Source: Acidobacteriota bacterium (GTDB taxonomy: Bacteria; Acidobacteriota; Terriglobia; Terriglobales; Acidobacteriaceae). From it: a DNA stretch of 64,000 bases. Numbering within the stretch: the stretch's first letter is position 1; every line of letters starts with the position of its first letter. A model generated the notes under the pieces. That model did not search any database, had not been told where the DNA came from, and saw only the letters and a list, made by a program, of their open reading frames with translations. The translations under genes were made by a program, and so were the position numbers. The stretch covers positions 1 to 64,000 of the forward strand of contig QIAP01000045.1 in assembly GCA_003225075.1 (NCBI GenBank), given 5' to 3'. Below, piece after piece: positions 1 to 64,000 of the stretch.

Positions 1-2
1 TC

Positions 3-98
3 AGCTTTATGGATTATGATTTGGGTTACTTCGATCTGGAGACTCGCGTGTTGGAACCGCTGGAAAATCCCTTCGGCCCAAAAGTGTTACCCATGTAG
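3..98 (+). CDS. IS481-type transposase, C-terminal end only
   Basis: The frame entering from the left edge reads 31 residues to a TAG at 96-98. The tail contains SFMDYDLGYFDLE and PLENPFGPKVLPM, which I recognise as the typical C-terminus of IS481-family (rve integrase-core) transposases. The DDE catalytic domain lies outside the window. The stop codon falls inside the first of two 18-bp direct repeats that look like the element's end. Whether the transposase is intact cannot be judged here. Confidence 0.75.
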   Translation, partial: SFMDYDLGYFDLETRVLEPLENPFGPKVLPM

Positions 99-127
99 CC
101 GGTACATTCTGTAACCCATGTCTCCGG
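85..127 (+). repeat. Two 18-bp direct repeats at the end of the IS481-like element
   Basis: Copies tgttacccatgtagccgg (85-102) and tgtaacccatgtctccgg (110-127) differ at three positions. Repeated motifs at the tip of an IS commonly serve as transposase binding sites, and the first overlaps the transposase stop codon. The exact outer boundary and target duplication are not visible because the other end is off the window. Confidence 0.6.
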
Positions 128-145
128 GCTGGACCCTGTAAATAT

Positions 146-194
<49 letters not shown>

Positions 195-453
195 ATTCTA
201 GGGTTTGTTGAAACCGGTAGAATTTTCTTGTTTCTAACTGATTCGTGTTGAACTGGTTGCGGCATCGTGGTTGAAGCCTGTTGAACTTTCTTGAATGAGG
301 GTGCTTTCGCAGCCTCAATTTTGCCTACAGTCGTTTTTTACCTTGGTTAATCGCCGTAGAGGATGTTGACAGAATTATTGCGCGCAACAATTAGCCGAAA
401 TGCGCCGAACCTTCGATCCGCATCACCTCAAACATGGCGTATCGTCCCGCTGG

Positions 454-1544
454 CTAATCTCCCCTGAGCTCTGACTCTACTTCGTCCCGCAGCGCTAGCG
501 ACTCACGCTGGACGGTCTGAATCATCTCGTCGACCTTGGCATCAGAGTTTGTCAGGGAAACCAGCTTTGAGGGATCGAGCTGAATACTGAAGGCTACTTG
601 ACGGATTTTGTTCTCCCGATATTCGATGGTAGTGCCTGCCAACTCCGGCCCCTGGCAGACAAAACCCCCGGCGCTCGAGGGATTCCAGCCATTCCTCATC
701 GCGAAACCGGTCCGGCGCACTGCCGACCAACTGGAACGCGTGAAGCCATTGCGCTACCCGCTCCAAATCGCAGGAGAAAGTTTGGAAAGCAGCGAAATAT
801 TGCCTCCTGGGTACGCGAAGGACTTCGCTGCCGTCCTCCGATCTATGCCTTTCTGCCTCCCCAGCAGGTAGTAGTTCCGCGGTAGACGGCGGCCCCAGGA
901 TTGGAAAGAGTGGATCGAGGACATAAGAAGGTGCGACTTGAAGGTTGTAGTCGATTACGGACAAGCCCATGACTGCAGAGGCAAAGAGAGGCGCAACGAT
1001 GGTTTCGTCCTGCTCCATTTCCTGGAGCGCTCTGCGGGCAGTCCCTAGGCTGCTTACGCGGATCGGACATACGATGCATCGTGGCGGCCCGTCGGGGAAA
1101 TAGCAATCACGCCCGATCTTTTCGCTCGGGATGCAGTAGGCCAAGTTGTAGCGCTGCTCGAGGCGCTCCTTCATTGTCTCATCCAGGCTTTCAGGATAGC
1201 TACAGAGATGGACGTCCGTAAATGTCTGCCCTGGTGCGATAGCCATCCACTTCTCCCCTTGCCAGGAAAAGTTGACTTCCAACATATCGTTGTAGGCGAC
1301 CTCTGCACGGGTCTCGGGGGGTAGGATGTCGGTAGGAAGCCGACCAGCCGCTCTCGGTCTTTCTGAATGAGCCTTTTTGGAGGCACCCGAACATGACCCT
1401 ACGTGGCAGGTCCTCCTCCATCTTCACATCCGGTGGTTCGGCTTTGATTCCTCCACAGGGTCTGACGATTAAGCCAAGGGGTAGAAATTCGGGAAACGTG
1501 AAAGAGTCGTGCGGACTCATCGATGCAACCTGCTCTTCCGTCAC
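454..1544 (-). pseudogene. Unrecognised protein gene with two frame breaks
   Basis: Three consecutive minus-strand reading frames join into one plausible protein. The N-terminal part starts near 1544 (MTEEQVASMSPHDSF). The middle part covers about 1370-680 and contains VNFSWQGEKWMAIAPGQ. The C-terminal part covers about 680-454 and ends ESELRGD. The frame changes near a run of six C's at about 1321 (read on the minus strand) and near a GGGGGTTTT stretch at about 665, so indels at homopolymers explain both breaks. I do not recognise the family. The breaks could be real decay or sequencing errors; neighbours in this island show the same pattern. Confidence 0.45.
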
Positions 1545-1569
1545 AGGCAGTCTGGCGTAGCGAACACTC

Positions 1570-1923
1570 TTACCGGAAATTCCACAGCAGATAGCCGGCC
1601 CATACAGTTCCGAGAATGGCTCCGCCGTAGCAACAAAAGAAGATCAGTTCATTCAGGTGCTTAATCTGCAGTCCATCGTACAGCGTGTAGCGGAATCGGT
1701 GCGCCCAGTGAAATAGCGCCAGGAAACATAGGACAAACAGATAGAGCCTAGTGAGTGGCAACCGGACGAAGGAATGCAAGTATTCATAACCGGGAGCGGG
1801 GATCCATCCCAGAGGGAAAGCCAGGCCGAGCAAGAAAAGGTGCACCGGTATTACGAAAGCGGCCATGACACCGCCGGCGCTGAACAGCGCCCAGAGGGCG
1901 GGCTCATTCGATTGCTTCGCCAC
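1570..1923 (-). CDS. frdD: Fumarate reductase subunit D (membrane anchor)
   Basis: This 117-residue protein has three hydrophobic helices (about residues 12-38, 55-72 and 90-115) and begins with SNEPALWALFSAGG, close to the conserved FrdD N-terminus. It matches the family's usual length of about 119. With FrdC it anchors FrdAB in the inner membrane and forms the quinol site. It starts with GTG at 1923 directly after the TGA of frdC, so translation is probably coupled. It is the last gene of the frdABCD operon. Assignment rests on size, topology and position. Confidence 0.88.
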   Translation of the reverse strand: MAKQSNEPALWALFSAGGVMAAFVIPVHLFLLGLAFPLGWIPAPGYEYLHSFVRLPLTRLYLFVLCFLALFHWAHRFRYTLYDGLQIKHLNELIFFCCYGGAILGTVWAGYLLWNFR

Positions 1924-2349
1924 TCATGACCTCACAAGAAACCAGGCTACAACCAGCGAGATTGCCGCCCAGGCGGCATAATTTGTGCCCACAATCAAGA
2001 GGTCCGGCACCCGCTTGCCGTGAAAGCGAATGGCCATCGCACTTGCCGCCACGTTGAACCAGGTTATGGCATGAAAAACAACAAAGAACAGGGTGATTAA
2101 ATTCAACAGCACGATGAGCGGATTTTGCAGCCACCGCTCAAACGCTGCATATGCCTCCGGTCCGCGCGAGAGTGCGCGAATCTGCTGCAGAAGAACCACC
2201 ACGAACCACGCGACGAAAACACTGCTGATCTCCCGCAAAATGAATTTCAGGTACGGCCATCGCCCCAGCCACCACCAGGTGGAGACGCGCGGGCGATACC
2301 AGCGCGGATGGTACTCGGTGTATCTAGCGGCCTGCCTCGTGTCGCTCAT
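1924..2349 (-). CDS. frdC: Fumarate reductase subunit C (membrane anchor)
   Basis: FrdC is a three-helix membrane subunit of about 141 residues. The N-terminal block YTEYHPRWYRPRVSTWWWL is characteristic, followed by helices near residues 30-52, 76-100 and 115-139. I chose the ATG at 2349 (MSDTRQ) because GAGG lies about 8 bases upstream; a GTG at 2385 would add 12 residues. With FrdD it holds the catalytic FrdAB dimer at the membrane and passes electrons from menaquinol. The gene abuts frdD without a gap. Confidence 0.9.
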   Translation of the reverse strand: MSDTRQAARYTEYHPRWYRPRVSTWWWLGRWPYLKFILREISSVFVAWFVVVLLQQIRALSRGPEAYAAFERWLQNPLIVLLNLITLFFVVFHAITWFNVAASAMAIRFHGKRVPDLLIVGTNYAAWAAISLVVAWFLVRS

Positions 2350-2403
2350 TTCGCCAGCCTCATTTTGCGCGTCCTCATGTAGCACGCTTCATTTCGCACA
2401 CTG

Positions 2404-3153
2404 TTATTTCGCAGCCCAAGGCATCAAGAAAGATTTGAACCGCTCGATAGTTGCCGTTAGCTTGTACTGCTGGATGGCACCGGCCGGGTCCACGTGCTTG
2501 GGACAAACCTTGGTGCACTCGCCCACGAACGTGCATCCCCAAATGCCTTCGTGCTGGGCCAAGACGTCCATGCGCTCGTGTGCACCCTCATCGCGGGAAT
2601 CCATGTTGTACCGTTGCGCCAAAGCGATCGCCGCCGGGCCGATAAATACCGGATCCAGACCGTAAACCGGACAGGCGGCGTAACACAGCATGCAATTGAT
2701 GCACATGCTGAATTGTTTGTAGCGATCGAGTTGCTCAGGGGTCTGGAGATATTCGCCCTCGGAAATCGGCTTCCCATCTCCGCGGATGAGCCAGGGCTTG
2801 ACGCTTTGCAGCTTGGTCATGAAGTCAGTGACTTCGACGACCAGGTCCCGGATCACAGGAAAATAGCGCAGCGGCTGCACGCGCACGGGTTTGTTTTCCT
2901 TTGCGTAGTTGGAAAGGAAAGTAGCGCAGGTCAGCTTGGGCTCACCGTTCACCATCATGCCGCAGCTTCCACAAATGCCCATACGGCAGGACCAACGGAA
3001 AGTGAGCGAGCCATCCACCTTGTCCTTGATGTAGTTCAAAGCGTCGAGCACCACCCAGTCCTTGTGGAGGGGTACGTCGTAGCGCTGAAAGCTTGGCTCG
3101 GCGTCGCGTTCCGGCGAATAGCGAAGAACTTCCAAGCTGATGGTTTCAGGCAT
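2404..3153 (-). CDS. frdB: Fumarate reductase iron-sulfur subunit
   Basis: This 249-residue subunit carries all three clusters of the family. The [2Fe-2S] ligands are C56, C61, C64 and C76 ([10 protein letters not shown]). The [4Fe-4S] ligands are C151, C154, C157 and C161 ([12 protein letters not shown]). The [3Fe-4S] ligands are C207, C213 and C217 ([14 protein letters not shown]). It relays electrons between the quinol site in FrdCD and the flavin in FrdA on the cytoplasmic face. It starts 3 bases after the frdA stop, so both are one transcript. Length and ligand spacing are normal. Confidence 0.95.
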
Positions 3154-3156
3154 ATC

Positions 3157-4929
3157 CTATCTCGCTGCGACCTCTTTTACGTCGGGCTTCACTCCGTAAA
3201 CACGTTCCGCGGGCGGCCAGCGCGTGATGACGACCGGGGCTTTTTCCAACCGGATACGGCCGTCAGGGTTGCGGAAAATCAGAGTATGAGCTAGGAAATT
3301 CTGGTCATCCCGGCCAGCGAAGTCCGTGCGCTGGTGCGCTCCGCGGGACTCGGTACGATGCAGCGCGGATTCCACGATTGCCGAGCCCACATCGAGCATG
3401 AAGGAAAGCTCGAGCGCCGCCAGTAATTCGGTATTGAAGGTGAGGCTGTGGTCGTCCAGGCCGATGTCCCGGAATCGCTCTCGAAGCTCGCGCAGCTTGT
3501 CGGCCGCATTCTCCAGCGAAGTTTGATTGCGATAGATCCCCGCGCCGCTTTCCATCGCCTGGTGCATTTCCGACCTGATGGTGGCGACGCGCTCACGGCC
3601 TGCGGTCTTGCGCAGGAACTGTTCTTCCAAGCGAGCCTTTTCATCTTGGGCCTGCGAGATCGCGTGTTCGCTCGGGGTCCTCTGTTCCATGGCCGCCAGG
3701 GCCGCAGCTCTGCCGGCCCGCGCGCCAAAGACGAGAAGCTCGGGCAGAGAGTTGGAGCCAAGGCGGTTGGCACCGTTGATGCTGACGCACGCAACCTCTC
3801 CCGCCGCGTACAGGCCGGCCAGCGGGGTGGCTCCATTGTTGTCCGTGTGTACACCGCCCATCATGTAGTGGATGACCGGCCGCACTGGTATCAGTTCCTT
3901 GATGGGATCGATGTTCTCGTACTTCAGGCACAGCTCCCGCACAAAAGGCAGCCGGGTGTTGATCACCTTTTCGCCCAGGTGGCGAAGATCAAGATGAACG
4001 ACGGGGCCGTAAGGAGTATCTGTCGTGTGGCCCTTTTCCACTTCCTTGACGAAGGCCTGGGAGAGACGATCGCGCGGCCCGAGTTCCATGTTGCGCAGGA
4101 CCGGCTGGGGCGTTGGTGTGCCTAGGTTGTAATCCTGGAGATACCGGTATCCGTTCTTGTTAATCAGATGTCCGCCCTCGGCGCGTGCCGCTTCTGTAAT
4201 GAGAATGCCTGTGAATGGCAGACCTGTGGGGTGGTACTGCACGAACTCCATGTCCTTCAACGGAGTGCCTGCCTGGAAGGCCAGCGCCATGCCATCGCCG
4301 GTCTTGATGCTGGCGTTCGTGGTGAAGGGGAAAACACGCCCGCACCCTCCAGTGCACAAGATCACGCTTTTCGCCGTGATGGCCTGAATTCTGCCCGACA
4401 TCAGTTGCAAGGCAACGACGCCCTGTACTCGGCCCTCGTCTACTAACAGCCGGGTTACAAACCATTCGTCGTAACGAGTGACAGCGTTGTATTTGAGCGT
4501 AGTCTGAAACAGCGTATGCAGGAGGTGGAACCCGGTCTTGTCGTCGGCAAACCAGGTGCGCATTTTTTTCATGCCGCCGAACGCCCTGACAGCAATGCGC
4601 CCATCCGGATCTCTGCTCCAGGGACAGCCCCAGTGCTCGAGCCGCAGCAACTCTTCCGGCGCCTCTTTTACGAAAATTTCGACGGCATCCTGATCGCAGA
4701 GCCAGTCGCCGCCGGAGATGGTATCGTAGGCATGGTCATCGAGTGTATCCCCCGGTTTGATTACCCCCGCGGCTCCGCCTTCCGCAGAAACCGTGTGGCT
4801 GCGCATCGGGTAGACCTTGGAGACCACCGCTACGCTGAGATTCGGATTGGTCTCGGCCGCGGCAATGGCGGCTCGAAGGCCGGCGCCACCCCCGCCGACC
4901 AGAAGAACATCGTGGTAGGAGATGTCCAT
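3157..4929 (-). CDS. frdA: Fumarate reductase flavoprotein subunit
   Basis: This 590-residue flavoprotein has a FAD-binding glycine motif [11 protein letters not shown] near residue 11, and the covalent-FAD histidine H45 in [10 protein letters not shown]. It also has the active-site HPTGL segment and the TEAARAEGG loop. It reduces fumarate to succinate, or could run as succinate dehydrogenase. The separate frdC and frdD genes downstream argue for the quinol:fumarate reductase type known from enterobacteria. A GAGG lies about 9 bases before the ATG. It is the first gene of frdABCD, and nothing in the sequence suggests decay, unlike most neighbours. Confidence 0.95.
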
Positions 4930-5315
4930 AGCCGCGAGCCTCGCTGCTCAGAAATAATTCAGGCCAGTTTCCATTAACTGAGACCAGTAGAGAACGAAGC
5001 GGGGCACATTCTGCAACTGATTAGCCACGCATGCAACCTAAACCAGCATTTCCGTTTTGGACTTCCAAGCAGACCGCATTGTACATTGAGTTGTCTTCCG
5101 TTGGGGCTGTTCTCGCGCACGGCCCTATAAAAGAAACCCAGGGGCGGCTCGCATCAATCGTCCGAAAACTTCGCTTGGCCTAAACTTCTTGTCTACGCCT
5201 TATGGCGCTCATATCCGGCGGTCCGACTAGTTTTAGGTCTGAAGAGTGTGCGAAAACCACATGGTTTTGGAGAGGTGGAATGCGACCAAGTGGTGGAATA
5301 TCCGGGAACCATTTG
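4930..5315. other. Non-coding gap upstream of frdA
   Basis: This stretch of about 385 bases lies between the frdA start and the broken TPR gene. It should hold the frd promoter on the minus strand. I see no convincing FNR-type palindrome, tRNA or conserved reading frame, and the short ORFs here have no recognisable residues. Confidence 0.4.
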
Positions 5316-6301
5316 TTACTGGATTTGAATTCTGGTGTAGGGAGCGAATTTCTTCTGGCAAGCGATTCCTGCCTGGCGCGCCGTCTTGAATTCTTCCCAT
5401 TGTCGGACCTTATCGAACAGCGGGTCATAGTCCACGGAAGGATACACACAAAGGCTGTGCTCCAATGCGGCGCGCAGTAGTCGAATGGCGGTGTCTTCCT
5501 TTCCTACGAAGGAAAGCATTCCAGCTCCGAAATACCAAGCGTCAGTGAAGGGAATCGTACGGAAGCTGACCTCCGACTCTTTTGCTGTCACCGCGCAATT
5601 TGCAGTCGACGAGTCCGGCCAGCAGTCGCGTATTAACTCGTATCCCATGCCCCCAGGTATGAGCTTGAGTCTAGGTAACCTTCCTCAACTCTCCTTTCGC
5701 GCAACAGCATCTGTCCGAGCATCATCGTGCTGAAATCTCCGCGGGATCGATCGATTTCCTGGCGCGCCTTGGCGAACTCACCCATGTGGATGTAGAGCAC
5801 ATAACAAGGCCCTGTGGGGAGCTCGGGATCAAGCTGGTGTGTCATCTCACATTCGCGCGCGGCCTGCTCAAGCGCGCCAGCTGCACGCAACGCCTCTGAA
5901 CGCAACAAGTGAACTTCAGCGCGACGCGGGCGTTTCTCGGCCAATTCTTGAATCTGCGAGAAGCTCACGGCAAGATCCTCATAGAACAGCCGAGTCTCGA
6001 TCAATAGCGTAGACGCGCCCAGGAGCTCCGGATCGAGTTGGTGTGCGCGTTCCAGTGCGCGCACGGATCTGTCGTACATCTCCTCCCCACCACTGGCGAA
6101 GTCAGCTTCGTTGGAATAGCGCGACCCTAGGGCCAGCCACGCGGGCGCATAGCCTGGATCCATGGCGACCGATTTTTCGAGCAGGGCAATGGCATCCTTA
6201 TTGCGTGCGCTACTCCAGTATGCGCTGTCCTGACTGCGCAGGTAGAGCTCGTAGGCTTCCTGGCTCTTGGGCTTTGTCACAGAGAGTTGTATGTTTGACA
6301 C
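5316..6301 (-). pseudogene. TPR-repeat protein remnant, truncated and frameshifted
   Basis: The first frame (6301-5633) reads SQEAYELYLRSQDSAYW and then helical repeats such as AIALLEKSVAMDPGYAPAW and ALERAHQLDPELLG, typical TPR units. The second frame (5648-5316) continues with more helical repeat (AIRLLRAALEHSLCVYP). The frame shifts near 5640. In acidobacteria this block is usually the C-terminal half of a TPR protein with an N-terminal kinase or winged-helix domain; that half is missing, since sequence beyond 6301 is unrelated. I infer a dead gene cut at its 5' side by rearrangement. Confidence 0.6.
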
Positions 6302-6540
6302 ACCGAGCGCGGGCAGGAGCCCGTCTACGCTACGAGCGGGAGGAAAGCATGATCATCTTCCTTCGCGACGCAGGAAGGCTTCGACCGGGGCTTAGCCACA
6401 AGACCGCGCGGGATATCTTCTGGATGCTTACTGGAGGGGATGTGTACCGCATGCTGGCGTGCGAGCGTGGGTGGTCACCTCAGAAGTACCAGGACTGGCT
6501 GGCCGACACCCTGGTGCGCTCCCTGCTGACTCCGCCATGA
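6301..6540 (+). pseudogene. TetR-family regulator, C-terminal fragment
   Basis: The frame ending at TGA 6538-6540 reads AGRLRPGLSHKTARDIFW, then DVYRMLACERGWSPQKY and QDWLADTLVRSLL. This matches the ligand-domain tail common in TetR proteins (GRLRPGLS...VYRLLV..RGWSPE.YE.WLA). No helix-turn-helix domain exists upstream in any frame; the sequence left of 6300 belongs to the TPR remnant on the other strand. The two fragments meet at about 6300, marking a deletion or rearrangement junction. Confidence 0.55.
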
Positions 6541-6653
6541 GCGAGTCCGGTTCGAAGTCAGGCAGCGAATAGTGATTCACCGGTGGGGCACGTTTGAAGA
6601 AGAGCCCAGAAGGGGCGCACTCCGGCTTGTCGAGATACGAGCGCGCGCCGCAA

Positions 6654-7100
6654 TCATTCATGCGGGTGCACTAAGAGGTACATAAAGCGCAACAGTGCAA
6701 CAGCGCCTACTACGCTTCTCACGGCGTGCAACGCGCCCCAGCGTGCGAGTAGCTGCTCTGTCTGTGCTGACCGCCTATCGAGCGCGGGATTCAGCAACTG
6801 CTTGTTTGTCGGCAGGATGACGATCAGCGTGAATGGGATCACAGAGCCCAGCAGGAGCCCGGAAATGAACCACCAGAACGTCGCCCCCGCGAGCCATGCT
6901 GCAAAAGAAGACAGCAGGCCCAAGGCCGCGAGTGTCGCCTGCATGACACTGGCTCGCCGATAGCTGGGCGGAAATTCGGTCGCAGCTATTTCTAGTCCAC
7001 ATTCCATCCTGGCCGGATGTTCAACGAGGCTGATGTAGAAGGCGGCGCCTGTGAATAGGCCGCAGGCGAGCACAGCAACGAATTCAGCAATCTGACGCAT
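6654..7100 (-). CDS. DUF1772-type membrane protein
   Basis: This 148-residue protein has four hydrophobic helices. The start GLFTGAAFYISLVEHPAR, the middle PTNKQLLNPALDRRS and the segment LLARWGALHAVRSVVG are typical of the DUF1772 (anthrone-oxygenase-like) family. The family's bacterial role is unknown. It lies 5 bases downstream of the DUF5519 gene on the same strand and is probably co-transcribed with it. Length is normal and no defect is visible. Confidence 0.75.
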   Translation of the reverse strand: MRQIAEFVAVLACGLFTGAAFYISLVEHPARMECGLEIAATEFPPSYRRASVMQATLAALGLLSSFAAWLAGATFWWFISGLLLGSVIPFTLIVILPTNKQLLNPALDRRSAQTEQLLARWGALHAVRSVVGAVALLRFMYLLVHPHE

Positions 7101-7105
7101 CGCCT

Positions 7106-7561
7106 CTATGCCAGCGGTTCAGCCAAAACCTGCCTCGCCGTCACAGGCACGAACTTTTCCAGCAAGGACCTGACCTCAGGACCCAACGGCAGTTCTTGGC
7201 TTTCCTGCTCAAGCAGCTTGCGAGCGTCGGGGGCCGTCTTCAGGGCGTAGCGAAGATATGACAGCCTCATAAGCCACCTGGCATGCCTGAGGTCTTCATC
7301 GCAGCGGACGTGAAAAGTGATCCAGCCTGAGTTGGGAACCCAGCGGTGCTCCTCGGCAAGACCGCCTGCCAAAAGCACATCGTGGACTGAGCGGGGAAAG
7401 GGAATGTCAACGACCCCGCCAGTATGCACGTGTCCGACTTCTGCGCTTCCGTAACGGAATTCTTTGCCTCCAAAGCGGTGTGGGTGAACCGATATATTAG
7501 GCCACCTCGAAACTTCATCTTCGAGCTTCTTCAGGCGCTTCATCATCTTTTCAGACTCCAT
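7106..7561 (-). CDS. DUF5519 / luciferase-like domain protein
   Basis: This 151-residue soluble protein contains HPHRFGGKEFRYG, EVGHVHTGGVVDIPFP and HRWVPNSGWITFHVR, the signature blocks of the DUF5519 family, often annotated 'luciferase family protein'. Function is not known and the light-emission label is only inherited. It precedes the DUF1772 gene in a likely two-gene operon. The ATG at 7561 begins MESEKMMKRL; internal methionines at residues 6 and 7 are alternative starts. Confidence 0.7.
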   Translation of the reverse strand: MESEKMMKRLKKLEDEVSRWPNISVHPHRFGGKEFRYGSAEVGHVHTGGVVDIPFPRSVHDVLLAGGLAEEHRWVPNSGWITFHVRCDEDLRHARWLMRLSYLRYALKTAPDARKLLEQESQELPLGPEVRSLLEKFVPVTARQVLAEPLA

Positions 7562-7708
7562 CGACTCCCTGTTCGATGTCTGAAAATGAACTCCCGATTC
7601 AGCTTCACGGTGGGCACTTTATCTGCTGTTTTTGGCGAGAGGGCGTGCAGGCAGAGGCAGCTAGATTAACTTCTGTCGCGGAACCTAGATTAGAATGAGC
7701 ATCCACTC

Positions 7709-8521
7709 GTGATCCACATTCGTAGGTACGGGACGGCAGGACCCGAGGTTGTGGTTCTCCATGGTGGACCCGGCGCTCCGGGGCATATGGCACCGGTTGC
7801 GAAGGCTCTCGCTGATTCGTTCCGAGTCCTCGAACCATTCCAACGCGGCAGTGGCAGCGAGCGACTCACTGTCGCACACCACATCGCCGATCTGCATGAA
7901 GTCGTTCAGTCCTCCTGTGAATCCGCACACCCTGCTCTGGTCGGCTCTTCTTGGGGTGCAATGTTGGCATTGTTCTATGCCGCAGAGCATCCACAATCCG
8001 CTGGTGCGCTGGCGCTGATCGGCTGCGGCGCCTTCGACGGAGTCTCGCGAACCCGAATGCAGGGGACTCTCAACGACAGGATGGACGAGAACCTAAAGCG
8101 ACAATTGGAACGTCTCACTGACGAGTTCGTGGAGCCTGATGAGCGCCTGAAGGCGAGAGCAGAACTGATCTTGCCCCTGTATTCATACGAACTTATTACG
8201 AGTGATCAGAAGATCGAGTCGTGCGATGCCCGAGCGCATCAAGAAACATGGGATGACATGATGCGTTTGCAGGACGAGGGCATCTACCCCGCAAAATTCT
8301 CTTGCATAAAGGTACCGATCCTTATGCTGCACGGCACGTTCGATCCTCACCCCGGGCGAATGATATTGTCCAGCCTGAACTCTTACTTACCTCAAATTGA
8401 ATACCACGAGTGGGATCAGTGTGGTCACTATCCATGGCTTGAGAGAGCTGTTGGCGAAGAGTTTTTTTCGCTGCTCCGTGGCTGGCTCCTGCGGACAGCA
8501 GGATTCCATCCAGCGGTATGA
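7709..8521 (+). CDS. Alpha/beta hydrolase
   Basis: The 270-residue protein has the oxyanion motif HGGPGAPGH near residue 18, the nucleophile elbow GSSWGAM with Ser81, a probable acid in HGTFDPHPG, and a terminal catalytic His in QCGHYPWLE. The FQRGSGSE segment resembles the DQRGxGxS of proline iminopeptidases, although the Asp is absent. Substrate cannot be predicted. The start is GTG at 7709; the nearby ATG at 7695 leads to a stop after five codons. No signal peptide is seen. Confidence 0.8.
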   Translation: MIHIRRYGTAGPEVVVLHGGPGAPGHMAPVAKALADSFRVLEPFQRGSGSERLTVAHHIADLHEVVQSSCESAHPALVGSSWGAMLALFYAAEHPQSAGALALIGCGAFDGVSRTRMQGTLNDRMDENLKRQLERLTDEFVEPDERLKARAELILPLYSYELITSDQKIESCDARAHQETWDDMMRLQDEGIYPAKFSCIKVPILMLHGTFDPHPGRMILSSLNSYLPQIEYHEWDQCGHYPWLERAVGEEFFSLLRGWLLRTAGFHPAV

Positions 8522-8623
8522 CGGCGGGGGCAAGAACAGGCTTCGTGTTCCTTCCTACGTTGAGCTCTGGGGTCGAGTGGAACTGGTCTGCTACGATGCC
8601 AGCGTGTGAGGGTACCATTGAAC

Positions 8624-8797
8624 ATGAGCAGAATACATCCAGAATGCCCCGACTCAGACCCTTATGATCGCTGGGTAGCTGCCGATGTCCTCGTTCGACA
8701 AGAGCCAGACGAGGAAGAAGAGGAAGACGAAGGCGACGGCACGGAAGATGACGATGATGACGATGAGGACAAGGACGATGACGGCTACTCGGAGTGA
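8624..8797 (+). CDS. Small highly acidic protein
   Basis: The ORF encodes 57 residues from ATG 8624. The first half is ordinary (SDPYDRWVAADVLVRQEPD) and the second half is almost only Asp and Glu, ending DDDGYSE. I do not recognise a named family. It ends 31 bases before the small metallopeptidase gene on the same strand and probably shares its transcript. The acidic tail could act as a counter-ion or inhibitory segment; this is a guess. A GTG 18 bases earlier is an alternative start. Confidence 0.55.
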   Translation: MSRIHPECPDSDPYDRWVAADVLVRQEPDEEEEEDEGDGTEDDDDDDEDKDDDGYSE

Positions 8798-8828
8798 GCG
8801 TGCCCTTTTTTATTCCAGAGGGTGAAGG

Positions 8829-9185
8829 ATGAAGCGAGAACATTTCGTAAGGTTAGTCGAGGAGTCTCTTGACTCGCTCCCACAAGAATTTCGCAGTCGC
8901 ATTCGTAACGTTGCTGTTTTGGTAGAGGATATGCCGCCGAACCAGCCATCACCGCAGTCGGGGCAGCAAAGGCGGCTGCTTCTGGGTGTCTTCCATGGCG
9001 TGCCCACGACCAAGAAGAGCATATTTGACCTACCGACAGGGCCCGATCACATCGTGCTCTATCAGAAGAATATTGAAGCGGTCTGCTCCAGCGAGGCCGA
9101 AGTCTGCGAACAAATCCGCCTTACGGTCATCCATGAACTGGGCCACTATTTTGGGATGGATGAGAACCAACTGAAGGATGTTTAG
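8829..9185 (+). CDS. Minimal zincin-type metallopeptidase family protein
   Basis: This 118-residue protein ends with HELGHYFGMDE, the HExxHxxGxxD/H zinc-binding signature, in the context IRLTVIHELGHYF. The block VLVEDMPPN and the line DHIVLYQKNIE fit the small 'metallopeptidase family protein' (minimal MMP-like) group found across bacteria. Its substrate is unknown and it lacks a secretion signal. A GAGGGTGAAGG stretch precedes the ATG. It sits in a plus-strand run with the acidic protein and another HExxH gene. Confidence 0.75.
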   Translation: MKREHFVRLVEESLDSLPQEFRSRIRNVAVLVEDMPPNQPSPQSGQQRRLLLGVFHGVPTTKKSIFDLPTGPDHIVLYQKNIEAVCSSEAEVCEQIRLTVIHELGHYFGMDENQLKDV

Positions 9186-9216
9186 CTCACTTCGCTAGAA
9201 TCAGAGACTGTAGTGG

Positions 9217-9760
9217 ATGGCAACACCGCGACTCACTCCCGCACAGATCGCTCAGGTTTCCGGCCTCGTTGCCCAATACATTGCAACCCAGCGCGAAAGG
9301 TACGCCTCACGCGCAGTCCCGTCATCTTTACAACAGAGGGCTACCATGGACGGATTCTTCTCTCCCCAGCTTCTCGATGGCACACGACTCATCGCGTTAC
9401 AAGGCAAACGGGTAGCCAATCCCGACTTCTATCCGATGTTGAGAAGCTTGGGTTTCAATAATTTGCCCGACCAGTCCGCAATGGCAGCGATTACGTTTCG
9501 TGATGTTGTGGTCTCGCACGAGGCGTTCTCGAATGGATTGTTGTTTCACGAACTCGTCCATGTCGAACAGTATCGGCAACTAGGTATCCCGCGCTTTAGT
9601 GAGCTTTACGTGCGCGGATTTCTTGATGGTGGCAGGCTACGAGGCAATTCCCTTGGAAGTCAACGCATACGCGCTAGGCGGTCGGTTTGAACAGAATCCT
9701 GCCAATCGGTTCTCAGTCGAAGATGAAGTACGGAGATGGATCGCGGAGGGCGGGTTGTAG
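9217..9760 (+). pseudogene. HExxH-motif protein, frameshifted near its C-terminus
   Basis: The first frame (9217-9690) encodes a protein with LLFHELVHVEQYRQLG, a zinc-type HExxH helix, followed by YVRGFLDGG. After that the frame loses sense. A one-base shift near 9632 restores a coherent tail, YEAIPLEVNAYALGGRF ... SVEDEVRRWIAEGG, which stops at 9758-9760. The joined product would be about 180 residues. The ATG lies 31 bases after the preceding metallopeptidase gene. A single-base error in the assembly would equally explain the break. Confidence 0.6.
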
Positions 9761-9769
9761 GTTTGGCCA

Positions 9770-10369
9770 ATGGAATTGATCCCGATTCCCGGAGCGGAAA
9801 TCTACTATGACGACCGCTTCCTCCCGCCTGAGGAAGCAACCCAGTTGTTCAATACACTGCTGAGCAAGTGCGCGTGGCAACGGCACAGGGCTTCATTTGG
9901 GTATACCGTCCCTCGGGACGAAACGTACTATGGCGATCCCGGAACTCATTACACATATTCGCGGCGCGAGTACCAACCGCTGCCTTGGATGCCGGAGTTG
10001 CTCTCGCTAAAAGTCCACGTCGAAGAGACCACCCCCGTGGCGGCTTATACCAACTCGGGTTTGCCGAAGCTGGGCTACAACGCTTTGCTTTGCAATCTGT
10101 ATCGAGATGGCAATGACAGCGTTGGCCTGCACGCGGATGCGGAGCCGGAGATGGGACCCGTGATCGCCTCCATCAGTCTGGGCGCGGGACGCCTGTTCAG
10201 GCTCAAGCGAGAAAATGGCTCCATCGCATTTTCGGAGCGATTGCCGCACGGCAGCCTCTTTGTCATGGCTGGCGACACGCAGAAGCACTTCAAGCACGAA
10301 GTGCCCAAGGAACCCGGCGTGACTCAGCCACGTATCAACCTGACGTTCCGGCGTATAGAGCACAAATAG
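9770..10369 (+). CDS. alkB: AlkB-like 2-oxoglutarate/Fe(II) dioxygenase
   Basis: This 199-residue protein carries the AlkB double-stranded beta-helix signature. The iron ligands are H121 and D123 (GLHADAEPE) and H176 (FKHEVPK), and the 2-oxoglutarate arginines are R188 and R194 in QPRINLTFRR. The ETYYGDPG and YNALLCNLYRDG blocks match the DNA-repair AlkB homologues. The expected reaction is oxidative removal of alkyl groups from bases, or a related demethylation. The ATG at 9770 is 9 bases after the frameshifted HExxH gene. No ada-like regulator is nearby. Confidence 0.88.
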   Translation: MELIPIPGAEIYYDDRFLPPEEATQLFNTLLSKCAWQRHRASFGYTVPRDETYYGDPGTHYTYSRREYQPLPWMPELLSLKVHVEETTPVAAYTNSGLPKLGYNALLCNLYRDGNDSVGLHADAEPEMGPVIASISLGAGRLFRLKRENGSIAFSERLPHGSLFVMAGDTQKHFKHEVPKEPGVTQPRINLTFRRIEHK

Positions 10370-10437
10370 ACTCTGGCTTCTAGTGCTGAAGTCCGCACGC
10401 GCCCCCGTGCATCCGAAACGGGTCATAATAGCGTGGC

Positions 10438-10707
10438 ATGGGCGCCCTCTCGCATGACCAGTCTGTTGTCTTGGATCGCGAGCTTGATCAAGAGAAAAGC
10501 CGCGACCCGTCCGGCCGACGCATTCGATGCCCACTCTGTGGTTGGTCGCCCCGCAAGGACGACCGCTGGTCTTGTAGCTGCGGCCATGCGTGGAATACGT
10601 TCGACACGGGAGGAGTGTGCCCGGCGTGCCTGCACCAATGGACTTCAACACAGTGTCTCTCTCGCGCCGGCTGGTCGCCACACTCCGACCGGTATTTGCA
10701 GTCATGA
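10438..10707 (+). CDS. Small zinc-ribbon protein
   Basis: The 89-residue frame from ATG 10438 has CPLCGW, WSCSCGHAWNTF, VCPACLHQW and TQCLSRAGWSPHSD. Three CxxC/CxC pairs form zinc-ribbon knuckles. The fourth, which I would expect as CxxC near residue 75, reads CLSR, so one cysteine may have been lost. An overlapping frame (10433-10786) lacks any sensible motif and is rejected. Function is unknown; such proteins often assist nucleic-acid or protein binding. It lies among island genes and may be partly decayed at its end. Confidence 0.6.
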   Translation: MGALSHDQSVVLDRELDQEKSRDPSGRRIRCPLCGWSPRKDDRWSCSCGHAWNTFDTGGVCPACLHQWTSTQCLSRAGWSPHSDRYLQS

Positions 10708-10782
10708 AATCCAGAGTCACTGCGCCAAGGTACACTCAAGATCAGTGAAACAAAGATCGCTTCGGGCCTTTAGAAGCACAAC

Positions 10783-11154
10783 ATGAAAGCCACCGCTGTG
10801 GTAACCGAAGACCCAATCCCGCTCTCGCCCCGCACGCGTTTTCGAGCCGCCATGATTCTGGCCATGGCAGCCGATGCACTTCAGATTTTTGTGTTTCCCT
10901 TGTTTGCCGAAGGAGCTTTGTCGCCCGCCGATGACGTGCTCGACATTGCAGTCGCAGCCGTGTTGGTTCACCTGCTCGGCTGGCACTGGGAATTTCTGCC
11001 AGCATTCCTTGCGGAAGTCGTGCCGGGAGTCGATTTGGTTCCCTTCTGGACGCTTGCTGTCCTCAATGTTTATCGCAAATGGAAGCAGATCACGATCACC
11101 ACAGAAGAAAGTCGTGAGCAGCACCCGGCGCTAAGAGACCCACAAGGTTCGTAA
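10783..11154 (+). CDS. Small membrane protein, unknown function
   Basis: This 123-residue protein has two or three hydrophobic segments (RAAMILAMAADALQIFVFP, VLDIAVAAVLVHLLG, LVPFWTLAVLNVY) and a polar C-terminus. I do not recognise a named family. The regular hydrophobic periodicity and lack of stops support a real gene. ATG at 10783 is preceded by no strong ribosome site. Confidence 0.55.
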   Translation: MKATAVVTEDPIPLSPRTRFRAAMILAMAADALQIFVFPLFAEGALSPADDVLDIAVAAVLVHLLGWHWEFLPAFLAEVVPGVDLVPFWTLAVLNVYRKWKQITITTEESREQHPALRDPQGS

Positions 11155-11167
11155 GGGCGCGAATCAG

Positions 11168-11502
11168 ATGACGGTCAGAATGGAAGGTTCCAAGGACACT
11201 CTCAGAGATCGCCTCGCTCGTTACCGCCAGATCAAGATCAGCGTGATTGGCAGGACGTCTGGGCGGACGATCTCCATCTCGGTTTGTTCGTCTTGGAAGG
11301 AGACGCACTCTACCTCGCCGACGACTGGCAGCACACCTTCCGCATCACAGCCGCCCACAATTCAGTTGCAGAACGTGAAGCATATCTCGAAGACTTGCAA
11401 GTCGACCAGCAAATAACATTCCTTTCTCTAGACAGGGAGAAGCACGGGCTTCTCCCAACTTTGGGCTCAAGCTACTGCGGCTTGGGCTCTTTTAATGTAT
11501 AA
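11168..11502 (+). pseudogene. Frameshifted remnant resembling a deazaflavin-dependent nitroreductase start
   Basis: The first frame encodes RMEGSKDTLRDRLARYRQ and IKISVIGRTSGRTISISV, close to the beginning of small F420/deazaflavin-dependent oxidoreductases (nitroreductase family). At about 11282 a one-base shift is needed to continue as VLEGDALYL. The following residues (DWQHTFRITAAHNSVAE) do not match that family. It may be a broken fusion or a scar joined to unrelated sequence. It ends about 80 bases before the IS21 element. Low certainty. Confidence 0.35.
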
Positions 11503-11583
11503 GGCTCTTACAAAATCGTGGTAAGTCTTCGCATTGTCCTATCGCGTGGCTGCGAATCGATTTGGGCTCTACAAATATGCCCA

Positions 11584-11640
11584 GCCCTCAGTGATCACCT
11601 GAAAAGCGGCCATACATGATCAGTTCAAAACCGGCCATAC
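11584..11640 (+). repeat. Left terminal inverted repeat of the IS21 element
   Basis: This end begins gccctcagtgatcacc, then has two binding-site-like copies, aaaagcggccatac (11602-11615) and ttcaaaaccggccata (11624-11639). The second copy, reverse-complemented, occurs exactly inside the istA coding region. Confidence 0.75.
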
Positions 11641-11668
11641 TTTGGAAGGGTCCAAGACTAAGTTTGTT

Positions 11669-12424
11669 CTATCCTGCCGCCTGCTGTGGTGGCAAGCCTG
11701 TTTTTGTGCGCCAACTGCGTGGGCCGCATTTCAGAACGTGGCCATGATGCAGCAAGCGATCGAGCATGGCGGCAACCGCTGCGCTGTCGCCCAGCAGTTT
11801 CCCCCAGTCATCGACGGGTCGGTTCGAAGTAATCATTGTGCTAGCACGCTCATAGCGTCGCATGATGATCTCCAGGAGTTCCTCGGCGGCGGTGAGGGAT
11901 AACTTCCGCATGCCCAAGTCATCGATGATCAGCAAGGGTACAGTGACCAGAGACTCGAGGTGCTGTTTGCGCGTACCGTCGATCGAGGCTTCGGCGAGTT
12001 CCTCGAGCAAGGTATGGGTCTCGCGGTAGAGCACACGATAGCCTTGTTGGATGGCGGCCAGCCCGATGGCTTGTGCCAGATGACTTTTGCCGCTGCCGGG
12101 TGGGCCGACAAAAAGTGAGTCTTCGTGGCGGGCGATGAAGGCAGAGGTCGCCAGATCGAAAACCAAACTGCGATTCATCTTGGGATTGAAGGTGAAGTCG
12201 AAGTTATCGAGGGTTTTTTGCGGATCGCGAAACTGAGCTTGCTTGCGCCGACGTTCCAGCAAACGGTCGCCGCGACGGGTGAGTTCGTCCGAGACCAGGC
12301 AGGAGATCAGGTCGATGGGTGCCATGGATTCGACCTGAGCCTGGTGCAGACGCATCTCGAGCACAGCCGCGATTCCACCCAGCCGCAGTTGTCGTAAAGC
12401 CCGATTCAACTCGATGAGATTCAT
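11669..12424 (-). CDS. istB: IS21 transposition helper ATPase
   Basis: This 251-residue AAA+ protein has a Walker A at FVGPPGSGKSHLAQA, a Walker B at LLIIDDLGM, and sensor motif STMITSNRPVDDW. The N-terminal IstB zinc-less helical domain starts MNLIELNRALRQLRLGG. It activates IstA and guides target choice. The start overlaps the istA stop by 4 bases (coordinates 12421-12424), a classic translational coupling. The length is normal for the family, and no defect is visible. Confidence 0.93.
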   Translation of the reverse strand: MNLIELNRALRQLRLGGIAAVLEMRLHQAQVESMAPIDLISCLVSDELTRRGDRLLERRRKQAQFRDPQKTLDNFDFTFNPKMNRSLVFDLATSAFIARHEDSLFVGPPGSGKSHLAQAIGLAAIQQGYRVLYRETHTLLEELAEASIDGTRKQHLESLVTVPLLIIDDLGMRKLSLTAAEELLEIIMRRYERASTMITSNRPVDDWGKLLGDSAAVAAMLDRLLHHGHVLKCGPRSWRTKTGLPPQQAAG

Positions 12425-14118
12425 TCACTTTGCTCCTTGGTTTTGGTATGGATCAGATCACGGTAGTGCACCAGTTCGCGGATCAAGGGATCGACCTGAC
12501 GCAAACTCAGGGGGGCTTGCGGACAACGCTCAAGGTAGCGACGCACGAAACGATATTCGTGCACGCCCATCTCGAGGGCTGCCGCGCAAGCTTCATCGAC
12601 GGCCGCGGTGCCATACTTTTTGGCGAGAGAAAGAACGCCCAGGATGCGCCGCACGCCCACTTCGCCTTGCTGGCTATAGATAAGGTTGCAAAGTGTACCG
12701 ACATGGGTGCCCACTCGGCTGGCGCGGCCGAGCAACTGCACCACACGGAACGGAGTTTGCTGGGAGTGGTCCTCGGGCTGAATGCGGTACCAGCCCCGTT
12801 TCTGACGTACATGTTCTCGCAGGAGTAGTCCACTTTTGGGATCGAGGATACGAACGCAAAGTTCATCCCATTGGACTTTCACCCCACGTCCAATCCAACC
12901 TGGCGGTAGACCGTAATAGGCGGCTTCGACTTCGACACAGCCATCCAGATGCACCACCCGTTCGCCGTGCTGGTAATAGCGGAACGGTTCCACCGGCAGC
13001 GGGAGCAGGGTTGGTTTTTCTTCCGCGAACATGGTCGCCACTTGCCGTTTCGTGGTTCCGTGAATGCGCGTATCCGCCCACGTTGCTTCCCAGCGATCCA
13101 GATAGGCTTGCGCCTGTTCCAGACTCTCGAAGCGTTGTCCTTTCAGAGGAGTTTTCTTGGTGTGGCCCACGGCTGACTCCACCTTGCCTTTTCGATCTGG
13201 ATCTTGGATCCGGCAGGGTAGGGCGACCGCACCGTAATGGGCGAGCATGTCGCGATAGAGGGGATTGAGCGTGGCGTCGTAGACGTCGGGAACCAGCACA
13301 CCTTCGCGCAAATTATCCAGCACCAGAATGCGCGGAGCCCCGCCTAATCGACGAAAGGCCTTCTCATGGAGCTCGGCCCAGATGCGCGTACTGGATCGGA
13401 ACACCAGCAGCCGTATCGCTTTGCGACTATAGCCCAGCGTAAGCACGAACAAGCGGGTGCGTCGATACTTACTGCTTGGCGCTTCGCGCACCATCGGCCC
13501 GCTGCCGTAATCGACTTGACCCTCTTCTCCTGGAGCGGTGAGGATCACCGCCCGCGCTTGTGGTACCTGGGCTCCGCGCAACTTGTACGCGAAGCGCCGA
13601 ACGCTTTGATAGCCACCCTGGAATCCGTAGTCGGAGATCAGATCCTGCCAGATTGCCATGGCATTGCGATCTCGACTCAGACCCAGCTCGATGATTTCCC
13701 GGTAGGGTTCACAGGCGCTCGCCGAGCCCATGCCTTTCGAGTTTTCGGGCTCCTTGCCGCTCAACCCCACGCCAAAGTCGGTGATCACCGCTATGGCCGG
13801 TTTTGAAGTTGCTTTTGCTTTTCCCTTCGTAGAAAGGTTTTCGGGGTCGGGGTTGGGGTTGAAGTTGAGGGCACCGGCAAACCCCGGAATGGCCGGTTTT
13901 GCTGCATCCGAGCCGGTGATCACCTCTATGGCCGGTTTTGCCTTACTTTCGCGCCGCCATCTTCCCGGCGGCCATATTTCCACACCTGCGCCTTTCAGAT
14001 AGGCGCTGATGGTCTCTCGACGCACTCGCGTGGCCTCTTGGATCTTTCGCAGAGACCATCCCAGTCGTCCCAAGGTTATGATTTGCTGTTTCTTTTCGTC
14101 CTTCAAGACATTCGCCAT
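12421..14118 (-). CDS. istA: IS21 transposase
   Basis: This 565-residue transposase has an N-terminal helix-turn-helix (LGRLGWSLRKIQEATRVRR) and an rve catalytic core. The catalytic acids appear to be the Asp of EGQVDYGSGP, the Asp of ILVLDNLREG and the Glu in KGKVESAVGHTK. Residues 55-115 hold an unusual low-complexity insert with three KPAI repeats (KPAIEVITG, KPAIPGFAG, KPAIAVITD). At the DNA level these repeats copy the element's terminal sequence. The protein acts with IstB to cut and join the IS ends. Confidence 0.93.
   Translation of the reverse strand: MANVLKDEKKQQIITLGRLGWSLRKIQEATRVRRETISAYLKGAGVEIWPPGRWRRESKAKPAIEVITGSDAAKPAIPGFAGALNFNPNPDPENLSTKGKAKATSKPAIAVITDFGVGLSGKEPENSKGMGSASACEPYREIIELGLSRDRNAMAIWQDLISDYGFQGGYQSVRRFAYKLRGAQVPQARAVILTAPGEEGQVDYGSGPMVREAPSSKYRRTRLFVLTLGYSRKAIRLLVFRSSTRIWAELHEKAFRRLGGAPRILVLDNLREGVLVPDVYDATLNPLYRDMLAHYGAVALPCRIQDPDRKGKVESAVGHTKKTPLKGQRFESLEQAQAYLDRWEATWADTRIHGTTKRQVATMFAEEKPTLLPLPVEPFRYYQHGERVVHLDGCVEVEAAYYGLPPGWIGRGVKVQWDELCVRILDPKSGLLLREHVRQKRGWYRIQPEDHSQQTPFRVVQLLGRASRVGTHVGTLCNLIYSQQGEVGVRRILGVLSLAKKYGTAAVDEACAAALEMGVHEYRFVRRYLERCPQAPLSLRQVDPLIRELVHYRDLIHTKTKEQSE
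13781..13941 (+). repeat. Internal copies of the IS21 terminal sequence inside istA
   Basis: Three copies of atggccggttttg lie at 13793-13805, 13889-13901 and 13928-13940. The first and third are preceded by gtgatcacc (13781-13789 and 13916-13924). The string tatggccggttttgaa at 13792-13807 equals the reverse complement of 11624-11639 in the left terminus. All copies are in the istA frame and encode KPAI peptides. Confidence 0.8.
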
Positions 14119-14178
14119 GTTGCGAGAGGCTACTTACCCTCCCGCTGCTGTCAATGTCTTGGTCGATTCTTCTGAAAG

Positions 14179-14233
14179 TATGGCCGCTTTTCAGGTGTTC
14201 TTGTATGGCCGCTTTTGGGTGTTCACTGAGGGC
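14179..14233 (-). repeat. Right terminal inverted repeat of the IS21 element
   Basis: Read on the minus strand this begins gccctcagtgaacacc and carries two copies of aaaagcggccatac. It mirrors the left end with a few substitutions. Confidence 0.75.
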
Positions 14234-14706
14234 ACAACAGCGTCCCTGATCGCCGAACCGCCGATGGGGCGAAGTTGCCCCATAACGTTACGGAAATGCC
14301 CGACATCAGTAACCAGCTCGGTCGAAATGATAATCTGATCGTTGAAGCCAACAAGGAAGCCGTCGCCTCCATGAGCCTGTAGCCAGTCTGCCGCAGAATC
14401 GAGCGTTCGTTGGATTATCACACTGTGCAGCCCCGCACGACGCCCAGATCCGCTTTCGTCAATGACAATGCCGACACGCAGCGGGAGGTTGCGCGACTTA
14501 ACAACTGAGACGGTATGGGGAGTTCGCCCGTCCTCTTTAAGGTCGATATCGGAACTGGAGAGCTCTGTGGGACCAGCACCCTTAGTGACAGTCAAGAGAA
14601 TTCCAGGCTGCAAAACCGTGGTTTGCGCCCAACCCGTTATCGCAAAGACTAACCAGGCGGCAAAGAGTACCCGCTCCCACCACACAGATTCGCGGGGCTG
14701 TGACAT
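14234..14706 (-). pseudogene. VWA-domain secreted protein cut by the IS21 element
   Basis: The frame starts at 14706 with MSQPRESVWWERVLF and a hydrophobic signal ending in GWAQ. It continues into a von Willebrand A domain with the MIDAS motif IDESGSG. It resembles the VWFA-related proteins abundant in acidobacteria. After RPIGGSAIRDAVV the frame runs into the IS21 terminal repeat, so roughly the C-terminal half is missing. The sequence on the far side of the element (left of 11584) does not continue it. The gene was probably inactivated by the insertion followed by deletion. Confidence 0.65.
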
Positions 14707-14763
14707 GTTTCCGCCCTCCCCTGAGGCGAGTAAATCCGATCCCTATTGCGAATCCGGTGGTTG

Positions 14764-14888
14764 GAAACTCGCCATCACTTTGCCATCAAAACTAGGCCGT
14801 TTTCGAGCTGTTTTCAGATGTATCGAATGCGGAAAAGCTAGATAGGGAAAGGGTTTTAGGTTGCTGACCTCAAAATTGACACGGTAGA
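14764..14888 (+). repeat. Element arm, copy A, ending in tRNA-Val core sequence
   Basis: About 125 bases align with 16078-16204 with scattered mismatches. The last 23 bases (14866-14888) are identical in the two copies and include ttgacacggtaga, the anticodon loop and 3' stem of tRNA-Val(GAC). Here the tRNA sequence stops after the core instead of continuing into a T-arm. I interpret it as an attachment-site arm of an integrated element. Confidence 0.65.
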
Positions 14889-15000
14889 AGGCGGCTTCGC
14901 GCAAAATATCGCAGCCACCTCTTGAGCGGCATGCCTCATCGTGCATCTTGTCCTTCGCACCCGATTGCAGGCGGTATAATCCGGGTCTTCGGTAAGCTTT

Positions 15001-15550
15001 ATGTTTGAGCGCTACACAGAAAAGGCTCGAAGAACGATCTTCTTTGCTCGGCATGAGGCCAGCCAGTTTGGCTCTTCGTACATTGAAACCGAACATCTTT
15101 TGCTGGGTCTGCTTAACGACGGATTCCTAGGCGCTCGCGTGCTGGAAGGCCTCTCGGTGCAGGCTGTTCGGGAGGACATTTTGGCCCATTTTGCCTCGCC
15201 AGAGAGAAACTCTAACATCTGTTGATCTGCCGCTGAGCGACGACGCAAAGCGAGTGCTTGCCTATGGTGCCGACGAAGCTGAACGTCTGGCTGATCGACA
15301 GATCAGGAACCAGCATATTCTGCTTGGCCTGATGCGGGTCGAGGAGTGTTACTCCGTTCAATTGCTAAAGCAGAAGGGCCTCGTGCTCGAAACTCTGCGT
15401 TCCCGAATTGCCGGGTTGACTGCGGAAGAGGAGGCAGTTGGAGTGCAAAACAAGCACCGAAACAGCCAGCGGAAATCGCCGGGTATTCCGGCCGGTTATG
15501 CTTGGCCCCCGGCTCCTCTACAACCCCGTGAGCGAAGTGCTCATCGTTGA
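15001..15550 (+). pseudogene. ClpC-type N-terminal (double Clp-N) domain protein, frameshifted
   Basis: The first frame reads FERYTEKARRTIFFARHEAS and IETEHLLLGLL, the first Clp-N repeat of ClpC/ClpA. The frame then shifts between 15191 and 15225 and continues as TSVDLPLSDDAKRVLAYGAD and IRNQHILLGLM, the second repeat. No AAA+ ATPase modules follow, so this was a stand-alone Clp-N protein or a ClpC fragment. Clp-N domains bind adaptor proteins and damaged substrates. The gene lies between the two element arms, so it may be cargo of a very small integrated unit. Confidence 0.6.
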
Positions 15551-16010
15551 GTTGCGTGCTGCCGGGCAACAGTTCCTGCCCACGCGGCTTTTCATGCGGC
15601 GCAAAGACACAGAGTCTTACGAGCAGATTGGCAACCCGGCTCGAGATGTGTCGTACGAATCGCCTGTGACGTGCGAGAAGCAACCGAGAGTCGTCTTCAA
15701 TTCCTTCAAATTGGAGAAACGAGGCGAAGGTTATGGAGGAGATTGGGCAGCGGTATATGCTTTTAATCTCCACACGAAAGAACTCACTGTTTGCACCTCG
15801 AAGGACACACTAGCCGTCCCTGAACGACACACGCGAGCGTGGATTTCAACATTGGTGTCCCTGTCCAATGATGGGCAGAAGCTCTATGTGAACGTGGGGA
15901 TAGAAAAATCAGCACAGAGTGGCGGTGTCGTAGGGTACTATCTCGCGAGCTTGGACTTGATGGATAAGAAACTTGAATTGGTGTGTCCTCTAAAGGATGT
16001 ATTCTTTTGA
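15498..16010 (+). CDS. Unknown protein
   Basis: The frame encodes about 170 residues from ATG 15498 (MLGPRLLYNPVSEVLIVEL). It includes RVVFNSFKLEKRGEGYGG and AAVYAFNLHTKELTVCTSKD, alternating strands that suggest a beta-propeller or beta-sandwich fold. I do not recognise a family. It overlaps the end of the frameshifted Clp-N gene, so it may originally have been the C-terminal part of the same protein. It lies inside the 1.3-kb segment between the two element arms. Confidence 0.4.
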   Translation: MLGPRLLYNPVSEVLIVELRAAGQQFLPTRLFMRRKDTESYEQIGNPARDVSYESPVTCEKQPRVVFNSFKLEKRGEGYGGDWAAVYAFNLHTKELTVCTSKDTLAVPERHTRAWISTLVSLSNDGQKLYVNVGIEKSAQSGGVVGYYLASLDLMDKKLELVCPLKDVFF

Positions 16011-16077
16011 GTCTCTCATTCGTGCTTCTCTACGGAATGCCTGTGGACTGGCCCTGGAGGTTTTCTGTGATTGCACC

Positions 16078-16204
16078 GAAAAACTTGCCATCAACTCGCC
16101 ATCAAAACTAGTGTGTTTTGGAGGATTTTCGGGCGAGAGAAGATGCGGAAAGGCTAGGTGGGGAAAGGGTTCTAGCGTTGTGACCTCAAAATTGACACGG
16201 TAGA
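16078..16204 (+). repeat. Element arm, copy B, joined to tRNA-Val
   Basis: This is the second copy of the arm described at 14764-14888. Its final 23 bases (16182-16204) are identical to copy A, and here the tRNA-Val sequence continues to a complete 3' end. Confidence 0.65.
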
Positions 16205-16236
16205 GGTCTGGGGTTCGAGTCCCCACGTGCCTACCA
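16192..16236 (+). tRNA. tRNA-Val(GAC), 3' fragment only (attachment-site remnant)
   Basis: Starting at the anticodon loop TTGACAC, the sequence gives the 3' half of the anticodon stem (GGTAG), variable loop, T-arm GGGGTTCGAGTCCCC, acceptor strand CGTGCCT, discriminator A and an encoded CCA. No 5' half, D-arm or matching CTACC stem lies upstream; instead the repeated element arm is found. The crossover therefore lies in the anticodon loop, a common target of tyrosine recombinases. The element lies to the left. Confidence 0.8.
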
Positions 16237-16275
16237 TCTTCCTTTATATCCCCATTTTCAAGCTATGGCGTTCAA

Positions 16276-19008
16276 CTAGCGGCTCAGGGGCGCGACCTTC
16301 TTAGGCGTATTGTAGCCCTCAATACGCAGTGCGCCAGGTGCACTGCCGAGAGCGGAAGTCGCAAACTTAGCCACAATTGTTCGGACCTCATGCGGAAATA
16401 CAGTCATGTAATTGTCATCGTAGGTGATGGGCAGGACTTCCTCGCCATCCGCTCCCTTTGTGACCTCCGCCCGCAAGAAAAACGCGACGCGATTAGAGCG
16501 ATTTGTAAGGACGATTTTCGCGACACTCTCGCCGTTCGCTCCGGAAACGTCGCCGGACACCGCAACATCGCTCCGCAGCATGGTATTCAGCGCTGACATG
16601 TCCGCCCACTTCGCGAGCGTGGTCTTAAACTGTTCGTCATTCTTAGTCTCGCCTAGATCGTCATCCATCGTAGACCCCCAGTAGACGTTCTCGGCGAGGA
16701 TTGCAGCGTTTGCATTCCTGAGAAGACATCGCACAAAGTAGGTGGAACTGAGACCTGGAATGCGGGCGACCGTCACAGCTTCCGAGGAAGTATTTGGTTT
16801 CACGCTAAAATCTTTGATCTCCCTGAAATATTTTCGGCTGGAGTCGAGATTGTAAAACTCCACTATGACGCTCACGTGATCGAGGATTTCCGGCGTCTGG
16901 TTGGTCACGTAGAATTTCGCCTTGCTGCGGTCTCCGGTCGCGTAATAGTCCCAGACTATGTGAACAGGACGCAAAGCCTTCTTGGCGCCGAAGTACCCTC
17001 CCCCCTGCTTGAAATAGTCGTCGAACAAATGTCCAAAGAAAGATGGCCAGGGATTATTCATCATCCAGTGAACCATCATTTTGCGATTGGCCCAGTGAGT
17101 TGCATAAGTTTCATATTGGGCACGGACATCTTCGTAGTGAGCGAGCTGCGCCTTCCGGGAGAACTCTTCCACGCTACTCGATGCGCCGTAGCGTTTGCCG
17201 ATCACCCGCTGGATGTTCTCAAGCGTGTTATTGCCCTCGTTGGCGCCGGAGTGGAAGTACCAGTTCTCATTGATCGGCCATAGCTTGTCAGAGGGTATGA
17301 ACTTTTTGAGACTTTCGAGCGGCGGGATGGTCTCATTGTCGCCCTCTTCGGCAGAGGAGCCTCGTGCCGGTCCGTATTTGTCGCTGAACCAGTAATAAGG
17401 TGGCCGCCATACGTACGGGCCCGCCATATGGATGCCGCTCCAGGAACGGTTTACATGCGAGACGGTATCCACCACAGCATTTTGCCAGTGCAGTTCACTG
17501 AGAATTTGGTGATAGTCATTCAGCACAGGATCGGGTGGCAACCCATCACTTCCGCTCGCCCACAGCACCACCGCGGGATGTGAACGTAGCTCGCGAATAC
17601 GCGCTCGCAAACTGGCACGGGCGACCCATTGGTCTTCAGCATTCCAAAGTTCCCAATGCTCCCACTGCGCACAGCACATCCAGCCCAGCATGACTGGCAT
17701 ACCTTCGCGATCGGCTCGTTCGAGCATGGTATCGTCAGCAATCTTCAATTCCCAGCGAATCAGGTTAAGCCCGAGATCTTTGGCGTAGCGCATTATGTTT
17801 GCGTCGCGTTCCGGGTCGTTCCTGAAGAGCAGATCAGGCGAGTACACGCCGCCGCGGACAAGGTAGTCTCTGCCATTCACCTGTAAATAAAAGTTTCCAC
17901 CGTTCCCAATTTCCGGAAAGCTGTTGTCGGAATCACGGCGCTGCGTGATTTTTCGGATGCCGAATTCGATTGCGGTCGAGTCGGACATCTCGTCGCTATC
18001 TTTAGCCTTGAAACTAAGTTTCAGTTGATACAGATTCGGCTTACCCCACCGATAAGGCCACCATAGATCGGGATCAGCGACCGATAGCTGGGAGTAGTCG
18101 GCCGGCCCGAAAGCGATCTCCTGCCTTCCATTTCTAACCAGCTGAATGTCCCGTTGGAACTTGATGGTTGCCTTCCCAGGACGTGAGATTTCGCCGTAAA
18201 GCGTTCCCGCCAGTGGTTTCGACGTCTTGTTAGTCAGGTCGCAATAGACAGACAAAGAGGCAGGACTAGTCGCAGGCAGGGGCAAATCGGTGGTTACGTA
18301 CGGGTTTCGGATTGTCACTGCGCCGGTGCTGCTAAGAAATACACGCTTCCAGACGCCCGCGTTCCTGTCGGGCACAAAAGAGATGTCGAGATGCTTCTCC
18401 GGATCGTGATAACCCAGATATTTCCAGTTGATCCAATCCAGCCAGCTATCGCCTAGTTCAATGCCGTTTTCACCGCTCAAACTTTGTTCCGGCGTGACCT
18501 TCACGGCTAGCACATTAGGCCTGCCCGCCTGGATGAATTCCGTGACATTAAATTCGAACGCGTCGTACATGCCGACGACGGCGGCGCGGTTAGCGACCTT
18601 GTGTCCGTTCAGCCAGATGTCCGCCCTGTAATTTATTCCTTTAAAGATGAGTGAATAGACCTCTCGGCCGGGCGGAGCGACAAACGTCGTGCGATACCAC
18701 CAATCCTGCTTCCACAGGTCTCCGGGAGTAGCGAGGTTCATTCCGTAATACAAATTCTTGTAAACACCATTCTCTTCCAGAATCTGAAGCACCGTGGCCG
18801 GCATGTGTTTGACCGGGTACCAACGGGAAGCGTCGTAACCAGGCTCAGAGATCGCTGCGTCGTTACCGGTTACATTCTTGGCGGAGGTCATCCTCCATCC
18901 GCTTGCCAGTTCGGTGAGATTGGACGACTCACTTGCGAAAGACCGAGGCGCAAGAATGACGGCAGCTACAAACAGCGCTAGGCGCGCGGACGTACGGCTG
19001 CTCTTCAT
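16276..19008 (-). CDS. GH2 glycosidase, exo-beta-D-glucosaminidase-like
   Basis: This 910-residue secreted protein (signal peptide about 1-25) has a GH2 layout: a jelly-roll sugar-binding domain (about 30-235), Ig-like domain (about 236-350), TIM barrel (about 355-680) and C-terminal beta domains. Most GH2 enzymes use Glu in an NE pair as acid/base. Here the site reads VVLWASGSDG with Asp488, as in CsxA-type exo-beta-glucosaminidases, and the probable nucleophile is Glu554 (SSAEEGDNETIPP). That suggests release of terminal glucosamine from chitosan-like glycans; a mannosidase role remains possible. It starts 28 bases after the TonB receptor gene and is co-transcribed with it. Confidence 0.8.
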   Translation of the reverse strand: MKSSRTSARLALFVAAVILAPRSFASESSNLTELASGWRMTSAKNVTGNDAAISEPGYDASRWYPVKHMPATVLQILEENGVYKNLYYGMNLATPGDLWKQDWWYRTTFVAPPGREVYSLIFKGINYRADIWLNGHKVANRAAVVGMYDAFEFNVTEFIQAGRPNVLAVKVTPEQSLSGENGIELGDSWLDWINWKYLGYHDPEKHLDISFVPDRNAGVWKRVFLSSTGAVTIRNPYVTTDLPLPATSPASLSVYCDLTNKTSKPLAGTLYGEISRPGKATIKFQRDIQLVRNGRQEIAFGPADYSQLSVADPDLWWPYRWGKPNLYQLKLSFKAKDSDEMSDSTAIEFGIRKITQRRDSDNSFPEIGNGGNFYLQVNGRDYLVRGGVYSPDLLFRNDPERDANIMRYAKDLGLNLIRWELKIADDTMLERADREGMPVMLGWMCCAQWEHWELWNAEDQWVARASLRARIRELRSHPAVVLWASGSDGLPPDPVLNDYHQILSELHWQNAVVDTVSHVNRSWSGIHMAGPYVWRPPYYWFSDKYGPARGSSAEEGDNETIPPLESLKKFIPSDKLWPINENWYFHSGANEGNNTLENIQRVIGKRYGASSSVEEFSRKAQLAHYEDVRAQYETYATHWANRKMMVHWMMNNPWPSFFGHLFDDYFKQGGGYFGAKKALRPVHIVWDYYATGDRSKAKFYVTNQTPEILDHVSVIVEFYNLDSSRKYFREIKDFSVKPNTSSEAVTVARIPGLSSTYFVRCLLRNANAAILAENVYWGSTMDDDLGETKNDEQFKTTLAKWADMSALNTMLRSDVAVSGDVSGANGESVAKIVLTNRSNRVAFFLRAEVTKGADGEEVLPITYDDNYMTVFPHEVRTIVAKFATSALGSAPGALRIEGYNTPKKVAPLSR

Positions 19009-19036
19009 TTTGGAGATTACCTCGCTGTCTCGAGTT

Positions 19037-22000
19037 CTAAAACGAAAGCTTCAATGCGAACTGGACTTGGCGCGGGTCGCGAGCCGCGGTCAAGAAACCA
19101 AATTCTGGTGTGCCGAAGGTGGTGGTGTTGATCGAATTTTGAGGTCCGGACTTGGCAAATTGCAAATTGGGGTGATTGAACACGTTAAAAAATTCAGCGC
19201 GGAACTCGAGCCTGGTCCCCTCCGTGATGGGGAATATCTTGAAGAGGGAGAAGTCCCAGATCTGGTACCCAGGTCCTTGGACGGTGTTACGTCCCACATT
19301 TCCGAACGACCCAAAAGCAGGATCAGTGAATGCGCAGGCGTTAACCCAAGACGTCTGCACTCGGGTACGGTCGGCTGCGAGCCCACCCTGAGAGATGGTG
19401 AGTTGGCAGTTCGGATCAGGATTGGCTGGCACCGGACCGGCCTTGAAGGGGTCGCTGACCAGATCGGGCCGCGACTGGCCGTCAGAATTGGAGAAGCTGT
19501 TGGTATCGAGAATGGTGAACGAGTTTCCGGTCGAGAAACTTGTAATTCCACCAATCTGCCATCCCCCTACGATGTAATTGAGGGGGCCACTGGCGCCACT
19601 GAGCATGGCTTTGCCGTGGCCGAAAGGCAGCTCGTAGAGATAACTCAAAACTAGCCGGTGACGAATGTCGAAGTCGGAGTTGCCATACTCTCGATTGGGC
19701 GTCTGATAGAAACGAAAGTCGCCACCGTTTTGCGCCCCGAGATCAGCACTCGAGGCGATATCCATGGCGTGGGCCCACGTATAGGACGCGAGGAAGGTGA
19801 GTCCGTGCGAAAAACGCTTCTCGGCCCGCAATTGCAGGGAGTGGTAGTTGGACTGTCCGGCGGAACGGAACCATCCGATGAAGCCATCAATAGGCGGGAA
19901 GGGGCGCCGTGTATCCAAAGGCGGGGGGTTGGGGCTGGGATCAGGCAGCGCCTGATTGCCGTTCAGATAGATGTATTGCTTGAGTCCCCTCGACCCGGCA
20001 TAGGTGGCTTCAAACACAGTATTGGCGGGCAGCTCGTACTGGGCGGAAAGGTGCCACTGCTGCATGTAGGGAGTAACCAGATGCGGATCAATAGAAAACA
20101 GCAGCGGAGTATTGGGATCGATCAAGGCATTTGCGGGAAAGCCGGAGGCGAGCGTCGGTATGCCGGCACTGGCCAGGCTGCAATCCTGCACCGCGGGATT
20201 CGCGGTGGACTGGCCGCAAGGGTTATTGAAATTTTGAATCGTGAAAAAGGGCGGATTGAAACCCATGCTTGGATTGGAATAAGGACCAGCTTCGCTGCCT
20301 CCATAGAAAACACCGTAACCGGTGCGGATTACTAGTTTCTCGGTAGCCCGATAAGCCAATCCGATCCTTGGCGCGAAATTATTGAGATCCGGCGGAATCA
20401 ATCCCGGGCTGGCGATCGCTCGAATTGGAATGATGCTGAACAGGGTCGGCGTCAACTGCACGTTGACACCTTTGGGCACAATCAGGCTGTCGGTCGCCAA
20501 ATCAAAGGTGGCCATCTGATTGTGTCTTTCCTTAACGGTGGTGAATAACTCGTAGCGCAGGCCTAGATTCAGAGTGAGTTTGGGTGTGACCTTCCAGTCA
20601 TCCTGCACATAAAAGGCATAGACCGGGCGGTGATAGTCGATGTTGTGCAGGTTATTGATGCTGCCCCCATCAGACAGACCAATTAGGAATGAAGCAAAGC
20701 CTGAGCCGCCATTCCCCTGCGCGGCCGGGTTATCGGTAAAAACTGGCCCGAAATCCAGGGTTCCACGCGGGGCTGCGGGCTGGAAAATGGTGAACTCTTC
20801 AGCCCGAATTTCGGTCCCAAGCTTGATCGCATGCCCGCCATGAACCCAGCTTAGATTGTCGAGCAGGCTATAGCTGTTTTGAATCTCGTGCGAAGGCAGG
20901 AACGTGGGACTGCCGATTTGGGAGACGTCGCTGAAAGTAAGTTGTGGCAATCCGCCATTGTCCGGGACGTTGGGGATGCCGGGAAATGGAATCCCCAGGA
21001 GTTGTTCGCTGGTCTTATTGAAGTTGATTTGGTTACGCTGCGAGTTAATACGGTTGTAGCCCAGACGGAATTCGTTGCTCAATTCTGGACGGAAAAGATG
21101 CGTCCAACTGGTGGCGAAGCTGCGGTACGCATTGTCCTCTATGCCACCGAAGAAGCCGCCACCATCGCCATTCGTGGTGTTGAAAGGACCCGGGATGACA
21201 CTGGGCTGGTCTTCGTAGCTGAAACGGAAGAACCCGTTATCATTTTCCGTATATTTCTGGTCAATGCGAACGTCGAAGTTGTTCCGGGTTTCTTGCCGCA
21301 CTGGATTCGACAGAAAATTAAACCCATTGCCATTTACATTGGGCTGCGGAAACAATTGTGTGATCGCGAGAGCCAGGGGATCAACCTGGGATTGCGGAAT
21401 CAGGTTTACCGGGTTGCCACTTCCGTCATAGCCGCCGAAGGGAACGCCGCAAAGACCGCTGAGATAGGCACCATTTGCCTGGGTCTGGCGGGTATCAAAA
21501 ATTTCGCCGGCATAGGTGGGATGTCCGGCGCAATCGAGAGCGGGAATCAGGGTTGTTCCGTCCGCCGCTAAAGCCTGTTGCGGACTACTCAAGTCAAGCT
21601 GGGAAGAAAAATCTCCGGAACGTTGTGCCAGGGTGGGGACAGTTGAGGTCAGCGTTTGCGCCTGACGAATCCGCAGCCCTTCGTAGTCTACGAAGAAGAA
21701 GGTGCGATTGCGCACCAGGGGGCCACCAAAGGTAAAGCCGAATTGATTTTGTTTATAAGGGGCGATACGGCTGTTGGGATCATCAAAAAAGTTCTTGGCG
21801 TCGAACTTCTCATTGCGTAAAAATTCGTAGACGCTGCCGTGAAATCGATTAGAGCCGGACTTAATCGTGGCATTGATAATGGCCCCATTGCCACGGCCGA
21901 ACTCCGCGCTGTATGCGTTGGTCTGAACCTTGAATTCTTCGAGCGCCTCAACCGAGGGCTGAATCACATAGTTTGTTTCGTTCAGCAGGTCGGGGAGATT

Positions 22001-22609
22001 GGAGTTATTGTCGACTCCATCGAGCAGAAAATTGTTTTGCAGAGAGCGTGCGCCGCCAGCCGAGAAGCCGAAGCCGCCTTCGTCGCGCGCACCCGGCTCG
22101 CTCGGCGCGGTGCCGGCAGTGAGAAGCGCAAGCTGGGCAAAGTTACGGCCATTGAGCGGCAGATTGGCCACCCGTTTGTTATCCACCACCTGGCCCAATT
22201 CAGAGGTTTCCGTTTCCAGCAGCGGGGCAGCGCCAGTGACTTCTATGGACTCGGAGATCTGTCCGATTTGCAGTGTTACATTGACCGCAATGCGTTGCTG
22301 GACGTCGAGATTGACGGGCGCAGAGACCGCCTTCTTGAATCCAGAGTGCTCAACCGTGACGGTGTATTGGCCGACTCGAAGGGGACTGGCCACGTACTCG
22401 CCGGCATCATTGGTCGTCGCCTCGAAGGTGCTGCCCCGCTCCACATCCGCGACCGTTACCTTGGCGTGGCTAACCACGGCACCGCTTTGGTCCCGGACCG
22501 TGCCCACGATGCTGCCAGCATCTTTCTGCGCCCATGCCGGTGCAGCCATAGCGACGATAACAGCAATGAGGGTGAAAACGATCAAGCGGAAACTAGACAG
22601 GTTCGACAT
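19037..22609 (-). CDS. TonB-dependent receptor with carboxypeptidase-regulatory domain (Oar-like)
   Basis: The mature protein follows a signal peptide ending APAWAQ. Residues about 30-110 form a carboxypeptidase-regulatory Ig-like domain (GSIVGTVRDQSGAVV). Next come a plug domain (NLPLNGRNFAQLALLTAG, LLDGVDNN) and a long outer-membrane barrel ending FALKLSF. About 1190 residues is normal for acidobacterial glycan-uptake receptors. The ATG at 22609 has GGAGG about 6 bases upstream and is preferred over 22639. It probably imports oligosaccharides for the GH2 enzyme next to it. A palindromic site lies upstream at 22706-22744. Confidence 0.9.
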   Translation of the reverse strand: MSNLSSFRLIVFTLIAVIVAMAAPAWAQKDAGSIVGTVRDQSGAVVSHAKVTVADVERGSTFEATTNDAGEYVASPLRVGQYTVTVEHSGFKKAVSAPVNLDVQQRIAVNVTLQIGQISESIEVTGAAPLLETETSELGQVVDNKRVANLPLNGRNFAQLALLTAGTAPSEPGARDEGGFGFSAGGARSLQNNFLLDGVDNNSNLPDLLNETNYVIQPSVEALEEFKVQTNAYSAEFGRGNGAIINATIKSGSNRFHGSVYEFLRNEKFDAKNFFDDPNSRIAPYKQNQFGFTFGGPLVRNRTFFFVDYEGLRIRQAQTLTSTVPTLAQRSGDFSSQLDLSSPQQALAADGTTLIPALDCAGHPTYAGEIFDTRQTQANGAYLSGLCGVPFGGYDGSGNPVNLIPQSQVDPLALAITQLFPQPNVNGNGFNFLSNPVRQETRNNFDVRIDQKYTENDNGFFRFSYEDQPSVIPGPFNTTNGDGGGFFGGIEDNAYRSFATSWTHLFRPELSNEFRLGYNRINSQRNQINFNKTSEQLLGIPFPGIPNVPDNGGLPQLTFSDVSQIGSPTFLPSHEIQNSYSLLDNLSWVHGGHAIKLGTEIRAEEFTIFQPAAPRGTLDFGPVFTDNPAAQGNGGSGFASFLIGLSDGGSINNLHNIDYHRPVYAFYVQDDWKVTPKLTLNLGLRYELFTTVKERHNQMATFDLATDSLIVPKGVNVQLTPTLFSIIPIRAIASPGLIPPDLNNFAPRIGLAYRATEKLVIRTGYGVFYGGSEAGPYSNPSMGFNPPFFTIQNFNNPCGQSTANPAVQDCSLASAGIPTLASGFPANALIDPNTPLLFSIDPHLVTPYMQQWHLSAQYELPANTVFEATYAGSRGLKQYIYLNGNQALPDPSPNPPPLDTRRPFPPIDGFIGWFRSAGQSNYHSLQLRAEKRFSHGLTFLASYTWAHAMDIASSADLGAQNGGDFRFYQTPNREYGNSDFDIRHRLVLSYLYELPFGHGKAMLSGASGPLNYIVGGWQIGGITSFSTGNSFTILDTNSFSNSDGQSRPDLVSDPFKAGPVPANPDPNCQLTISQGGLAADRTRVQTSWVNACAFTDPAFGSFGNVGRNTVQGPGYQIWDFSLFKIFPITEGTRLEFRAEFFNVFNHPNLQFAKSGPQNSINTTTFGTPEFGFLTAARDPRQVQFALKLSF

Positions 22610-22705
22610 GGCGGTCCTCCCATAGATCCCAGGTTTCAAGCTGGAGGCTGCTGACGGAATCCGCGGTCATTTTGCTTTTTGCACACGAATGCCGCATTTG
22701 CTGTA

Positions 22706-22744
22706 TAGTTACGAACGCTTACTTTTACTTTCGTTACGTAACTA
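22706..22744. promoter_or_regulatory. Palindromic operator candidate between divergent genes
   Basis: TAGTTACGAACG (22706-22717) is mirrored by CGTTACGTAACTA (22732-22744) with one extra base. The spacer CTTACTTTTACTTT contains repeated CTTT/ACTTT units. It lies in the 255-base gap between the TonB receptor and the amidohydrolase gene, about 100 bases from each start, so it could control both. The nearby DeoR-family regulator is a candidate binder; this is inference. Confidence 0.5.
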
Positions 22745-22864
22745 TTGTCAAGGAAAAAAAATAGGTCTTCGCTTCTCGTCGGCTGACGGCAGTCGCCGCG
22801 TCGCGCCTAAGTTTCCATTGCTGTAGACAGAGACGAGGAAATAACATTTCGCTTGAGGAATTCG

Positions 22865-24061
22865 ATGTCCGTACCCAAGTCCATTACTGTTCTCTTCTTT
22901 ATTTTTACCGTGACGGCGTTTGCCGGCGCACAAACTACGGATCAATCTTCTGCTCAGACATCTGCTCAGATCGGCTACAAGTCCGCCAAAGATGCAGACC
23001 AGAGGAAAACTCTGCTGCTGAAAGACTTTCACCCTGTATCCATGCTGCATGCTCCAGTGCACAAAATACATCGAGCGAAATATTACGTGATTGACGTGCA
23101 CAATCATGTAAATGACGCCATGGGAATCGAGGATTCCATGCCTCCGCAGCGTGTCATTGAGGTGATGGACAACGCCAACGTGAAAACCGTGGTCATTCTC
23201 ACCGGCATGTGGGGCGAAAAGCTGCAGAAGGTGCTTGACACGATGGTGAAGCCCTATCCCGGAAGGTTTATCGTTTTCACCCAAATGGACTGGTCGAAAA
23301 TTGATGATCCCAACTTCAGCCAGGAGATGGTGGCACAACTTGACGATGCCGTAGGCAGGGGCGCGCGCGGGCTTAAGGTACTAAAAGATTTTGGTCTCGG
23401 CGTGAAGGACAAAACAGGCAAGCTGATTACTGTGGACGATCCGCGTATGGATCCAGTATGGGAGGAATGCGGCCGGCTTGGCATCCCGGTATCGATTCAC
23501 GTCACCGATCCCGAGGCGTTTTTCCACCCCATCGACAACACCAATGAAAGGTATGAGGAACTGACCGACCATCCCGACTGGAGCTTCTACGGCCCACAAT
23601 TTCCCAGCAAAGTATCGATTCTGGAAGCGAGAGATCGGGTCATCGCCAGACATCCGCGTACTACGTTCGTGGCACTGCACCTGGCAAACTGGCCTGAGAA
23701 TCTCGATTATGTCTCTGGTGAGCTGGAAAAGTATCCCAACATGATGGTCGAGTTTGGCGCGCGCCAGGCGGAATTAGGACGGCAACCACGGCGCGCTAGA
23801 GATTTCTTCATTAAGTACCAGGACCGAATCATGTTTGGTACTGACAATGGCATGGCCGAAGAAATGTATCGCAACCATTTTCGCTGGCTCGAGACCGGCG
23901 ATGAGTATTTCGACTATTGGGGCTACCCGGGGCAGGGACGCTGGAAAATATACGGGATGGAACTGCCCGATCCGGTGCTGGAAAAGATCTACCACTTGAA
24001 TGCGGAGCGCCTATTTCGCCAATTCAACAGCTCAGCAAAGCTGCAAATGGGGGCCAAATGA
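22865..24061 (+). CDS. Secreted amidohydrolase-family protein (TIM-barrel metal hydrolase)
   Basis: The protein has a signal peptide (MSVPKSITVLFFIFTVTAFA) and an amidohydrolase-2-like barrel. Metal-site residues appear in VIDVHNHVND, a middle lysine block RGLKVLKDFG, SIHVTDPEAFF, and the late Asp in RIMFGTDNG. This group often acts as decarboxylases or lactonases; the substrate is not predictable. ATG 22865 is preferred over a TTG at 22853. Its TGA overlaps the ATG of the next gene (ATGA), so both form an operon for the glycan locus. A paralogue lies at 34730. Confidence 0.8.
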   Translation: MSVPKSITVLFFIFTVTAFAGAQTTDQSSAQTSAQIGYKSAKDADQRKTLLLKDFHPVSMLHAPVHKIHRAKYYVIDVHNHVNDAMGIEDSMPPQRVIEVMDNANVKTVVILTGMWGEKLQKVLDTMVKPYPGRFIVFTQMDWSKIDDPNFSQEMVAQLDDAVGRGARGLKVLKDFGLGVKDKTGKLITVDDPRMDPVWEECGRLGIPVSIHVTDPEAFFHPIDNTNERYEELTDHPDWSFYGPQFPSKVSILEARDRVIARHPRTTFVALHLANWPENLDYVSGELEKYPNMMVEFGARQAELGRQPRRARDFFIKYQDRIMFGTDNGMAEEMYRNHFRWLETGDEYFDYWGYPGQGRWKIYGMELPDPVLEKIYHLNAERLFRQFNSSAKLQMGAK

Positions 24062-26295
24062 GAAGACCTCTTTGTCTGACGCAAATTTCGTCCGCCTTCT
24101 GGAAATTGATTCTCATCTTGAGTGGGCCGATCCTGCTTACCGGCGGATGCGCGCGGACCGCGAAGACGCCGGCGGAAGCTCCGTCAGAACCGTCCAAGAT
24201 CACGGTGGTCGTAAATGCTGGTGGTCCGATTGTTTTAACTACCAGTACCGCGGAATTTCAGATTCTTCCCTCCGGGTACGTGCAAGCTTCGCTGTTGAAG
24301 GCTGGCCAGAAACTTAGCCTGGATGAGCCTCGCCAGGGCAGCTTGGGAGGGAGCGATTATGTGGTGCAAGCGGGAAAAGAATTACATTTCACTTCCGATT
24401 TCAGTCAGGCGAAGGTGACCGAGTCCATCGGGAAGCTCGGCCGGGGCAAACGCGTCGAAATTCCTGCGCAACCCCTCGGCCCTTCGGGCACAAGTCTTGG
24501 GCGGACATTACAGGTCGAAGTTTACGATGACTTTCCCAATCTCCTGCTCAGTAGTGTGGCATACACGAACACCGGAAGCTCGGAATACCACGTTGATAGC
24601 ATCGTGGAGCAGCAACATCGCTTCGACGCCCACCAGGAAAAGGGGCGCCCCTACGACATGTGGTCGTATCAAGGTTCCAGTTATGAGTGGGGCAAGGATG
24701 ACATCGTCAAACTCGCGAGCGGATTCTCCCAGCCAAACATCATGGGAGCAATGGTAAAAGGCGGCTACGGCGGTGGTATTCCCGTGGTTGCGTTCTGGAC
24801 AGCAGCCGTGGGCGAGGCTATCGGGCACGTGGAGACGCTTCCTTTGTCGTTGTCGCTGCCCGCCAAGGTCGAGCAGGACGAGCGGGTCGTCACATCGGTC
24901 ACCATCCCGGCAAATACAACTCTCAAGCCTGGTGAGAGTTATTCAACCCCGCGCAGCTTTGTGGCTATCTATTCTGGCGACTTCTACGAGCCGCTGCGTC
25001 TGTGGTCAAGCGTGCTTCAAAAAGAAGGGTGGGAGATTCCCAAGCCGTCGAATGAGGCTTACAACGTGAGCTGGTGTGGGTGGGGATACGAATTTAATGT
25101 CACGCCTGCACAAATGCTGGGCACCATTCCTAAGCTGAAAGAATTCGGCATCAAGTGGGCAACTCTGGATGACCGCTGGTTCGACACCTATGGCGACTGG
25201 AATCCGCGGCCGGACACTTTTCCCGGCGATTCCATCAAGAAGATGGTGGACGACTTTCACAAGCAGGGCGAGTTGGTACAGCTTTGGTGGCTGCCATTAG
25301 GCGCTGAGGACGCGAAAGGCAAGTGGGAGTCACACAAGTACATCGTGTCCAAGGTGGCGCAAGAGCATCCCGATTGGTTCATCCTCAACAAGGACGGCAA
25401 ACATGCGCGCATCACGCGTGACTTGGCCGCGTTATGTCCAGCCGTCCCCGAAGTACAGGCCTATTACAAGCAGTTGACGGAGAAATTTATTCGCGATTGG
25501 GGCTTCGATGGTTCCAAGCTGGACAATATTTATAGCGTGCCGATGTGTTACAACCCCGCGCATCATCACAAGTCGCCGCAGGATTCAGTCAATGCGGTGG
25601 CTGACGTCTACAAGATTATCTTCCAGACGACGCGGGCGATTAAGCCGGAGAGTGTGACCCAGAGCTGTCCTTGCGGAACGCCGCCTTCGCTGGCCTGGCT
25701 GCCATACATGGACCAGGCGGTCACTGCCGATCCTGTCGGCGCAGTGCAGGTGCGTCGCCGCATCAAGATGTACAAAGCGCTGCTGGGTCCCGAAGCAGCG
25801 GTGTATGGCGATCACGTAGAACTTTCGGCGATGACACGCGTGGGAAACAACTGGACTGAGCATGGAAATGATTTTGCCTCGACCGTTGGCACGGGCGGCG
25901 TGGTGGGAACAAAATTCGTCTGGCCTGATCCCGGTCCGAAATATAAAGCGGTGCTGCTCACTCAAGACAAAGAAGCACAGTGGAAGAAATGGATTAGTCT
26001 TTACAACCAGAAGATGCTGTCCAAGGGCAACTTCCGCAACCTCTATGTTTACGGCTACGACGTGCCCGAGGGCTATGCCATAGAGAAGAACGACAAAATG
26101 TATTACGCGTTCTTCGCCCCCGGTTCCGCAGCCTGGAAAGGCGAGGTCGAATTGCGTGGGCTCAAGCCAGGTTCATATCACGTAGTTGACTATGCGGACG
26201 GAAAGGATTTGGGCACCATCGAGGCCACAGCGGATAAAGCACCTCGATTGGCCACTGAGTTCAAGGAGCATCTGTTGCTAGAGGTATCGAGATAG
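24058..26295 (+). CDS. GH36-like alpha-galactosidase lipoprotein
   Basis: From ATG 24058 the 745-residue product has a lipobox LTGGC with Cys31, so it is an outer-membrane or periplasmic lipoprotein. A beta-sandwich N-domain is followed by a TIM barrel with WATLDDRWFDTYGDW and, near residue 490, GFDGSKLDNIYS, the KxD nucleophile motif of GH36/GH27 clans. A late acid is likely in YGDHVELSAM. It should cleave terminal alpha-galactosyl or alpha-N-acetylgalactosaminyl residues. The start overlaps the amidohydrolase stop by 4 bases. An upstream extension to 23917 lies inside that gene and is rejected. Confidence 0.82.
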   Translation: MRRPLCLTQISSAFWKLILILSGPILLTGGCARTAKTPAEAPSEPSKITVVVNAGGPIVLTTSTAEFQILPSGYVQASLLKAGQKLSLDEPRQGSLGGSDYVVQAGKELHFTSDFSQAKVTESIGKLGRGKRVEIPAQPLGPSGTSLGRTLQVEVYDDFPNLLLSSVAYTNTGSSEYHVDSIVEQQHRFDAHQEKGRPYDMWSYQGSSYEWGKDDIVKLASGFSQPNIMGAMVKGGYGGGIPVVAFWTAAVGEAIGHVETLPLSLSLPAKVEQDERVVTSVTIPANTTLKPGESYSTPRSFVAIYSGDFYEPLRLWSSVLQKEGWEIPKPSNEAYNVSWCGWGYEFNVTPAQMLGTIPKLKEFGIKWATLDDRWFDTYGDWNPRPDTFPGDSIKKMVDDFHKQGELVQLWWLPLGAEDAKGKWESHKYIVSKVAQEHPDWFILNKDGKHARITRDLAALCPAVPEVQAYYKQLTEKFIRDWGFDGSKLDNIYSVPMCYNPAHHHKSPQDSVNAVADVYKIIFQTTRAIKPESVTQSCPCGTPPSLAWLPYMDQAVTADPVGAVQVRRRIKMYKALLGPEAAVYGDHVELSAMTRVGNNWTEHGNDFASTVGTGGVVGTKFVWPDPGPKYKAVLLTQDKEAQWKKWISLYNQKMLSKGNFRNLYVYGYDVPEGYAIEKNDKMYYAFFAPGSAAWKGEVELRGLKPGSYHVVDYADGKDLGTIEATADKAPRLATEFKEHLLLEVSR

Positions 26296-26348
26296 CAGGT
26301 TGTTTGGGTTCGTCCCTCCAGCGAGTTAATGACCATTTAACTCACCGT

Positions 26349-27290
26349 TTACACTTCCACGCCGTTTGCGCGAAAAAATTGCTGGCGGTACCCAGCGTCG
26401 CGGAAAGCTTCGGTGCCTCCGGCGCGTGTGGTCGAGAGCGCTCCGGCGACATTGCCCACAGCAAGGCAGGTGGGCAGATCCGAGCCGCGCAAATATTGAG
26501 ATAACAAGCCGGCATCGAAGCTATCCCCCGCCCCCACCGCGTCTACAGCGTTCACCTTGAGTGCCGGCGACGCAAAACATTCAAGTCCCCGCTGTGCGAT
26601 CGCGCCTTCCGCACCGACTTTTACGACTACGAGTGGCACCAGTTTTGCCAGATGCGCCATGGCAGTCTCCAGGTTTTCAGTCCCCGTGATCTTTCGCGCT
26701 TCGCGCGCATTGGGCAGAAAGACATCGACATAAGGGAAGACTTTCATCAATTCTCCCTGCCAGAGATCGTCTGGATCATCATTGGGGTCGAGCGAAATGG
26801 TCAGGCCAGCTGCCTTGATCCTCTGAAACAGTTCGACAACCCGACTCCGCAAACCACGCTGCAGGTAAAAAGATGAGAAATGGAAATGCCGCGAGTCCGC
26901 GAGGTACCCGAGATCAAGATCCTCAAAAGTCAGATCGAAGATGGTGCCGGCGTAGGTAATGATGTGGCGATACCTGTCCCCCTGCAGGATGACCGTGAGC
27001 CCGCTCTTGGTGTCACCACCCAACTTGCGCACTTTAGAAACGTCCACTCCGCCAGCGGCGAGCCGGTCCAGAGCAATTTGGCCCAGTGGGTCATCACCGA
27101 TGCGCGAGATGAAACCAACTCGACTCCCGAGCGCCGAAAGGTTATGCGCAACTATGGCAGACGAACTGCCCAGGGTGAGCATCATGCGATCGGCTAGCAG
27201 TTCACGCTCTGGGGGGAGTTCGCTGGGCAGACCGTGCAAGATCAGGTCAAGATTCAATTCGCCGGCAATCGTAACGTCGAAGCGTGGCAC
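26349..27290 (-). CDS. PfkB-family sugar kinase
   Basis: The 313-residue protein has the ribokinase/PfkB fold: the N-terminal GELNLDLILHG, the first signature area GSSSAIVAHNLSALG, and the second signature DAVGAGDSFDAGLL with catalytic base Asp256. It phosphorylates a sugar or sugar phosphate with ATP. Its place directly behind an AgaS-like isomerase (1-base gap) suggests tagatose- or fructose-6-phosphate-type substrates of amino-sugar breakdown. The gene ends convergently to the GH36 gene with a 53-base gap. Confidence 0.88.
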   Translation of the reverse strand: MPRFDVTIAGELNLDLILHGLPSELPPERELLADRMMLTLGSSSAIVAHNLSALGSRVGFISRIGDDPLGQIALDRLAAGGVDVSKVRKLGGDTKSGLTVILQGDRYRHIITYAGTIFDLTFEDLDLGYLADSRHFHFSSFYLQRGLRSRVVELFQRIKAAGLTISLDPNDDPDDLWQGELMKVFPYVDVFLPNAREARKITGTENLETAMAHLAKLVPLVVVKVGAEGAIAQRGLECFASPALKVNAVDAVGAGDSFDAGLLSQYLRGSDLPTCLAVGNVAGALSTTRAGGTEAFRDAGYRQQFFRANGVEV

Positions 27291-27291
27291 G

Positions 27292-28407
27292 TTAGGATTT
27301 CTCGGCCAAGTCTTCTTCGGGGAGCATGACCACTCGGGTTAAATTGCGCGGATTATCGGGATCAAGCCCCTTCTTCAGTCCTGTATAAAGGCCCACCAAT
27401 TGTCCGGCGAAAACGTAGGGAGCAAGTCGCGCCAGTTCGGGTAGTTCAAACCCAAACTCGATCAGCAGGTCTGAGGCCGCGCGCGCGCGCTGGTCCGCCT
27501 GATTGCTGATCGTCAACGTAGTTCCACCCAGGCGCTTGATTTCCTCGAGAACATCGCACTCAGCATCGTAGCTGCGTTCTGATAGCAGAAACATCACCAG
27601 AGTCTCACGGCCTACAATGGACTTTGGTCCATGGCGGAATTCCAACGTATGAAAGCTTTGGGCATAAGAAGCTGACATCTCTGTGATCTTGAGAGCGGCT
27701 TCGCAGGCCAATCCGTAGAAAGGACCTTGTCCCAGACAGACATAGTCGGCGAACTGGTGCGAACTGACAAATTCCTGAATTCGCGGATGCAAATCGTTGA
27801 GCGTCTTCTCAGCCGGCCCCGGTAACCGGGTAAGACATTTAGCAAATGAGTCATCGTCCGCCACGCATGCCCCCAGATATTGCAAGCCCAGAAGCATGGA
27901 TGTGAATGACCGCGTCATTACCGTGCTTTTTTCGTCCGAGGGCAGCAAGGGGAGCGTGCTGGCGGCAATCTGCTGAAGCGGTTGATCATTCGTGCCGGTT
28001 ACAGCCAGAGTGCGAATGTCTTTCTCGTTCTCCAAAAATTCCGCGGCTCGTACCGTTTCCGAGGTACGACCGGAACGAGAGATTACCGCTGCTGCAACTT
28101 TCCCCGAGCCGGCCAGCACTAGGTCAGGAAATAACAAGAGCTCAGAGGCGGGAATGGCTCGTGCCCTCTGGCCCGTTAGCATGCCCCAGGTTGCTGCTGC
28201 GGCGAGTGCGATGTAGTAACTGGAGCCACAACCGATGAACAACCATTCGGTTGCGTCACGGAAGGTTTCACGGAGCCTCGCAAACGACCCATTGCTTTCC
28301 AACTGGTCAAGGCAACCGCTCCAGAATTGTGGCTGAGACAATATTTCGGACAGCGAATTGGCGCCGGGACGTGAAATCGACGTGTTGGTGCCTTTGTGGT
28401 CAGACAA
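27292..28407 (-). CDS. SIS-domain sugar isomerase/deaminase, AgaS-like
   Basis: The 371-residue protein has two SIS domains. The first holds FIGCGSSYYIALAAA, SRSGRTSETVRAAE and the second GQGPFYGLACEAALKITE with HTLEFRHGPKS, resembling the isomerase half of GlmS and the AgaS group. AgaS proteins deaminate/isomerise galactosamine-6-phosphate, so the likely role is amino-sugar catabolism. It overlaps the DeoR gene upstream by 8 bases and is followed at once by the PfkB kinase, making a three-gene operon. Confidence 0.85.
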   Translation of the reverse strand: MSDHKGTNTSISRPGANSLSEILSQPQFWSGCLDQLESNGSFARLRETFRDATEWLFIGCGSSYYIALAAAATWGMLTGQRARAIPASELLLFPDLVLAGSGKVAAAVISRSGRTSETVRAAEFLENEKDIRTLAVTGTNDQPLQQIAASTLPLLPSDEKSTVMTRSFTSMLLGLQYLGACVADDDSFAKCLTRLPGPAEKTLNDLHPRIQEFVSSHQFADYVCLGQGPFYGLACEAALKITEMSASYAQSFHTLEFRHGPKSIVGRETLVMFLLSERSYDAECDVLEEIKRLGGTTLTISNQADQRARAASDLLIEFGFELPELARLAPYVFAGQLVGLYTGLKKGLDPDNPRNLTRVVMLPEEDLAEKS

Positions 28408-29161
28408 GAGTCACCTCAACCCCGATTTTTTTGAGCGCTCGCAGATCTGACTTAGGTATGCCACGATCAGTGACAACTTCCTGCAACGCCGTTGGCGGTA
28501 TGATGAGGGACAGGCTCCGGCGGCCGAACTTGCTTGAGTCACAAACCGCCACGGTTCGTTTCGATACCTCAACCATCACCCGATTAACTTTCGCTTCAAG
28601 CAGATTCGGCGTGCTCAGGCCGTAGTGGACGTCGAACCCGTCTACCCCTAAAAAAAGAATATCGGCGTTCAATCGGCGCAGCGTCTCTTCGGCGATTGGA
28701 CCAACCAGAGAAAACGAATTTTTGCGAAGCATGCCCCCGGTGAGGATTACTTCCACCGGAGCCCCAGAAAGTTCCGCAGCGATGTTTACCGCATTGGTGA
28801 TAATCGTAACTTTATGAAAGTTTCGCAAAGCTCTCGCGATACAGGTCGTGGTCGTACCGGAATCGAGAATCACTACTTGCCCTTCTTTCACCAGCCGTAC
28901 TGCGGAGGCAGCGATACGCACCTTCTCTTCCCGCTGCAACTTTTCCTTTTCTCGCAGAGTAGGATCTTCAAGCGCCCCTTCGCGTGACGGTAGCGCGCCA
29001 CCGTGAGTGCGATGCACCAGTCCGTGAGCGTGCAAAACTTCCAGGTCCTTTCGAATCGTGACCTGGGATGTGCTGAACTGGTGTGCCATCTCTGTGACCA
29101 GCACCCGCCCATTGCGGTTGAGAATCTCCAGAATGGCACGCCGGCGTTCTTCGTTTAGCAC
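28400..29161 (-). CDS. DeoR/GlpR-family transcriptional regulator
   Basis: This 253-residue repressor-type protein has an N-terminal DeoR helix-turn-helix (RRRAILEILNRNGRVLVTEM, SQVTIRKDLEVLHAHGLV, HRTHGGA) and a C-terminal sugar-phosphate sensor domain (ILDSGTTTTCIARAL, LTGGMLRKNSFSLVG, FLGVDGFD). It is the first gene of the regulator-isomerase-kinase operon, so autoregulation by a sugar phosphate is likely. CTTTC and GGTTTCGTTT repeats upstream (29213-29245) resemble DeoR-type operators. Confidence 0.9.
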   Translation of the reverse strand: MLNEERRRAILEILNRNGRVLVTEMAHQFSTSQVTIRKDLEVLHAHGLVHRTHGGALPSREGALEDPTLREKEKLQREEKVRIAASAVRLVKEGQVVILDSGTTTTCIARALRNFHKVTIITNAVNIAAELSGAPVEVILTGGMLRKNSFSLVGPIAEETLRRLNADILFLGVDGFDVHYGLSTPNLLEAKVNRVMVEVSKRTVAVCDSSKFGRRSLSLIIPPTALQEVVTDRGIPKSDLRALKKIGVEVTLV

Positions 29162-29209
29162 GTTATTCCTTGGGGAACAGGGCCTCGTGGGCCGACCGCC
29201 GCTTTTGAT

Positions 29210-29246
29210 TGCGCTTTCTTTTTATATCGCTTGGTTTCGTTTGTCC
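29210..29246. promoter_or_regulatory. Possible DeoR operator upstream of the regulator gene
   Basis: The segment contains cgctttcttttt and ggtttcgtttgtcc, repeated TTTC/TTTCGTT units of the kind bound by DeoR-family proteins. The TonB-side palindrome (22706-22744) also holds actttcgttac. The similarity is short, so this is a weak call. Confidence 0.25.
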
Positions 29247-29413
29247 AGTTGAAAGGAAGAATCGATACCAGGGTGGGACTGTCAGGGCACGCCAATCCAA
29301 ACTTGGCCGCGGCACAGTTCGCTGCTTCCAAAAAAGTACGTAATGAGCGCTGGTTGCTGCACGCCGGCGAACATCCTCGCCCAGCTATCTCATTCTCACG
29401 CCCTTGGCATAGT

Positions 29414-30277
29414 TCAGTTGCAGCATGTTGGCCCGCAGCAAGCCTCTGCAACGGCGTTATTGGGCTTCACGGCGCGCACAAAGGCGCTCATGAACTTTCC
29501 ATCCACCAGCGGCGCGAGGGCGTCTACGTCGAAACCTTGGCGGGCCAGGATTTCGCGAGCGTCTTCCACGCGATAGACTCGCGTGGGTTCAAGTTCAATC
29601 CGTTCAAATCCAGCGGCCGCGAGTTTGTTGCGGTATTCAATTTCCTCTAGCGCCCCGGCCACACAGCCGACCCAGAGAAGCACGCTTTGCCGAACTTCAG
29701 CGGGCATTTCACCGCCGGTAACGACATCGGACACAGCTAATCGCCCTCCTGGCTTAAGGACTCGAAACGCTTCCCGCAATACCCTGTCCTTGTCGGCTGA
29801 AAGATTGATGGTGCAGTTAGAGATGATGACATCAATTGAGTTATCGGGAAGCGGGATGTGTTCGATTTCGCCCTTCAGAAATTCAACGTTTTCAACCCCG
29901 GCTTTGCACTTGTTCTCGTTGGCCAAAGCCAGCATCTCATCCGTCATGTCCAGGCCGTAGGCTTTGCCGGTTGGCCCCACACGCCTTGCAGACAGTAATA
30001 CGTCGATACCGCCGCCCGAGCCAAGGTCCAGGACAACTTCGCCCGCGTTCAGTTTGGCCAGAGCGGTCGGGTTCCCACAACCTAGCGAGGCCAGCAGAGC
30101 TGCTTCGGGGATTTCCTTCGCTTGCGCAACATCGTAGAGATTCGAAGTAATGGGATCACCACAGCCGCTGCTTGCAGCCGGACTGGCCCCGCAGCAGGCA
30201 CTCCCGCCTTCCTTCACGCGAAGGGCTGCCTGGCCGTATTTTTCCTTGACCACTGCTTTGATGCTCACGGTACTCAC
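29414..30277 (-). CDS. arsM: Arsenite S-adenosylmethionine methyltransferase
   Basis: The 287-residue protein has the SAM motif [10 protein letters not shown] (about 83-92) and the three conserved ArsM cysteines C67 ([10 protein letters not shown]), C155 (ISNCTINLS) and C205 (WVGCVAGAL). Extra Cys pairs lie at the N-terminus (SACCG) and at the very end (ACCGPTCCN) and may bind arsenic. It methylates As(III) to mono-, di- and trimethyl forms. The start is GTG at 30277 with GGAGG just upstream, 10 bases after arsR, in one operon under ArsR control. Confidence 0.93.
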
Positions 30278-30287
30278 GTTGCCTCCG

Positions 30288-30644
30288 TTATCTGCAGGAT
30301 CGACTAATCTCTTCAGGTTTTAGTGCCTTATTGCGGGTGCAGCATTCCAGGTACAGGAACCGCAGCAATTCTTGCAGCGCTTCGGTGTTGGCTGTGTAGC
30401 GCAGAAAGGTACTTTCCCGGCGCACCTGTACCAGTTCTTCGCTCTTTAGTTTTTCAAGGTGGTGTGACAGCGTCGAACTCGGAATGTTCAACTCTTCCTG
30501 AATGTCGCCCACTACAAGGCCGACGGGATGCGCTGCGAGTAAGAGTTGCATTATTCGCAGTCGGGCTTCAGTTCCCATAGCAGAGAACATGTCCGCATAT
30601 TTCGCTACCGGGGCCGAATCTTTACGAACACGGATAATCGGCAT
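30288..30644 (-). CDS. arsR: ArsR-family metalloregulator
   Basis: This 118-residue winged-helix repressor contains MFSAMGTEARLRIMQLLL and the recognition helix IPSSTLSHHLEKLKSEELV. A Cys pair near the end (YLECCTRN) plus a terminal Cys are plausible arsenite ligands; the usual CVC in helix 3 is absent. It is expected to repress itself and arsM until As(III) binds. It is the first gene of the arsR-arsM operon. No arsenite pump or reductase gene is adjacent. Confidence 0.88.
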   Translation of the reverse strand: MPIIRVRKDSAPVAKYADMFSAMGTEARLRIMQLLLAAHPVGLVVGDIQEELNIPSSTLSHHLEKLKSEELVQVRRESTFLRYTANTEALQELLRFLYLECCTRNKALKPEEISRSCR

Positions 30645-30762
30645 AGTTCGATAATTGCAGAATTAAGGAGAGATGTCAAGAAGCGGAACTTTGCAGGTCC
30701 TGTTCTGGATTCTGCGGACCTATTGATTGGTACCAGTAGCTTTACCCCCAAATCTTCGCTGA

Positions 30763-30803
30763 CAAAAGAAAAGCCCCGGCAGGATTAGTGCCGAGGCTCT
30801 TTA
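30763..30803 (-). terminator. Rho-independent terminator of the superoxide dismutase gene
   Basis: On the minus strand AGCCTCGGCA (30798-30789) pairs with TGCCGGGGCT (30781-30772), with one G-U pair and a 7-base loop, followed by TTTCTTTT. It starts 21 bases after the sod stop. Confidence 0.8.
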
Positions 30804-30818
30804 TCCTAAAAAAACAGC

Positions 30819-31460
30819 TTAGCGGTGCGCCAGGGCGGGTTCGGCCGCGGTCTTTAAACTTTCCAGCCGTTTATTGACTTCTTCCCAATTCACCACATTC
30901 CACCACGCCTGCAAATATTCGGGGCGACGGTTGTTGTACTTCAGATAATAGGCATGCTCCCATACGTCATTGCCCATGATGGGGAATAGCCCCTGTGAGA
31001 TCGGGGTATCCTGGTTGGGGGTGCTGATAACCTGCACTTCCCCGGTTGCCTTGGCCGCCAGCCAGACCCATCCACTGCCAAATTGCTTGGTGCCGGCATC
31101 GTTGAACTTGGTCTGGAAGTCTTTGAAACTGCCGAACGTCTTCTTAATCACGTCGGCAATCTTCCCGCTGGGTTCGCCCCCGCCTTTGGGCTTCATGATC
31201 TTCCAAAACATACTGTGATTCACGTGACCGCCACCGTTGTTACGGACGGCCGCGCGAATATCTTCCGGAATCGCGTTCAGATTTCGCAGCAACTCTTCTG
31301 CGCTCTTCGACTGTAAGTCAGGATATTTTTCCAGTGCCGCATTGAGGTTCTTGACGTAGGCTGCGTGATGCATATCGTGGTGCAAATGCATCGTCTTCTC
31401 GTCAATGTGAGGCTCCAGCGCCGCATAGTCATACGGCAAAGGGGGTAATTCGTGCGCCAT
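30819..31460 (-). CDS. sodA: Superoxide dismutase (Fe/Mn family)
   Basis: The 213-residue enzyme has the four metal ligands: H27 ([12 protein letters not shown]), a His in VNHSMFW, and the Asp and His of [18 protein letters not shown] and [10 protein letters not shown] look more Mn- than Fe-type, though metal choice cannot be settled from sequence. It converts superoxide to peroxide and oxygen in the cytoplasm; there is no signal peptide. TTGGAGGATAAATC precedes the ATG, a strong ribosome site. A clear terminator follows. Confidence 0.95.
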
Positions 31461-31707
31461 GATTTATCCTCCAAGGTTAAAGATGATAGGACGGGGATTA
31501 CGGATTCAGCGTAACCAGGACAGCAGCTCGAATTGCGGGAACATTCTGCGGCTGACTCCAACCCGCGATGAACGAACTAATTGATTTTACACCTGCACGG
31601 GAGTGCAATGTGCGCCAATTCCCTGTGATATTAGAAGGACTGTTCGTGACTGCGGCACGACATCACCGCCCGTTTTGCGTCGGTTTTCTTACGAAGATTT
31701 GCAGGCT

Positions 31708-31860
31708 TCAGTTCTCGCGCTGCCGTCGCGCATTTTCTTGCTCGCGCTGCTCCAGAACCCGGTTCAATTCACTGACCAGCATTATCAACTTGTCTGAATC
31801 TCGCTCCTTACTAGCGGCTTCCGACAGCTCTCTCCAGTCCTTGCCATGGATTCCGATCAT
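31708..31860 (-). CDS. 50-residue hypothetical protein
   Basis: This short minus-strand gene encodes 50 residues beginning MIGIHGKDWRELSEAASKER and ending QENARRQREN. The start at 31860 has GGAGG eight bases upstream (GGAGGCTGACTGATG). The composition is helical and charged, with an amphipathic pattern (KLIMLVSELNRVLEQREQ) that could form a coiled coil. I recall similar short DWxELxEAAxKE proteins in acidobacteria but cannot give a function. No other supportable gene lies in 31461-32073. Confidence 0.6.
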   Translation of the reverse strand: MIGIHGKDWRELSEAASKERDSDKLIMLVSELNRVLEQREQENARRQREN

Positions 31861-32073
31861 CAGTCAGCCTCCTTTGTGCGAAGACCTTAGCAGAGTTCGT
31901 GACGCCTGCGTTTGATAGTGCATTTGCCATTCCAAGACTGAAATCACTGGATTTATCAGCGAAACCCACCAGAATATCGGAAAGTTCTTGCTCACCGCCG
32001 GTAATTAATTCACGGCGAGATTGGTATGCAGACTGGCAACGGACCTGGGCCTCCCAGCATCGTGCGCAAGAAA

Positions 32074-34611
32074 TTATCTCCGCCCAAGAAAGCGGACCCG
32101 TCCGGTGAAGGCGCGCCGCGCGAATCCGCCGAAGGTGAGGAATTCGGGCGAGTTGATGTCGTTATTTACTACGCCTGGATTCTTGCGATCGGTGATGTTA
32201 TCGAACCCGCCGCGTATCGCCCAGTTGAAGCCGAATAGGGCGAAACGCTTTTCGAGATGCAGGTTAAGCGCGAAATAATTTGGAAAGCGGCGCGAATCCG
32301 GAGCTTCGACTAACTGCTGTTGATCATTGACCACACTGAATGGGAAGCCAGTGCGCGCTTCCGTGGAATAGCCGAGGTCGAATCCCTTAAGCAATGGCAG
32401 CAGGCCCCATGAAAGAAAACGATTCGGCGTGTCCCAGGGATACGGGCCTGGCAGTTGTGCGCTGAAAATTGGATTGTCTACATTGAAATCCAGCACCTGG
32501 TTGGAATTCGACTTCGAATGGGTGTAGGACGCCATGACCAGATGCCCCTTGGAGAAACTGCGACGGAGATTCACCTGAAATGAGTCGTAATGATCCTGGC
32601 GCGTGTTTTGCAAAATGAAATTGCCATTAGCCAATATCGGCGGCACGTCGCCGGCTGTGTTGTAGACAAAGTCGTGCACTCCGCGCTTTTGGATGAATTC
32701 GGCTTTCAGGTAAATTTGCGCCGGGAGTTTGCGCTCCAGCCCGAGGCTCCAATTTATGAAGCGTGGCGCTTGCAGCTTGCTGGGGTTGGCGCGGAACGTC
32801 ATGGTAACGGGACCCTGAAACAGATTGCCATTGCTGTCAAAAAAGAAATCCACCCGTTGCCCGGCTTGTGGACGCACCATCAGGAACAATGGGGTGGCAT
32901 CATAAAAAACGCCCACCCCCGCAGACATTTTAGTGTTGCCCGCACTGTCCAAAACATATGTTGTAGCGACCCTCGGGGAAAGCAGCGAGCGACGCACAAT
33001 TTGATCCCAATCGTAGCGCAGACCTGTTTCAATCAAAAAACGGTTAGTGATGAACCAGCGATCCTGTGCGTATCCGCTAAGTTCGACGTTGCGTTTTGCA
33101 AGATTAGGAGCGCCAGGAAACGTCGAATACCGAGAACATGGCGATGGCGAGACGCTTAAACAATTGCCGTCAGGCGGCAACACTTGGCCTTCTCGCAGAA
33201 ATGAAATCGGCTGCCGCAAAAAATTCGCGCCGTAGCGCAAACGGTCAAGGTCAACTCCGAACTTGAGCTCGTGCCGCCCGCGCCATTGCCACGGCGCCAG
33301 ATATAAATTCGCCAGAATCTGCCACCGGTCGGCCTGGGTTTGAGCTTTGAAGTAATAGTTCCCACCCGTCATTTCAGGCGAGACAAAATAAGGCTGTAGC
33401 CCGCGAGGCGTTTGGTCCAGATCGTACTGGTTAAAGCCGAATCCAGTTTCCAGCAACGCGCCGCCCGAAAAATAATGCTGATCTTTCATACTCGCCTGAT
33501 GAACCGGCTCATCGACAACCGGGGTAGCCTGGGGCGGGTTGAATTGCGAAATTCCCGAATGCTGGTCGTGCGATAGGTTGTGATTGAAGTCCATTGTCAG
33601 GATGTTGCGAGGCGTCAGATTGGCCTGTAGCTTGGCGATATTGCCGATGCGCCAAAACACGTCGCGATCGGACTCCACCGGCAGTTCGCGAATAATAATG
33701 TTGTCATATTCACCGTCGAAGCCATCGAAAAACCAGAATCTGCCCTTCTTGACGGGTCCGGAGAAAGTCACGCGGGGATTCACTTTGTCGATTTCGATCC
33801 CCTTCTTATTCTGAAACGACGGAATGAAATCGGTAGCAGCGAATCGTAAATGATCGTCGCCGATGCCGGTGTTGAGGTCCAGCACCCCGCCAGAGCCTTT
33901 ACCGTACTCGGCGGAGTAACGACTGGTCTCCACGTTCACAGAACGAATCGCATCAGTGCTCACCCGCATGAGCAACTGTCCATTGGCGGGCTGGGTGATG
34001 TTGAAGCCGTCAAGCAAGGTTAGCGTCTGGTACGTCTCCGCTCCCGCGACATGCGGCTGGCGGTTAACATCCTGCACTACACTGGGAATGAAATTCAGCA
34101 CGTTGCGGTAATCGCGTGTCACCGGATACGGGATGTTGATGATATCCACTCCGGTGAGTTGTTCCTGGGAGGAAGTTTGGGCCGGATCAATGGCAGGCGG
34201 AGATTCAACCACATTCACTACTTCACGCACTTCGCGGGTATGAGAAAGGGTTACATCGACACTTATGCTTTGTCTGGCAGCAATCGCAGGCACAACAAAA
34301 AAGGAAGCGTAGAACCCTGGTTTCTCGACCCGCAATTGGTAGCCGCTGCGCGGATTATCGAAGTGGCAGCGACCCGCGAAGTCGGTTTCGCGGATTAGAG
34401 GTTTTGTTGCAGGCGAAGCCTGCAAAGAGACGCGCGCGGAGGGAATGGCTACTCCGTTCTCATCCACAACCGTGACAAACAACCTCGGTTGTGCGGACCC
34501 GATGGACATCCGATAGGTGACTTGTGCCAGTCCGGAGTTCGCCGACGCTACTAAGCAGAGCAGAGCCATCGATGAAAATTGCACGCGCTTTGATCGCAGA
34601 ACGGACATCAT
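32074..34611 (-). CDS. TonB-dependent receptor-like outer-membrane protein
   Basis: This 845-residue protein has a signal peptide ending SGLAQ, a carboxypeptidase-regulatory-like domain (RLFVTVVDENGVAIPSARV, about 40-125), a plug domain (YPVTRDYRNVLNFIPSVVQ, LLDGFNITQPANG) and a beta-barrel. It is shorter than the 1190-residue receptor and lacks its NLPLNGRN motif. Unlike many receptors it does not end in an aromatic residue but in RVRFLGRR, which is unusual for an outer-membrane barrel. It is divergent from the amidohydrolase gene at 34730, echoing the arrangement at 19-24 kb. The substrate is unknown. Confidence 0.8.
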   Translation of the reverse strand: MMSVLRSKRVQFSSMALLCLVASANSGLAQVTYRMSIGSAQPRLFVTVVDENGVAIPSARVSLQASPATKPLIRETDFAGRCHFDNPRSGYQLRVEKPGFYASFFVVPAIAARQSISVDVTLSHTREVREVVNVVESPPAIDPAQTSSQEQLTGVDIINIPYPVTRDYRNVLNFIPSVVQDVNRQPHVAGAETYQTLTLLDGFNITQPANGQLLMRVSTDAIRSVNVETSRYSAEYGKGSGGVLDLNTGIGDDHLRFAATDFIPSFQNKKGIEIDKVNPRVTFSGPVKKGRFWFFDGFDGEYDNIIIRELPVESDRDVFWRIGNIAKLQANLTPRNILTMDFNHNLSHDQHSGISQFNPPQATPVVDEPVHQASMKDQHYFSGGALLETGFGFNQYDLDQTPRGLQPYFVSPEMTGGNYYFKAQTQADRWQILANLYLAPWQWRGRHELKFGVDLDRLRYGANFLRQPISFLREGQVLPPDGNCLSVSPSPCSRYSTFPGAPNLAKRNVELSGYAQDRWFITNRFLIETGLRYDWDQIVRRSLLSPRVATTYVLDSAGNTKMSAGVGVFYDATPLFLMVRPQAGQRVDFFFDSNGNLFQGPVTMTFRANPSKLQAPRFINWSLGLERKLPAQIYLKAEFIQKRGVHDFVYNTAGDVPPILANGNFILQNTRQDHYDSFQVNLRRSFSKGHLVMASYTHSKSNSNQVLDFNVDNPIFSAQLPGPYPWDTPNRFLSWGLLPLLKGFDLGYSTEARTGFPFSVVNDQQQLVEAPDSRRFPNYFALNLHLEKRFALFGFNWAIRGGFDNITDRKNPGVVNNDINSPEFLTFGGFARRAFTGRVRFLGRR

Positions 34612-34729
34612 CTCCTCGCTAGTTTATTGTCTCTCATGGCGCCGCGCTGGATATTTGCTGCTCTCGTAATGTATTGTGCCTAACATCTAAAGTGATGGAA
34701 GCCCTTTTTTGCCTTTACGGAGCTGCAAA

Positions 34730-36049
34730 ATGAAAATTCTGTTTGCACTTTCGATATCACTTACCCTCTGCTCCATCCCCTTGCTCGCGCAAGACTCTCC
34801 CGATCCCAATCTGCTGGTAGAGATCAACAGGATCAAGGCGGTGGACAATCATACACACGTGCCCAAAGTGGTAAGCGCGGGCGAGAAGGATGATGAGTTC
34901 GATGCGTTGCCGTGCGATCCACTGGATCCGTCGGACGTTCCCACCATGGCAAGAGCCGACAATCCGCTCTTTCTTAAAGCATGGCAAAAACTTTATGGCT
35001 ATAAATACAACGACCGTGATGCCGCCCATGTCCGCGAATTACTGGAGACAAAACAGCGAATCGCCCGCGAGCAAGGCGACAACTATCCCGCGTGGGTGCT
35101 GGACCGGCTCAACATCGAATATATGCTGGCCAACCGCGTCGCTATGGGTCGGGGACTTAATCCTCCTCGTTTTTTGTGGGTACCCTTCGACGACGCACTA
35201 CTGTTCCCCCTGAATAACCAATCGATGGCGGACACGCCCGACCGCAAATTCTTCTATCAACGTGAAGAGATGCTGCTGAAGCGTTACCTCGCTGAATCAA
35301 ATGTCCCTGCGATGCCGGCCATTCTCGAGAACTACGTCTCGAAAGTGATCACTCCAACGCTGGAGCGCCAGAAAAAAGCCGGAGCGGTTGCCATCAAATT
35401 TGAGGCTGCGTATCTACGCTCTTTGAATTTCACTGAGCTTCAAGAGGACGATGCCCGGCAAATCTTCGCACGCTACATAAAAGGCGGCACGCCGAGCAAA
35501 GCTGAGTACATGAAAGTGCAAGATTTCTTGTTCCGTGCCATCGCTCACGAAGCTGGTCGGCTCGGCTTGGCAGTCCACTTCCATACCGGCACCGGATGCG
35601 GCGGGTATTTTGACATTGCAGGCTCGAATCCCGGCTTGCTGGATTCAGTATGGAACGATGCCGCGCTGCGGAAGACGAATTTCGTCCTGGTACATGGAGG
35701 CGCGGGGCCGTATACGAAAGTGGCCGCGGTGCTCATGTCGAAGCCCAATGTGTACGCTGATTTTTCCGAACAGGACGCTTTGATTTCAACCCGTGCGCTC
35801 AGCACCGTCATAAGAGACTGGCTGGAGTGGTATCCCGAAAAAGTGTTGTTCGGCACCGACTTGTCTCCTGGCACCCCCGAAATCGATTGGCCAGAGAACG
35901 GCTACATGGCTGCCACCACAGCTCGGGAAGCCCTGGCTCTTGCTCTCACAGGAATGGTAAACGACGGAGAGATCAGCCGCGGCCGCGCCATCGAACTGGC
36001 CAGAATGGTTTTACGGGAGAATGCAATGAAATTGTATGGGCTGAAATGA
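34730..36049 (+). CDS. Secreted amidohydrolase-family protein
   Basis: From ATG 34730 (GGAG in ACGGAGCTGCAAAATG) the protein is 439 residues with a signal peptide (KILFALSISLTLCSIPLLAQ). The amidohydrolase barrel shows VDNHTHVPK, AVAIKFEAAYL, LAVHFHTGTGCGGYF, FVLVHGGAG and VLFGTDLSPGTP, the metal and active-site strands. It is a paralogue of the protein at 22865 in the same family. The substrate is not predictable. It is transcribed divergently from the TonB-like receptor gene across a 118-base gap. Confidence 0.82.
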   Translation: MKILFALSISLTLCSIPLLAQDSPDPNLLVEINRIKAVDNHTHVPKVVSAGEKDDEFDALPCDPLDPSDVPTMARADNPLFLKAWQKLYGYKYNDRDAAHVRELLETKQRIAREQGDNYPAWVLDRLNIEYMLANRVAMGRGLNPPRFLWVPFDDALLFPLNNQSMADTPDRKFFYQREEMLLKRYLAESNVPAMPAILENYVSKVITPTLERQKKAGAVAIKFEAAYLRSLNFTELQEDDARQIFARYIKGGTPSKAEYMKVQDFLFRAIAHEAGRLGLAVHFHTGTGCGGYFDIAGSNPGLLDSVWNDAALRKTNFVLVHGGAGPYTKVAAVLMSKPNVYADFSEQDALISTRALSTVIRDWLEWYPEKVLFGTDLSPGTPEIDWPENGYMAATTAREALALALTGMVNDGEISRGRAIELARMVLRENAMKLYGLK

Positions 36050-36053
36050 GAAC

Positions 36054-36090
36054 GAAATTTGCCACGGAGGGACGGAGTCACAGAGTTTTT
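36054..36090 (-). repeat. Dispersed repeat, left inverted copy beside the GxxExxY gene
   Basis: The plus strand reads gaaatttgccacggaggg, then acggagtcacagag. Read on the minus strand it matches the copies at 36590-36629 and 38496-38525 (ctctgtg...cctccgtggcaaat). With 36590-36629 it forms an inverted pair around the GxxExxY gene. Confidence 0.7.
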
Positions 36091-36129
36091 TAGGGATTTG
36101 TGCTGGACCTAAAATTTCAGGTGGCTCAT

Positions 36130-36525
36130 ATGGCCGTTGCCGTACAAGAAGTCCTCAAAGACATAAACCAGGTGACCGAACGAATTATTGGCGGTGGGAT
36201 CGAAGTTCATCGTCACTTAGGCCCTGGCCTTCTCGAGGCAACCTACCAAGCAGCCCTCTCGATAGAGTTGGATATAGCCGGATTGCGATTCCAGCGCCAG
36301 CCGGTTTTCCCTGCGACGTATAAATTCAGGATTGTGGGGGAATACCGCCCTGATCTTATCGTCGAAGACGCCGTGGTAGTCGAGATCAAGAGCGTAGAAC
36401 GCTTCGACCCAGTCTTCCAGGCTCAGGTCCTCACCTACCTCAAGATTACCGGAAAGAAAGTTGGGCTGTTGATCAATTTCAACTCAAGACTTCTCCCAGA
36501 TGGCATTCGCCGCTTCATACTCTGA
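36130..36525 (+). CDS. GxxExxY-family protein (PD-(D/E)xK nuclease-like)
   Basis: The protein is 131 residues from ATG 36130. The name-giving motif is GLLEATY in HRHLGPGLLEATYQAAL. A nuclease-like core follows: PDLIVEDAVVVEIKS gives the PD...ExK acids and lysine, and VLTYLKITGKKVGLLINFN is the conserved end. The family's function is unknown and it is often linked to DNA repair or mobile DNA by fold only. An upstream GTG at 36100 would extend it by 10 residues. Inverted copies of a dispersed repeat flank the gene on both sides. Confidence 0.85.
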   Translation: MAVAVQEVLKDINQVTERIIGGGIEVHRHLGPGLLEATYQAALSIELDIAGLRFQRQPVFPATYKFRIVGEYRPDLIVEDAVVVEIKSVERFDPVFQAQVLTYLKITGKKVGLLINFNSRLLPDGIRRFIL

Positions 36526-36589
36526 GATTGCAGCTATTCGAAGGCAGCGTAAAAACGCGAATATGCGGCGATCGATACGCCACATTCCC

Positions 36590-36629
36590 TTGTGTTCTCA
36601 GTGCCTCAGTGGCTCCGTGGCGAAATTTC
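36590..36629 (+). repeat. Dispersed repeat, right inverted copy beside the GxxExxY gene
   Basis: The segment reads ttgtgttctcagtgcctc, then agtggctccgtggcgaaattt. Its reverse complement matches 36054-36090 over the gaaattt-gccacggag core. Confidence 0.7.
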
Positions 36630-36752
36630 TTATCCCCTCCATAAAAATTTTGGATTTCCCTTCTCCCGACAAAACCCGTACACAAAGGAACAGCCGCACG
36701 GATTGAATCCCCCCGCCAGGCGGTGAGCCCAATTCGCATCGAAGGAGCTGCC

Positions 36753-38363
36753 GTGGAGACCAATGTCTACTGGCTGTGGTTGCTGTCGATGGGAAGTCTG
36801 ATCTTTCTCATGCAAGCCGGTTTTTTTCTGCTGGAAGGCGGCCAGGTCCGCTCCCGCGACGTCGCCAACGTCATGATGAAGATGACCGGCCACCTTGGCA
36901 TCGGCATTATCGTGTTCTTGCTCGGCGGGTTTGCCATCAAACAATACGGCTGGCCACTCGCTCACATGCCCAATGGTTGGCAGTACCCATGGCAGTTCAT
37001 CTCCGACGGCGGGCACTCCATCAGCTTCTATGTATCTCTGATGTTTGCGCTGGTTTCCTGTGCCATCCCCAGCGGCAGTTTTTCCGGCCGCATGAAATTC
37101 TCAGCTTATTTGCTGTTCGCCGCGCTTTATGTCGGCGTGGTCTATCCCATTTTTGCGTACATCCTCTGGAACGGGCCGCTGGCCCGCTTGGGCGTGCAGG
37201 ACTATGCCGGATCACTCGGTGTTCACGCGGTGGGTGGCATCGTGGGATTGATGGGTGCGCATTTCCTGGGACGACGCCGTACTCCCTCTTCCGGCCATGA
37301 TGTGCCCATGATGGGTTTCGGCGCCCTCTTACTTATGTTCTGCTGGTTCGGCTTCAACTTGGGATCGGTTCCTTCCTATGGAAACATGGCGACAGATCTT
37401 CCTCTGGTCGCGATTAATACCTTGGCCGCAATCGCGGGTGGAATCGCCGGATCGCTAGTGTGGACGTGGTGGGAGGGGAAGCCTGACGCCATTGTTACAC
37501 CCAACGGGGGGCTGGCGGGTGCGGTGGCAATCTGTTCTGGCGTCCATCTAGTACACCCTATTTACGCCATCTTGATCGGCATTGTCGCGGGAGCGCAAAT
37601 ACCAATCACGGCGCGCTGGATGGAAAAGAAACTGAAGTTGGATGATCCCTGTGGCGTCGGCCCCGTGCACGCTGTCCCCGGACTATTGGGCGGTTTGGCT
37701 GCGGGCCTTTGGGCGCCGATGATCCCGAACGGCTTTCACGGTTACACGGTCCATTTCTGGGCCCAGGTAGTCGGCACCGCGACGGCTATCGCCTATGGAA
37801 TTATTGCTTCCCTTGTGCTTTTTAAAGTAGTGGAGGCCATCACCGGTCTGCGGGTTAGCGAAGACGAAGAACTCAGCGGCCTGGACATTTCCGAACACGG
37901 CATTCCCGCCTATCCCGAGCTCTTTGCCGGCAACCGCGCCACCGCCGGTCCGCTGCACGTGCTTTCGGCGGTGCGGGTGGAAGACGTCATGGCCGAAGTG
38001 CCTGCGGTTTCCCCGGAAGATTCTCTCGATGCGGTCCAGGAAATCATGTTCGCTAAAGAGGTCTTCGCCTTGCCCGTGCTGAATGAAGAAAGCGATTTGT
38101 GCGGCATTGTCAGCATGTCAGATGTGATGAAGATTGATCGTACTGAACGCAACAACGTCCGCGTGGCTGCTGTCTACACACGTGAGGTGCAGTGGACCTA
38201 CCCCGACCAAACCATCCACGAGGTAGTGGAGCGCATGCGGGAGCGCCACCTGGCCAACTTCCCCGTAGTTTCGCGGCGCGAGGAAAACCGCCTACTGGGA
38301 ATGATTTCAAAGACCGACATCATGCTCGCCTACCGGCAGGTAGCTATCGACGGCGCCGCTTAG
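36753..38363 (+). CDS. amt: Ammonium transporter fused to two CBS domains
   Basis: From the GTG at 36753, which has AAGGAG six bases upstream, the product is 536 residues. Residues 1-390 are an Amt/Rh-type channel with 11 predicted helices and the pore histidines in GVHAVGGIVG and GPVHAVPGLLGG. Residues about 405-530 are two CBS units (VRVEDVMAEVPAVSPEDSL; YPDQTIHEVVERM, LGMISKTDIM). CBS pairs bind adenine nucleotides, so ammonium uptake may be gated by energy state instead of by a GlnK protein; no glnK is adjacent. The fusion is continuous with no frame break. A GTG at 36723 is a weaker start. Confidence 0.88.
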   Translation: METNVYWLWLLSMGSLIFLMQAGFFLLEGGQVRSRDVANVMMKMTGHLGIGIIVFLLGGFAIKQYGWPLAHMPNGWQYPWQFISDGGHSISFYVSLMFALVSCAIPSGSFSGRMKFSAYLLFAALYVGVVYPIFAYILWNGPLARLGVQDYAGSLGVHAVGGIVGLMGAHFLGRRRTPSSGHDVPMMGFGALLLMFCWFGFNLGSVPSYGNMATDLPLVAINTLAAIAGGIAGSLVWTWWEGKPDAIVTPNGGLAGAVAICSGVHLVHPIYAILIGIVAGAQIPITARWMEKKLKLDDPCGVGPVHAVPGLLGGLAAGLWAPMIPNGFHGYTVHFWAQVVGTATAIAYGIIASLVLFKVVEAITGLRVSEDEELSGLDISEHGIPAYPELFAGNRATAGPLHVLSAVRVEDVMAEVPAVSPEDSLDAVQEIMFAKEVFALPVLNEESDLCGIVSMSDVMKIDRTERNNVRVAAVYTREVQWTYPDQTIHEVVERMRERHLANFPVVSRREENRLLGMISKTDIMLAYRQVAIDGAA

Positions 38364-38495
38364 AGAGCCACCAGACATGTAAGTCTAAGAGAAGGTCTTT
38401 TTCGCCGCCGATAGGCCGCTTCAGCGGTAAGCGGCCGTGTCGCCAATCGACGATCGAAAACTCTCTAGAGCAACCACCCTGTGTCTCCAGTAATT

Positions 38496-38525
38496 GCTCT
38501 GTGTCTCCGCGCCTCCGTGGCAAAT
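38496..38525 (+). repeat. Dispersed repeat, solo copy
   Basis: This copy reads gctctgtgtctccgcgcc, then tccgtggcaaat. It matches the two copies flanking the GxxExxY gene, in the orientation of the right one. A partial extra copy (ccctgtgtctccag) lies at 38478-38491. Confidence 0.65.
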
Positions 38526-38625
38526 CCTGTTATCTCCGCTGGTACATGAGCTTTCAGGTGTTGAGGGTCTCCTCGAATTACAGCACAATCGTTCATCGGG
38601 CGGTCTAACCGTCCGTGGAGTTGCT

Positions 38626-39096
38626 GTGTCCACTCGACACGTTTTGTTCACCGCGCTTGTAGTGATGGGCTGCATTCCCTTTGCCGTCTCAAAAGATATC
38701 GCGGTGGTGGCAAACAAGAACGACACCGTCAAAACGATTCTCATGCCGGAACTGGTGAAGATCTGTAAAGCGCAGACTACTCGTTGGCCCAACGGTAAGC
38801 CCGTCACTGTTGTCATTCGCGATCCTGCATCACCTGAGATGAAGGTCGTCGTGGAAAAACTTTATGGAATGGCTCCTGAAGCGGTAGGTGCCCTGGTCAG
38901 CGCTTCCAATCACGCCCGTGCCAATAGGCCTGCAATCATCGTCGTCAACTCCGACGAGGCTTTGGTCAAGCGAGTGGAATCCACCCCCGGAGCTGTGGGA
39001 CTGGTGGACGTGTACGCCATTACCAGCGGAGTCGCGGTTGTGAAAATCGGAGGCAAGCTCCCGCTTGAACCCGGCTATCCTTTACACGGAAATTAA
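38626..39096 (+). CDS. Secreted PstS-like substrate-binding protein, short form
   Basis: From the GTG at 38626 (GGAG five bases before) the 156-residue product has a signal peptide (TRHVLFTALVVMGCIPFAVS). The body IAVVANKNDTVKTILMPEL and TPGAVGLVDVYAITSGVAVV resembles the small PstS-like family that lacks the second lobe. A phosphate-binding role is only an analogy. The frame is open further upstream to 38494, but that part overlaps the dispersed repeat and encodes no sensible protein. It sits between the amt and PilZ genes. Confidence 0.6.
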   Translation: MSTRHVLFTALVVMGCIPFAVSKDIAVVANKNDTVKTILMPELVKICKAQTTRWPNGKPVTVVIRDPASPEMKVVVEKLYGMAPEAVGALVSASNHARANRPAIIVVNSDEALVKRVESTPGAVGLVDVYAITSGVAVVKIGGKLPLEPGYPLHGN

Positions 39097-39141
39097 TCCC
39101 GCCGTCGCCGTGCATCCCGTCCGGCTTGGTAGAGGAAAGCA

Positions 39142-39522
39142 ATGAGCCGAACCGAGCAGCCTGACAAGTCTGGCTCCCCAGACACGCGGCGTTTCCCCCG
39201 ATATCCCCTGGATGTCCGCTTGGCAGTTCATGTCTTCCGTGCCGGCGCCGTCAGCTATTTTTGGGGACGCTCCACTGAAATCGGCGCGGATGGCATTGGC
39301 GCCACACTCACCGGAGACTTGAACCCCGGCGAGGTCGTCTCTATGCAATTTCCCCTGCCGTTGGCTGCTTACCCTTTTAAGCTGCGAGCCGCAGTACGTC
39401 ATCGCGATGGATTGCACTATGGCTTTGAATTCCTGACTTTGACCGAGGATCAGCACAAGATACTGGAACGCGTCTGCCAGATGCTGGCATCTGGAGCATC
39501 GCCCAACTCGGCGCCCGATTAA
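39142..39522 (+). CDS. PilZ-domain protein
   Basis: This 126-residue single-domain protein carries the c-di-GMP binding pattern of PilZ: RRFPRYPL near residue 17 (RxxxR-like) and STEIGADGIGA, where the usual D/NxSxxG is slightly altered. The remainder LRAAVRHRDGLHYGFEFL fits the PilZ barrel. It probably senses c-di-GMP, though the altered second motif leaves binding uncertain. It lies 133 bases before the hybrid histidine kinase on the same strand. Confidence 0.78.
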   Translation: MSRTEQPDKSGSPDTRRFPRYPLDVRLAVHVFRAGAVSYFWGRSTEIGADGIGATLTGDLNPGEVVSMQFPLPLAAYPFKLRAAVRHRDGLHYGFEFLTLTEDQHKILERVCQMLASGASPNSAPD

Positions 39523-39600
39523 TCGCCGCTTCCTGTTTCTTTCAGTCTTTGCCGCCCTTCTGAGCCCACAAGAATTACCTCCGTAACTTTCTGGTCGCAA

Positions 39601-39655
39601 GTGGGCAGACTACCATCCAGTCTGGCTCTGGTTCGAACCCGGGAGGAAGGCCCAC
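39601..39655 (+). promoter_or_regulatory. Possible 5'-leader hairpin before the histidine kinase
   Basis: GTGGGC (39601-39606) can pair with GCCCAC (39650-39655), which ends directly before the ATG at 39656. The ribosome site GGAGGAAGG lies in the enclosed loop region next to a T-arm-like ctggttcgaacccggg. The pairing would place the start codon beside a closed stem. This is structure by eye only. Confidence 0.25.
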
Positions 39656-42199
39656 ATGGGTGAGAAAATCACCCGTCCTGCTAAATCTGCGGACCTGCGA
39701 CGCGCGAGATTGTTGAAGGACGCGCTGCAGCGCGGTTCGCCGCCAGCACTGCGACATCCGCAGGACCCTTCCCTTGCTGACAGAAGTACGGCTCCTACCA
39801 ACGGGACTGCAGACCACCTGGAAGTCCAGCGAGCTTACCTCGATCAACTAGTCGAAGATGCTCCGGAAGCCATTAGTATTCTCGAAAAGGGTTTCCGTAT
39901 CACTCGCATCAACGCTGAATTCACCCGCATGTTCGGCTTTACCAGCGAGGATGCCTTGGGCGAACGCATCGACTCGCTCATTGTTCCTCCGGACCGGAGT
40001 GCAGAGACTCGCTGGATTCGCGAGACTCTCGAAAACGGTCAGAAAATAAACCTTGAGACTAAACGCCGTCGCAAAGACGGTACCTTGGTAGATGTATCCA
40101 TCTCTGGAGCGCCGATCCGCGTGAGCGGCACTCAGGCCAGCGTGTACGTACTTTATCGTGACATTACGGAGCAAAAGCGCGCCGAGGCGCTGAGTTCTGC
40201 GCTTTACCGTATTGCCCAGAGAACCAGCACTGCCGAAGATTTACAGCAATTCTACGCAGCCATCCACAACATCGTCGGCGAGTTGATGTATGCGCGCAAC
40301 TTCTATATTGCTTTGTACGATTCCGATAGCGAGCTGCTCAGTTTTCCCTATTTCGTGGATGAGCAGGATCCCACGCCGGCGCCTAAGAAGCTCGGCCGCG
40401 GACTTACTGAATACGTGCTGCGCACGGGCGAGCCCTTGCTGGCCACCCCCAGCGTGTTCGAAGAACTGGTGCAGCGCGGCGAAGCGGAATTGATCGGGGC
40501 GTACTCCCTCGACTGGATGGGAGTCCCTCTCAAAATCGGAAACAACAGCTTCGGCGTATTGGTGGTTCAGAGTTATACCGATAGCGTTCGCTTCGGGGAA
40601 CGAGACAAGGAAATTCTTGTGTTCGTTTCCCAGCAACTGGCCAGCGCGATCGATCATAAACGCAATCAAGAAGCTTTGCGGCGGTCCGAAGCGCGGTACC
40701 GCTCCCTGGTGCAGAGCGCGGTTTATGGCATTTACCGCTCCAGTCTGGATGGCAAGTTCCTTGACCTCAACCCGGCGCTCATTGCGATGCTGGGCTTTGA
40801 CTCTGCCGAAGAAGTACTGGCCCTTGATCCCAAGAAAGATGTTTTTCTTCAGCCCGAAGAGCAAGCGCGCCTGATGGATGAGTTCCGACGAAGCGGGCGG
40901 CTTGACAGCATTGAAGTGAGATGGAAGCGGAAGGATGGAGCCGCCATCACCGTGCGGCTGAGCGGCCGCGCTGTCACCAGCGTTGAAGAGCCTGATGAAG
41001 TCCTTGAGATCATCGCCGAAGACGTCACCGAACGCCGCGTCCTCGAAGATCAGTTTCGCCAGGCGCAGAAAATGGAAGCCGTTGGACGACTCGCCGGCGG
41101 TGTGGCGCACGACTTCAACAACTTGCTGATGGTCATCAGCGGGTACACCGAAGTCCTGATGGAGCAACTTGAACCCGCGCATCCCCTGCATCAAAAAGTA
41201 CAGGCCATACAGCAAGCCGCGGATCGCGCCACCACGTTAACTCGCCAACTGCTTGCGTTCAGCCGCAAGCAGTTACTGGAACTGAAAATCGTAGACGTAA
41301 ACACCATTGTCTCTGACATGGAGCGTCTGCTGCGCCCTCTCATCGGAGAAGACATCGAGCTGAGCACACGGCTATCGGCCTCTCTTGGCCGAAGTCGTGC
41401 CGACGCTGGACAGCTCGAACAAGTCATCATGAACCTGGTCGTCAACTCGAAAGATGCCATGCCCGATGGCGGCAAGATCATCATCCAGACTGCCAATGTC
41501 ACGCTGGATGCCTCCTACCGCCGCGACCATACCTTCATCCAACCGGGCCCTTACGTGATGATTTCCGTCACCGATACCGGCCTTGGCATGGACAAAGAAA
41601 CCCAGTCACGCATCTTTGAGCCTTTCTTCACCACCAAGGAAAAAGGAAAAGGAACTGGACTGGGACTCTCGACAGTTTACGGCATCGTCAAGCAAAGTGG
41701 CGGTTACGTTTTTGCGCAAAGCGAAGTAGGTCATGGAACAACCTTTCGCATCTACCTTCCGCAGGTCGAAGGCGAAGCCGACGATTGCAGTGCGACCAAG
41801 GCTTCTGACTCCGTCAGCGGGGGCTCTGAAACCGTCCTCCTGGTTGAGGATGAAGAATCCGTGCGACAGTTGGTCCGCGAAACCTTGGAAGCGAAAGGTT
41901 ACACCGTCATCGAAGCTGAAAACGGTGAAGTCGGCCTGCGATTGGCCGAGGCCCATGCCGCCCCCATTCACATGGTAATCACCGATGTGGTAATGCCGGG
42001 CATGGGTGGCCGCGAACTGGCCAAGCGCTTGCTTGAATCACGTCCTCAGACCAAAGTGCTTTACCTCTCGGGATACACTGAAGATGCCATTGTCCACCAG
42101 GGCGTCTTGGAAACCGAAACCGCGTTTCTTCAGAAGCCATTCACCCTGCAAACCCTGTCCCGAAAAGTCCGCGAGGTCCTGCGCGGCGAACAGGCCTGA
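39656..42199 (+). CDS. Hybrid sensor histidine kinase (PAS-GAF-PAS-HisKA-HATPase-REC)
   Basis: The 847-residue cytoplasmic protein has, in order, a PAS domain (about 65-178), GAF (about 190-335), a second PAS (about 345-460), HisKA with the phospho-His in GGVAHDFNNLL, HATPase_c with N box VNSKDAMPDGG and G boxes DTGLGM and GKGTGLGLSTVYG, and a receiver domain with the Asp of VITDVVMPGMGG. There is no membrane segment, so it senses an internal signal. No partner regulator is adjacent. GGAGGAAGG precedes the ATG, inside a possible hairpin. Confidence 0.93.
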   Translation: MGEKITRPAKSADLRRARLLKDALQRGSPPALRHPQDPSLADRSTAPTNGTADHLEVQRAYLDQLVEDAPEAISILEKGFRITRINAEFTRMFGFTSEDALGERIDSLIVPPDRSAETRWIRETLENGQKINLETKRRRKDGTLVDVSISGAPIRVSGTQASVYVLYRDITEQKRAEALSSALYRIAQRTSTAEDLQQFYAAIHNIVGELMYARNFYIALYDSDSELLSFPYFVDEQDPTPAPKKLGRGLTEYVLRTGEPLLATPSVFEELVQRGEAELIGAYSLDWMGVPLKIGNNSFGVLVVQSYTDSVRFGERDKEILVFVSQQLASAIDHKRNQEALRRSEARYRSLVQSAVYGIYRSSLDGKFLDLNPALIAMLGFDSAEEVLALDPKKDVFLQPEEQARLMDEFRRSGRLDSIEVRWKRKDGAAITVRLSGRAVTSVEEPDEVLEIIAEDVTERRVLEDQFRQAQKMEAVGRLAGGVAHDFNNLLMVISGYTEVLMEQLEPAHPLHQKVQAIQQAADRATTLTRQLLAFSRKQLLELKIVDVNTIVSDMERLLRPLIGEDIELSTRLSASLGRSRADAGQLEQVIMNLVVNSKDAMPDGGKIIIQTANVTLDASYRRDHTFIQPGPYVMISVTDTGLGMDKETQSRIFEPFFTTKEKGKGTGLGLSTVYGIVKQSGGYVFAQSEVGHGTTFRIYLPQVEGEADDCSATKASDSVSGGSETVLLVEDEESVRQLVRETLEAKGYTVIEAENGEVGLRLAEAHAAPIHMVITDVVMPGMGGRELAKRLLESRPQTKVLYLSGYTEDAIVHQGVLETETAFLQKPFTLQTLSRKVREVLRGEQA

Positions 42200-42405
42200 T
42201 ATTCGTGCCTGATATTCGTGAAAGAGGGGCGATTTAGCGCTGCGTCCAAGATTGCCGCCCGATGGGCTTCAGCCCCTGCGGTTTCCCGGACGCGCCACAA
42301 TCCCTGTAACTTTTCCCTACTGTCTGCGTCCTATTTCGAAGAAAATAGATACAGCACCCGGAATCCGCTTCGATGCGGCATCGTACGTTGGTAAGGACTC
42401 CTAAA

Positions 42406-43365
42406 ATGTTGATCAAAAAGCCCGCCGATATTCCCCCATCCGACATTACCTCTAAGGATTTGTACTTGAACCGCCGAAAGTTCCTCGCAGGCGCCGCCAT
42501 CGCGGGCACGGCCGCAGCCACCGGCATCGGCTTGCGAGAGTTGGCTTTCCCCTCCTCCCTGGTCGAAGCCAATGCGAAAATCGACGGCATCCAGAAGAGC
42601 TCCTTCAACACTACCGAGAAAATCACGCCGTTGAAAGACGTCAGCAATTACAACAACTACTATGAATTCTCCACTGATAAATATGGGCCGGCAGGTTTGG
42701 CCAAAGACTTCAAAACCCGCCCCTGGACGGTGAAGATTGACGGGCTGGTAAAAAAGAAACAAGAGCTTGATGTTGAGACCATCATCAAGATGGCAGCTCC
42801 GGAAGAGCGCATCTATCGGCACCGTTGCGTCGAAGGATGGTCGATCGTTGTCCCCTGGGTGGGTTTTTCCTTGAGCGAACTCATTAAGAAAGCAGATCCG
42901 CTCGGCCAGGCGAAGTTCGTCGAATTCACAACCATTTACGATCCCCGGCAAATGCCCGGGCAGAAACTACCTGTTCTCGATTGGCCATACGTCGAAGGTC
43001 TTCGCATGGACGAAGCCATGCATCCCCTCTGCCTGCTCTGCTTCGGCATGTATGGTGAGGTGCTGCCCAACCAGGATGGCGCCCCTCTGCGCATTGTCGT
43101 GCCCTGGAAATATGGCTTCAAAAGCGCCAAGGCAATCGTCAAGATCAGTTTCGCGGAGAAACAGCCTGTCAATACCTGGAACAAGGCGGCTCCGAACGAG
43201 TACGGTTTTTATTCCAACGTCAATCCCACCGTGGATCACCCACGCTGGAGTCAGGCAAAAGAGCGCCGCCTCGGTGAATTTTTCAAGCGTCCTACGCTGA
43301 TGTTCAATGGCTACGATCAGGTGGCCAGCCTTTACAACGGCATGGACCTGAGAAAAAATTTCTGA
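42406..43365 (+). CDS. msrP: Protein-methionine-sulfoxide reductase catalytic subunit
   Basis: From ATG 42406 the 319-residue protein has a Tat signal (NRRKFLAGAAIAG, twin Arg 23-24) and a sulfite-oxidase-fold molybdopterin domain. The molybdenum ligand is Cys141 in YRHRCVEGWS. It repairs oxidised methionine in periplasmic proteins, taking electrons from MsrQ encoded 8 bases downstream. An upstream ATG at 42373 would spoil the Tat signal spacing and is less likely. The Moco genes moaC and mog later in the window serve its cofactor. Confidence 0.93.
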   Translation: MLIKKPADIPPSDITSKDLYLNRRKFLAGAAIAGTAAATGIGLRELAFPSSLVEANAKIDGIQKSSFNTTEKITPLKDVSNYNNYYEFSTDKYGPAGLAKDFKTRPWTVKIDGLVKKKQELDVETIIKMAAPEERIYRHRCVEGWSIVVPWVGFSLSELIKKADPLGQAKFVEFTTIYDPRQMPGQKLPVLDWPYVEGLRMDEAMHPLCLLCFGMYGEVLPNQDGAPLRIVVPWKYGFKSAKAIVKISFAEKQPVNTWNKAAPNEYGFYSNVNPTVDHPRWSQAKERRLGEFFKRPTLMFNGYDQVASLYNGMDLRKNF

Positions 43366-43373
43366 CTTTCCCG

Positions 43374-44015
43374 GTGAAACCGATACGCTTCTTCAAACCC
43401 GTAATTTTCCTCGCCTGCCTGGCGCCGCTCGCGGCCCTTGCGTGGAAGGCTTACTCAGGCAATCTCGGCGCTAATCCTATCGAAGTCATCACTCACGCGA
43501 CCGGTGATTGGACCATACGGTTCCTACTGATCACACTGAGCGTCACGCCGCTCCGCAAGTTGACCAGGCAGCCCTGGCTGATTCGTTTCCGCCGCATGTT
43601 TGGATTGTTTGCTTTTTTCTACGGTGTGCTGCACTTTCTGACTTACATCTGGCTGGACAAATTCTTTAATTTCCACGAAATGTTGACCGACATCGCCAAG
43701 CGCCGCTTCATTACTGTGGGCTTCACCGGGTTTCTACTGCTCATCCCTCTTGCCTTGACTTCGACCGCCGGATGGATTCGCCGCCTCGGCGGCAAGCGCT
43801 GGCAAATGTTGCACCGTCTGATTTATTTCAGCGCCATCGCCGGGGTAATTCACTATCTCTGGCTGGTGAAAGCCGATATCCGCAAGCCATTGCAATATGC
43901 AGCGATCCTGGCATTGCTGCTTGGGTATCGCATTTTTGTCTGGCTTCAGTCCAGATTCAAGTCAAAGAAACCTTCCCCGCTGTCGCGACCCACTATTGAA
44001 GTCTCTGAAGGGTAG
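43374..44015 (+). CDS. msrQ: Heme-binding membrane subunit of the MsrPQ system
   Basis: This 213-residue protein has six hydrophobic helices of the ferric-reductase-like type. Conserved pieces include ATGDWTIRFLLITLSVTPLR, FFYGVLHFLTYIW and WQMLHRLIYFSAIAGVIHYL, giving the heme histidines. It passes quinone-pool electrons through the inner membrane to MsrP. The start is GTG at 43374, 8 bases after msrP, so the pair forms an operon. Length matches the family. Confidence 0.92.
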   Translation: MKPIRFFKPVIFLACLAPLAALAWKAYSGNLGANPIEVITHATGDWTIRFLLITLSVTPLRKLTRQPWLIRFRRMFGLFAFFYGVLHFLTYIWLDKFFNFHEMLTDIAKRRFITVGFTGFLLLIPLALTSTAGWIRRLGGKRWQMLHRLIYFSAIAGVIHYLWLVKADIRKPLQYAAILALLLGYRIFVWLQSRFKSKKPSPLSRPTIEVSEG

Positions 44016-44178
44016 CTCCTGTTATTCGAAGTCTTCCATCCATTCACCCGGCAACATTCACACCGCGTTCTTGTTGGAATGCACGCTCGCTAGCGTCGAG
44101 TACGAGCAGAACTTTCCCGCCGAAAGTGTGTTACAAGAACACAAGAGTATAAGTAACTAGAATCCATCGGAGCCCGTT

Positions 44179-45726
44179 GTGAAGCCCAGGGGTCGTTCTT
44201 CGGAATCAGTGTCTCAAACCCATCTGCTGTCCGCCGTGACGCCGCAAAAAGCCCTAATCGTCATCATTTTTAGTTTGCTCGTATTCACTTTGGCCTGCGG
44301 CTCTGGCAACCGCAGCATCATTCCGCCGCCTAAGGGCAATTTCAACACTGCCAGCTTGAACGGCCAATACACCTATTCTCTTTCAGGAGTGGAGGAGATC
44401 GGCGCTACCAGCAACTCCGCTTCGTTTACTGAAGGCGGTGTGTTCACCGCCGACGGCAGCGGAAACATCATCAATGGCACAGATGACTTTTCGCAGAATG
44501 GAGTTTTCGGCTCTGCCGCTTTCACCGGAACCTATACCATCGACAACGACGGCACCGGCACCCTGGTTTTCGTCTTCACCAATGGCACCGGCAGCCTTTC
44601 ACTGGGCATCACCCTGATAGACAAAAACCGCTTTTACTTGATTGAAGCCGATACCTTCGCCAGCGGCGGCGGTTCAGGAGAGAAGCAGGATGCAACTGCA
44701 TTCTCCACCGTGCCCAGCGGCACGTTTGTTCTCCGGTCGCATGGCAACAGCGCCTCGCGGGGGTCCGTGGCAGCGGTTGGAGCAATGACTCTCAGTAGCG
44801 GGAGCGTTACCGGTAATGAGGACGTGCTGAGTGGTGGCGTACTCTCGTCCGTCACTCTCAGTGGATCTATCGCTGCACCCGGAACCAATGGCCGGGGCAC
44901 ACTTAGTATCAGCACCAGCGGAGGACTCAGTTTCAACTTCGCATATTACGTCGTTAGCGCAAGCACTCTGCGTCTGCTGCAGACCGATTTCGGGATTCTG
45001 GCGCTGGGGCGGGCCGAAAAACGGACCAGCGCGACTTTCTCCAATGCATCACTCACCGGAAACTTCGCCTTCGGCAGCCAGGGTGATACCAGTGCCACCC
45101 TCGGAGGCGTGCAAACCGTTGGCGCCTTTACCAGCGACGGGAATGGGACCATCACCGCCGGCAGTTTCGATTCGGTGCAGGATGGTAACCCGTTTACCGG
45201 CGTACCCTTCACCGGCAGCTACACGATGAGCTCCCTGGGTCGGGCGGCAGTTACGTTCAACCCGCAAACCGGTGTCGCCATGCAAGAAGTCTTCTGGATG
45301 GTGAGCCCAACCCGCGCTTTCTTCGTGATCAATAACCCCACGAAAGTGGAAGATGGAACCACTGATCAGCAGACTACAGCGTTCTCTACCGGCGGCCTGA
45401 ACGGCCAATTTGCTTTCCTCATGGACGGCTTCGATACCGCCAGCTTCGTCGACCGCGTAGGTACGCTACAGGCTGACGGCAAGGGTAATCTTACCCTCAA
45501 CGAACTTCTAAACCGCTTTATCCCGCCTAATCTCGGAAGCGTCACCACTCCAGGTCTTCTGGCTGGTAACTATTCCGTCGCATCCAATGGACGGGTATCA
45601 GCCAATATTCCCACTCTGTCGAGCAACCTTGTGTTCTACATGGTGTCGAATACCCTCGCCTACACGTTGCAGAATGATCCCGCAACGCAGATTTCAGGGA
45701 ACATCGCTCTTCAAGTCTCGCCCTAG
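44179..45726 (+). CDS. Surface lipoprotein with four internal repeats
   Basis: The 515-residue protein has a signal peptide with lipobox TLAC (Cys40) after an unusually long N-terminal region. The rest is four repeats of about 115 residues starting near 58, 178, 290 and 406, each opening with a line like SLNGQYTYSLSG, SLTGNFAFGSQG or GLNGQFAFLMDG and ending with a YYVVS/FYMVS-type strand. The composition is Gly, Ser and Thr rich and fits a beta-sandwich. Such proteins are frequent in acidobacteria and their role is unknown. The start is GTG with GGAG upstream. Confidence 0.72.
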   Translation: MKPRGRSSESVSQTHLLSAVTPQKALIVIIFSLLVFTLACGSGNRSIIPPPKGNFNTASLNGQYTYSLSGVEEIGATSNSASFTEGGVFTADGSGNIINGTDDFSQNGVFGSAAFTGTYTIDNDGTGTLVFVFTNGTGSLSLGITLIDKNRFYLIEADTFASGGGSGEKQDATAFSTVPSGTFVLRSHGNSASRGSVAAVGAMTLSSGSVTGNEDVLSGGVLSSVTLSGSIAAPGTNGRGTLSISTSGGLSFNFAYYVVSASTLRLLQTDFGILALGRAEKRTSATFSNASLTGNFAFGSQGDTSATLGGVQTVGAFTSDGNGTITAGSFDSVQDGNPFTGVPFTGSYTMSSLGRAAVTFNPQTGVAMQEVFWMVSPTRAFFVINNPTKVEDGTTDQQTTAFSTGGLNGQFAFLMDGFDTASFVDRVGTLQADGKGNLTLNELLNRFIPPNLGSVTTPGLLAGNYSVASNGRVSANIPTLSSNLVFYMVSNTLAYTLQNDPATQISGNIALQVSP

Positions 45727-45733
45727 TGTCCGG

Positions 45734-45753
45734 CCACGAAGGACACTTCGTGG
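45734..45753 (+). terminator. Hairpin after the lipoprotein gene
   Basis: CCACGAAG (45734-45741) pairs perfectly with CTTCGTGG (45746-45753) around GACA, 8 bases after the stop. No T tract follows, so it may be only a transcript-end stabiliser. Confidence 0.4.
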
Positions 45754-46120
45754 GCAAGTGTGCCTTAAAGACGGGGATGAGTAGTCGCCTGTAATGCGAG
45801 ACGTCGAAACTAAGTTTTCGCCCCCGGAAGTGGCAAACCAGATTTTGGAAGCTCCGCGCTGGGCTTGATTTCCCTGGTGATTTTCACAATTCGTAGACTT
45901 GCCGCCGACACCCTCACACTTACATGCCCTTGTGGAAAACCTCCGGAAACTGCTCCTGACGCGGTCTTGTGCGCTGCCCTTCAGCGCGGGCTGCACCAAA
46001 TCTGGTCATAGGCTTGTGGATGGGCTGCACTTGATTGCAGGGCAAGGAGATAGAGGAGGTGATTTTTGATTGACTATAACTGGGAGAGGAGTAAAACCAT
46101 AATCGTTCTTTGATACGTTC
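45754..46120. other. Non-coding gap between lipoprotein gene and the tandem RNA motif
   Basis: I see no supportable gene. The minus-strand ORF 45694-45999 has no recognisable residues. The stretch leads into the structured repeat pair at 46121-46405, and its last part (46046-46100) includes purine-rich agaggaggtgattttt. Confidence 0.4.
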
Positions 46121-46240
46121 TGAGGTTTACCCGGTTGGTGCGGCGTCCGGGGCTCGAGTGAGGTCACTCTGCCACACTGCAAAGTGAGGTAGAGAGGGCC
46201 AGCAAGGGTCTATAGCTAAGCGCTGGTCGAGGCGAAAGTA
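46121..46240 (+). ncRNA. Candidate structured RNA, tandem copy 1
   Basis: The copy can fold as a hairpin CCCGG (46130-46134)/CCGGG (46147-46151) with loop ttggtgcg... It then has a GAGTGA/TCACTC stem, a CACT-GCAA-AGTG tetraloop hairpin (46175-46186) and a stem CCAGC (46199-46203)/GCTGG (46222-46226) enclosing aagggtctatagc. The same order of elements recurs in copy 2 with different stem sequences. The strand is inferred from the GCAA tetraloop. The class is not recognised. Confidence 0.5.
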
Positions 46241-46280
46241 GGAACTACAGGTCAAAGGCAGGATAGAGTTTCGAGACGTT

Positions 46281-46405
46281 GAGTTGGTTTATCCGGTTGG
46301 TTGGTAAGCCCGGAGCCCGAGCAATGATCGCGCGCCGCGACCCCGCAAGGGAAGCAGCGATGGCAGGTCGGCAAGGGTCTAAAGCGAGCTACTGGCTGAG
46401 ACGAA
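46281..46405 (+). ncRNA. Candidate structured RNA, tandem copy 2
   Basis: This copy has hairpin TCCGG (46292-46296)/CCGGA (46310-46314) with loop ttggttgg..., then a CCC-GCAA-GGG hairpin (46342-46351). A GTCGGC (46367-46372) strand pairs with GCTGAGAC around caagggtctaaagc (46372-46385). Stem sequences differ from copy 1 but remain paired, while ccggttggt and aagggtcta(t/a)agc are kept. No gene lies between the copies or up to 46563. Confidence 0.5.
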
Positions 46406-46563
46406 TGAACTCAACATCATCTCGGAACTCTTATATTTTTACTACTTTCCGTTATTCTGCTTCGTTCACTTCTCGCGGTTTATTGCTAATCCTTAAAGAA
46501 AATAAAGACAATTTTTGACTTCCGCACTCGTGCCTCGGACTTGGAACGTAAAAGGCATCGTCT

Positions 46564-47199
46564 CTATCGTAATTTTCCAGTAAGTCTCTTTCTTGCGTTC
46601 CTTCGAAGGCTGCGCCGCGTCAGCCATATCCCCATCGCCAACAAGATTATTGCCAACACCCAATGAAAATGCTGTTTGAAGAACTGCCCCGTGAAGTGCA
46701 CGAACTGAGGTCCAAACTTGATGGTTAGCAATGCCAGCAACAGGAAGCGCACGAAGCGCCCGGCAAAGATGGCCGCTAGAAAGTGACTGAAACGCATTTC
46801 GAAGGCAGCGGCGGCAAGTACGAACAATTTGAATGGTGTGGGTGGCGGCAGCATTGCTGGGAACATGAGCGCCCAGAACTCATGGTGATCGAAAGAGGCG
46901 CGGATTTTCTCGAAACGCGTGGGCGAGAGTCGCTTCCGAAGCAGGACCTCGCCGCCCATGTATCCGATTAAATAGAGAATCGAACTGCCCAGGGCCGAAC
47001 CTGCCGAAGCCAGAATGACGTAAAGCAGAAACCGCGGCCGGTCGTTGTAAACATAACTAGCCACCACGGCGTCCATGGGCAGGCCCATGAAGGAAGAGTC
47101 CAGAACGCTGATGACGAAAACGCCCCACACCCCCAATGGTTTCAGAAGCGCCCATATCCACGCGCTGTAGCGCTCCAGGATGTGCTTGATGGTCTTCAA
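46564..47199 (-). CDS. VTT-domain (DedA/SNARE-associated) membrane protein
   Basis: This 211-residue membrane protein has about five helices. GVWGVFVISVLDSSFMGLPMD and SAGSALGSSILYLIGYMGG plus FPAMLPPPTPFKLFVLAAAAF are the conserved blocks of VTT/DedA proteins, which move lipids or lipid carriers across membranes. It ends with a basic tail (RRSLRRNARKR). The gene stands 45 bases from the mog gene on the same strand and may be transcribed with it. Confidence 0.85.
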   Translation of the reverse strand: MKTIKHILERYSAWIWALLKPLGVWGVFVISVLDSSFMGLPMDAVVASYVYNDRPRFLLYVILASAGSALGSSILYLIGYMGGEVLLRKRLSPTRFEKIRASFDHHEFWALMFPAMLPPPTPFKLFVLAAAAFEMRFSHFLAAIFAGRFVRFLLLALLTIKFGPQFVHFTGQFFKQHFHWVLAIILLAMGIWLTRRSLRRNARKRLTGKLR

Positions 47200-47244
47200 A
47201 AGGAACTAGCAGTTCACCGAAGGCGAAATAATAGAGTCTCGTGG

Positions 47245-47769
47245 TTACGTTGATCCTAATTTCTGCGAATGGCGAGTATTTCCATCCAGCAATTCCAGCG
47301 CGTGAGGCAATAAATCAATCACTGCTTGCAGGGATTCGGTCGCGCCCGCCGGACTTCCGGGCAAGTTCAAGATTAGGGATTTGCCCCTCACGCCGCAAAC
47401 TGCCCGGCTCAGTGCTGCCATCGGACTTTTCTTGCCGCTTTCAGCCCGCATGCGCTCCACCACTCCTTCCACTAGGCGATCACAAACGGCGCGAGTCGCC
47501 TCCGGAGTTACGTCGCGGGGAGCGATGCCCGTACCCCCAGTAGTAACTACCAGCCGGGCCTTGTCGCTCAGATGCGCAAGAATGTTTTGAATGGATTCTT
47601 GCTCATCTGGCACTACCTCTCGGGCCACAATCTTGAAGCCAGATTTTTCCAGTACCCCAGCTACAGCCGGCCCGGAAATATCGGCCCGTTCGCCACGTGA
47701 GGAGGAATCACTGACTGTGACCACTGCGGCAGTGAAGGCGGCTGACGTCTCAATTGTCGAGGAGGACAT
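47245..47769 (-). CDS. mog: Molybdopterin adenylyltransferase (MogA/MoaB family)
   Basis: From ATG 47769 the product is about 174 residues with the MPT-binding signature: AAVVTVSDSSSRGERAD at the start, LVVTTGGTGIAPRDVTPEA in the middle and LILNLPGSPAGATESLQAV near the end. It activates molybdopterin by adenylation before molybdate insertion, supporting MsrP. The start overlaps the upstream receiver gene by 20 bases, so translation is coupled. A start at 47799 would add 10 residues and a longer overlap. Confidence 0.9.
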   Translation of the reverse strand: MSSSTIETSAAFTAAVVTVSDSSSRGERADISGPAVAGVLEKSGFKIVAREVVPDEQESIQNILAHLSDKARLVVTTGGTGIAPRDVTPEATRAVCDRLVEGVVERMRAESGKKSPMAALSRAVCGVRGKSLILNLPGSPAGATESLQAVIDLLPHALELLDGNTRHSQKLGST

Positions 47770-48517
47770 CCTCTTCCTCCATCTGCTCCCCCTCGCCATC
47801 GCGACGGGACTCGTCCAGGCGGCGCAGACCCTCCATAAGCAGGCCCTGAGTATTGAGGTGAGTAGTCTGCTCTTTGGTCTTGCCGGAGAAATCGACCTGG
47901 AAATTCCCGCCAGTCCAACGCAAAACTTTGAACACTGCCTCGTCGCCAGTCAGAGCACCATAAGCGGCATGAACGATCTGGCCTTCGGTAAAATACAACT
48001 CGCATTTCTCGCCTTCGTTAGTCATGGTGAGCAGGCAACTCTTGCGGCCCATCTCGAGGGATTGCACCAGGTCGATTACGTTCATCTGAGAAAGGCTGCC
48101 GCGTAGAATGCCATCCGTCGACGCCGCCTTGGCCATCTTTTCCAGCGCAATCTTATCGATGACCCGCTTGATGCGATGAGTCGCTTCTTTCAAAAAGAAG
48201 GGTTTCTCAACGAAATCGTCGGCAGGATCCTGCTGCGACAGCTTCTCGCTGATGTCGTTCTTGGTGGCAAGCAGGATCACCGAAACACCCGCTGTCGCGG
48301 AACGGCTCTTGAGCTTCTCCACGAGCTGCCGGCCGTCCATGCCGGGCATCCGGTAGTCGCTGACCAGGAGGTCGGGCGGGTCGTCCACTGCTTTGAGCAG
48401 GGCATCGGCTCCATCCGTGGCAGTCGAAACGATAGCCAATTGCGAGAGGGACTGACGCAGCATTCCAAGAACCATTGGATTGTCGTCCACCAGCAGGATT
48501 TTGACGTTACTCGACAT
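47750..48517 (-). CDS. Response regulator with C-terminal DUF4388 (PATAN-type) domain
   Basis: The 255-residue protein has a receiver domain (about 1-125) with KILLVDDNPM, phospho-Asp in LLVSDYRMPGMDG and the Lys of FVEKPFF. A second domain (about 135-225) reads LRGSLSQMNVIDLVQSLEM, KSCLLTMTNEGEKCELYF and IVHAAYGALTGDEAVFKVL, typical of DUF4388. That domain is found in gliding and cell-polarity regulators. It is sandwiched between moaC and mog, which is unusual. There is no DNA-binding domain. Confidence 0.87.
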   Translation of the reverse strand: MSSNVKILLVDDNPMVLGMLRQSLSQLAIVSTATDGADALLKAVDDPPDLLVSDYRMPGMDGRQLVEKLKSRSATAGVSVILLATKNDISEKLSQQDPADDFVEKPFFLKEATHRIKRVIDKIALEKMAKAASTDGILRGSLSQMNVIDLVQSLEMGRKSCLLTMTNEGEKCELYFTEGQIVHAAYGALTGDEAVFKVLRWTGGNFQVDFSGKTKEQTTHLNTQGLLMEGLRRLDESRRDGEGEQMEEEDVLLDN

Positions 48518-48525
48518 TTAGCCCG

Positions 48526-49020
48526 CTATTTCCCTTGGTTCTGTCTAGCCTTCTGACTTCGGACATACTCGCCACTTTTACCGCCTGACTTGCGTTGCAA
48601 GACAATCTCTTGGATTTCTATAGCCTTGTCCAACGCCTTGCACATATCGTAAATAGTGAGTGCTGCGATGCTAGCGGCCACCAGGGCCTCCATCTCGACG
48701 CCCGTGCCGGCCGTAGTCTTAACTGTTGAGGTAATAGCGACGCCATTCTCGCACAGCCGAATACCCACATCAATGTGGGAGAGTGGCAGCGGATGGCACA
48801 TGGGGATCAGTTCCGCCGTCCGCTTGGCGGCCATGATGCCAGCGAGGCGCGCCACTTCCAGTGGGTTGCCCTTGGGATTGCTGGGTAATGCTTGAAGAAC
48901 GTCGCGACTCATGGCCACGAAGGCGCTGGCCTCGGCCTCGCGTTCGGAAGCCAACTTGGTGGAGACGTCCACCATCCGCGCTCGCCCCGCTTCGTCGTAA
49001 TGAGAGAGCTTCTTAGGCAT
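48526..49020 (-). CDS. moaC: Cyclic pyranopterin monophosphate synthase
   Basis: This 164-residue protein matches MoaC throughout: [17 protein letters not shown] at the start, [20 protein letters not shown] with the catalytic Cys-His area, [20 protein letters not shown], and [15 protein letters not shown] near the end. It works with MoaA to make cyclic pyranopterin from GTP in molybdenum cofactor synthesis. MoaA is not in the window. It ends 8 bases before the response-regulator gene, in the same operon as mog. Confidence 0.95.
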
Positions 49021-49080
49021 CTTGGAGCGAACTATCTTACATGGAGTGCGGGCGTAGAGACGGGTGCTCCCGTAGTGCTT

Positions 49081-49848
49081 TCAAAGCGCCTCGAATTCTC
49101 CCACCAACTCGCGGTGTCTGGTCCTGGCGGCCTTGACCAATGCCCGGAAAATAGCCCTCGACGGCTCATCTTGATCTACTGAGCGCTCCGGGTGCCACTG
49201 CACCGCCAATACAAAATGATCGGACGAGGTACCTTCAAGCGCCTCAATGACGCCATCGTCGGGACAGCGTGCCACGACACGCAACCCGTCGCCGAGAGCG
49301 CCGGCGGCCTGGTGATGACTGGAATTTACGGGAATCACTGGGTCAGCAACAATCTCCGCCAGCAACGATTTCCTCTCAATCCTGACGTCATGCGCCACCG
49401 GCGCATTACGTCCAGCCGCATGATCCACGTTCTGTTTTTCAGGCGGCAGGAATTCTGCCAGGTCCTGGATCAGCGTTCCGGTCCGGTACACGTTTAGAAT
49501 TTGCAGGCCGTAACAGATCCCCAGGATCGGTTTGCGCATGTTGTACGCATCTTGAAGTAAAAGTTCGTCTACCGTATCGCGTTTCGGGTCGGCTTCTGCT
49601 GTATTGGCATGCCGCTGCGCCTCGTACTTGGAAGGATCCACGTCGGCGCGACTGCCAGGCAGCAAGATCGCGTCGCAGCGCTCGATGATTTTCATTATTT
49701 CGGCAGGAGGCCGATCCAGCGGGATGCGAACTGGCGTACCGCCGGCCATCTCTACGGCTCGTTCGTATTGCGGCAAGGATCGCTCGGCGTATTCGGGATC
49801 ACCTGAATGTGGAACCGGAATGGCAATACGTGCTGGCATCTTCTTCAT
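49081..49848 (-). CDS. Class-I glutamine amidotransferase-like hydrolase (peptidase C26)
   Basis: From ATG 49848 the 255-residue protein has the nucleophile Cys in PILGICYGLQILNVY and the catalytic His-x-Glu in LAVQWHPERS, with an ILLPGSRADVDPSKY substrate loop. It belongs to the gamma-glutamyl-GABA hydrolase (PuuD-like) group and would cut gamma-glutamyl amides. No putrescine pathway genes are adjacent, so the substrate is open. The longer frame to 49911 overlaps the next gene and includes a low-complexity stretch, so I reject it. Confidence 0.85.
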   Translation of the reverse strand: MKKMPARIAIPVPHSGDPEYAERSLPQYERAVEMAGGTPVRIPLDRPPAEIMKIIERCDAILLPGSRADVDPSKYEAQRHANTAEADPKRDTVDELLLQDAYNMRKPILGICYGLQILNVYRTGTLIQDLAEFLPPEKQNVDHAAGRNAPVAHDVRIERKSLLAEIVADPVIPVNSSHHQAAGALGDGLRVVARCPDDGVIEALEGTSSDHFVLAVQWHPERSVDQDEPSRAIFRALVKAARTRHRELVGEFEAL

Positions 49849-49907
49849 TGTAGCGCCGCCTCTGCGCGGTGCTGCCGCGGCTCTAAGCGGGTATGGACCT
49901 CTCGGCA

Positions 49908-50207
49908 TCATCCCGCTTTCTCGATTTCCCCCAACGCCTTGGTTTGGCGATAATGGCGGATCTCCATCGCCACTGACAGCACAAATACGATTAAACCGAC
50001 CACGGCAGCCACGGGAGCGGCAATGTTGCGGTAAGCCAGCGCTACATTGGCTGTTTCTCCCCGTAATTTGGCGACGAGTACGGTTCCGACAATTCCCAGC
50101 AGCAAGCTTAATGCGAATGAAAGAATCGACAGCAGAAGAGTGACGACAGCGACACGCAGCGGGATGCCATACCAGCGTGGTTTACGGATTGCGCGTCTCC
50201 GTCCCAT
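49908..50207 (-). CDS. Small two-helix membrane protein
   Basis: This protein of about 99 residues from ATG 50207 starts with a basic stretch (GRRRAIRKPRW) and has two helices (VAVVTLLLSILSFALSLLLG and AAPVAAVVGLIVFVLSVAM). The basic start favours the N-terminus inside. I do not recognise a family. A longer start at 50279 would overlap the divergent gene's start codon. It lies directly upstream of the C26 hydrolase gene on the same strand. Confidence 0.6.
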   Translation of the reverse strand: MGRRRAIRKPRWYGIPLRVAVVTLLLSILSFALSLLLGIVGTVLVAKLRGETANVALAYRNIAAPVAAVVGLIVFVLSVAMEIRHYRQTKALGEIEKAG

Positions 50208-50277
50208 TTTCTTCCTAAAGTATACGATTCCAGCCATGCCACGATTGGGCTGCGACCGGTGCGCTAGAATAAGGTTC

Positions 50278-51024
50278 ATGTCGCAAGCCGCGCCCGCGAT
50301 TACTCACGCTCCAGCGGAAATCGTTCGCAGGTCTCCCGTCTCACAGGCGCCAAATGGTATCTGCTATGCGATTTCCGGTGAGATCACGATCTCCGAAGCC
50401 GACCTGGAGCGAATGGTTGCGGCCGTGCCGCGCACTGCCGCGTCCGCGCTGGAGCGCAAGGCCTATTATTTTGTTCCGCTGACGGTTAGCCAGGGGGAGG
50501 AAACCCTGATTGCCGACCGCTACGATGTTGCCCTCAGCGATAACGCTGTGTGCCATCGCAACCTTGACCTTGGCGATTCGCAGTGCGTCTTCATCTCCAC
50601 ACGTTTGATGGATGACAAGTTTTCGGTCGCGTTTGAGTTTTATATCAATGTCGGCCACGCGGTGGTTGAGCGCACGGGGGTTTCCGAGGCGTTCGCCGAT
50701 ATGGTCTGGAAGCAGGTAGAAGCGGGGGTGCGGGGGGAGACTTCACTCGATGCGTGGGAGTCCCGTAAACTGGCTACAGGCTCAGGCCCAGACACCGAGA
50801 AATACAAGAATGAATTTTTCGCCGCTACTTTTGCGGACTCGCTTTCCATTTACATGCTTTCCTTGTTCCTCGATGTGGACTATTACGACCTCCGGGAGCG
50901 TGACTACCCTCTGCTGGCGCCTTCCCCTCTGGCAGAACGATTGCGGAAAGTGGCAGAGCTGTTTCCTTCAAATCCGGGATTTGACTTCGCTATCTACTAC
51001 AAGCGAAGGACCGGGAATGTATAA
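50278..51024 (+). CDS. Unknown conserved-looking protein
   Basis: From ATG 50278, with AAGG just upstream, the product is 248 residues. Readable blocks include RKAYYFVPLTVSQGEETLIADRY, SQCVFISTRLMDDKFSVAF, FFAATFADSLSIYML and SPLAERLRKVAELF. It is soluble and of mixed composition with no signal peptide, and I do not recognise it. The open frame runs further upstream to 50047 but that part is antisense to the neighbour. It is transcribed divergently from the small membrane protein. Confidence 0.6.
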   Translation: MSQAAPAITHAPAEIVRRSPVSQAPNGICYAISGEITISEADLERMVAAVPRTAASALERKAYYFVPLTVSQGEETLIADRYDVALSDNAVCHRNLDLGDSQCVFISTRLMDDKFSVAFEFYINVGHAVVERTGVSEAFADMVWKQVEAGVRGETSLDAWESRKLATGSGPDTEKYKNEFFAATFADSLSIYMLSLFLDVDYYDLRERDYPLLAPSPLAERLRKVAELFPSNPGFDFAIYYKRRTGNV

Positions 51025-51224
51025 CGCGCTGTCGGGAATCGGCCATCATAAGCTATAGATAATTGTGTACTTACACCCGCTTGAGCCGCATCCCCAAGCG
51101 GAAACGACTTCTTCACGCGCCGCGGGTTATAGATACAGAACAGGTTGCATTGGCAGCGAAGTCTGCCAAAATACTGTCGCAGCGACGGGCTTTCGCCAAC
51201 ATCTAAGTTTATTGAGGCCCGATT

Positions 51225-52052
51225 ATGGGGTTGCAATTGGGTTATTATTTCGCGGTGCGGTCGTCCATTCTTATCCTGTGTTTGGCTCTCTTATTCGTGC
51301 CGATACTACCCGCGCAGATTCACGGCGTTCCTCCCTCAGTGACGTCTTTGGGCCCGGGTCGAGGTTCAGCACCGGGCGTGCCAGCTAGCGTTACATCACT
51401 CGGACCAAACGGCTTCGAGCCAGACAATCAGTTCTTCCAGTTTCCGCAGTGCTGCATGAACCCTTTGTTTCCTCTCAATCCCAATCCGCCACTGTTCCGG
51501 CGTCGTCATCACCCGGTTCCATTTTTCCCGGTAGCAGTGCCGGTCTACACCATGCCGTACTATCCCGAGATTGTCTCAGCGCCCGTAGACGACTCGATGG
51601 AGGAAGAGGACTATCGCGGGGGGCCCACAATTTTTGATCGTCGCGGTTCCGGTGAGCGGAGATTTGAAGATCGGCGAGACGAAGATCGCCGAGATAGAGA
51701 TGACGGTCGTGGAAACGATTCCAGATACGCTGACCGGAGAAATGATGATCGGAGAAACGACGAGCGGATTAGTCGAGAAGACTCGATAGCATCCGCGCAC
51801 AAAGCCAATCCAGAAGCTCAACCGGCCGCCGCTATGCCGGAAACTGATCAACCGGATACAATTCTGGTTTTCAAAGATGGTCACAAATTGGAAGTGAAAA
51901 ACTACGCGATCCAGGGTGACATGTTGTACGATCTGACTCCGGGACATCCCCGCAAAATCGCGCTGGCTGAATTGGATGTGCCCGCCACTCAGAAGCAGAA
52001 TGACGACCAGGGCATTATTTTCCAACTTCCTGCTCATCCCAGCGGCAACTAG
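51225..52052 (+). CDS. Secreted Arg/Asp-rich protein of unknown function
   Basis: This 275-residue protein has an N-terminal signal or anchor helix (SSILILCLALLFVPILPAQ), a Pro-rich part (PLNPNPPLFRRRHHPVPFFP), then about 50 residues made almost only of Arg, Asp, Glu and Asn (FDRRGSGERRFEDRRDEDRR). A C-terminal module reads ILVFKDGHKLEVKNYAIQG. That module recurs in the next gene, so the two are paralogues. It lies 5 bases before that gene in one operon. Function unknown. Confidence 0.6.
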   Translation: MGLQLGYYFAVRSSILILCLALLFVPILPAQIHGVPPSVTSLGPGRGSAPGVPASVTSLGPNGFEPDNQFFQFPQCCMNPLFPLNPNPPLFRRRHHPVPFFPVAVPVYTMPYYPEIVSAPVDDSMEEEDYRGGPTIFDRRGSGERRFEDRRDEDRRDRDDGRGNDSRYADRRNDDRRNDERISREDSIASAHKANPEAQPAAAMPETDQPDTILVFKDGHKLEVKNYAIQGDMLYDLTPGHPRKIALAELDVPATQKQNDDQGIIFQLPAHPSGN

Positions 52053-52057
52053 ATCCC

Positions 52058-52810
52058 ATGCGATCTCGAATCGCCATAGCGCTGCTGGCAGCGATGACAA
52101 GTCTGCCGTCGCTAGTTGCGCAGCATGTCAGTATCATGGGAAATTTCTCGGCTTCATCGGGCTCCTTAGGTTCACGCCCGTTGTCTTCATCGCCCGGCAG
52201 CATGAGCGTTACGTTCGGGCAACCGCGGGAACCAGAAAGAATATTTGGGCATAGACTTTTCCCCTCGGAGTTCTTCTTAGGTACGCCGCTATTCGCCGAC
52301 TATCCCCTGGCTGACGCGCAACGAACAGCAGCCGTGGTAATCATACAAACCTCGCCGGCAACTCCGAGCGGTGGGGAGGGAACCGAACCGGCGATGCCCC
52401 CGGTGGCCCCATTGCTGATCGAGTGGCGGGGAGACCGGTACGTGCGTTTGAGCGATACGACACAGAGCGCGAGCCTGCGAGGAGAACGCAATCTCCAACC
52501 CGATTATGCGGAAACCTTCGACACAAGAATAAAACCCTCCGGTTTGAGAAGGAACACCGCGGATGCGGCGCCGCGGCAGCTCCCTCCGGCCGTACTGGTC
52601 TACCGGGATGGCCACCAAGAATTTGTCACTAATTATTGGATTGGGGGCGGGGCCATCTACGTCAATAACGACTACTGGACCCGCGGCTCCTGGAATAGGA
52701 AAATCGAGTTAGCCCTGCTTGACCTCCCACTCACCCTCAGGCTCAACCAGGAACGCGGAGTGCAATTCCTCCTCCCTTCTGGGCCGAATGAAATTGTTAC
52801 GAGGCCGTAG
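52058..52810 (+). CDS. Secreted paralogue with the same C-terminal module
   Basis: The 250-residue protein has a signal peptide (MRSRIAIALLAAMTSLPSLVAQ). A C-terminal module reads VLVYRDGHQEFVTNYWIGGG and continues as IYVNNDYWTRGSWNRKIELAL, clearly related to the module of the preceding gene (VFKDGHKLEVKNYAI). The middle is Ser/Pro-rich. The module looks like a small beta unit of about 65 residues. It starts 5 bases after the first paralogue and lies 180 bases before gyrA. Function unknown. Confidence 0.6.
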   Translation: MRSRIAIALLAAMTSLPSLVAQHVSIMGNFSASSGSLGSRPLSSSPGSMSVTFGQPREPERIFGHRLFPSEFFLGTPLFADYPLADAQRTAAVVIIQTSPATPSGGEGTEPAMPPVAPLLIEWRGDRYVRLSDTTQSASLRGERNLQPDYAETFDTRIKPSGLRRNTADAAPRQLPPAVLVYRDGHQEFVTNYWIGGGAIYVNNDYWTRGSWNRKIELALLDLPLTLRLNQERGVQFLLPSGPNEIVTRP

Positions 52811-52990
52811 CCAGTCTTGGCCCACGTGTCTTTTTCGGCACCTCATCGATTGCCCGCCACCCCGCCACGACCAATTTCCAGCACTTGCATGATATAATTT
52901 ATCTGTAGTCTTTCAACCACTAACATCCTGTGAATGCAATCATTTAGCAACAACCTTGGAGCTGAATTTTGATGAGGCGAGAACTGAAAC

Positions 52991-55675
52991 ATGCCAGATG
53001 ACCAGAACCCCCAATTACCCTTGACTCCACCGCCCGGCGACGGCGGAAGTCCGGGCGCTTTAAACATTCAACCCGTCAACATTGAAGAGGAGATGCGACG
53101 GTCGTATCTCGACTATTCAATGTCGGTAATCATCGGCCGCGCTCTGCCTGATGTCCGCGATGGATTGAAGCCGGTGCATCGCCGCATTCTCTACGCCATG
53201 CACGACATGGGCATCCTTCACAACCGCAAGTACGTGAAGTGCGCCAAGGTCGTTGGTGAATGTCTGGGTAAGTACCATCCGCACGGCGACAGCGCGCTGT
53301 ACGACTCGCTGGTTCGCATGGCGCAGCCGTTCTCGCTGCGTTACCCGCTGGTGGACGGTCAGGGAAACTTCGGTTCAGTGGATGGCGATCCGCCCGCGGC
53401 CTACCGCTACACCGAGTGCCGCATGACTCGCATCTCGGAAGAGATGTTGTCTGACATCGATAAAGAAACGGTTGATTTCGTTCCCAACTTTGACGAGTCG
53501 TCGGTCGAGCCTACGATTTTGCCTGCACGCGTTCCTAATTTGTTGATCAATGGCTCGAACGGCATTGCTGTAGGCATGGCGACGAATATCCCACCCCATA
53601 ATCTTACTGAGATCGTTGACGCCACCATCACGCTGGTCAACAATCCCACGGCGCAACTCGCCGAACTGCTGAAGTTTGTGCAGGGTCCCGACTTCCCCAC
53701 CGCCGGCATCATTCATGGCAAGGCGGGAATTTTCGAAGCCTACAGAAACGGGCGCGGCCGCTTCATGATGCGTGCCAAAGCGGCGATTGAAACCTTCAGC
53801 AAGGATCGCCAGGCTATCATCGTCACTGAGATTCCTTACCAGGTGAACAAGTCGCGCCTGATCGAGCGCATCGCCGAGCTGGTCAACAACAAGAACATCG
53901 AAGATATTTCCGACATCCGCGACGAAAGCGACCGCGACGGCATGCGCATCGTCGTCGAGCTGAAACGCGGCGCAGAGCCGCAGATCGTGCTCAACCAGCT
54001 GTTCAAGCACACATCCATGCAGGAGAGCTTCAGCATGATCCTGCTGGCGGTGGTCAACGGCCAGCCCAAGGAAATGGGCCTGGTTCAGGCGATCAAGCAT
54101 TTCATCGATCACCGCGTAGATGTGGTTCGCCGCCGAACTTCGCACCTGCTGGCTAAGGCCAAGGAACGCGAGCACATTCTCGAAGGCTACCTGACGGCAC
54201 TCGATCACCTCGACAACGTCATCATCATCATTCGCGCCAGCGCTAATCGCGCCGCAGCGCGCGAGAGCCTAGTCGCCTACTTCGGCGGCAAGAAGATTGA
54301 GATCAACGTTACCGGTCGCGCACCCAAACGCGATCCCGAGAAGCCTTTTACTGCCACGCAGGCTGATGCGATTCTCGAACTGCAATTGCACCGCCTGACC
54401 AAGCTCTCCATCGACGAAATCACTAAAGAATTGACCCTGGCCCGGGAAAATATTGCCGAGTATGAATCGATTCTCGCTTCCGAGAAAAAGCTTCGCGGCG
54501 TGATCATCAAGGAACTCGAGGAAGTCAAGAAACAATATGGTGACGAGCGCCGCACCAAGATTGAAGATGAAGCGGCCGAGATCCAGCTCGAAGACCTCAT
54601 CGTCGACGAGCAGGTGGCCGTCACAGTAAGCCACAGCGGCTATCTCAAACGTACTGCAATCTCCACGTACCGCAACCAGCGGCGCGGCGGACAGGGCCGC
54701 ATGGGTATGAAGACGCGCGACGAGGATTTCGTCGAGCATCTGTTCATTGCTTCCACCCACGCCTACATTCTGATTTTCACCAATAATGGACGGGTGTACT
54801 GGCTCAAGGTTTACGAAGTGCCCGACGTTGGCGCTGCCGGCAAGGGCAAGCACGTCGGCAACCTGGTCGGCCTGCAACCCGGCGAAACCGTGCGCACTAT
54901 GCTCGCTGTGCGCAATCTCGAAGTGGATGGCAAGTACATCTTCTTCGCTACCCGCAACGGCCTGGTGAAAAAGACCGAGCTGAAGGATTTTTCACACGTG
55001 CGCTCCAACGGCATCAATGCCATCAACATCGAGCAGGGCGATGAGCTCGTCACCGCGCGCCTGACCGACGGCCAGCAGATAGTCTTCTTGGCATCGCACG
55101 AAGGGATGGCGGTACGTTTCGATGAAAACGACGTACGGCCCATGGGGCGCGCTGCCTACGGCGTCTGGGGCATTGACCTGGCAAAGGATGATTACGTGGT
55201 CGGCATGGCCACGACCTTCAAGCCTGAAGCTAAACAAGCCGGTGCGGCCACCGCTGTCGGAGAGGCCATTGAAGCAACTGCCGCCGCGACCGCCGAGGGC
55301 AAAGTCCCCGAGGTCGTCGAGGTCGGCAAGAAGGGATCGCTCATTCTCTCGGTCACCGAAAACGGCTACGGCAAGCGCACTCCGGCGGACGAGTATCGTC
55401 TGACCCGCCGCGGCGGCAAGGGCGTCATCAACATCAAGACCACCACGCGCAATGGCAAAGTCGTGGGCATCTCGCAGGTGGAAGAGAACTCCGAAGTCAT
55501 GCTGATCAGCCAGTACGGCAAAATCATCCGCATCGAGTCGAAGTTCATCCGCGAGTCCGGACGCTCAGCCCAAGGCGTGCGCCTGCTGAACATAGAAGCT
55601 GGCGACCGCGTAGCGGCGGCAGTGGTGATTCCGCCAGAAGAAGAACCGGTGAATGGCGGGACGCTGATTCAATAG
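52991..55675 (+). CDS. gyrA: DNA gyrase subunit A
   Basis: This 894-residue protein has the breakage-reunion domain with [37 protein letters not shown] and the active-site Tyr140 in [10 protein letters not shown], and the C-terminal propellers with the GyrA box QRRGGQG. The quinolone-determining positions are Ser101 and Asp105, the usual sensitive residues. It wraps and cuts DNA together with GyrB, which is not in the window. A strong terminator follows. The start [10 protein letters not shown] is extended and Pro-rich relative to enterobacterial GyrA. Confidence 0.96.
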
Positions 55676-55694
55676 CGGTTTTCGAGTCGTGAGT

Positions 55695-55721
55695 GGGGCA
55701 CGAGAAATCGTGCCCCTTTTT
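55695..55721 (+). terminator. Rho-independent terminator of gyrA
   Basis: GGGGCACGA (55695-55703) pairs perfectly with TCGTGCCCC (55708-55716) around a GAAA loop and is followed by TTTTT, 19 bases after the gyrA stop. Confidence 0.95.
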
Positions 55722-55782
55722 ATTGCGCAGCACTAGGAGAGTGACGACAGAATCATGCACGCTGAGGTTTTTACAATCGTGT

Positions 55783-56982
55783 CTATCGGGATGAAAGTAT
55801 CTTCTTCAGTTCGGCCAGGAGCGTGTCGATATCTTCCGGCGAATTGTAAAAGTGGCAGGAGACGCGAATGCCGCCGACGTTTGAGGTGTAGCGGACTGAA
55901 GTCAGGATTTTCTTTTTCAGCAGGCGCTGCATTACGTTGACATTCTGCACAGCGGAGCCAACCGAGAAAGTCACGATGCCGGAACGATTTTCACGGGCAC
56001 GTGGAGTCACAATCGTTACCCCGAGGCGATCCAAGCCGGCGATGAGTTGGTCGGTCAGGCTGTAAATATGTTCAGCGATGCGGTGGAGACCGAGTTCCTG
56101 GATCATTTTCAGGGACGCCGCGAGACCGATTGCGCCCGGATAATTCGAAGTCCCACCAGTCTCATAACGGCGAGCAGCACTTACAAACCGATACTCCTTC
56201 ACGGGAGTGGTGTCGGGAGATTGGAAATATTCGCCCCACCCGCCTGGAGGATCCTCGATAGAAAGATATCCAGCCAGTGGCGGCAATAGATCCGGAAGCA
56301 CGTCGTGATTTATATAAAGAAAGCCGCAGCCGAAAGGCGAGTTGAGCCACTTGTGCCCGCCACACGCGAGGATGTCGACGGGTGTTTGGCGGACGTCTAA
56401 AGTAATGGCGCCGAGTTGCTGAGTGGCGTCGGCGACAAGCCAGACGCCATGTTCATGGCAGAGTTGGCTTAGTGCAGCGAGGTCGAGGCGGTAGCCGTTT
56501 GTCCACTGAACTGTGCTGACGGTAATTACGCGGGTGCGTGGAGTGAGGCGCTCGGCCAAATCTTCAACCCGCACCTCGCCGTTACGGTTGGGCAAAACAT
56601 CGATTGCGATATCGTCTTTTTTAGCCTTCTGAACCCAAGGGACGGCAACTTGCAGAAATTCGAGATCGGACAGCAGCACACGGTCGCCGGGCTCGAGGGG
56701 AATCGCATTAACGGCGAGAGCCAGCCCATGAGTTGTGCTTTCGACGAGCGCGATTTCATCTTCGTGCGCGTTGATGAGGCGAGCGACGGCCGGGCGGGCG
56801 GCGGCACGCATCTCGTCCATGAAGATGTGATGGTGAGTAGAGGAGTCGAGCGGGCACACCATGGCGAGGTTGAGAAACTTTTGGATGGCTTCGACAGCCG
56901 GACGAGGGGCCAGCGAGATACAGGCAGCGTCGAGAAAGACTTTACCAAGGAGACCTGGAAAATGGGCGCGGGCGTTCAGCAT
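55783..56982 (-). CDS. PLP-dependent class V aminotransferase
   Basis: The 399-residue protein is a fold-type I enzyme of the cysteine desulfurase/isopenicillin epimerase class. It has VFLDAACISLAPRP near the start, the PLP-site Asp in VWLVADATQQLGA and the Schiff-base lysine in ILACGGHKWLNSPFG. It lacks the catalytic Cys loop of IscS/NifS, so a role in Fe-S assembly is unlikely. Substrate unknown. It is convergent to gyrA, beyond the terminator, and lies 76 bases downstream of the mnmG stop. Confidence 0.85.
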   Translation of the reverse strand: MLNARAHFPGLLGKVFLDAACISLAPRPAVEAIQKFLNLAMVCPLDSSTHHHIFMDEMRAAARPAVARLINAHEDEIALVESTTHGLALAVNAIPLEPGDRVLLSDLEFLQVAVPWVQKAKKDDIAIDVLPNRNGEVRVEDLAERLTPRTRVITVSTVQWTNGYRLDLAALSQLCHEHGVWLVADATQQLGAITLDVRQTPVDILACGGHKWLNSPFGCGFLYINHDVLPDLLPPLAGYLSIEDPPGGWGEYFQSPDTTPVKEYRFVSAARRYETGGTSNYPGAIGLAASLKMIQELGLHRIAEHIYSLTDQLIAGLDRLGVTIVTPRARENRSGIVTFSVGSAVQNVNVMQRLLKKKILTSVRYTSNVGGIRVSCHFYNSPEDIDTLLAELKKILSSR

Positions 56983-57058
56983 TGAGATAATGATTTAACC
57001 ATACAGACAGCGCAGGATAGATCGCGAACCACCAAGCAAAAAGCCGGTTTCGAAAGAT

Positions 57059-59158
57059 CTAGATTGCGGCGGCTTGCTCGCGGCGGCGGCCCTGAATCTC
57101 AATGTAGACATTTACCAAAGAAACCGCTGCGGGAGTTACCCCCGGAATCCTGCTGGCATGGCCGAGGGTGCGGGGTTTCACCCTGGCGAGCTTCTCCTGC
57201 ATCTCGCGGGAGAGGCCGCTGACTGAGCCGTAATCGAACCAGTCAGGGATGGAACGCTGCTCGGCTTTTTTCAGGCGGTCAATGGACCGCTGTTGCTGCT
57301 GCAAGTATCCCGCGTATTTGATTTCTGTTTCCACGGACTTTAATTCGTTACGGACTTCTGAGGGCAGGTGGTCAGAAGTCACTTGTCCGTGGCCAGTCTC
57401 GCGATGAAAAAAGTCCGGCATCAGTTCTAGCAAGACTGGTGCGAGATGCTCAATCGAGACCTCTGGCCGCTTGAGCAGTTGGGCACAGGTCTGACCGATC
57501 GCCGCGGAAAAATTGACTTCGGAAGGTGAAACAGGTCCTTTGGCATCGCCATTCTTCCCATCGGTTAAGCCGTCTTCTCCCTTACCATCGGAGCCGAGGG
57601 CGGCCGTCTCCACGTGACCATGGCCGTTCACCCACTTCTCGATTTCGTCGAGCATCGCACTCGTCAGCCTGGTTTGTTCTAACAGTTCTTTCATTGATTC
57701 GTGGCGTTGCTGCTTGGCGAGGAAGTCAGACCAGGCAGCATCTGAGATCAGGCCGACACGGCGGCCGTGCGGCGTTAGACGGCGGTCGGCGTTGTCAATG
57801 CGAAGATGCAGGCGGAATTCGGCGCGCGAGGTAAACATGCGGTAAGGCTCGTTGGTGCCTTTGGAAATGAGGTCGTCGATCAGGATCGCCGTATACGCTT
57901 CGGTGCGATTCAGGATGAGTGGCGCCTGACTCTTTACTTTCAGGGCAGCATTGATGCCCGCGATAATTCCCTGGCAGGCGGCCTCCTCATATCCGCTGGT
58001 GCCATTAATCTGGCCAGCGAGAAAGATCCCTTCGATTTGCTTCGTCTCAAGCGTGCGTTCAAGTTCGGTGGGATCGATCGAATCGTATTCAATGGCGTAG
58101 CCGGGGCGAAGCATCTCCGCGTTCTCGAGGCCAGGAATGGATTTGATGATGGCGAGTTGCACGTCAATTGGAAGCGAGGTGCTCATACCGTTGACGTAAA
58201 TCTCGTGTGTGTTCATGCCTTCAGGCTCGAGGAAGAGCTGGTGCGTATGCTTGTCGGGAAATTTAACGATCTTGTCTTCGATCGAAGGACAGTATCGCGG
58301 GCCGATAGAGTGAATCTGGCCGCTGTACATCGGGGAACGATGGACGTTCTCGCGAATGATGCGATGAGTTTGTTCCGTCGTGAAGGCGATGTAGCACGGG
58401 ACCTGCGAATCGTGATGTGCGACGCGTTTGGTACGGAAACTGAAAGGCGTGGGATCGGGATCGCCCGGCTGAACCTGGAACACCGACCAATCGATGGTGC
58501 GTCCATCGAGACGGGGAGGGGTGCCGGTCTTCAGGCGGCAACCGCGCAGGCCGAGTTTCTTCAGAGATTCTCCGAGCAGGACGGCGGCGGCTTCGCCGGA
58601 GCGTCCGGCGGGATATTGCTGTTCGCCGCAATGGATGAGCCCGTTGAGAAATGTGCCGGTGGTGATGATGACAGCATCGGCGCGGACGGTGCGGCCGTCG
58701 CGCAGACGAATACCATAACAGCGTCGGCGTGCCGAGCTGGAATGTTGCCCGCCCGATATTTCCTGGACAATCAGGTCCGCAACTTCGGCCTGCTTGATCT
58801 TGAGATTTGCCTGCGATTCCAGCACCTCGCGCATCTTCAAACGATAGGCTTGCTTGTCGCATTGGGCACGTGGCGACCAAACGGCGGGCCCGCGGGAAGT
58901 GTTGAGCAGGCGAAACTGGATGCCGACGGCATCCGTGACTTCGCCCATGATGCCGCCGAGCGCGTCTACTTCGCGGACAAGATGTCCTTTGGCAATACCT
59001 CCAACGGCGGGGTTGCAAGACATCTGTGCGATGAGATCAACGTTGAGGGTATAAAGGGCGGTCTTCAACCCCATCCGCGCCGCGGCCATGGCGGCTTCGC
59101 AGCCAGCGTGTCCTGCGCCGACCACTACCACTTCGAATTGTTCGGTGAACTGCTCCAT
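57059..59158 (-). CDS. mnmG: tRNA uridine-5-carboxymethylaminomethyl modification enzyme
   Basis: From ATG 59158 ([10 protein letters not shown]) the 699-residue protein has the FAD motif [41 protein letters not shown] and the conserved [17 protein letters not shown]. With MnmE it makes the cmnm5U34 base of tRNAs. An insert near residue 540 ([19 protein letters not shown]) is unusual and polar and sits before the C-terminal domain. The frame extends to 59203 without a ribosome site, so I prefer 59158. Neither start has a good Shine-Dalgarno. Confidence 0.93.
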
Positions 59159-59301
59159 AAGCGGAACGCCAACGTAGTACTGCAATGACTTCGGACTTCG
59201 CATTTTATTCTACAAGTTATGTGATGCTGCGTGCTCCTCAACTTGTCAGCGACCAAATCGCTCGCTTATAGTGTTGACCTCCACCTAAAAGAGGAACCTT
59301 T

Positions 59302-60009
59302 ATGATGAACCAGGAATTCTTCGAACAACTGGATGCGCGCATCGCCAAATACGATCTGCTTTGCCATCCCTTCTACAAAGCCTGGACCGCGGGCGAGCTG
59401 ACGCGAGACGATCTGCGAGAGTATGCCCTGGACTACTACCATCACGTCGCGGCGTTTCCGCTCTATCTTGCCGCATTGGCAATCCGGCTGGAAGAAGGGG
59501 GATTGCGGCGAGCTGTCCTCGCCAATATGTGTGAAGAAAACGGATCCACGGATACCAGCGGCATAGCAGACCGATCCCACGCAAAATTATGGCTCGATTT
59601 TGCTGAAGGTATGGGAGCAACCCGCGACGTGGGCAATCAAGAGCCATTGGCAGAGATCAAAGATCTGATCGCTTTCTTCAGCCAAGTCGCGGGTGACAGA
59701 ACGCCCGAGGAAGCACTGGCCGCTTTCTATGTTTACGAGTCACAAGTGCCGCGGGTGGCCGCCGAGAAGGCTCGCGGGCTGCGCGACAGGTACGGAGCCG
59801 ACGAGTCTACTTGCGCGTATTTCACGCTACACACCACCGCCGATGTCTATCACTCCCGCGTGTGGCGTCAGCAACTCGGAAAACTTCTGGAAGCCAATCC
59901 GCAAGCTGCGGAGAACGCATTGGAAGCTGGCGAAAACGCCGCTCGGGTACTCTGGGTGGCGCTGGACGGAATCGAGGCACGGCGAATGGCACGGGCAGCG
60001 GCTGCTTAA
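59302..60009 (+). CDS. CADD-family (TenA/PqqC-fold) protein, putative pABA synthase
   Basis: The 235-residue all-helical protein has the heme-oxygenase-like fold of TenA/PqqC. Metal-site pieces are YYHHVAAFP, NMCEENG, and TLHTTADVYHS. It matches the CADD folate-metabolism group. In the chlamydial homologue the protein itself supplies a Tyr and a Lys to make p-aminobenzoate. Tyr25 (HPFYKAW) and Lys156 (VAAEKARGL) are plausible equivalents here; this is by eye. No other folate gene lies nearby. A second Met at residue 2 is an equal start. Confidence 0.72.
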   Translation: MMNQEFFEQLDARIAKYDLLCHPFYKAWTAGELTRDDLREYALDYYHHVAAFPLYLAALAIRLEEGGLRRAVLANMCEENGSTDTSGIADRSHAKLWLDFAEGMGATRDVGNQEPLAEIKDLIAFFSQVAGDRTPEEALAAFYVYESQVPRVAAEKARGLRDRYGADESTCAYFTLHTTADVYHSRVWRQQLGKLLEANPQAAENALEAGENAARVLWVALDGIEARRMARAAAA

Positions 60010-60089
60010 TAAGAAGAGTTACGACCACAGAAGAACTCAGCCTGTGATTCGGTAGATCATGGGCTTCTTTCTTTTAGAGGACGGCAGGC

Positions 60090-60488
60090 ATGGCGAAGAC
60101 GATTCCTATCGGCGTGCGCGGCGAAGCGGAAGAGACAGTTGAGTTCGAGCATACGCTGACGGCACATCATCCGACGTTGCCGTCGGTGTATTCGACTCCG
60201 GACATGATTCGTTTGATGGAAACGGCGGCGTTCCAGGCATTGCAACCGTACTGTGAGGGCGATGAGATCACGGTGGGGACCGCGATCAATGTCGAGCATC
60301 GGTCGGCCAGCGGAATCGGGGCGCGGGTCAAGGCGGAAGCGGTGTTGGAAGCGTTTGACGGCAAGTTTTATACCGTGCGAGTGACGGCACGTGATGACCT
60401 GCAGGAGATTGGCCGGGGAACGGTGGGACGTGCGGTAGTAAGTGTGGGAAAATTCTTGGAGAGGATGAACAAGAGAGTGCGGGTTTAG
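60090..60488 (+). CDS. Hotdog thioesterase, FlK-like
   Basis: This 132-residue protein matches the fluoroacetyl-CoA thioesterase-like group. The triad-like residues Thr36 (VYSTPDMI), Glu44 (RLMETAAF) and His70 (NVEHRSAS) sit at the family's spacing. Most members act on ordinary acyl-CoAs, so fluoroacetate resistance should not be assumed. It follows the CADD gene by 80 bases on the same strand. Confidence 0.85.
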   Translation: MAKTIPIGVRGEAEETVEFEHTLTAHHPTLPSVYSTPDMIRLMETAAFQALQPYCEGDEITVGTAINVEHRSASGIGARVKAEAVLEAFDGKFYTVRVTARDDLQEIGRGTVGRAVVSVGKFLERMNKRVRV

Positions 60489-60611
60489 CACGCTGCTAGC
60501 CTGGAAGACTTAGCACTCAGCAATCGGCCATGTTGGTTTCCGGTTAAAGATGGTTTGTGAGCCAGAAGGAACGCCCCTATTGCAGTCCAGCGAGTCTTCA
60601 TGGGCCGAATG

Positions 60612-60638
60612 GTGAGTGCTGAACGCTGAGTGCTGATC
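60612..60638 (-). repeat. Short dispersed repeat of the AGCACTCAGC type
   Basis: Read on the minus strand it gives gatcagcactcagcgttcag, then cactcac. Related strings occur at 60511-60523, 61481-61500 and, inside tgt, 63400-63426. Confidence 0.6.
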
Positions 60639-60652
60639 TTGACGCGTCAATT

Positions 60653-61489
60653 ATGACTGACCTCCAAAAACAAGCCAACCAGTTTCGTGCAATGCATCAT
60701 GGACCCAAGATTCTGCTACTGCCGAATGTGTGGGATGTGGCCAGCGCAAAAGTTATTGAAGAGGCTGGGTTCGGCGCCGTGGCCACCACGAGTGCCGGTA
60801 TCGCCTTCGCGCTGGGATATCCCGACGGACAGCGAATTTCCCGCGAAGAGATGTTGACGTGCGTGGCACGAATCGCAAAATCAGTCAAAGTGCCGGTGAC
60901 GGCCGACGTGGAGGCAGGTTATGGCGATCGAGCGGAAGACGCCGCACAAACAACATTGGGCGTGATCAAAGCCGGCGCCGTCGGTATGAACCTGGAGGAC
61001 GGTACGGAGGATCCCGAGCATCCGCTGGCAGATCTGAACCTACAACTCGAGAAAGTACGTGCCGCGCGGGAGGCGGCAGCTTCCAAGCATGTGGCGGTGG
61101 TACTGAATGCTCGCACGGATGTGTACCTGCTACCCGCGGGAACGGGTCCGGTGAATCGCTATGACGAGGCGCTGCGTCGGCTGACGTCCTTCCGTGATGC
61201 TGGAGCGGATTGCGTATTCGCCCCCGGCCTGCGGGAGCCAGACACGATTGCGCGGCTGGTGAAGGATTTGCGATGTCCCATAAACATTCTGGCGGGACCC
61301 GGATGCCCTTCCGTGCCCGAACTGGAAAAATTTGGAGTAGCGCGCGTGAGCCTGGGATCGGCGCCGATGCGGGCGACGCTCGCGCTCCTTCAGCGCATGG
61401 CCAATGAGTTGAAGACGGCAGGGACTTACCAGGCCATGCAGGGAGCTCCATCACACGCGGATGTGAATCGGATGATGGGTAGCACTTAG
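60653..61489 (+). CDS. Isocitrate lyase/PEP mutase-family enzyme
   Basis: The 278-residue TIM-barrel protein has LLPNVWDVASAKVIEEAG, TTSAGIAFALGYPDG, the metal site TADVEAGYGD and MNLEDGTEDPEH, and VLNARTDVYLL. The KKCGH loop of isocitrate lyases is absent, so it is more like the oxaloacetate decarboxylase / carboxyphosphonoenolpyruvate group. The substrate cannot be fixed. Its TAG stop lies inside a copy of the AGCACTCAGC repeat (61481-61500), so the repeat shaped the gene's end. Confidence 0.85.
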   Translation: MTDLQKQANQFRAMHHGPKILLLPNVWDVASAKVIEEAGFGAVATTSAGIAFALGYPDGQRISREEMLTCVARIAKSVKVPVTADVEAGYGDRAEDAAQTTLGVIKAGAVGMNLEDGTEDPEHPLADLNLQLEKVRAAREAAASKHVAVVLNARTDVYLLPAGTGPVNRYDEALRRLTSFRDAGADCVFAPGLREPDTIARLVKDLRCPINILAGPGCPSVPELEKFGVARVSLGSAPMRATLALLQRMANELKTAGTYQAMQGAPSHADVNRMMGST

Positions 61490-61500
61490 CACTCAGCACT
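61481..61500 (+). repeat. Short dispersed repeat overlapping a stop codon
   Basis: The string agcacttagcactcagcact includes the TAG (61487-61489) of the PEP-mutase-family gene. Confidence 0.6.
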
Positions 61501-61570
61501 GCTTGGGTCTGAATGAAGTATCTCGAGACCAGGTGGGCTGGGTGCCCCGTCTGGCCGGGCTCAGTTCCGT

Positions 61571-62077
61571 ATGAGCAAGCATGTGGTGACCATAGGGGTT
61601 ATTTCGGATACGCATGGATTGCTGCGCCCGGAGGCAATTGAGGCGCTCGGCGGGTCGGATTACATCATTCACGCGGGCGACATCGGCTCGGAAGAAATTT
61701 TAAAGCAACTCGCTGCAATCGCGCCTCTTACTGTGGTTCGCGGGAACGTGGACCGCGGAGCCTGGGCAAGAAAATTGCCAGCAAGCGATTTGCTCGAGGT
61801 AGGCGGACTCTCGATTTACGTTCTGCACAATCTGCAAGCAATTGATCTGAATCCCGAAGCGGCAGGCTTTCGACTCGTCGTCTCAGGGCATAGTCATGTG
61901 CCAAAGCAGGAGGTGCGAAACGGAGTGCTCTATTTTAATCCGGGAAGCGCGGGTCCCCGCCGCTTCAGGCTGCCGGTTACGGTAGGGCGGCTCCGCATCG
62001 CAGGTCAGCATACTGAAGCGGGGATCATTGAGTTGAGAATCACTGCGAATTTGGCGACAAGCCTTAGTGATCGCTAA
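61571..62077 (+). CDS. YfcE/MJ0936-type metallophosphoesterase
   Basis: The 168-residue protein has the full calcineurin-type set in order: GVISDTHGL, IIHAGDIGS, VRGNVDRG and VSGHSHVPK, followed by YFNPGSAGPRRF. It is a small cytosolic phosphodiesterase or phosphatase of unknown physiological substrate. Length is typical. It is flanked by intergenic repeats and has no operon partner. Confidence 0.9.
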   Translation: MSKHVVTIGVISDTHGLLRPEAIEALGGSDYIIHAGDIGSEEILKQLAAIAPLTVVRGNVDRGAWARKLPASDLLEVGGLSIYVLHNLQAIDLNPEAAGFRLVVSGHSHVPKQEVRNGVLYFNPGSAGPRRFRLPVTVGRLRIAGQHTEAGIIELRITANLATSLSDR

Positions 62078-62195
62078 CGTTCGGCATCCCACCACGAGTC
62101 GCTACAGGCCAGCCACGCACACTTAACACTTGACCCCACCCGTTTGCAGGATTGGCGTCGTTCACTTTAATGGAGGGCCTGCGGGGTTGCCAACA

Positions 62196-62651
62196 TTACG
62201 GATGCTGATCAACCAATCCTGCCTGCTCCGTGCACTGTCCGAGATCTTTCTTTACTGACATCACCTGCAGCTCATCCACGCCCGTATCGTTCTTCTGTTT
62301 TTTCCCGACGAGCGAGAGATGTTCACCAGCCGTCATCGGAGAGCCGGTGAGCTGGTAGGTGTGCTTGCCATTGTCCGTGGTTAAAGTCTTGCCATCCTGT
62401 CCCACGCAGCCGATGACCTGTTTATGATGGTGGCGAAGCGCCAGAAACAGTATGGTGGCGCCCGCGCCAGCACCGACAGCGGCTCCGATTGCGGCGCCAT
62501 GTCCGTAACTGCGTGAGTTGGGCGTGTACCCACCGGCGCCGGTCGTGCCACCGCCCATACCCCCGCCGCCATACTGGGCCAGCGCGCAACCGCATGCGGT
62601 CACCGTGACTAAGAGTAAGCGGATCAACTTCCCCAGTTGAGTTTTCAACAT
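62196..62651 (-). CDS. Secreted glycine-zipper-like protein
   Basis: From ATG 62651 the 151-residue product has a signal peptide (KLIRLLLVTVTACGCALAQ) that could also be read as a lipobox-like CGC. Then come a Gly-rich stretch (YGGGGMGGGTTGAGG) and a small hydrophobic helix with glycine spacing (AAIGAAVGAGAGATILFLAL). A C-terminal domain, KTLTTDNGKHTYQLTGSPM, follows, typical of envelope 'Gly-zipper' proteins. The function is unknown. Confidence 0.6.
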   Translation of the reverse strand: MLKTQLGKLIRLLLVTVTACGCALAQYGGGGMGGGTTGAGGYTPNSRSYGHGAAIGAAVGAGAGATILFLALRHHHKQVIGCVGQDGKTLTTDNGKHTYQLTGSPMTAGEHLSLVGKKQKNDTGVDELQVMSVKKDLGQCTEQAGLVDQHP

Positions 62652-62843
62652 TTTGCGGTTCTCCGTTTCGCATGGAGCTGTCTGCACCCTGCTCCAGCGT
62701 GGATTTTGAGCAATAAGAGTTCGAAAGTAACTTAGGAAAACTTAAGACGTGTCATGAGCAAGTAAAATTCTCGTCACGTTTTTTGCAGGCATCGTCTCGA
62801 GTCTTCGACCCCCTCAACGCAGCCTGCGGCTACAATCTCTACA

Positions 62844-63971
62844 GTGTCCACTGAATTTCAGGTCGAAGCTACGGTCGGTAAGGCGCGAGTTGCGCACTTG
62901 ATCACGCCACACGGTGTAGTCGAAACTCCCGTTTTCATGCCGGTAGGCACACTGGCCTCGATCAAAGGCGTGCCCCAGGATATTCTTGAGGAACTCGGCA
63001 TTGAAATCCTGCTCGCGAATACCTATCACCTTTACTTAAGGCCCGGGGTCGAAACAGTACGAAGGCTGGGCGGATTGCACTGCTTCATGGCCTGGCCACG
63101 CGCAATTCTGACGGATTCGGGTGGATTCCAGGTTTTCAGTTTGAATGATTTGCGAAAGGTGAGTGAGGAGGGGGTGACATTCCGCTCACATCTGGATGGA
63201 TCTTCACATTTCTTAAGCCCGGAAAGTGCGATGGCAGCGCAGATCGGGTTGGGGGCCGACGTCATCATGACGTTTGACGAGTGCACCGAGTATCCGGCCG
63301 GGGCATCTAGGGGGCGGCAATCGATGGAGTTGACTTTGCGGTGGGCGGAACGGAGTAAACGGTATTTCGAGCAGCATAAACAAGAGGTGCCGTGGTGCGG
63401 TCAGTACTCAGCTGTCAGCGTTCAGCCAATGCAGGATAGGGTCGCCGAGGCGAGGGACTTACGGATTTCTCGTGAACCTGGGAAGACAGCTCAGAATGAC
63501 AACTCCGAGAATGGCAATTCCGTGGGAGAGGGGCAGCATCAGTCCTTGTTTGCCATTGTGCAGGGCGGGATGGATCGGGGGTTGCGAAGAGAATCGGCGC
63601 AGCGAACGATTGAGATTGGCTTCCCCGGATATGCTATTGGCGGTCTGAGCGTTGGCGAACCGCGGGCGCTGACCCGAGAGATCGTCGAGTCTACGATCGA
63701 GCATCTGCCCCAGGACAAACCACGCTACCTAATGGGTGTGGGAACTCCGGAAGAGATTGTCGAGTATGCAAATCTGGGTATTGACATGATGGATTGTGTG
63801 CTGCCCACCCGAGCGGCTCGCCATGGATTGCTGTTTACGTCACAGGGCAAGATTTCCATCAAACAGGCGCGATATGCAAGCGATGAGCAGCCACTGGATT
63901 CCAATTGCGGTTGCCGGGTGTGCCGCCGGTACTCGCGGGCATGGGGCAAGGGGGCGGTCTGCTTCTGCTGA
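62844..63971 (+). CDS. tgt: Queuine tRNA-ribosyltransferase with insertion and abnormal end
   Basis: The enzyme swaps G34 for a queuine precursor in tRNAs with GUN anticodons. It shows LTDSGGFQVFS with the general acid/base Asp, FDECTEYPAG, FAIVQGGMD, YAIGGLSVGE and the nucleophile Asp in MMDCVLPTRAARHG. The start is GTG at 62844. About 45 extra residues (near 190-232) separate the EQHK and QSLFAIVQGG blocks and derive from repeat sequence. The end is odd: after CGCRVCRRYSRA the frame reads WGKGAVCFC and stops, so the fourth zinc ligand (His) and the last helices are missing. Activity is doubtful if this is real. Confidence 0.85.
   Translation: MSTEFQVEATVGKARVAHLITPHGVVETPVFMPVGTLASIKGVPQDILEELGIEILLANTYHLYLRPGVETVRRLGGLHCFMAWPRAILTDSGGFQVFSLNDLRKVSEEGVTFRSHLDGSSHFLSPESAMAAQIGLGADVIMTFDECTEYPAGASRGRQSMELTLRWAERSKRYFEQHKQEVPWCGQYSAVSVQPMQDRVAEARDLRISREPGKTAQNDNSENGNSVGEGQHQSLFAIVQGGMDRGLRRESAQRTIEIGFPGYAIGGLSVGEPRALTREIVESTIEHLPQDKPRYLMGVGTPEEIVEYANLGIDMMDCVLPTRAARHGLLFTSQGKISIKQARYASDEQPLDSNCGCRVCRRYSRAWGKGAVCFC
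63400..63426 (+). repeat. Dispersed repeat inside the tgt coding sequence
   Basis: The string gtcagtactcagctgtcagc, then gttcagc, belongs to the same family as the intergenic copies at 60612 and 61481. It is translated in frame as part of the tgt insertion. Confidence 0.55.
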
Positions 63972-64000
63972 CCGGACCGAGCAGCCGTAGCTCGATGCCC

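Follow-up and report, generated by a model that had tools for sequence, protein, structure and literature searches.

Positions 46103-46440 of the forward strand constitute a predicted standalone noncoding RNA gene, untranslated and highly structured, in the analyzed window (the whole 64,000-nt stretch of DNA, part of contig C62 of the 4.79-Mb genome G000). The gene consists of two homologous domains of ~160 nt, each a long rod-like hairpin. Its product is 338 nt long here and ~330-340 nt in general, reaching ~700 nt where domain 1 bears a large insert. A real structured RNA gene is almost certainly present at this locus. The reading that best explains the observations as a whole, held at a probability of roughly 0.5, is a standalone two-rod RNA gene that is antiterminated through boxA and serves as a bivalent platform acting in trans.

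The gene lies in a gap of 837 bases (45727-46563) between an upstream ORF that ends at 45726 and a DedA-like ORF on the opposite strand that ends at 46564. An ORF check found no credible gene in these bases, in agreement with the ~830 gene-free bases of the original prediction. Counted with its promoter region, the gene spans 45992-46440. A second whole-unit copy, 98% identical, is found on contig C166 of the same genome. Elsewhere in the window, 42373-44015 resembles an MsrP/MsrQ methionine sulfoxide reductase pair (a 330 aa molybdopterin protein and a 213 aa membrane protein), which is ordinary.

Folds and covariation place domain 1 (rod 1), including its basal stem, at 46103-46264, and domain 2 (rod 2) at 46266-46430, with a basal stem formed by GAGTTTCGAGACGTTGAG and CTCAACATCATCTCGGAACTC that is also the terminator stem. 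The two related copies predicted ~160 nt apart are present and align as the homologous domain cores 46125-46236 and 46287-46405, which score 103.1 and 107.9 bits, respectively, with the R1 covariance model. They are homologous as claimed; however, they are domains of one RNA gene and not a tandem pair of separate RNAs.

Folded individually, the two halves give z = -2.9 and -2.6; the full 338-nt RNA has a folding energy of -135.7 kcal/mol (z = -4.8, 0/100 shuffles). Stem covariation, first proposed from the two copies, is strong in an alignment (A3) of 54 diverse domain cores (24 from domain 1, 30 from domain 2). The consensus contains 25 pairs with 98.7% of cells paired, and pairing drops to 31-47% when partners are offset by 1-3 columns. 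Double changes occur at 8 of the 25 pairs and affect 66 cells, whereas shuffles average 18. For example, columns 7 and 158 form UA in 23 cores and CG in 21, pair 19-146 is GC in 34 and CG in 16, and pair 62-121 is AU in 31 and GC in 15. The G.U pairs at columns 12-152 and 13-151 are invariant in all 54 cores and thus point to function at the RNA rather than the DNA level. A full-length alignment of 35 sequences likewise exhibits this covariation and supports both rods, both basal stems, and variable terminal hairpins; the 11 outermost basal pairs of domain 2 include 8 with a double change.

The fold differs in part from the one originally drawn. Both GCAA hairpins exist with their differing stems (CACT/AGTG and CCC/GGG), and AAGGGTCTA(T/A)AGC is indeed common to both copies, although it forms the 3′ strand of the rod instead of a loop with a closing stem of its own. 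Of two alternatives, the CCCGG/CCGGG local hairpin has the weaker support. It shares columns 7-11 with the rod, in which these columns pair long-range with a CTGGYCGAG found toward each domain's 3′ end. In six sequences with a G-to-A change at column 10, the long-range partner is U and the rod pair passes from G-C or G-U to A-U, whereas the local partner remains C, which disrupts the local pair. The local CCGG hairpin was thus rejected as the main structure but might form as a transient alternative.

Each lobe contains a conserved module composed of the invariant G.U-rich segment GGUUGG/CUGGYC, a CCGG internal loop, and a GGGUCUAWAGC strand. Across the 54 aligned cores, the internal loop reads UCCGGG in domain 1 and CCCGGA in domain 2, exact reverse complements at the same position (one domain 1 has an inserted base). 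This complementarity suggests a possible kissing helix that would dock the two lobes. The positions are invariant within each domain type, which leaves no covariation to assess, and they are also compatible with the local hairpin. In some genera, the variable tip of domain 1 carries a large multi-hairpin insert (L064, L065, L072, L215), including in the complete 5,650,368-bp genome G032, where the element occupies 93023-93496, and domain 1 with its insert measures 412-454 nt in some genera.

The RNA represents a new family without known relatives, while large orphan bacterial RNAs as a broad kind have precedents. Searches of the window, the element, and 19 diverse homologues against the 4227 families of Rfam 15 gave no match, and this null result, taken together with the strong covariation, bears out the claim of an undescribed structured RNA. 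Covariance models of HEARO, Acido-1, and Acido-Lenti-1 yield no match at gathering or at permissive E-values. Acido-1 and Acido-Lenti-1 (RF01686 and RF01687; PMC2864571) are likewise noncoding RNA candidates of Acidobacteria, but their models match neither the element nor the 19 homologues. No description of this RNA was found in the open-access literature, a search that covered few subscription journals. Like OLE, ROOL, GOLLD, and raiA, it is a standalone, large, highly structured, and lineage-restricted RNA; unlike them, it is without an Rfam match, internally duplicated, chromosomal, and not phage-linked, and it carries an rRNA-type boxA. OLE, ROOL, and GOLLD are reported to form homo-oligomers (PMC12286853).

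The gene possesses the signals of an independent transcription unit. A -35 hexamer TTGACT (46070-46075) precedes a putative -10 hexamer TAAAAC (46092-46097) by 16 nt, and both are well conserved among 51 upstream regions. TTGAC shows almost no variation in the family alignment; the -10 hexamer is weak, with GTAaAA conserved and TATGTT at the equivalent place in G032. Farther upstream, a block at 45992-46037 (TGCACCA...TGTGGA-N5-TGCACTTGATTG) is conserved in the same 51 regions and displays two TGCAC half-sites and TGTGGA. Its exact motif (TGCACCA...TGTGGA-N5-TGCACTCGATTG) occurs in eight genomes only before this RNA gene, and a dedicated regulator is therefore likely; the block is a probable regulator binding site. 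At the 3′ end, the basal stem of rod 2 followed by the U-rich tract TTATATTTTT (46431-46440) has the anatomy of an intrinsic terminator, and a TTATTTTTT-like tract lies 3′ of the stem in most homologues. A simple consensus scan listed neither promoter nor terminator, owing to the weak -10 and the 165-nt terminator hairpin.

The RNA starts with the boxA-like sequence TCGTTCTTTGACA, which reads TCGTTCTTTGATA in the copy at 46103 (46103-46115) and also provides the 5′ strand of the rod 1 basal stem. A search for the 13-mer TCGKTCTTTGACA in seven genomes returned 16 matches, compared with 0 for the reversed control. The 13 T-form matches all fall at these RNA genes, and the three G-form matches lie 145, 189, and 230 nt upstream of 16S rRNA. 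In these genomes the sequence thus occurs only at this RNA gene and at the position of the rRNA boxA, a comparison based on three 16S leaders because rRNA genes are unreadable in most genomes. As in boxA-dependent units, a boxA like that of the rRNA leader sits near the RNA 5′ end. In the 35-sequence alignment, the 5′ strand of the rod 1 basal stem is nearly invariant whereas its 3′ strand drifts between A and G by wobble changes, a pattern that fits a boxA recognized as sequence. Since the boxA is also base-paired with GUCAAAGG, structure could account for part of its conservation. The boxA probably functions as such in this RNA.

BoxA is found on rRNA and upstream of CRISPR arrays, where it raises array transcript levels (PMC7862264; PMC4807359), and the boxA of Legionella CRISPR reads GTTCTTTAAAA (PMC7862264). 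It binds NusB-S10 and shields untranslated RNA from Rho (PMC4807359). The same antitermination signal opens a long untranslated RNA in rRNA leaders, in CRISPR-array units (PMC7862264), and here, but the downstream RNA in this case is neither rRNA nor CRISPR. Because boxA is common to the RNA gene and the rRNA leaders and occurs nowhere else in the seven genomes, the RNA could be a ribosome-biogenesis or Nus-factor RNA, one whose boxA titrates NusB/S10 or that has a role in rRNA maturation, coordinated with rRNA synthesis. This proposal is rather unlikely: boxA makes up only a small fraction of a conserved RNA of 340 nt and becomes locked into the basal stem of rod 1 once transcribed, and the upstream promoter block is private to the RNA gene and was not seen in the rRNA leaders compared.

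In acidobacterial genomes, blastn and the R1 model each recover the RNA from 88 of 200 genomes of the family, representing 48 of its 79 genera. Matches to R1 mostly number 2, 4, or 6 domains per genome, which corresponds to whole two-domain units and to one to three genes per genome; odd counts in some genomes result from contig ends or large domain 1 inserts. Contigs end inside the RNA gene in several MAGs (G028:C12, G028:C27, G082:C10, G082:C31, and others), as they do in rRNA operons, and copy numbers in fragmented assemblies are consequently lower bounds. Named relatives found by a pattern search are Acidobacteriota MAGs, many labeled Terriglobia, Terriglobales, or Candidatus Sulfotelmatobacter. 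The RNA is missing from many genera of the same family and is thus not essential across it. In 16 family genomes without the element, a search for a diverged RNA behind boxA gave only matches resembling coding or unrelated sequence.

Phylum-wide, across 396 genomes, matches are confined to this family. An order-wide search returned weak R1 matches in two genomes of one sister family, f95: G604, with two matches (E 2e-7), and G605 (E 3e-5). If these are homologues, they would carry the RNA beyond its family; the G604 matches were not located in the ~1.93 Mb scanned of its 3.8 Mb.

A cis-acting leader is suggested by the two homologous domains in a row, as in the NAD+-I or glycine riboswitches to which the original prediction likened the pair. 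Here, however, the RNA has its own terminator and no controlled downstream gene. Of 41 loci, 26 have a convergent first downstream ORF of at least 150 aa, and the first downstream ORFs of the loci fall into 32 different clusters, which is a strong argument against leader function, and a tandem riboswitch or similar leader is accordingly the least probable of the explanations considered.

The other analogy of the original prediction, a mobile RNA, fares little better. A mobile or phage-derived RNA (an intron, retron, IS end, or pRNA-like element) might account for the two near-identical copies in G000. Yet phages, plasmids, and IMG/VR viral contigs contain zero matches, as do pattern scans of viral contigs, and neighbors are conserved across genera at two recurrent genomic locations. 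By names read from sequences, one location adjoins an oligopeptide ABC ATPase, a phosphoesterase, and an RNase H-like gene, and the other adjoins an adenosine-deaminase-like gene and a purine nucleoside phosphorylase. Diverged paralogs also have orthologues in a sister species (G006 and G160). A mobile origin is thus very improbable, and coding remnant, riboswitch, and mobile element were all rejected as identities of this RNA gene.

Paralogs are 97.6-99.1% alike in G000 and G014, which share a genus, and 80-90% alike in seven other genomes. Steady concerted evolution of the copies is only partly true in view of the latter, and gene conversion looks episodic. Between G000:C62 plus G000:C166 and G014:C74 plus G014:C406 (L033-L035), the copies have swapped flanks, with the ABC/phosphoesterase side joined to a different downstream side. 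This exchange suggests recombination between copies or mis-assembly at the repeat.

Two further alternatives concern function. A second 6S-like, polymerase-targeting RNA, whose rods would mimic melted promoter DNA and titrate RNA polymerase, would suit a housekeeping-type gene for long rod-like hairpins with internal loops. Against this unlikely assignment, a canonical 6S RNA scores above the Rfam cut-off elsewhere in the genome (G000:C81), and the element gives no match to the RF00013 model even at E<=5. The RNA shares with 6S its rod-like form but differs in having two lobes, and it contains several small conserved loops rather than a single large central bubble.

A ribozyme, or a precursor processed to small guide RNAs, is improbable even though the internal-loop sequences are large and conserved and the size is near that of known ribozymes. 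There is no variable guide-like segment, and the most conserved parts lie in paired strands. The RNA resembles RNase P in AGUCCGGG, AAGGGU, and a GCAA hairpin in the same order; however, alignment to the genome's own RNase P, whose genuine gene sits elsewhere, is no better than alignment to shuffles.

The preferred reading of a boxA-antiterminated, two-rod RNA acting in trans proceeds as follows. NusB and S10 would bind boxA as they do on rRNA, which would allow polymerase to cross the long untranslated RNA without Rho termination, and the RNA would accumulate to abundance as a result of this protection. Its two lobes would then display the same conserved module twice. The module would most probably be recognized by a protein dimer or multimer, which the RNA would sequester or scaffold in trans. 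A bivalent protein platform is plausible at somewhat less than even odds, and a regulatory or scaffold role is more likely than catalysis.

Dozens of genera of one bacterial order retain the RNA, which therefore probably serves a useful function. It may, more tentatively still, define a new housekeeping-type RNA class of that order, a bivalent two-rod RNA that uses the rRNA-type antitermination machinery, possibly with kissing-docked lobes, and acts as a global regulator or ribonucleoprotein scaffold. The family adds a large, widely kept RNA to the very few studied so far in these abundant soil bacteria. It is apparently among the few non-ribosomal, non-CRISPR RNAs with an rRNA-type boxA and offers a test of the use of Nus antitermination beyond rRNA. 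Since one carrier has a complete single-contig genome, expression, partner, and knockout phenotype are directly testable.
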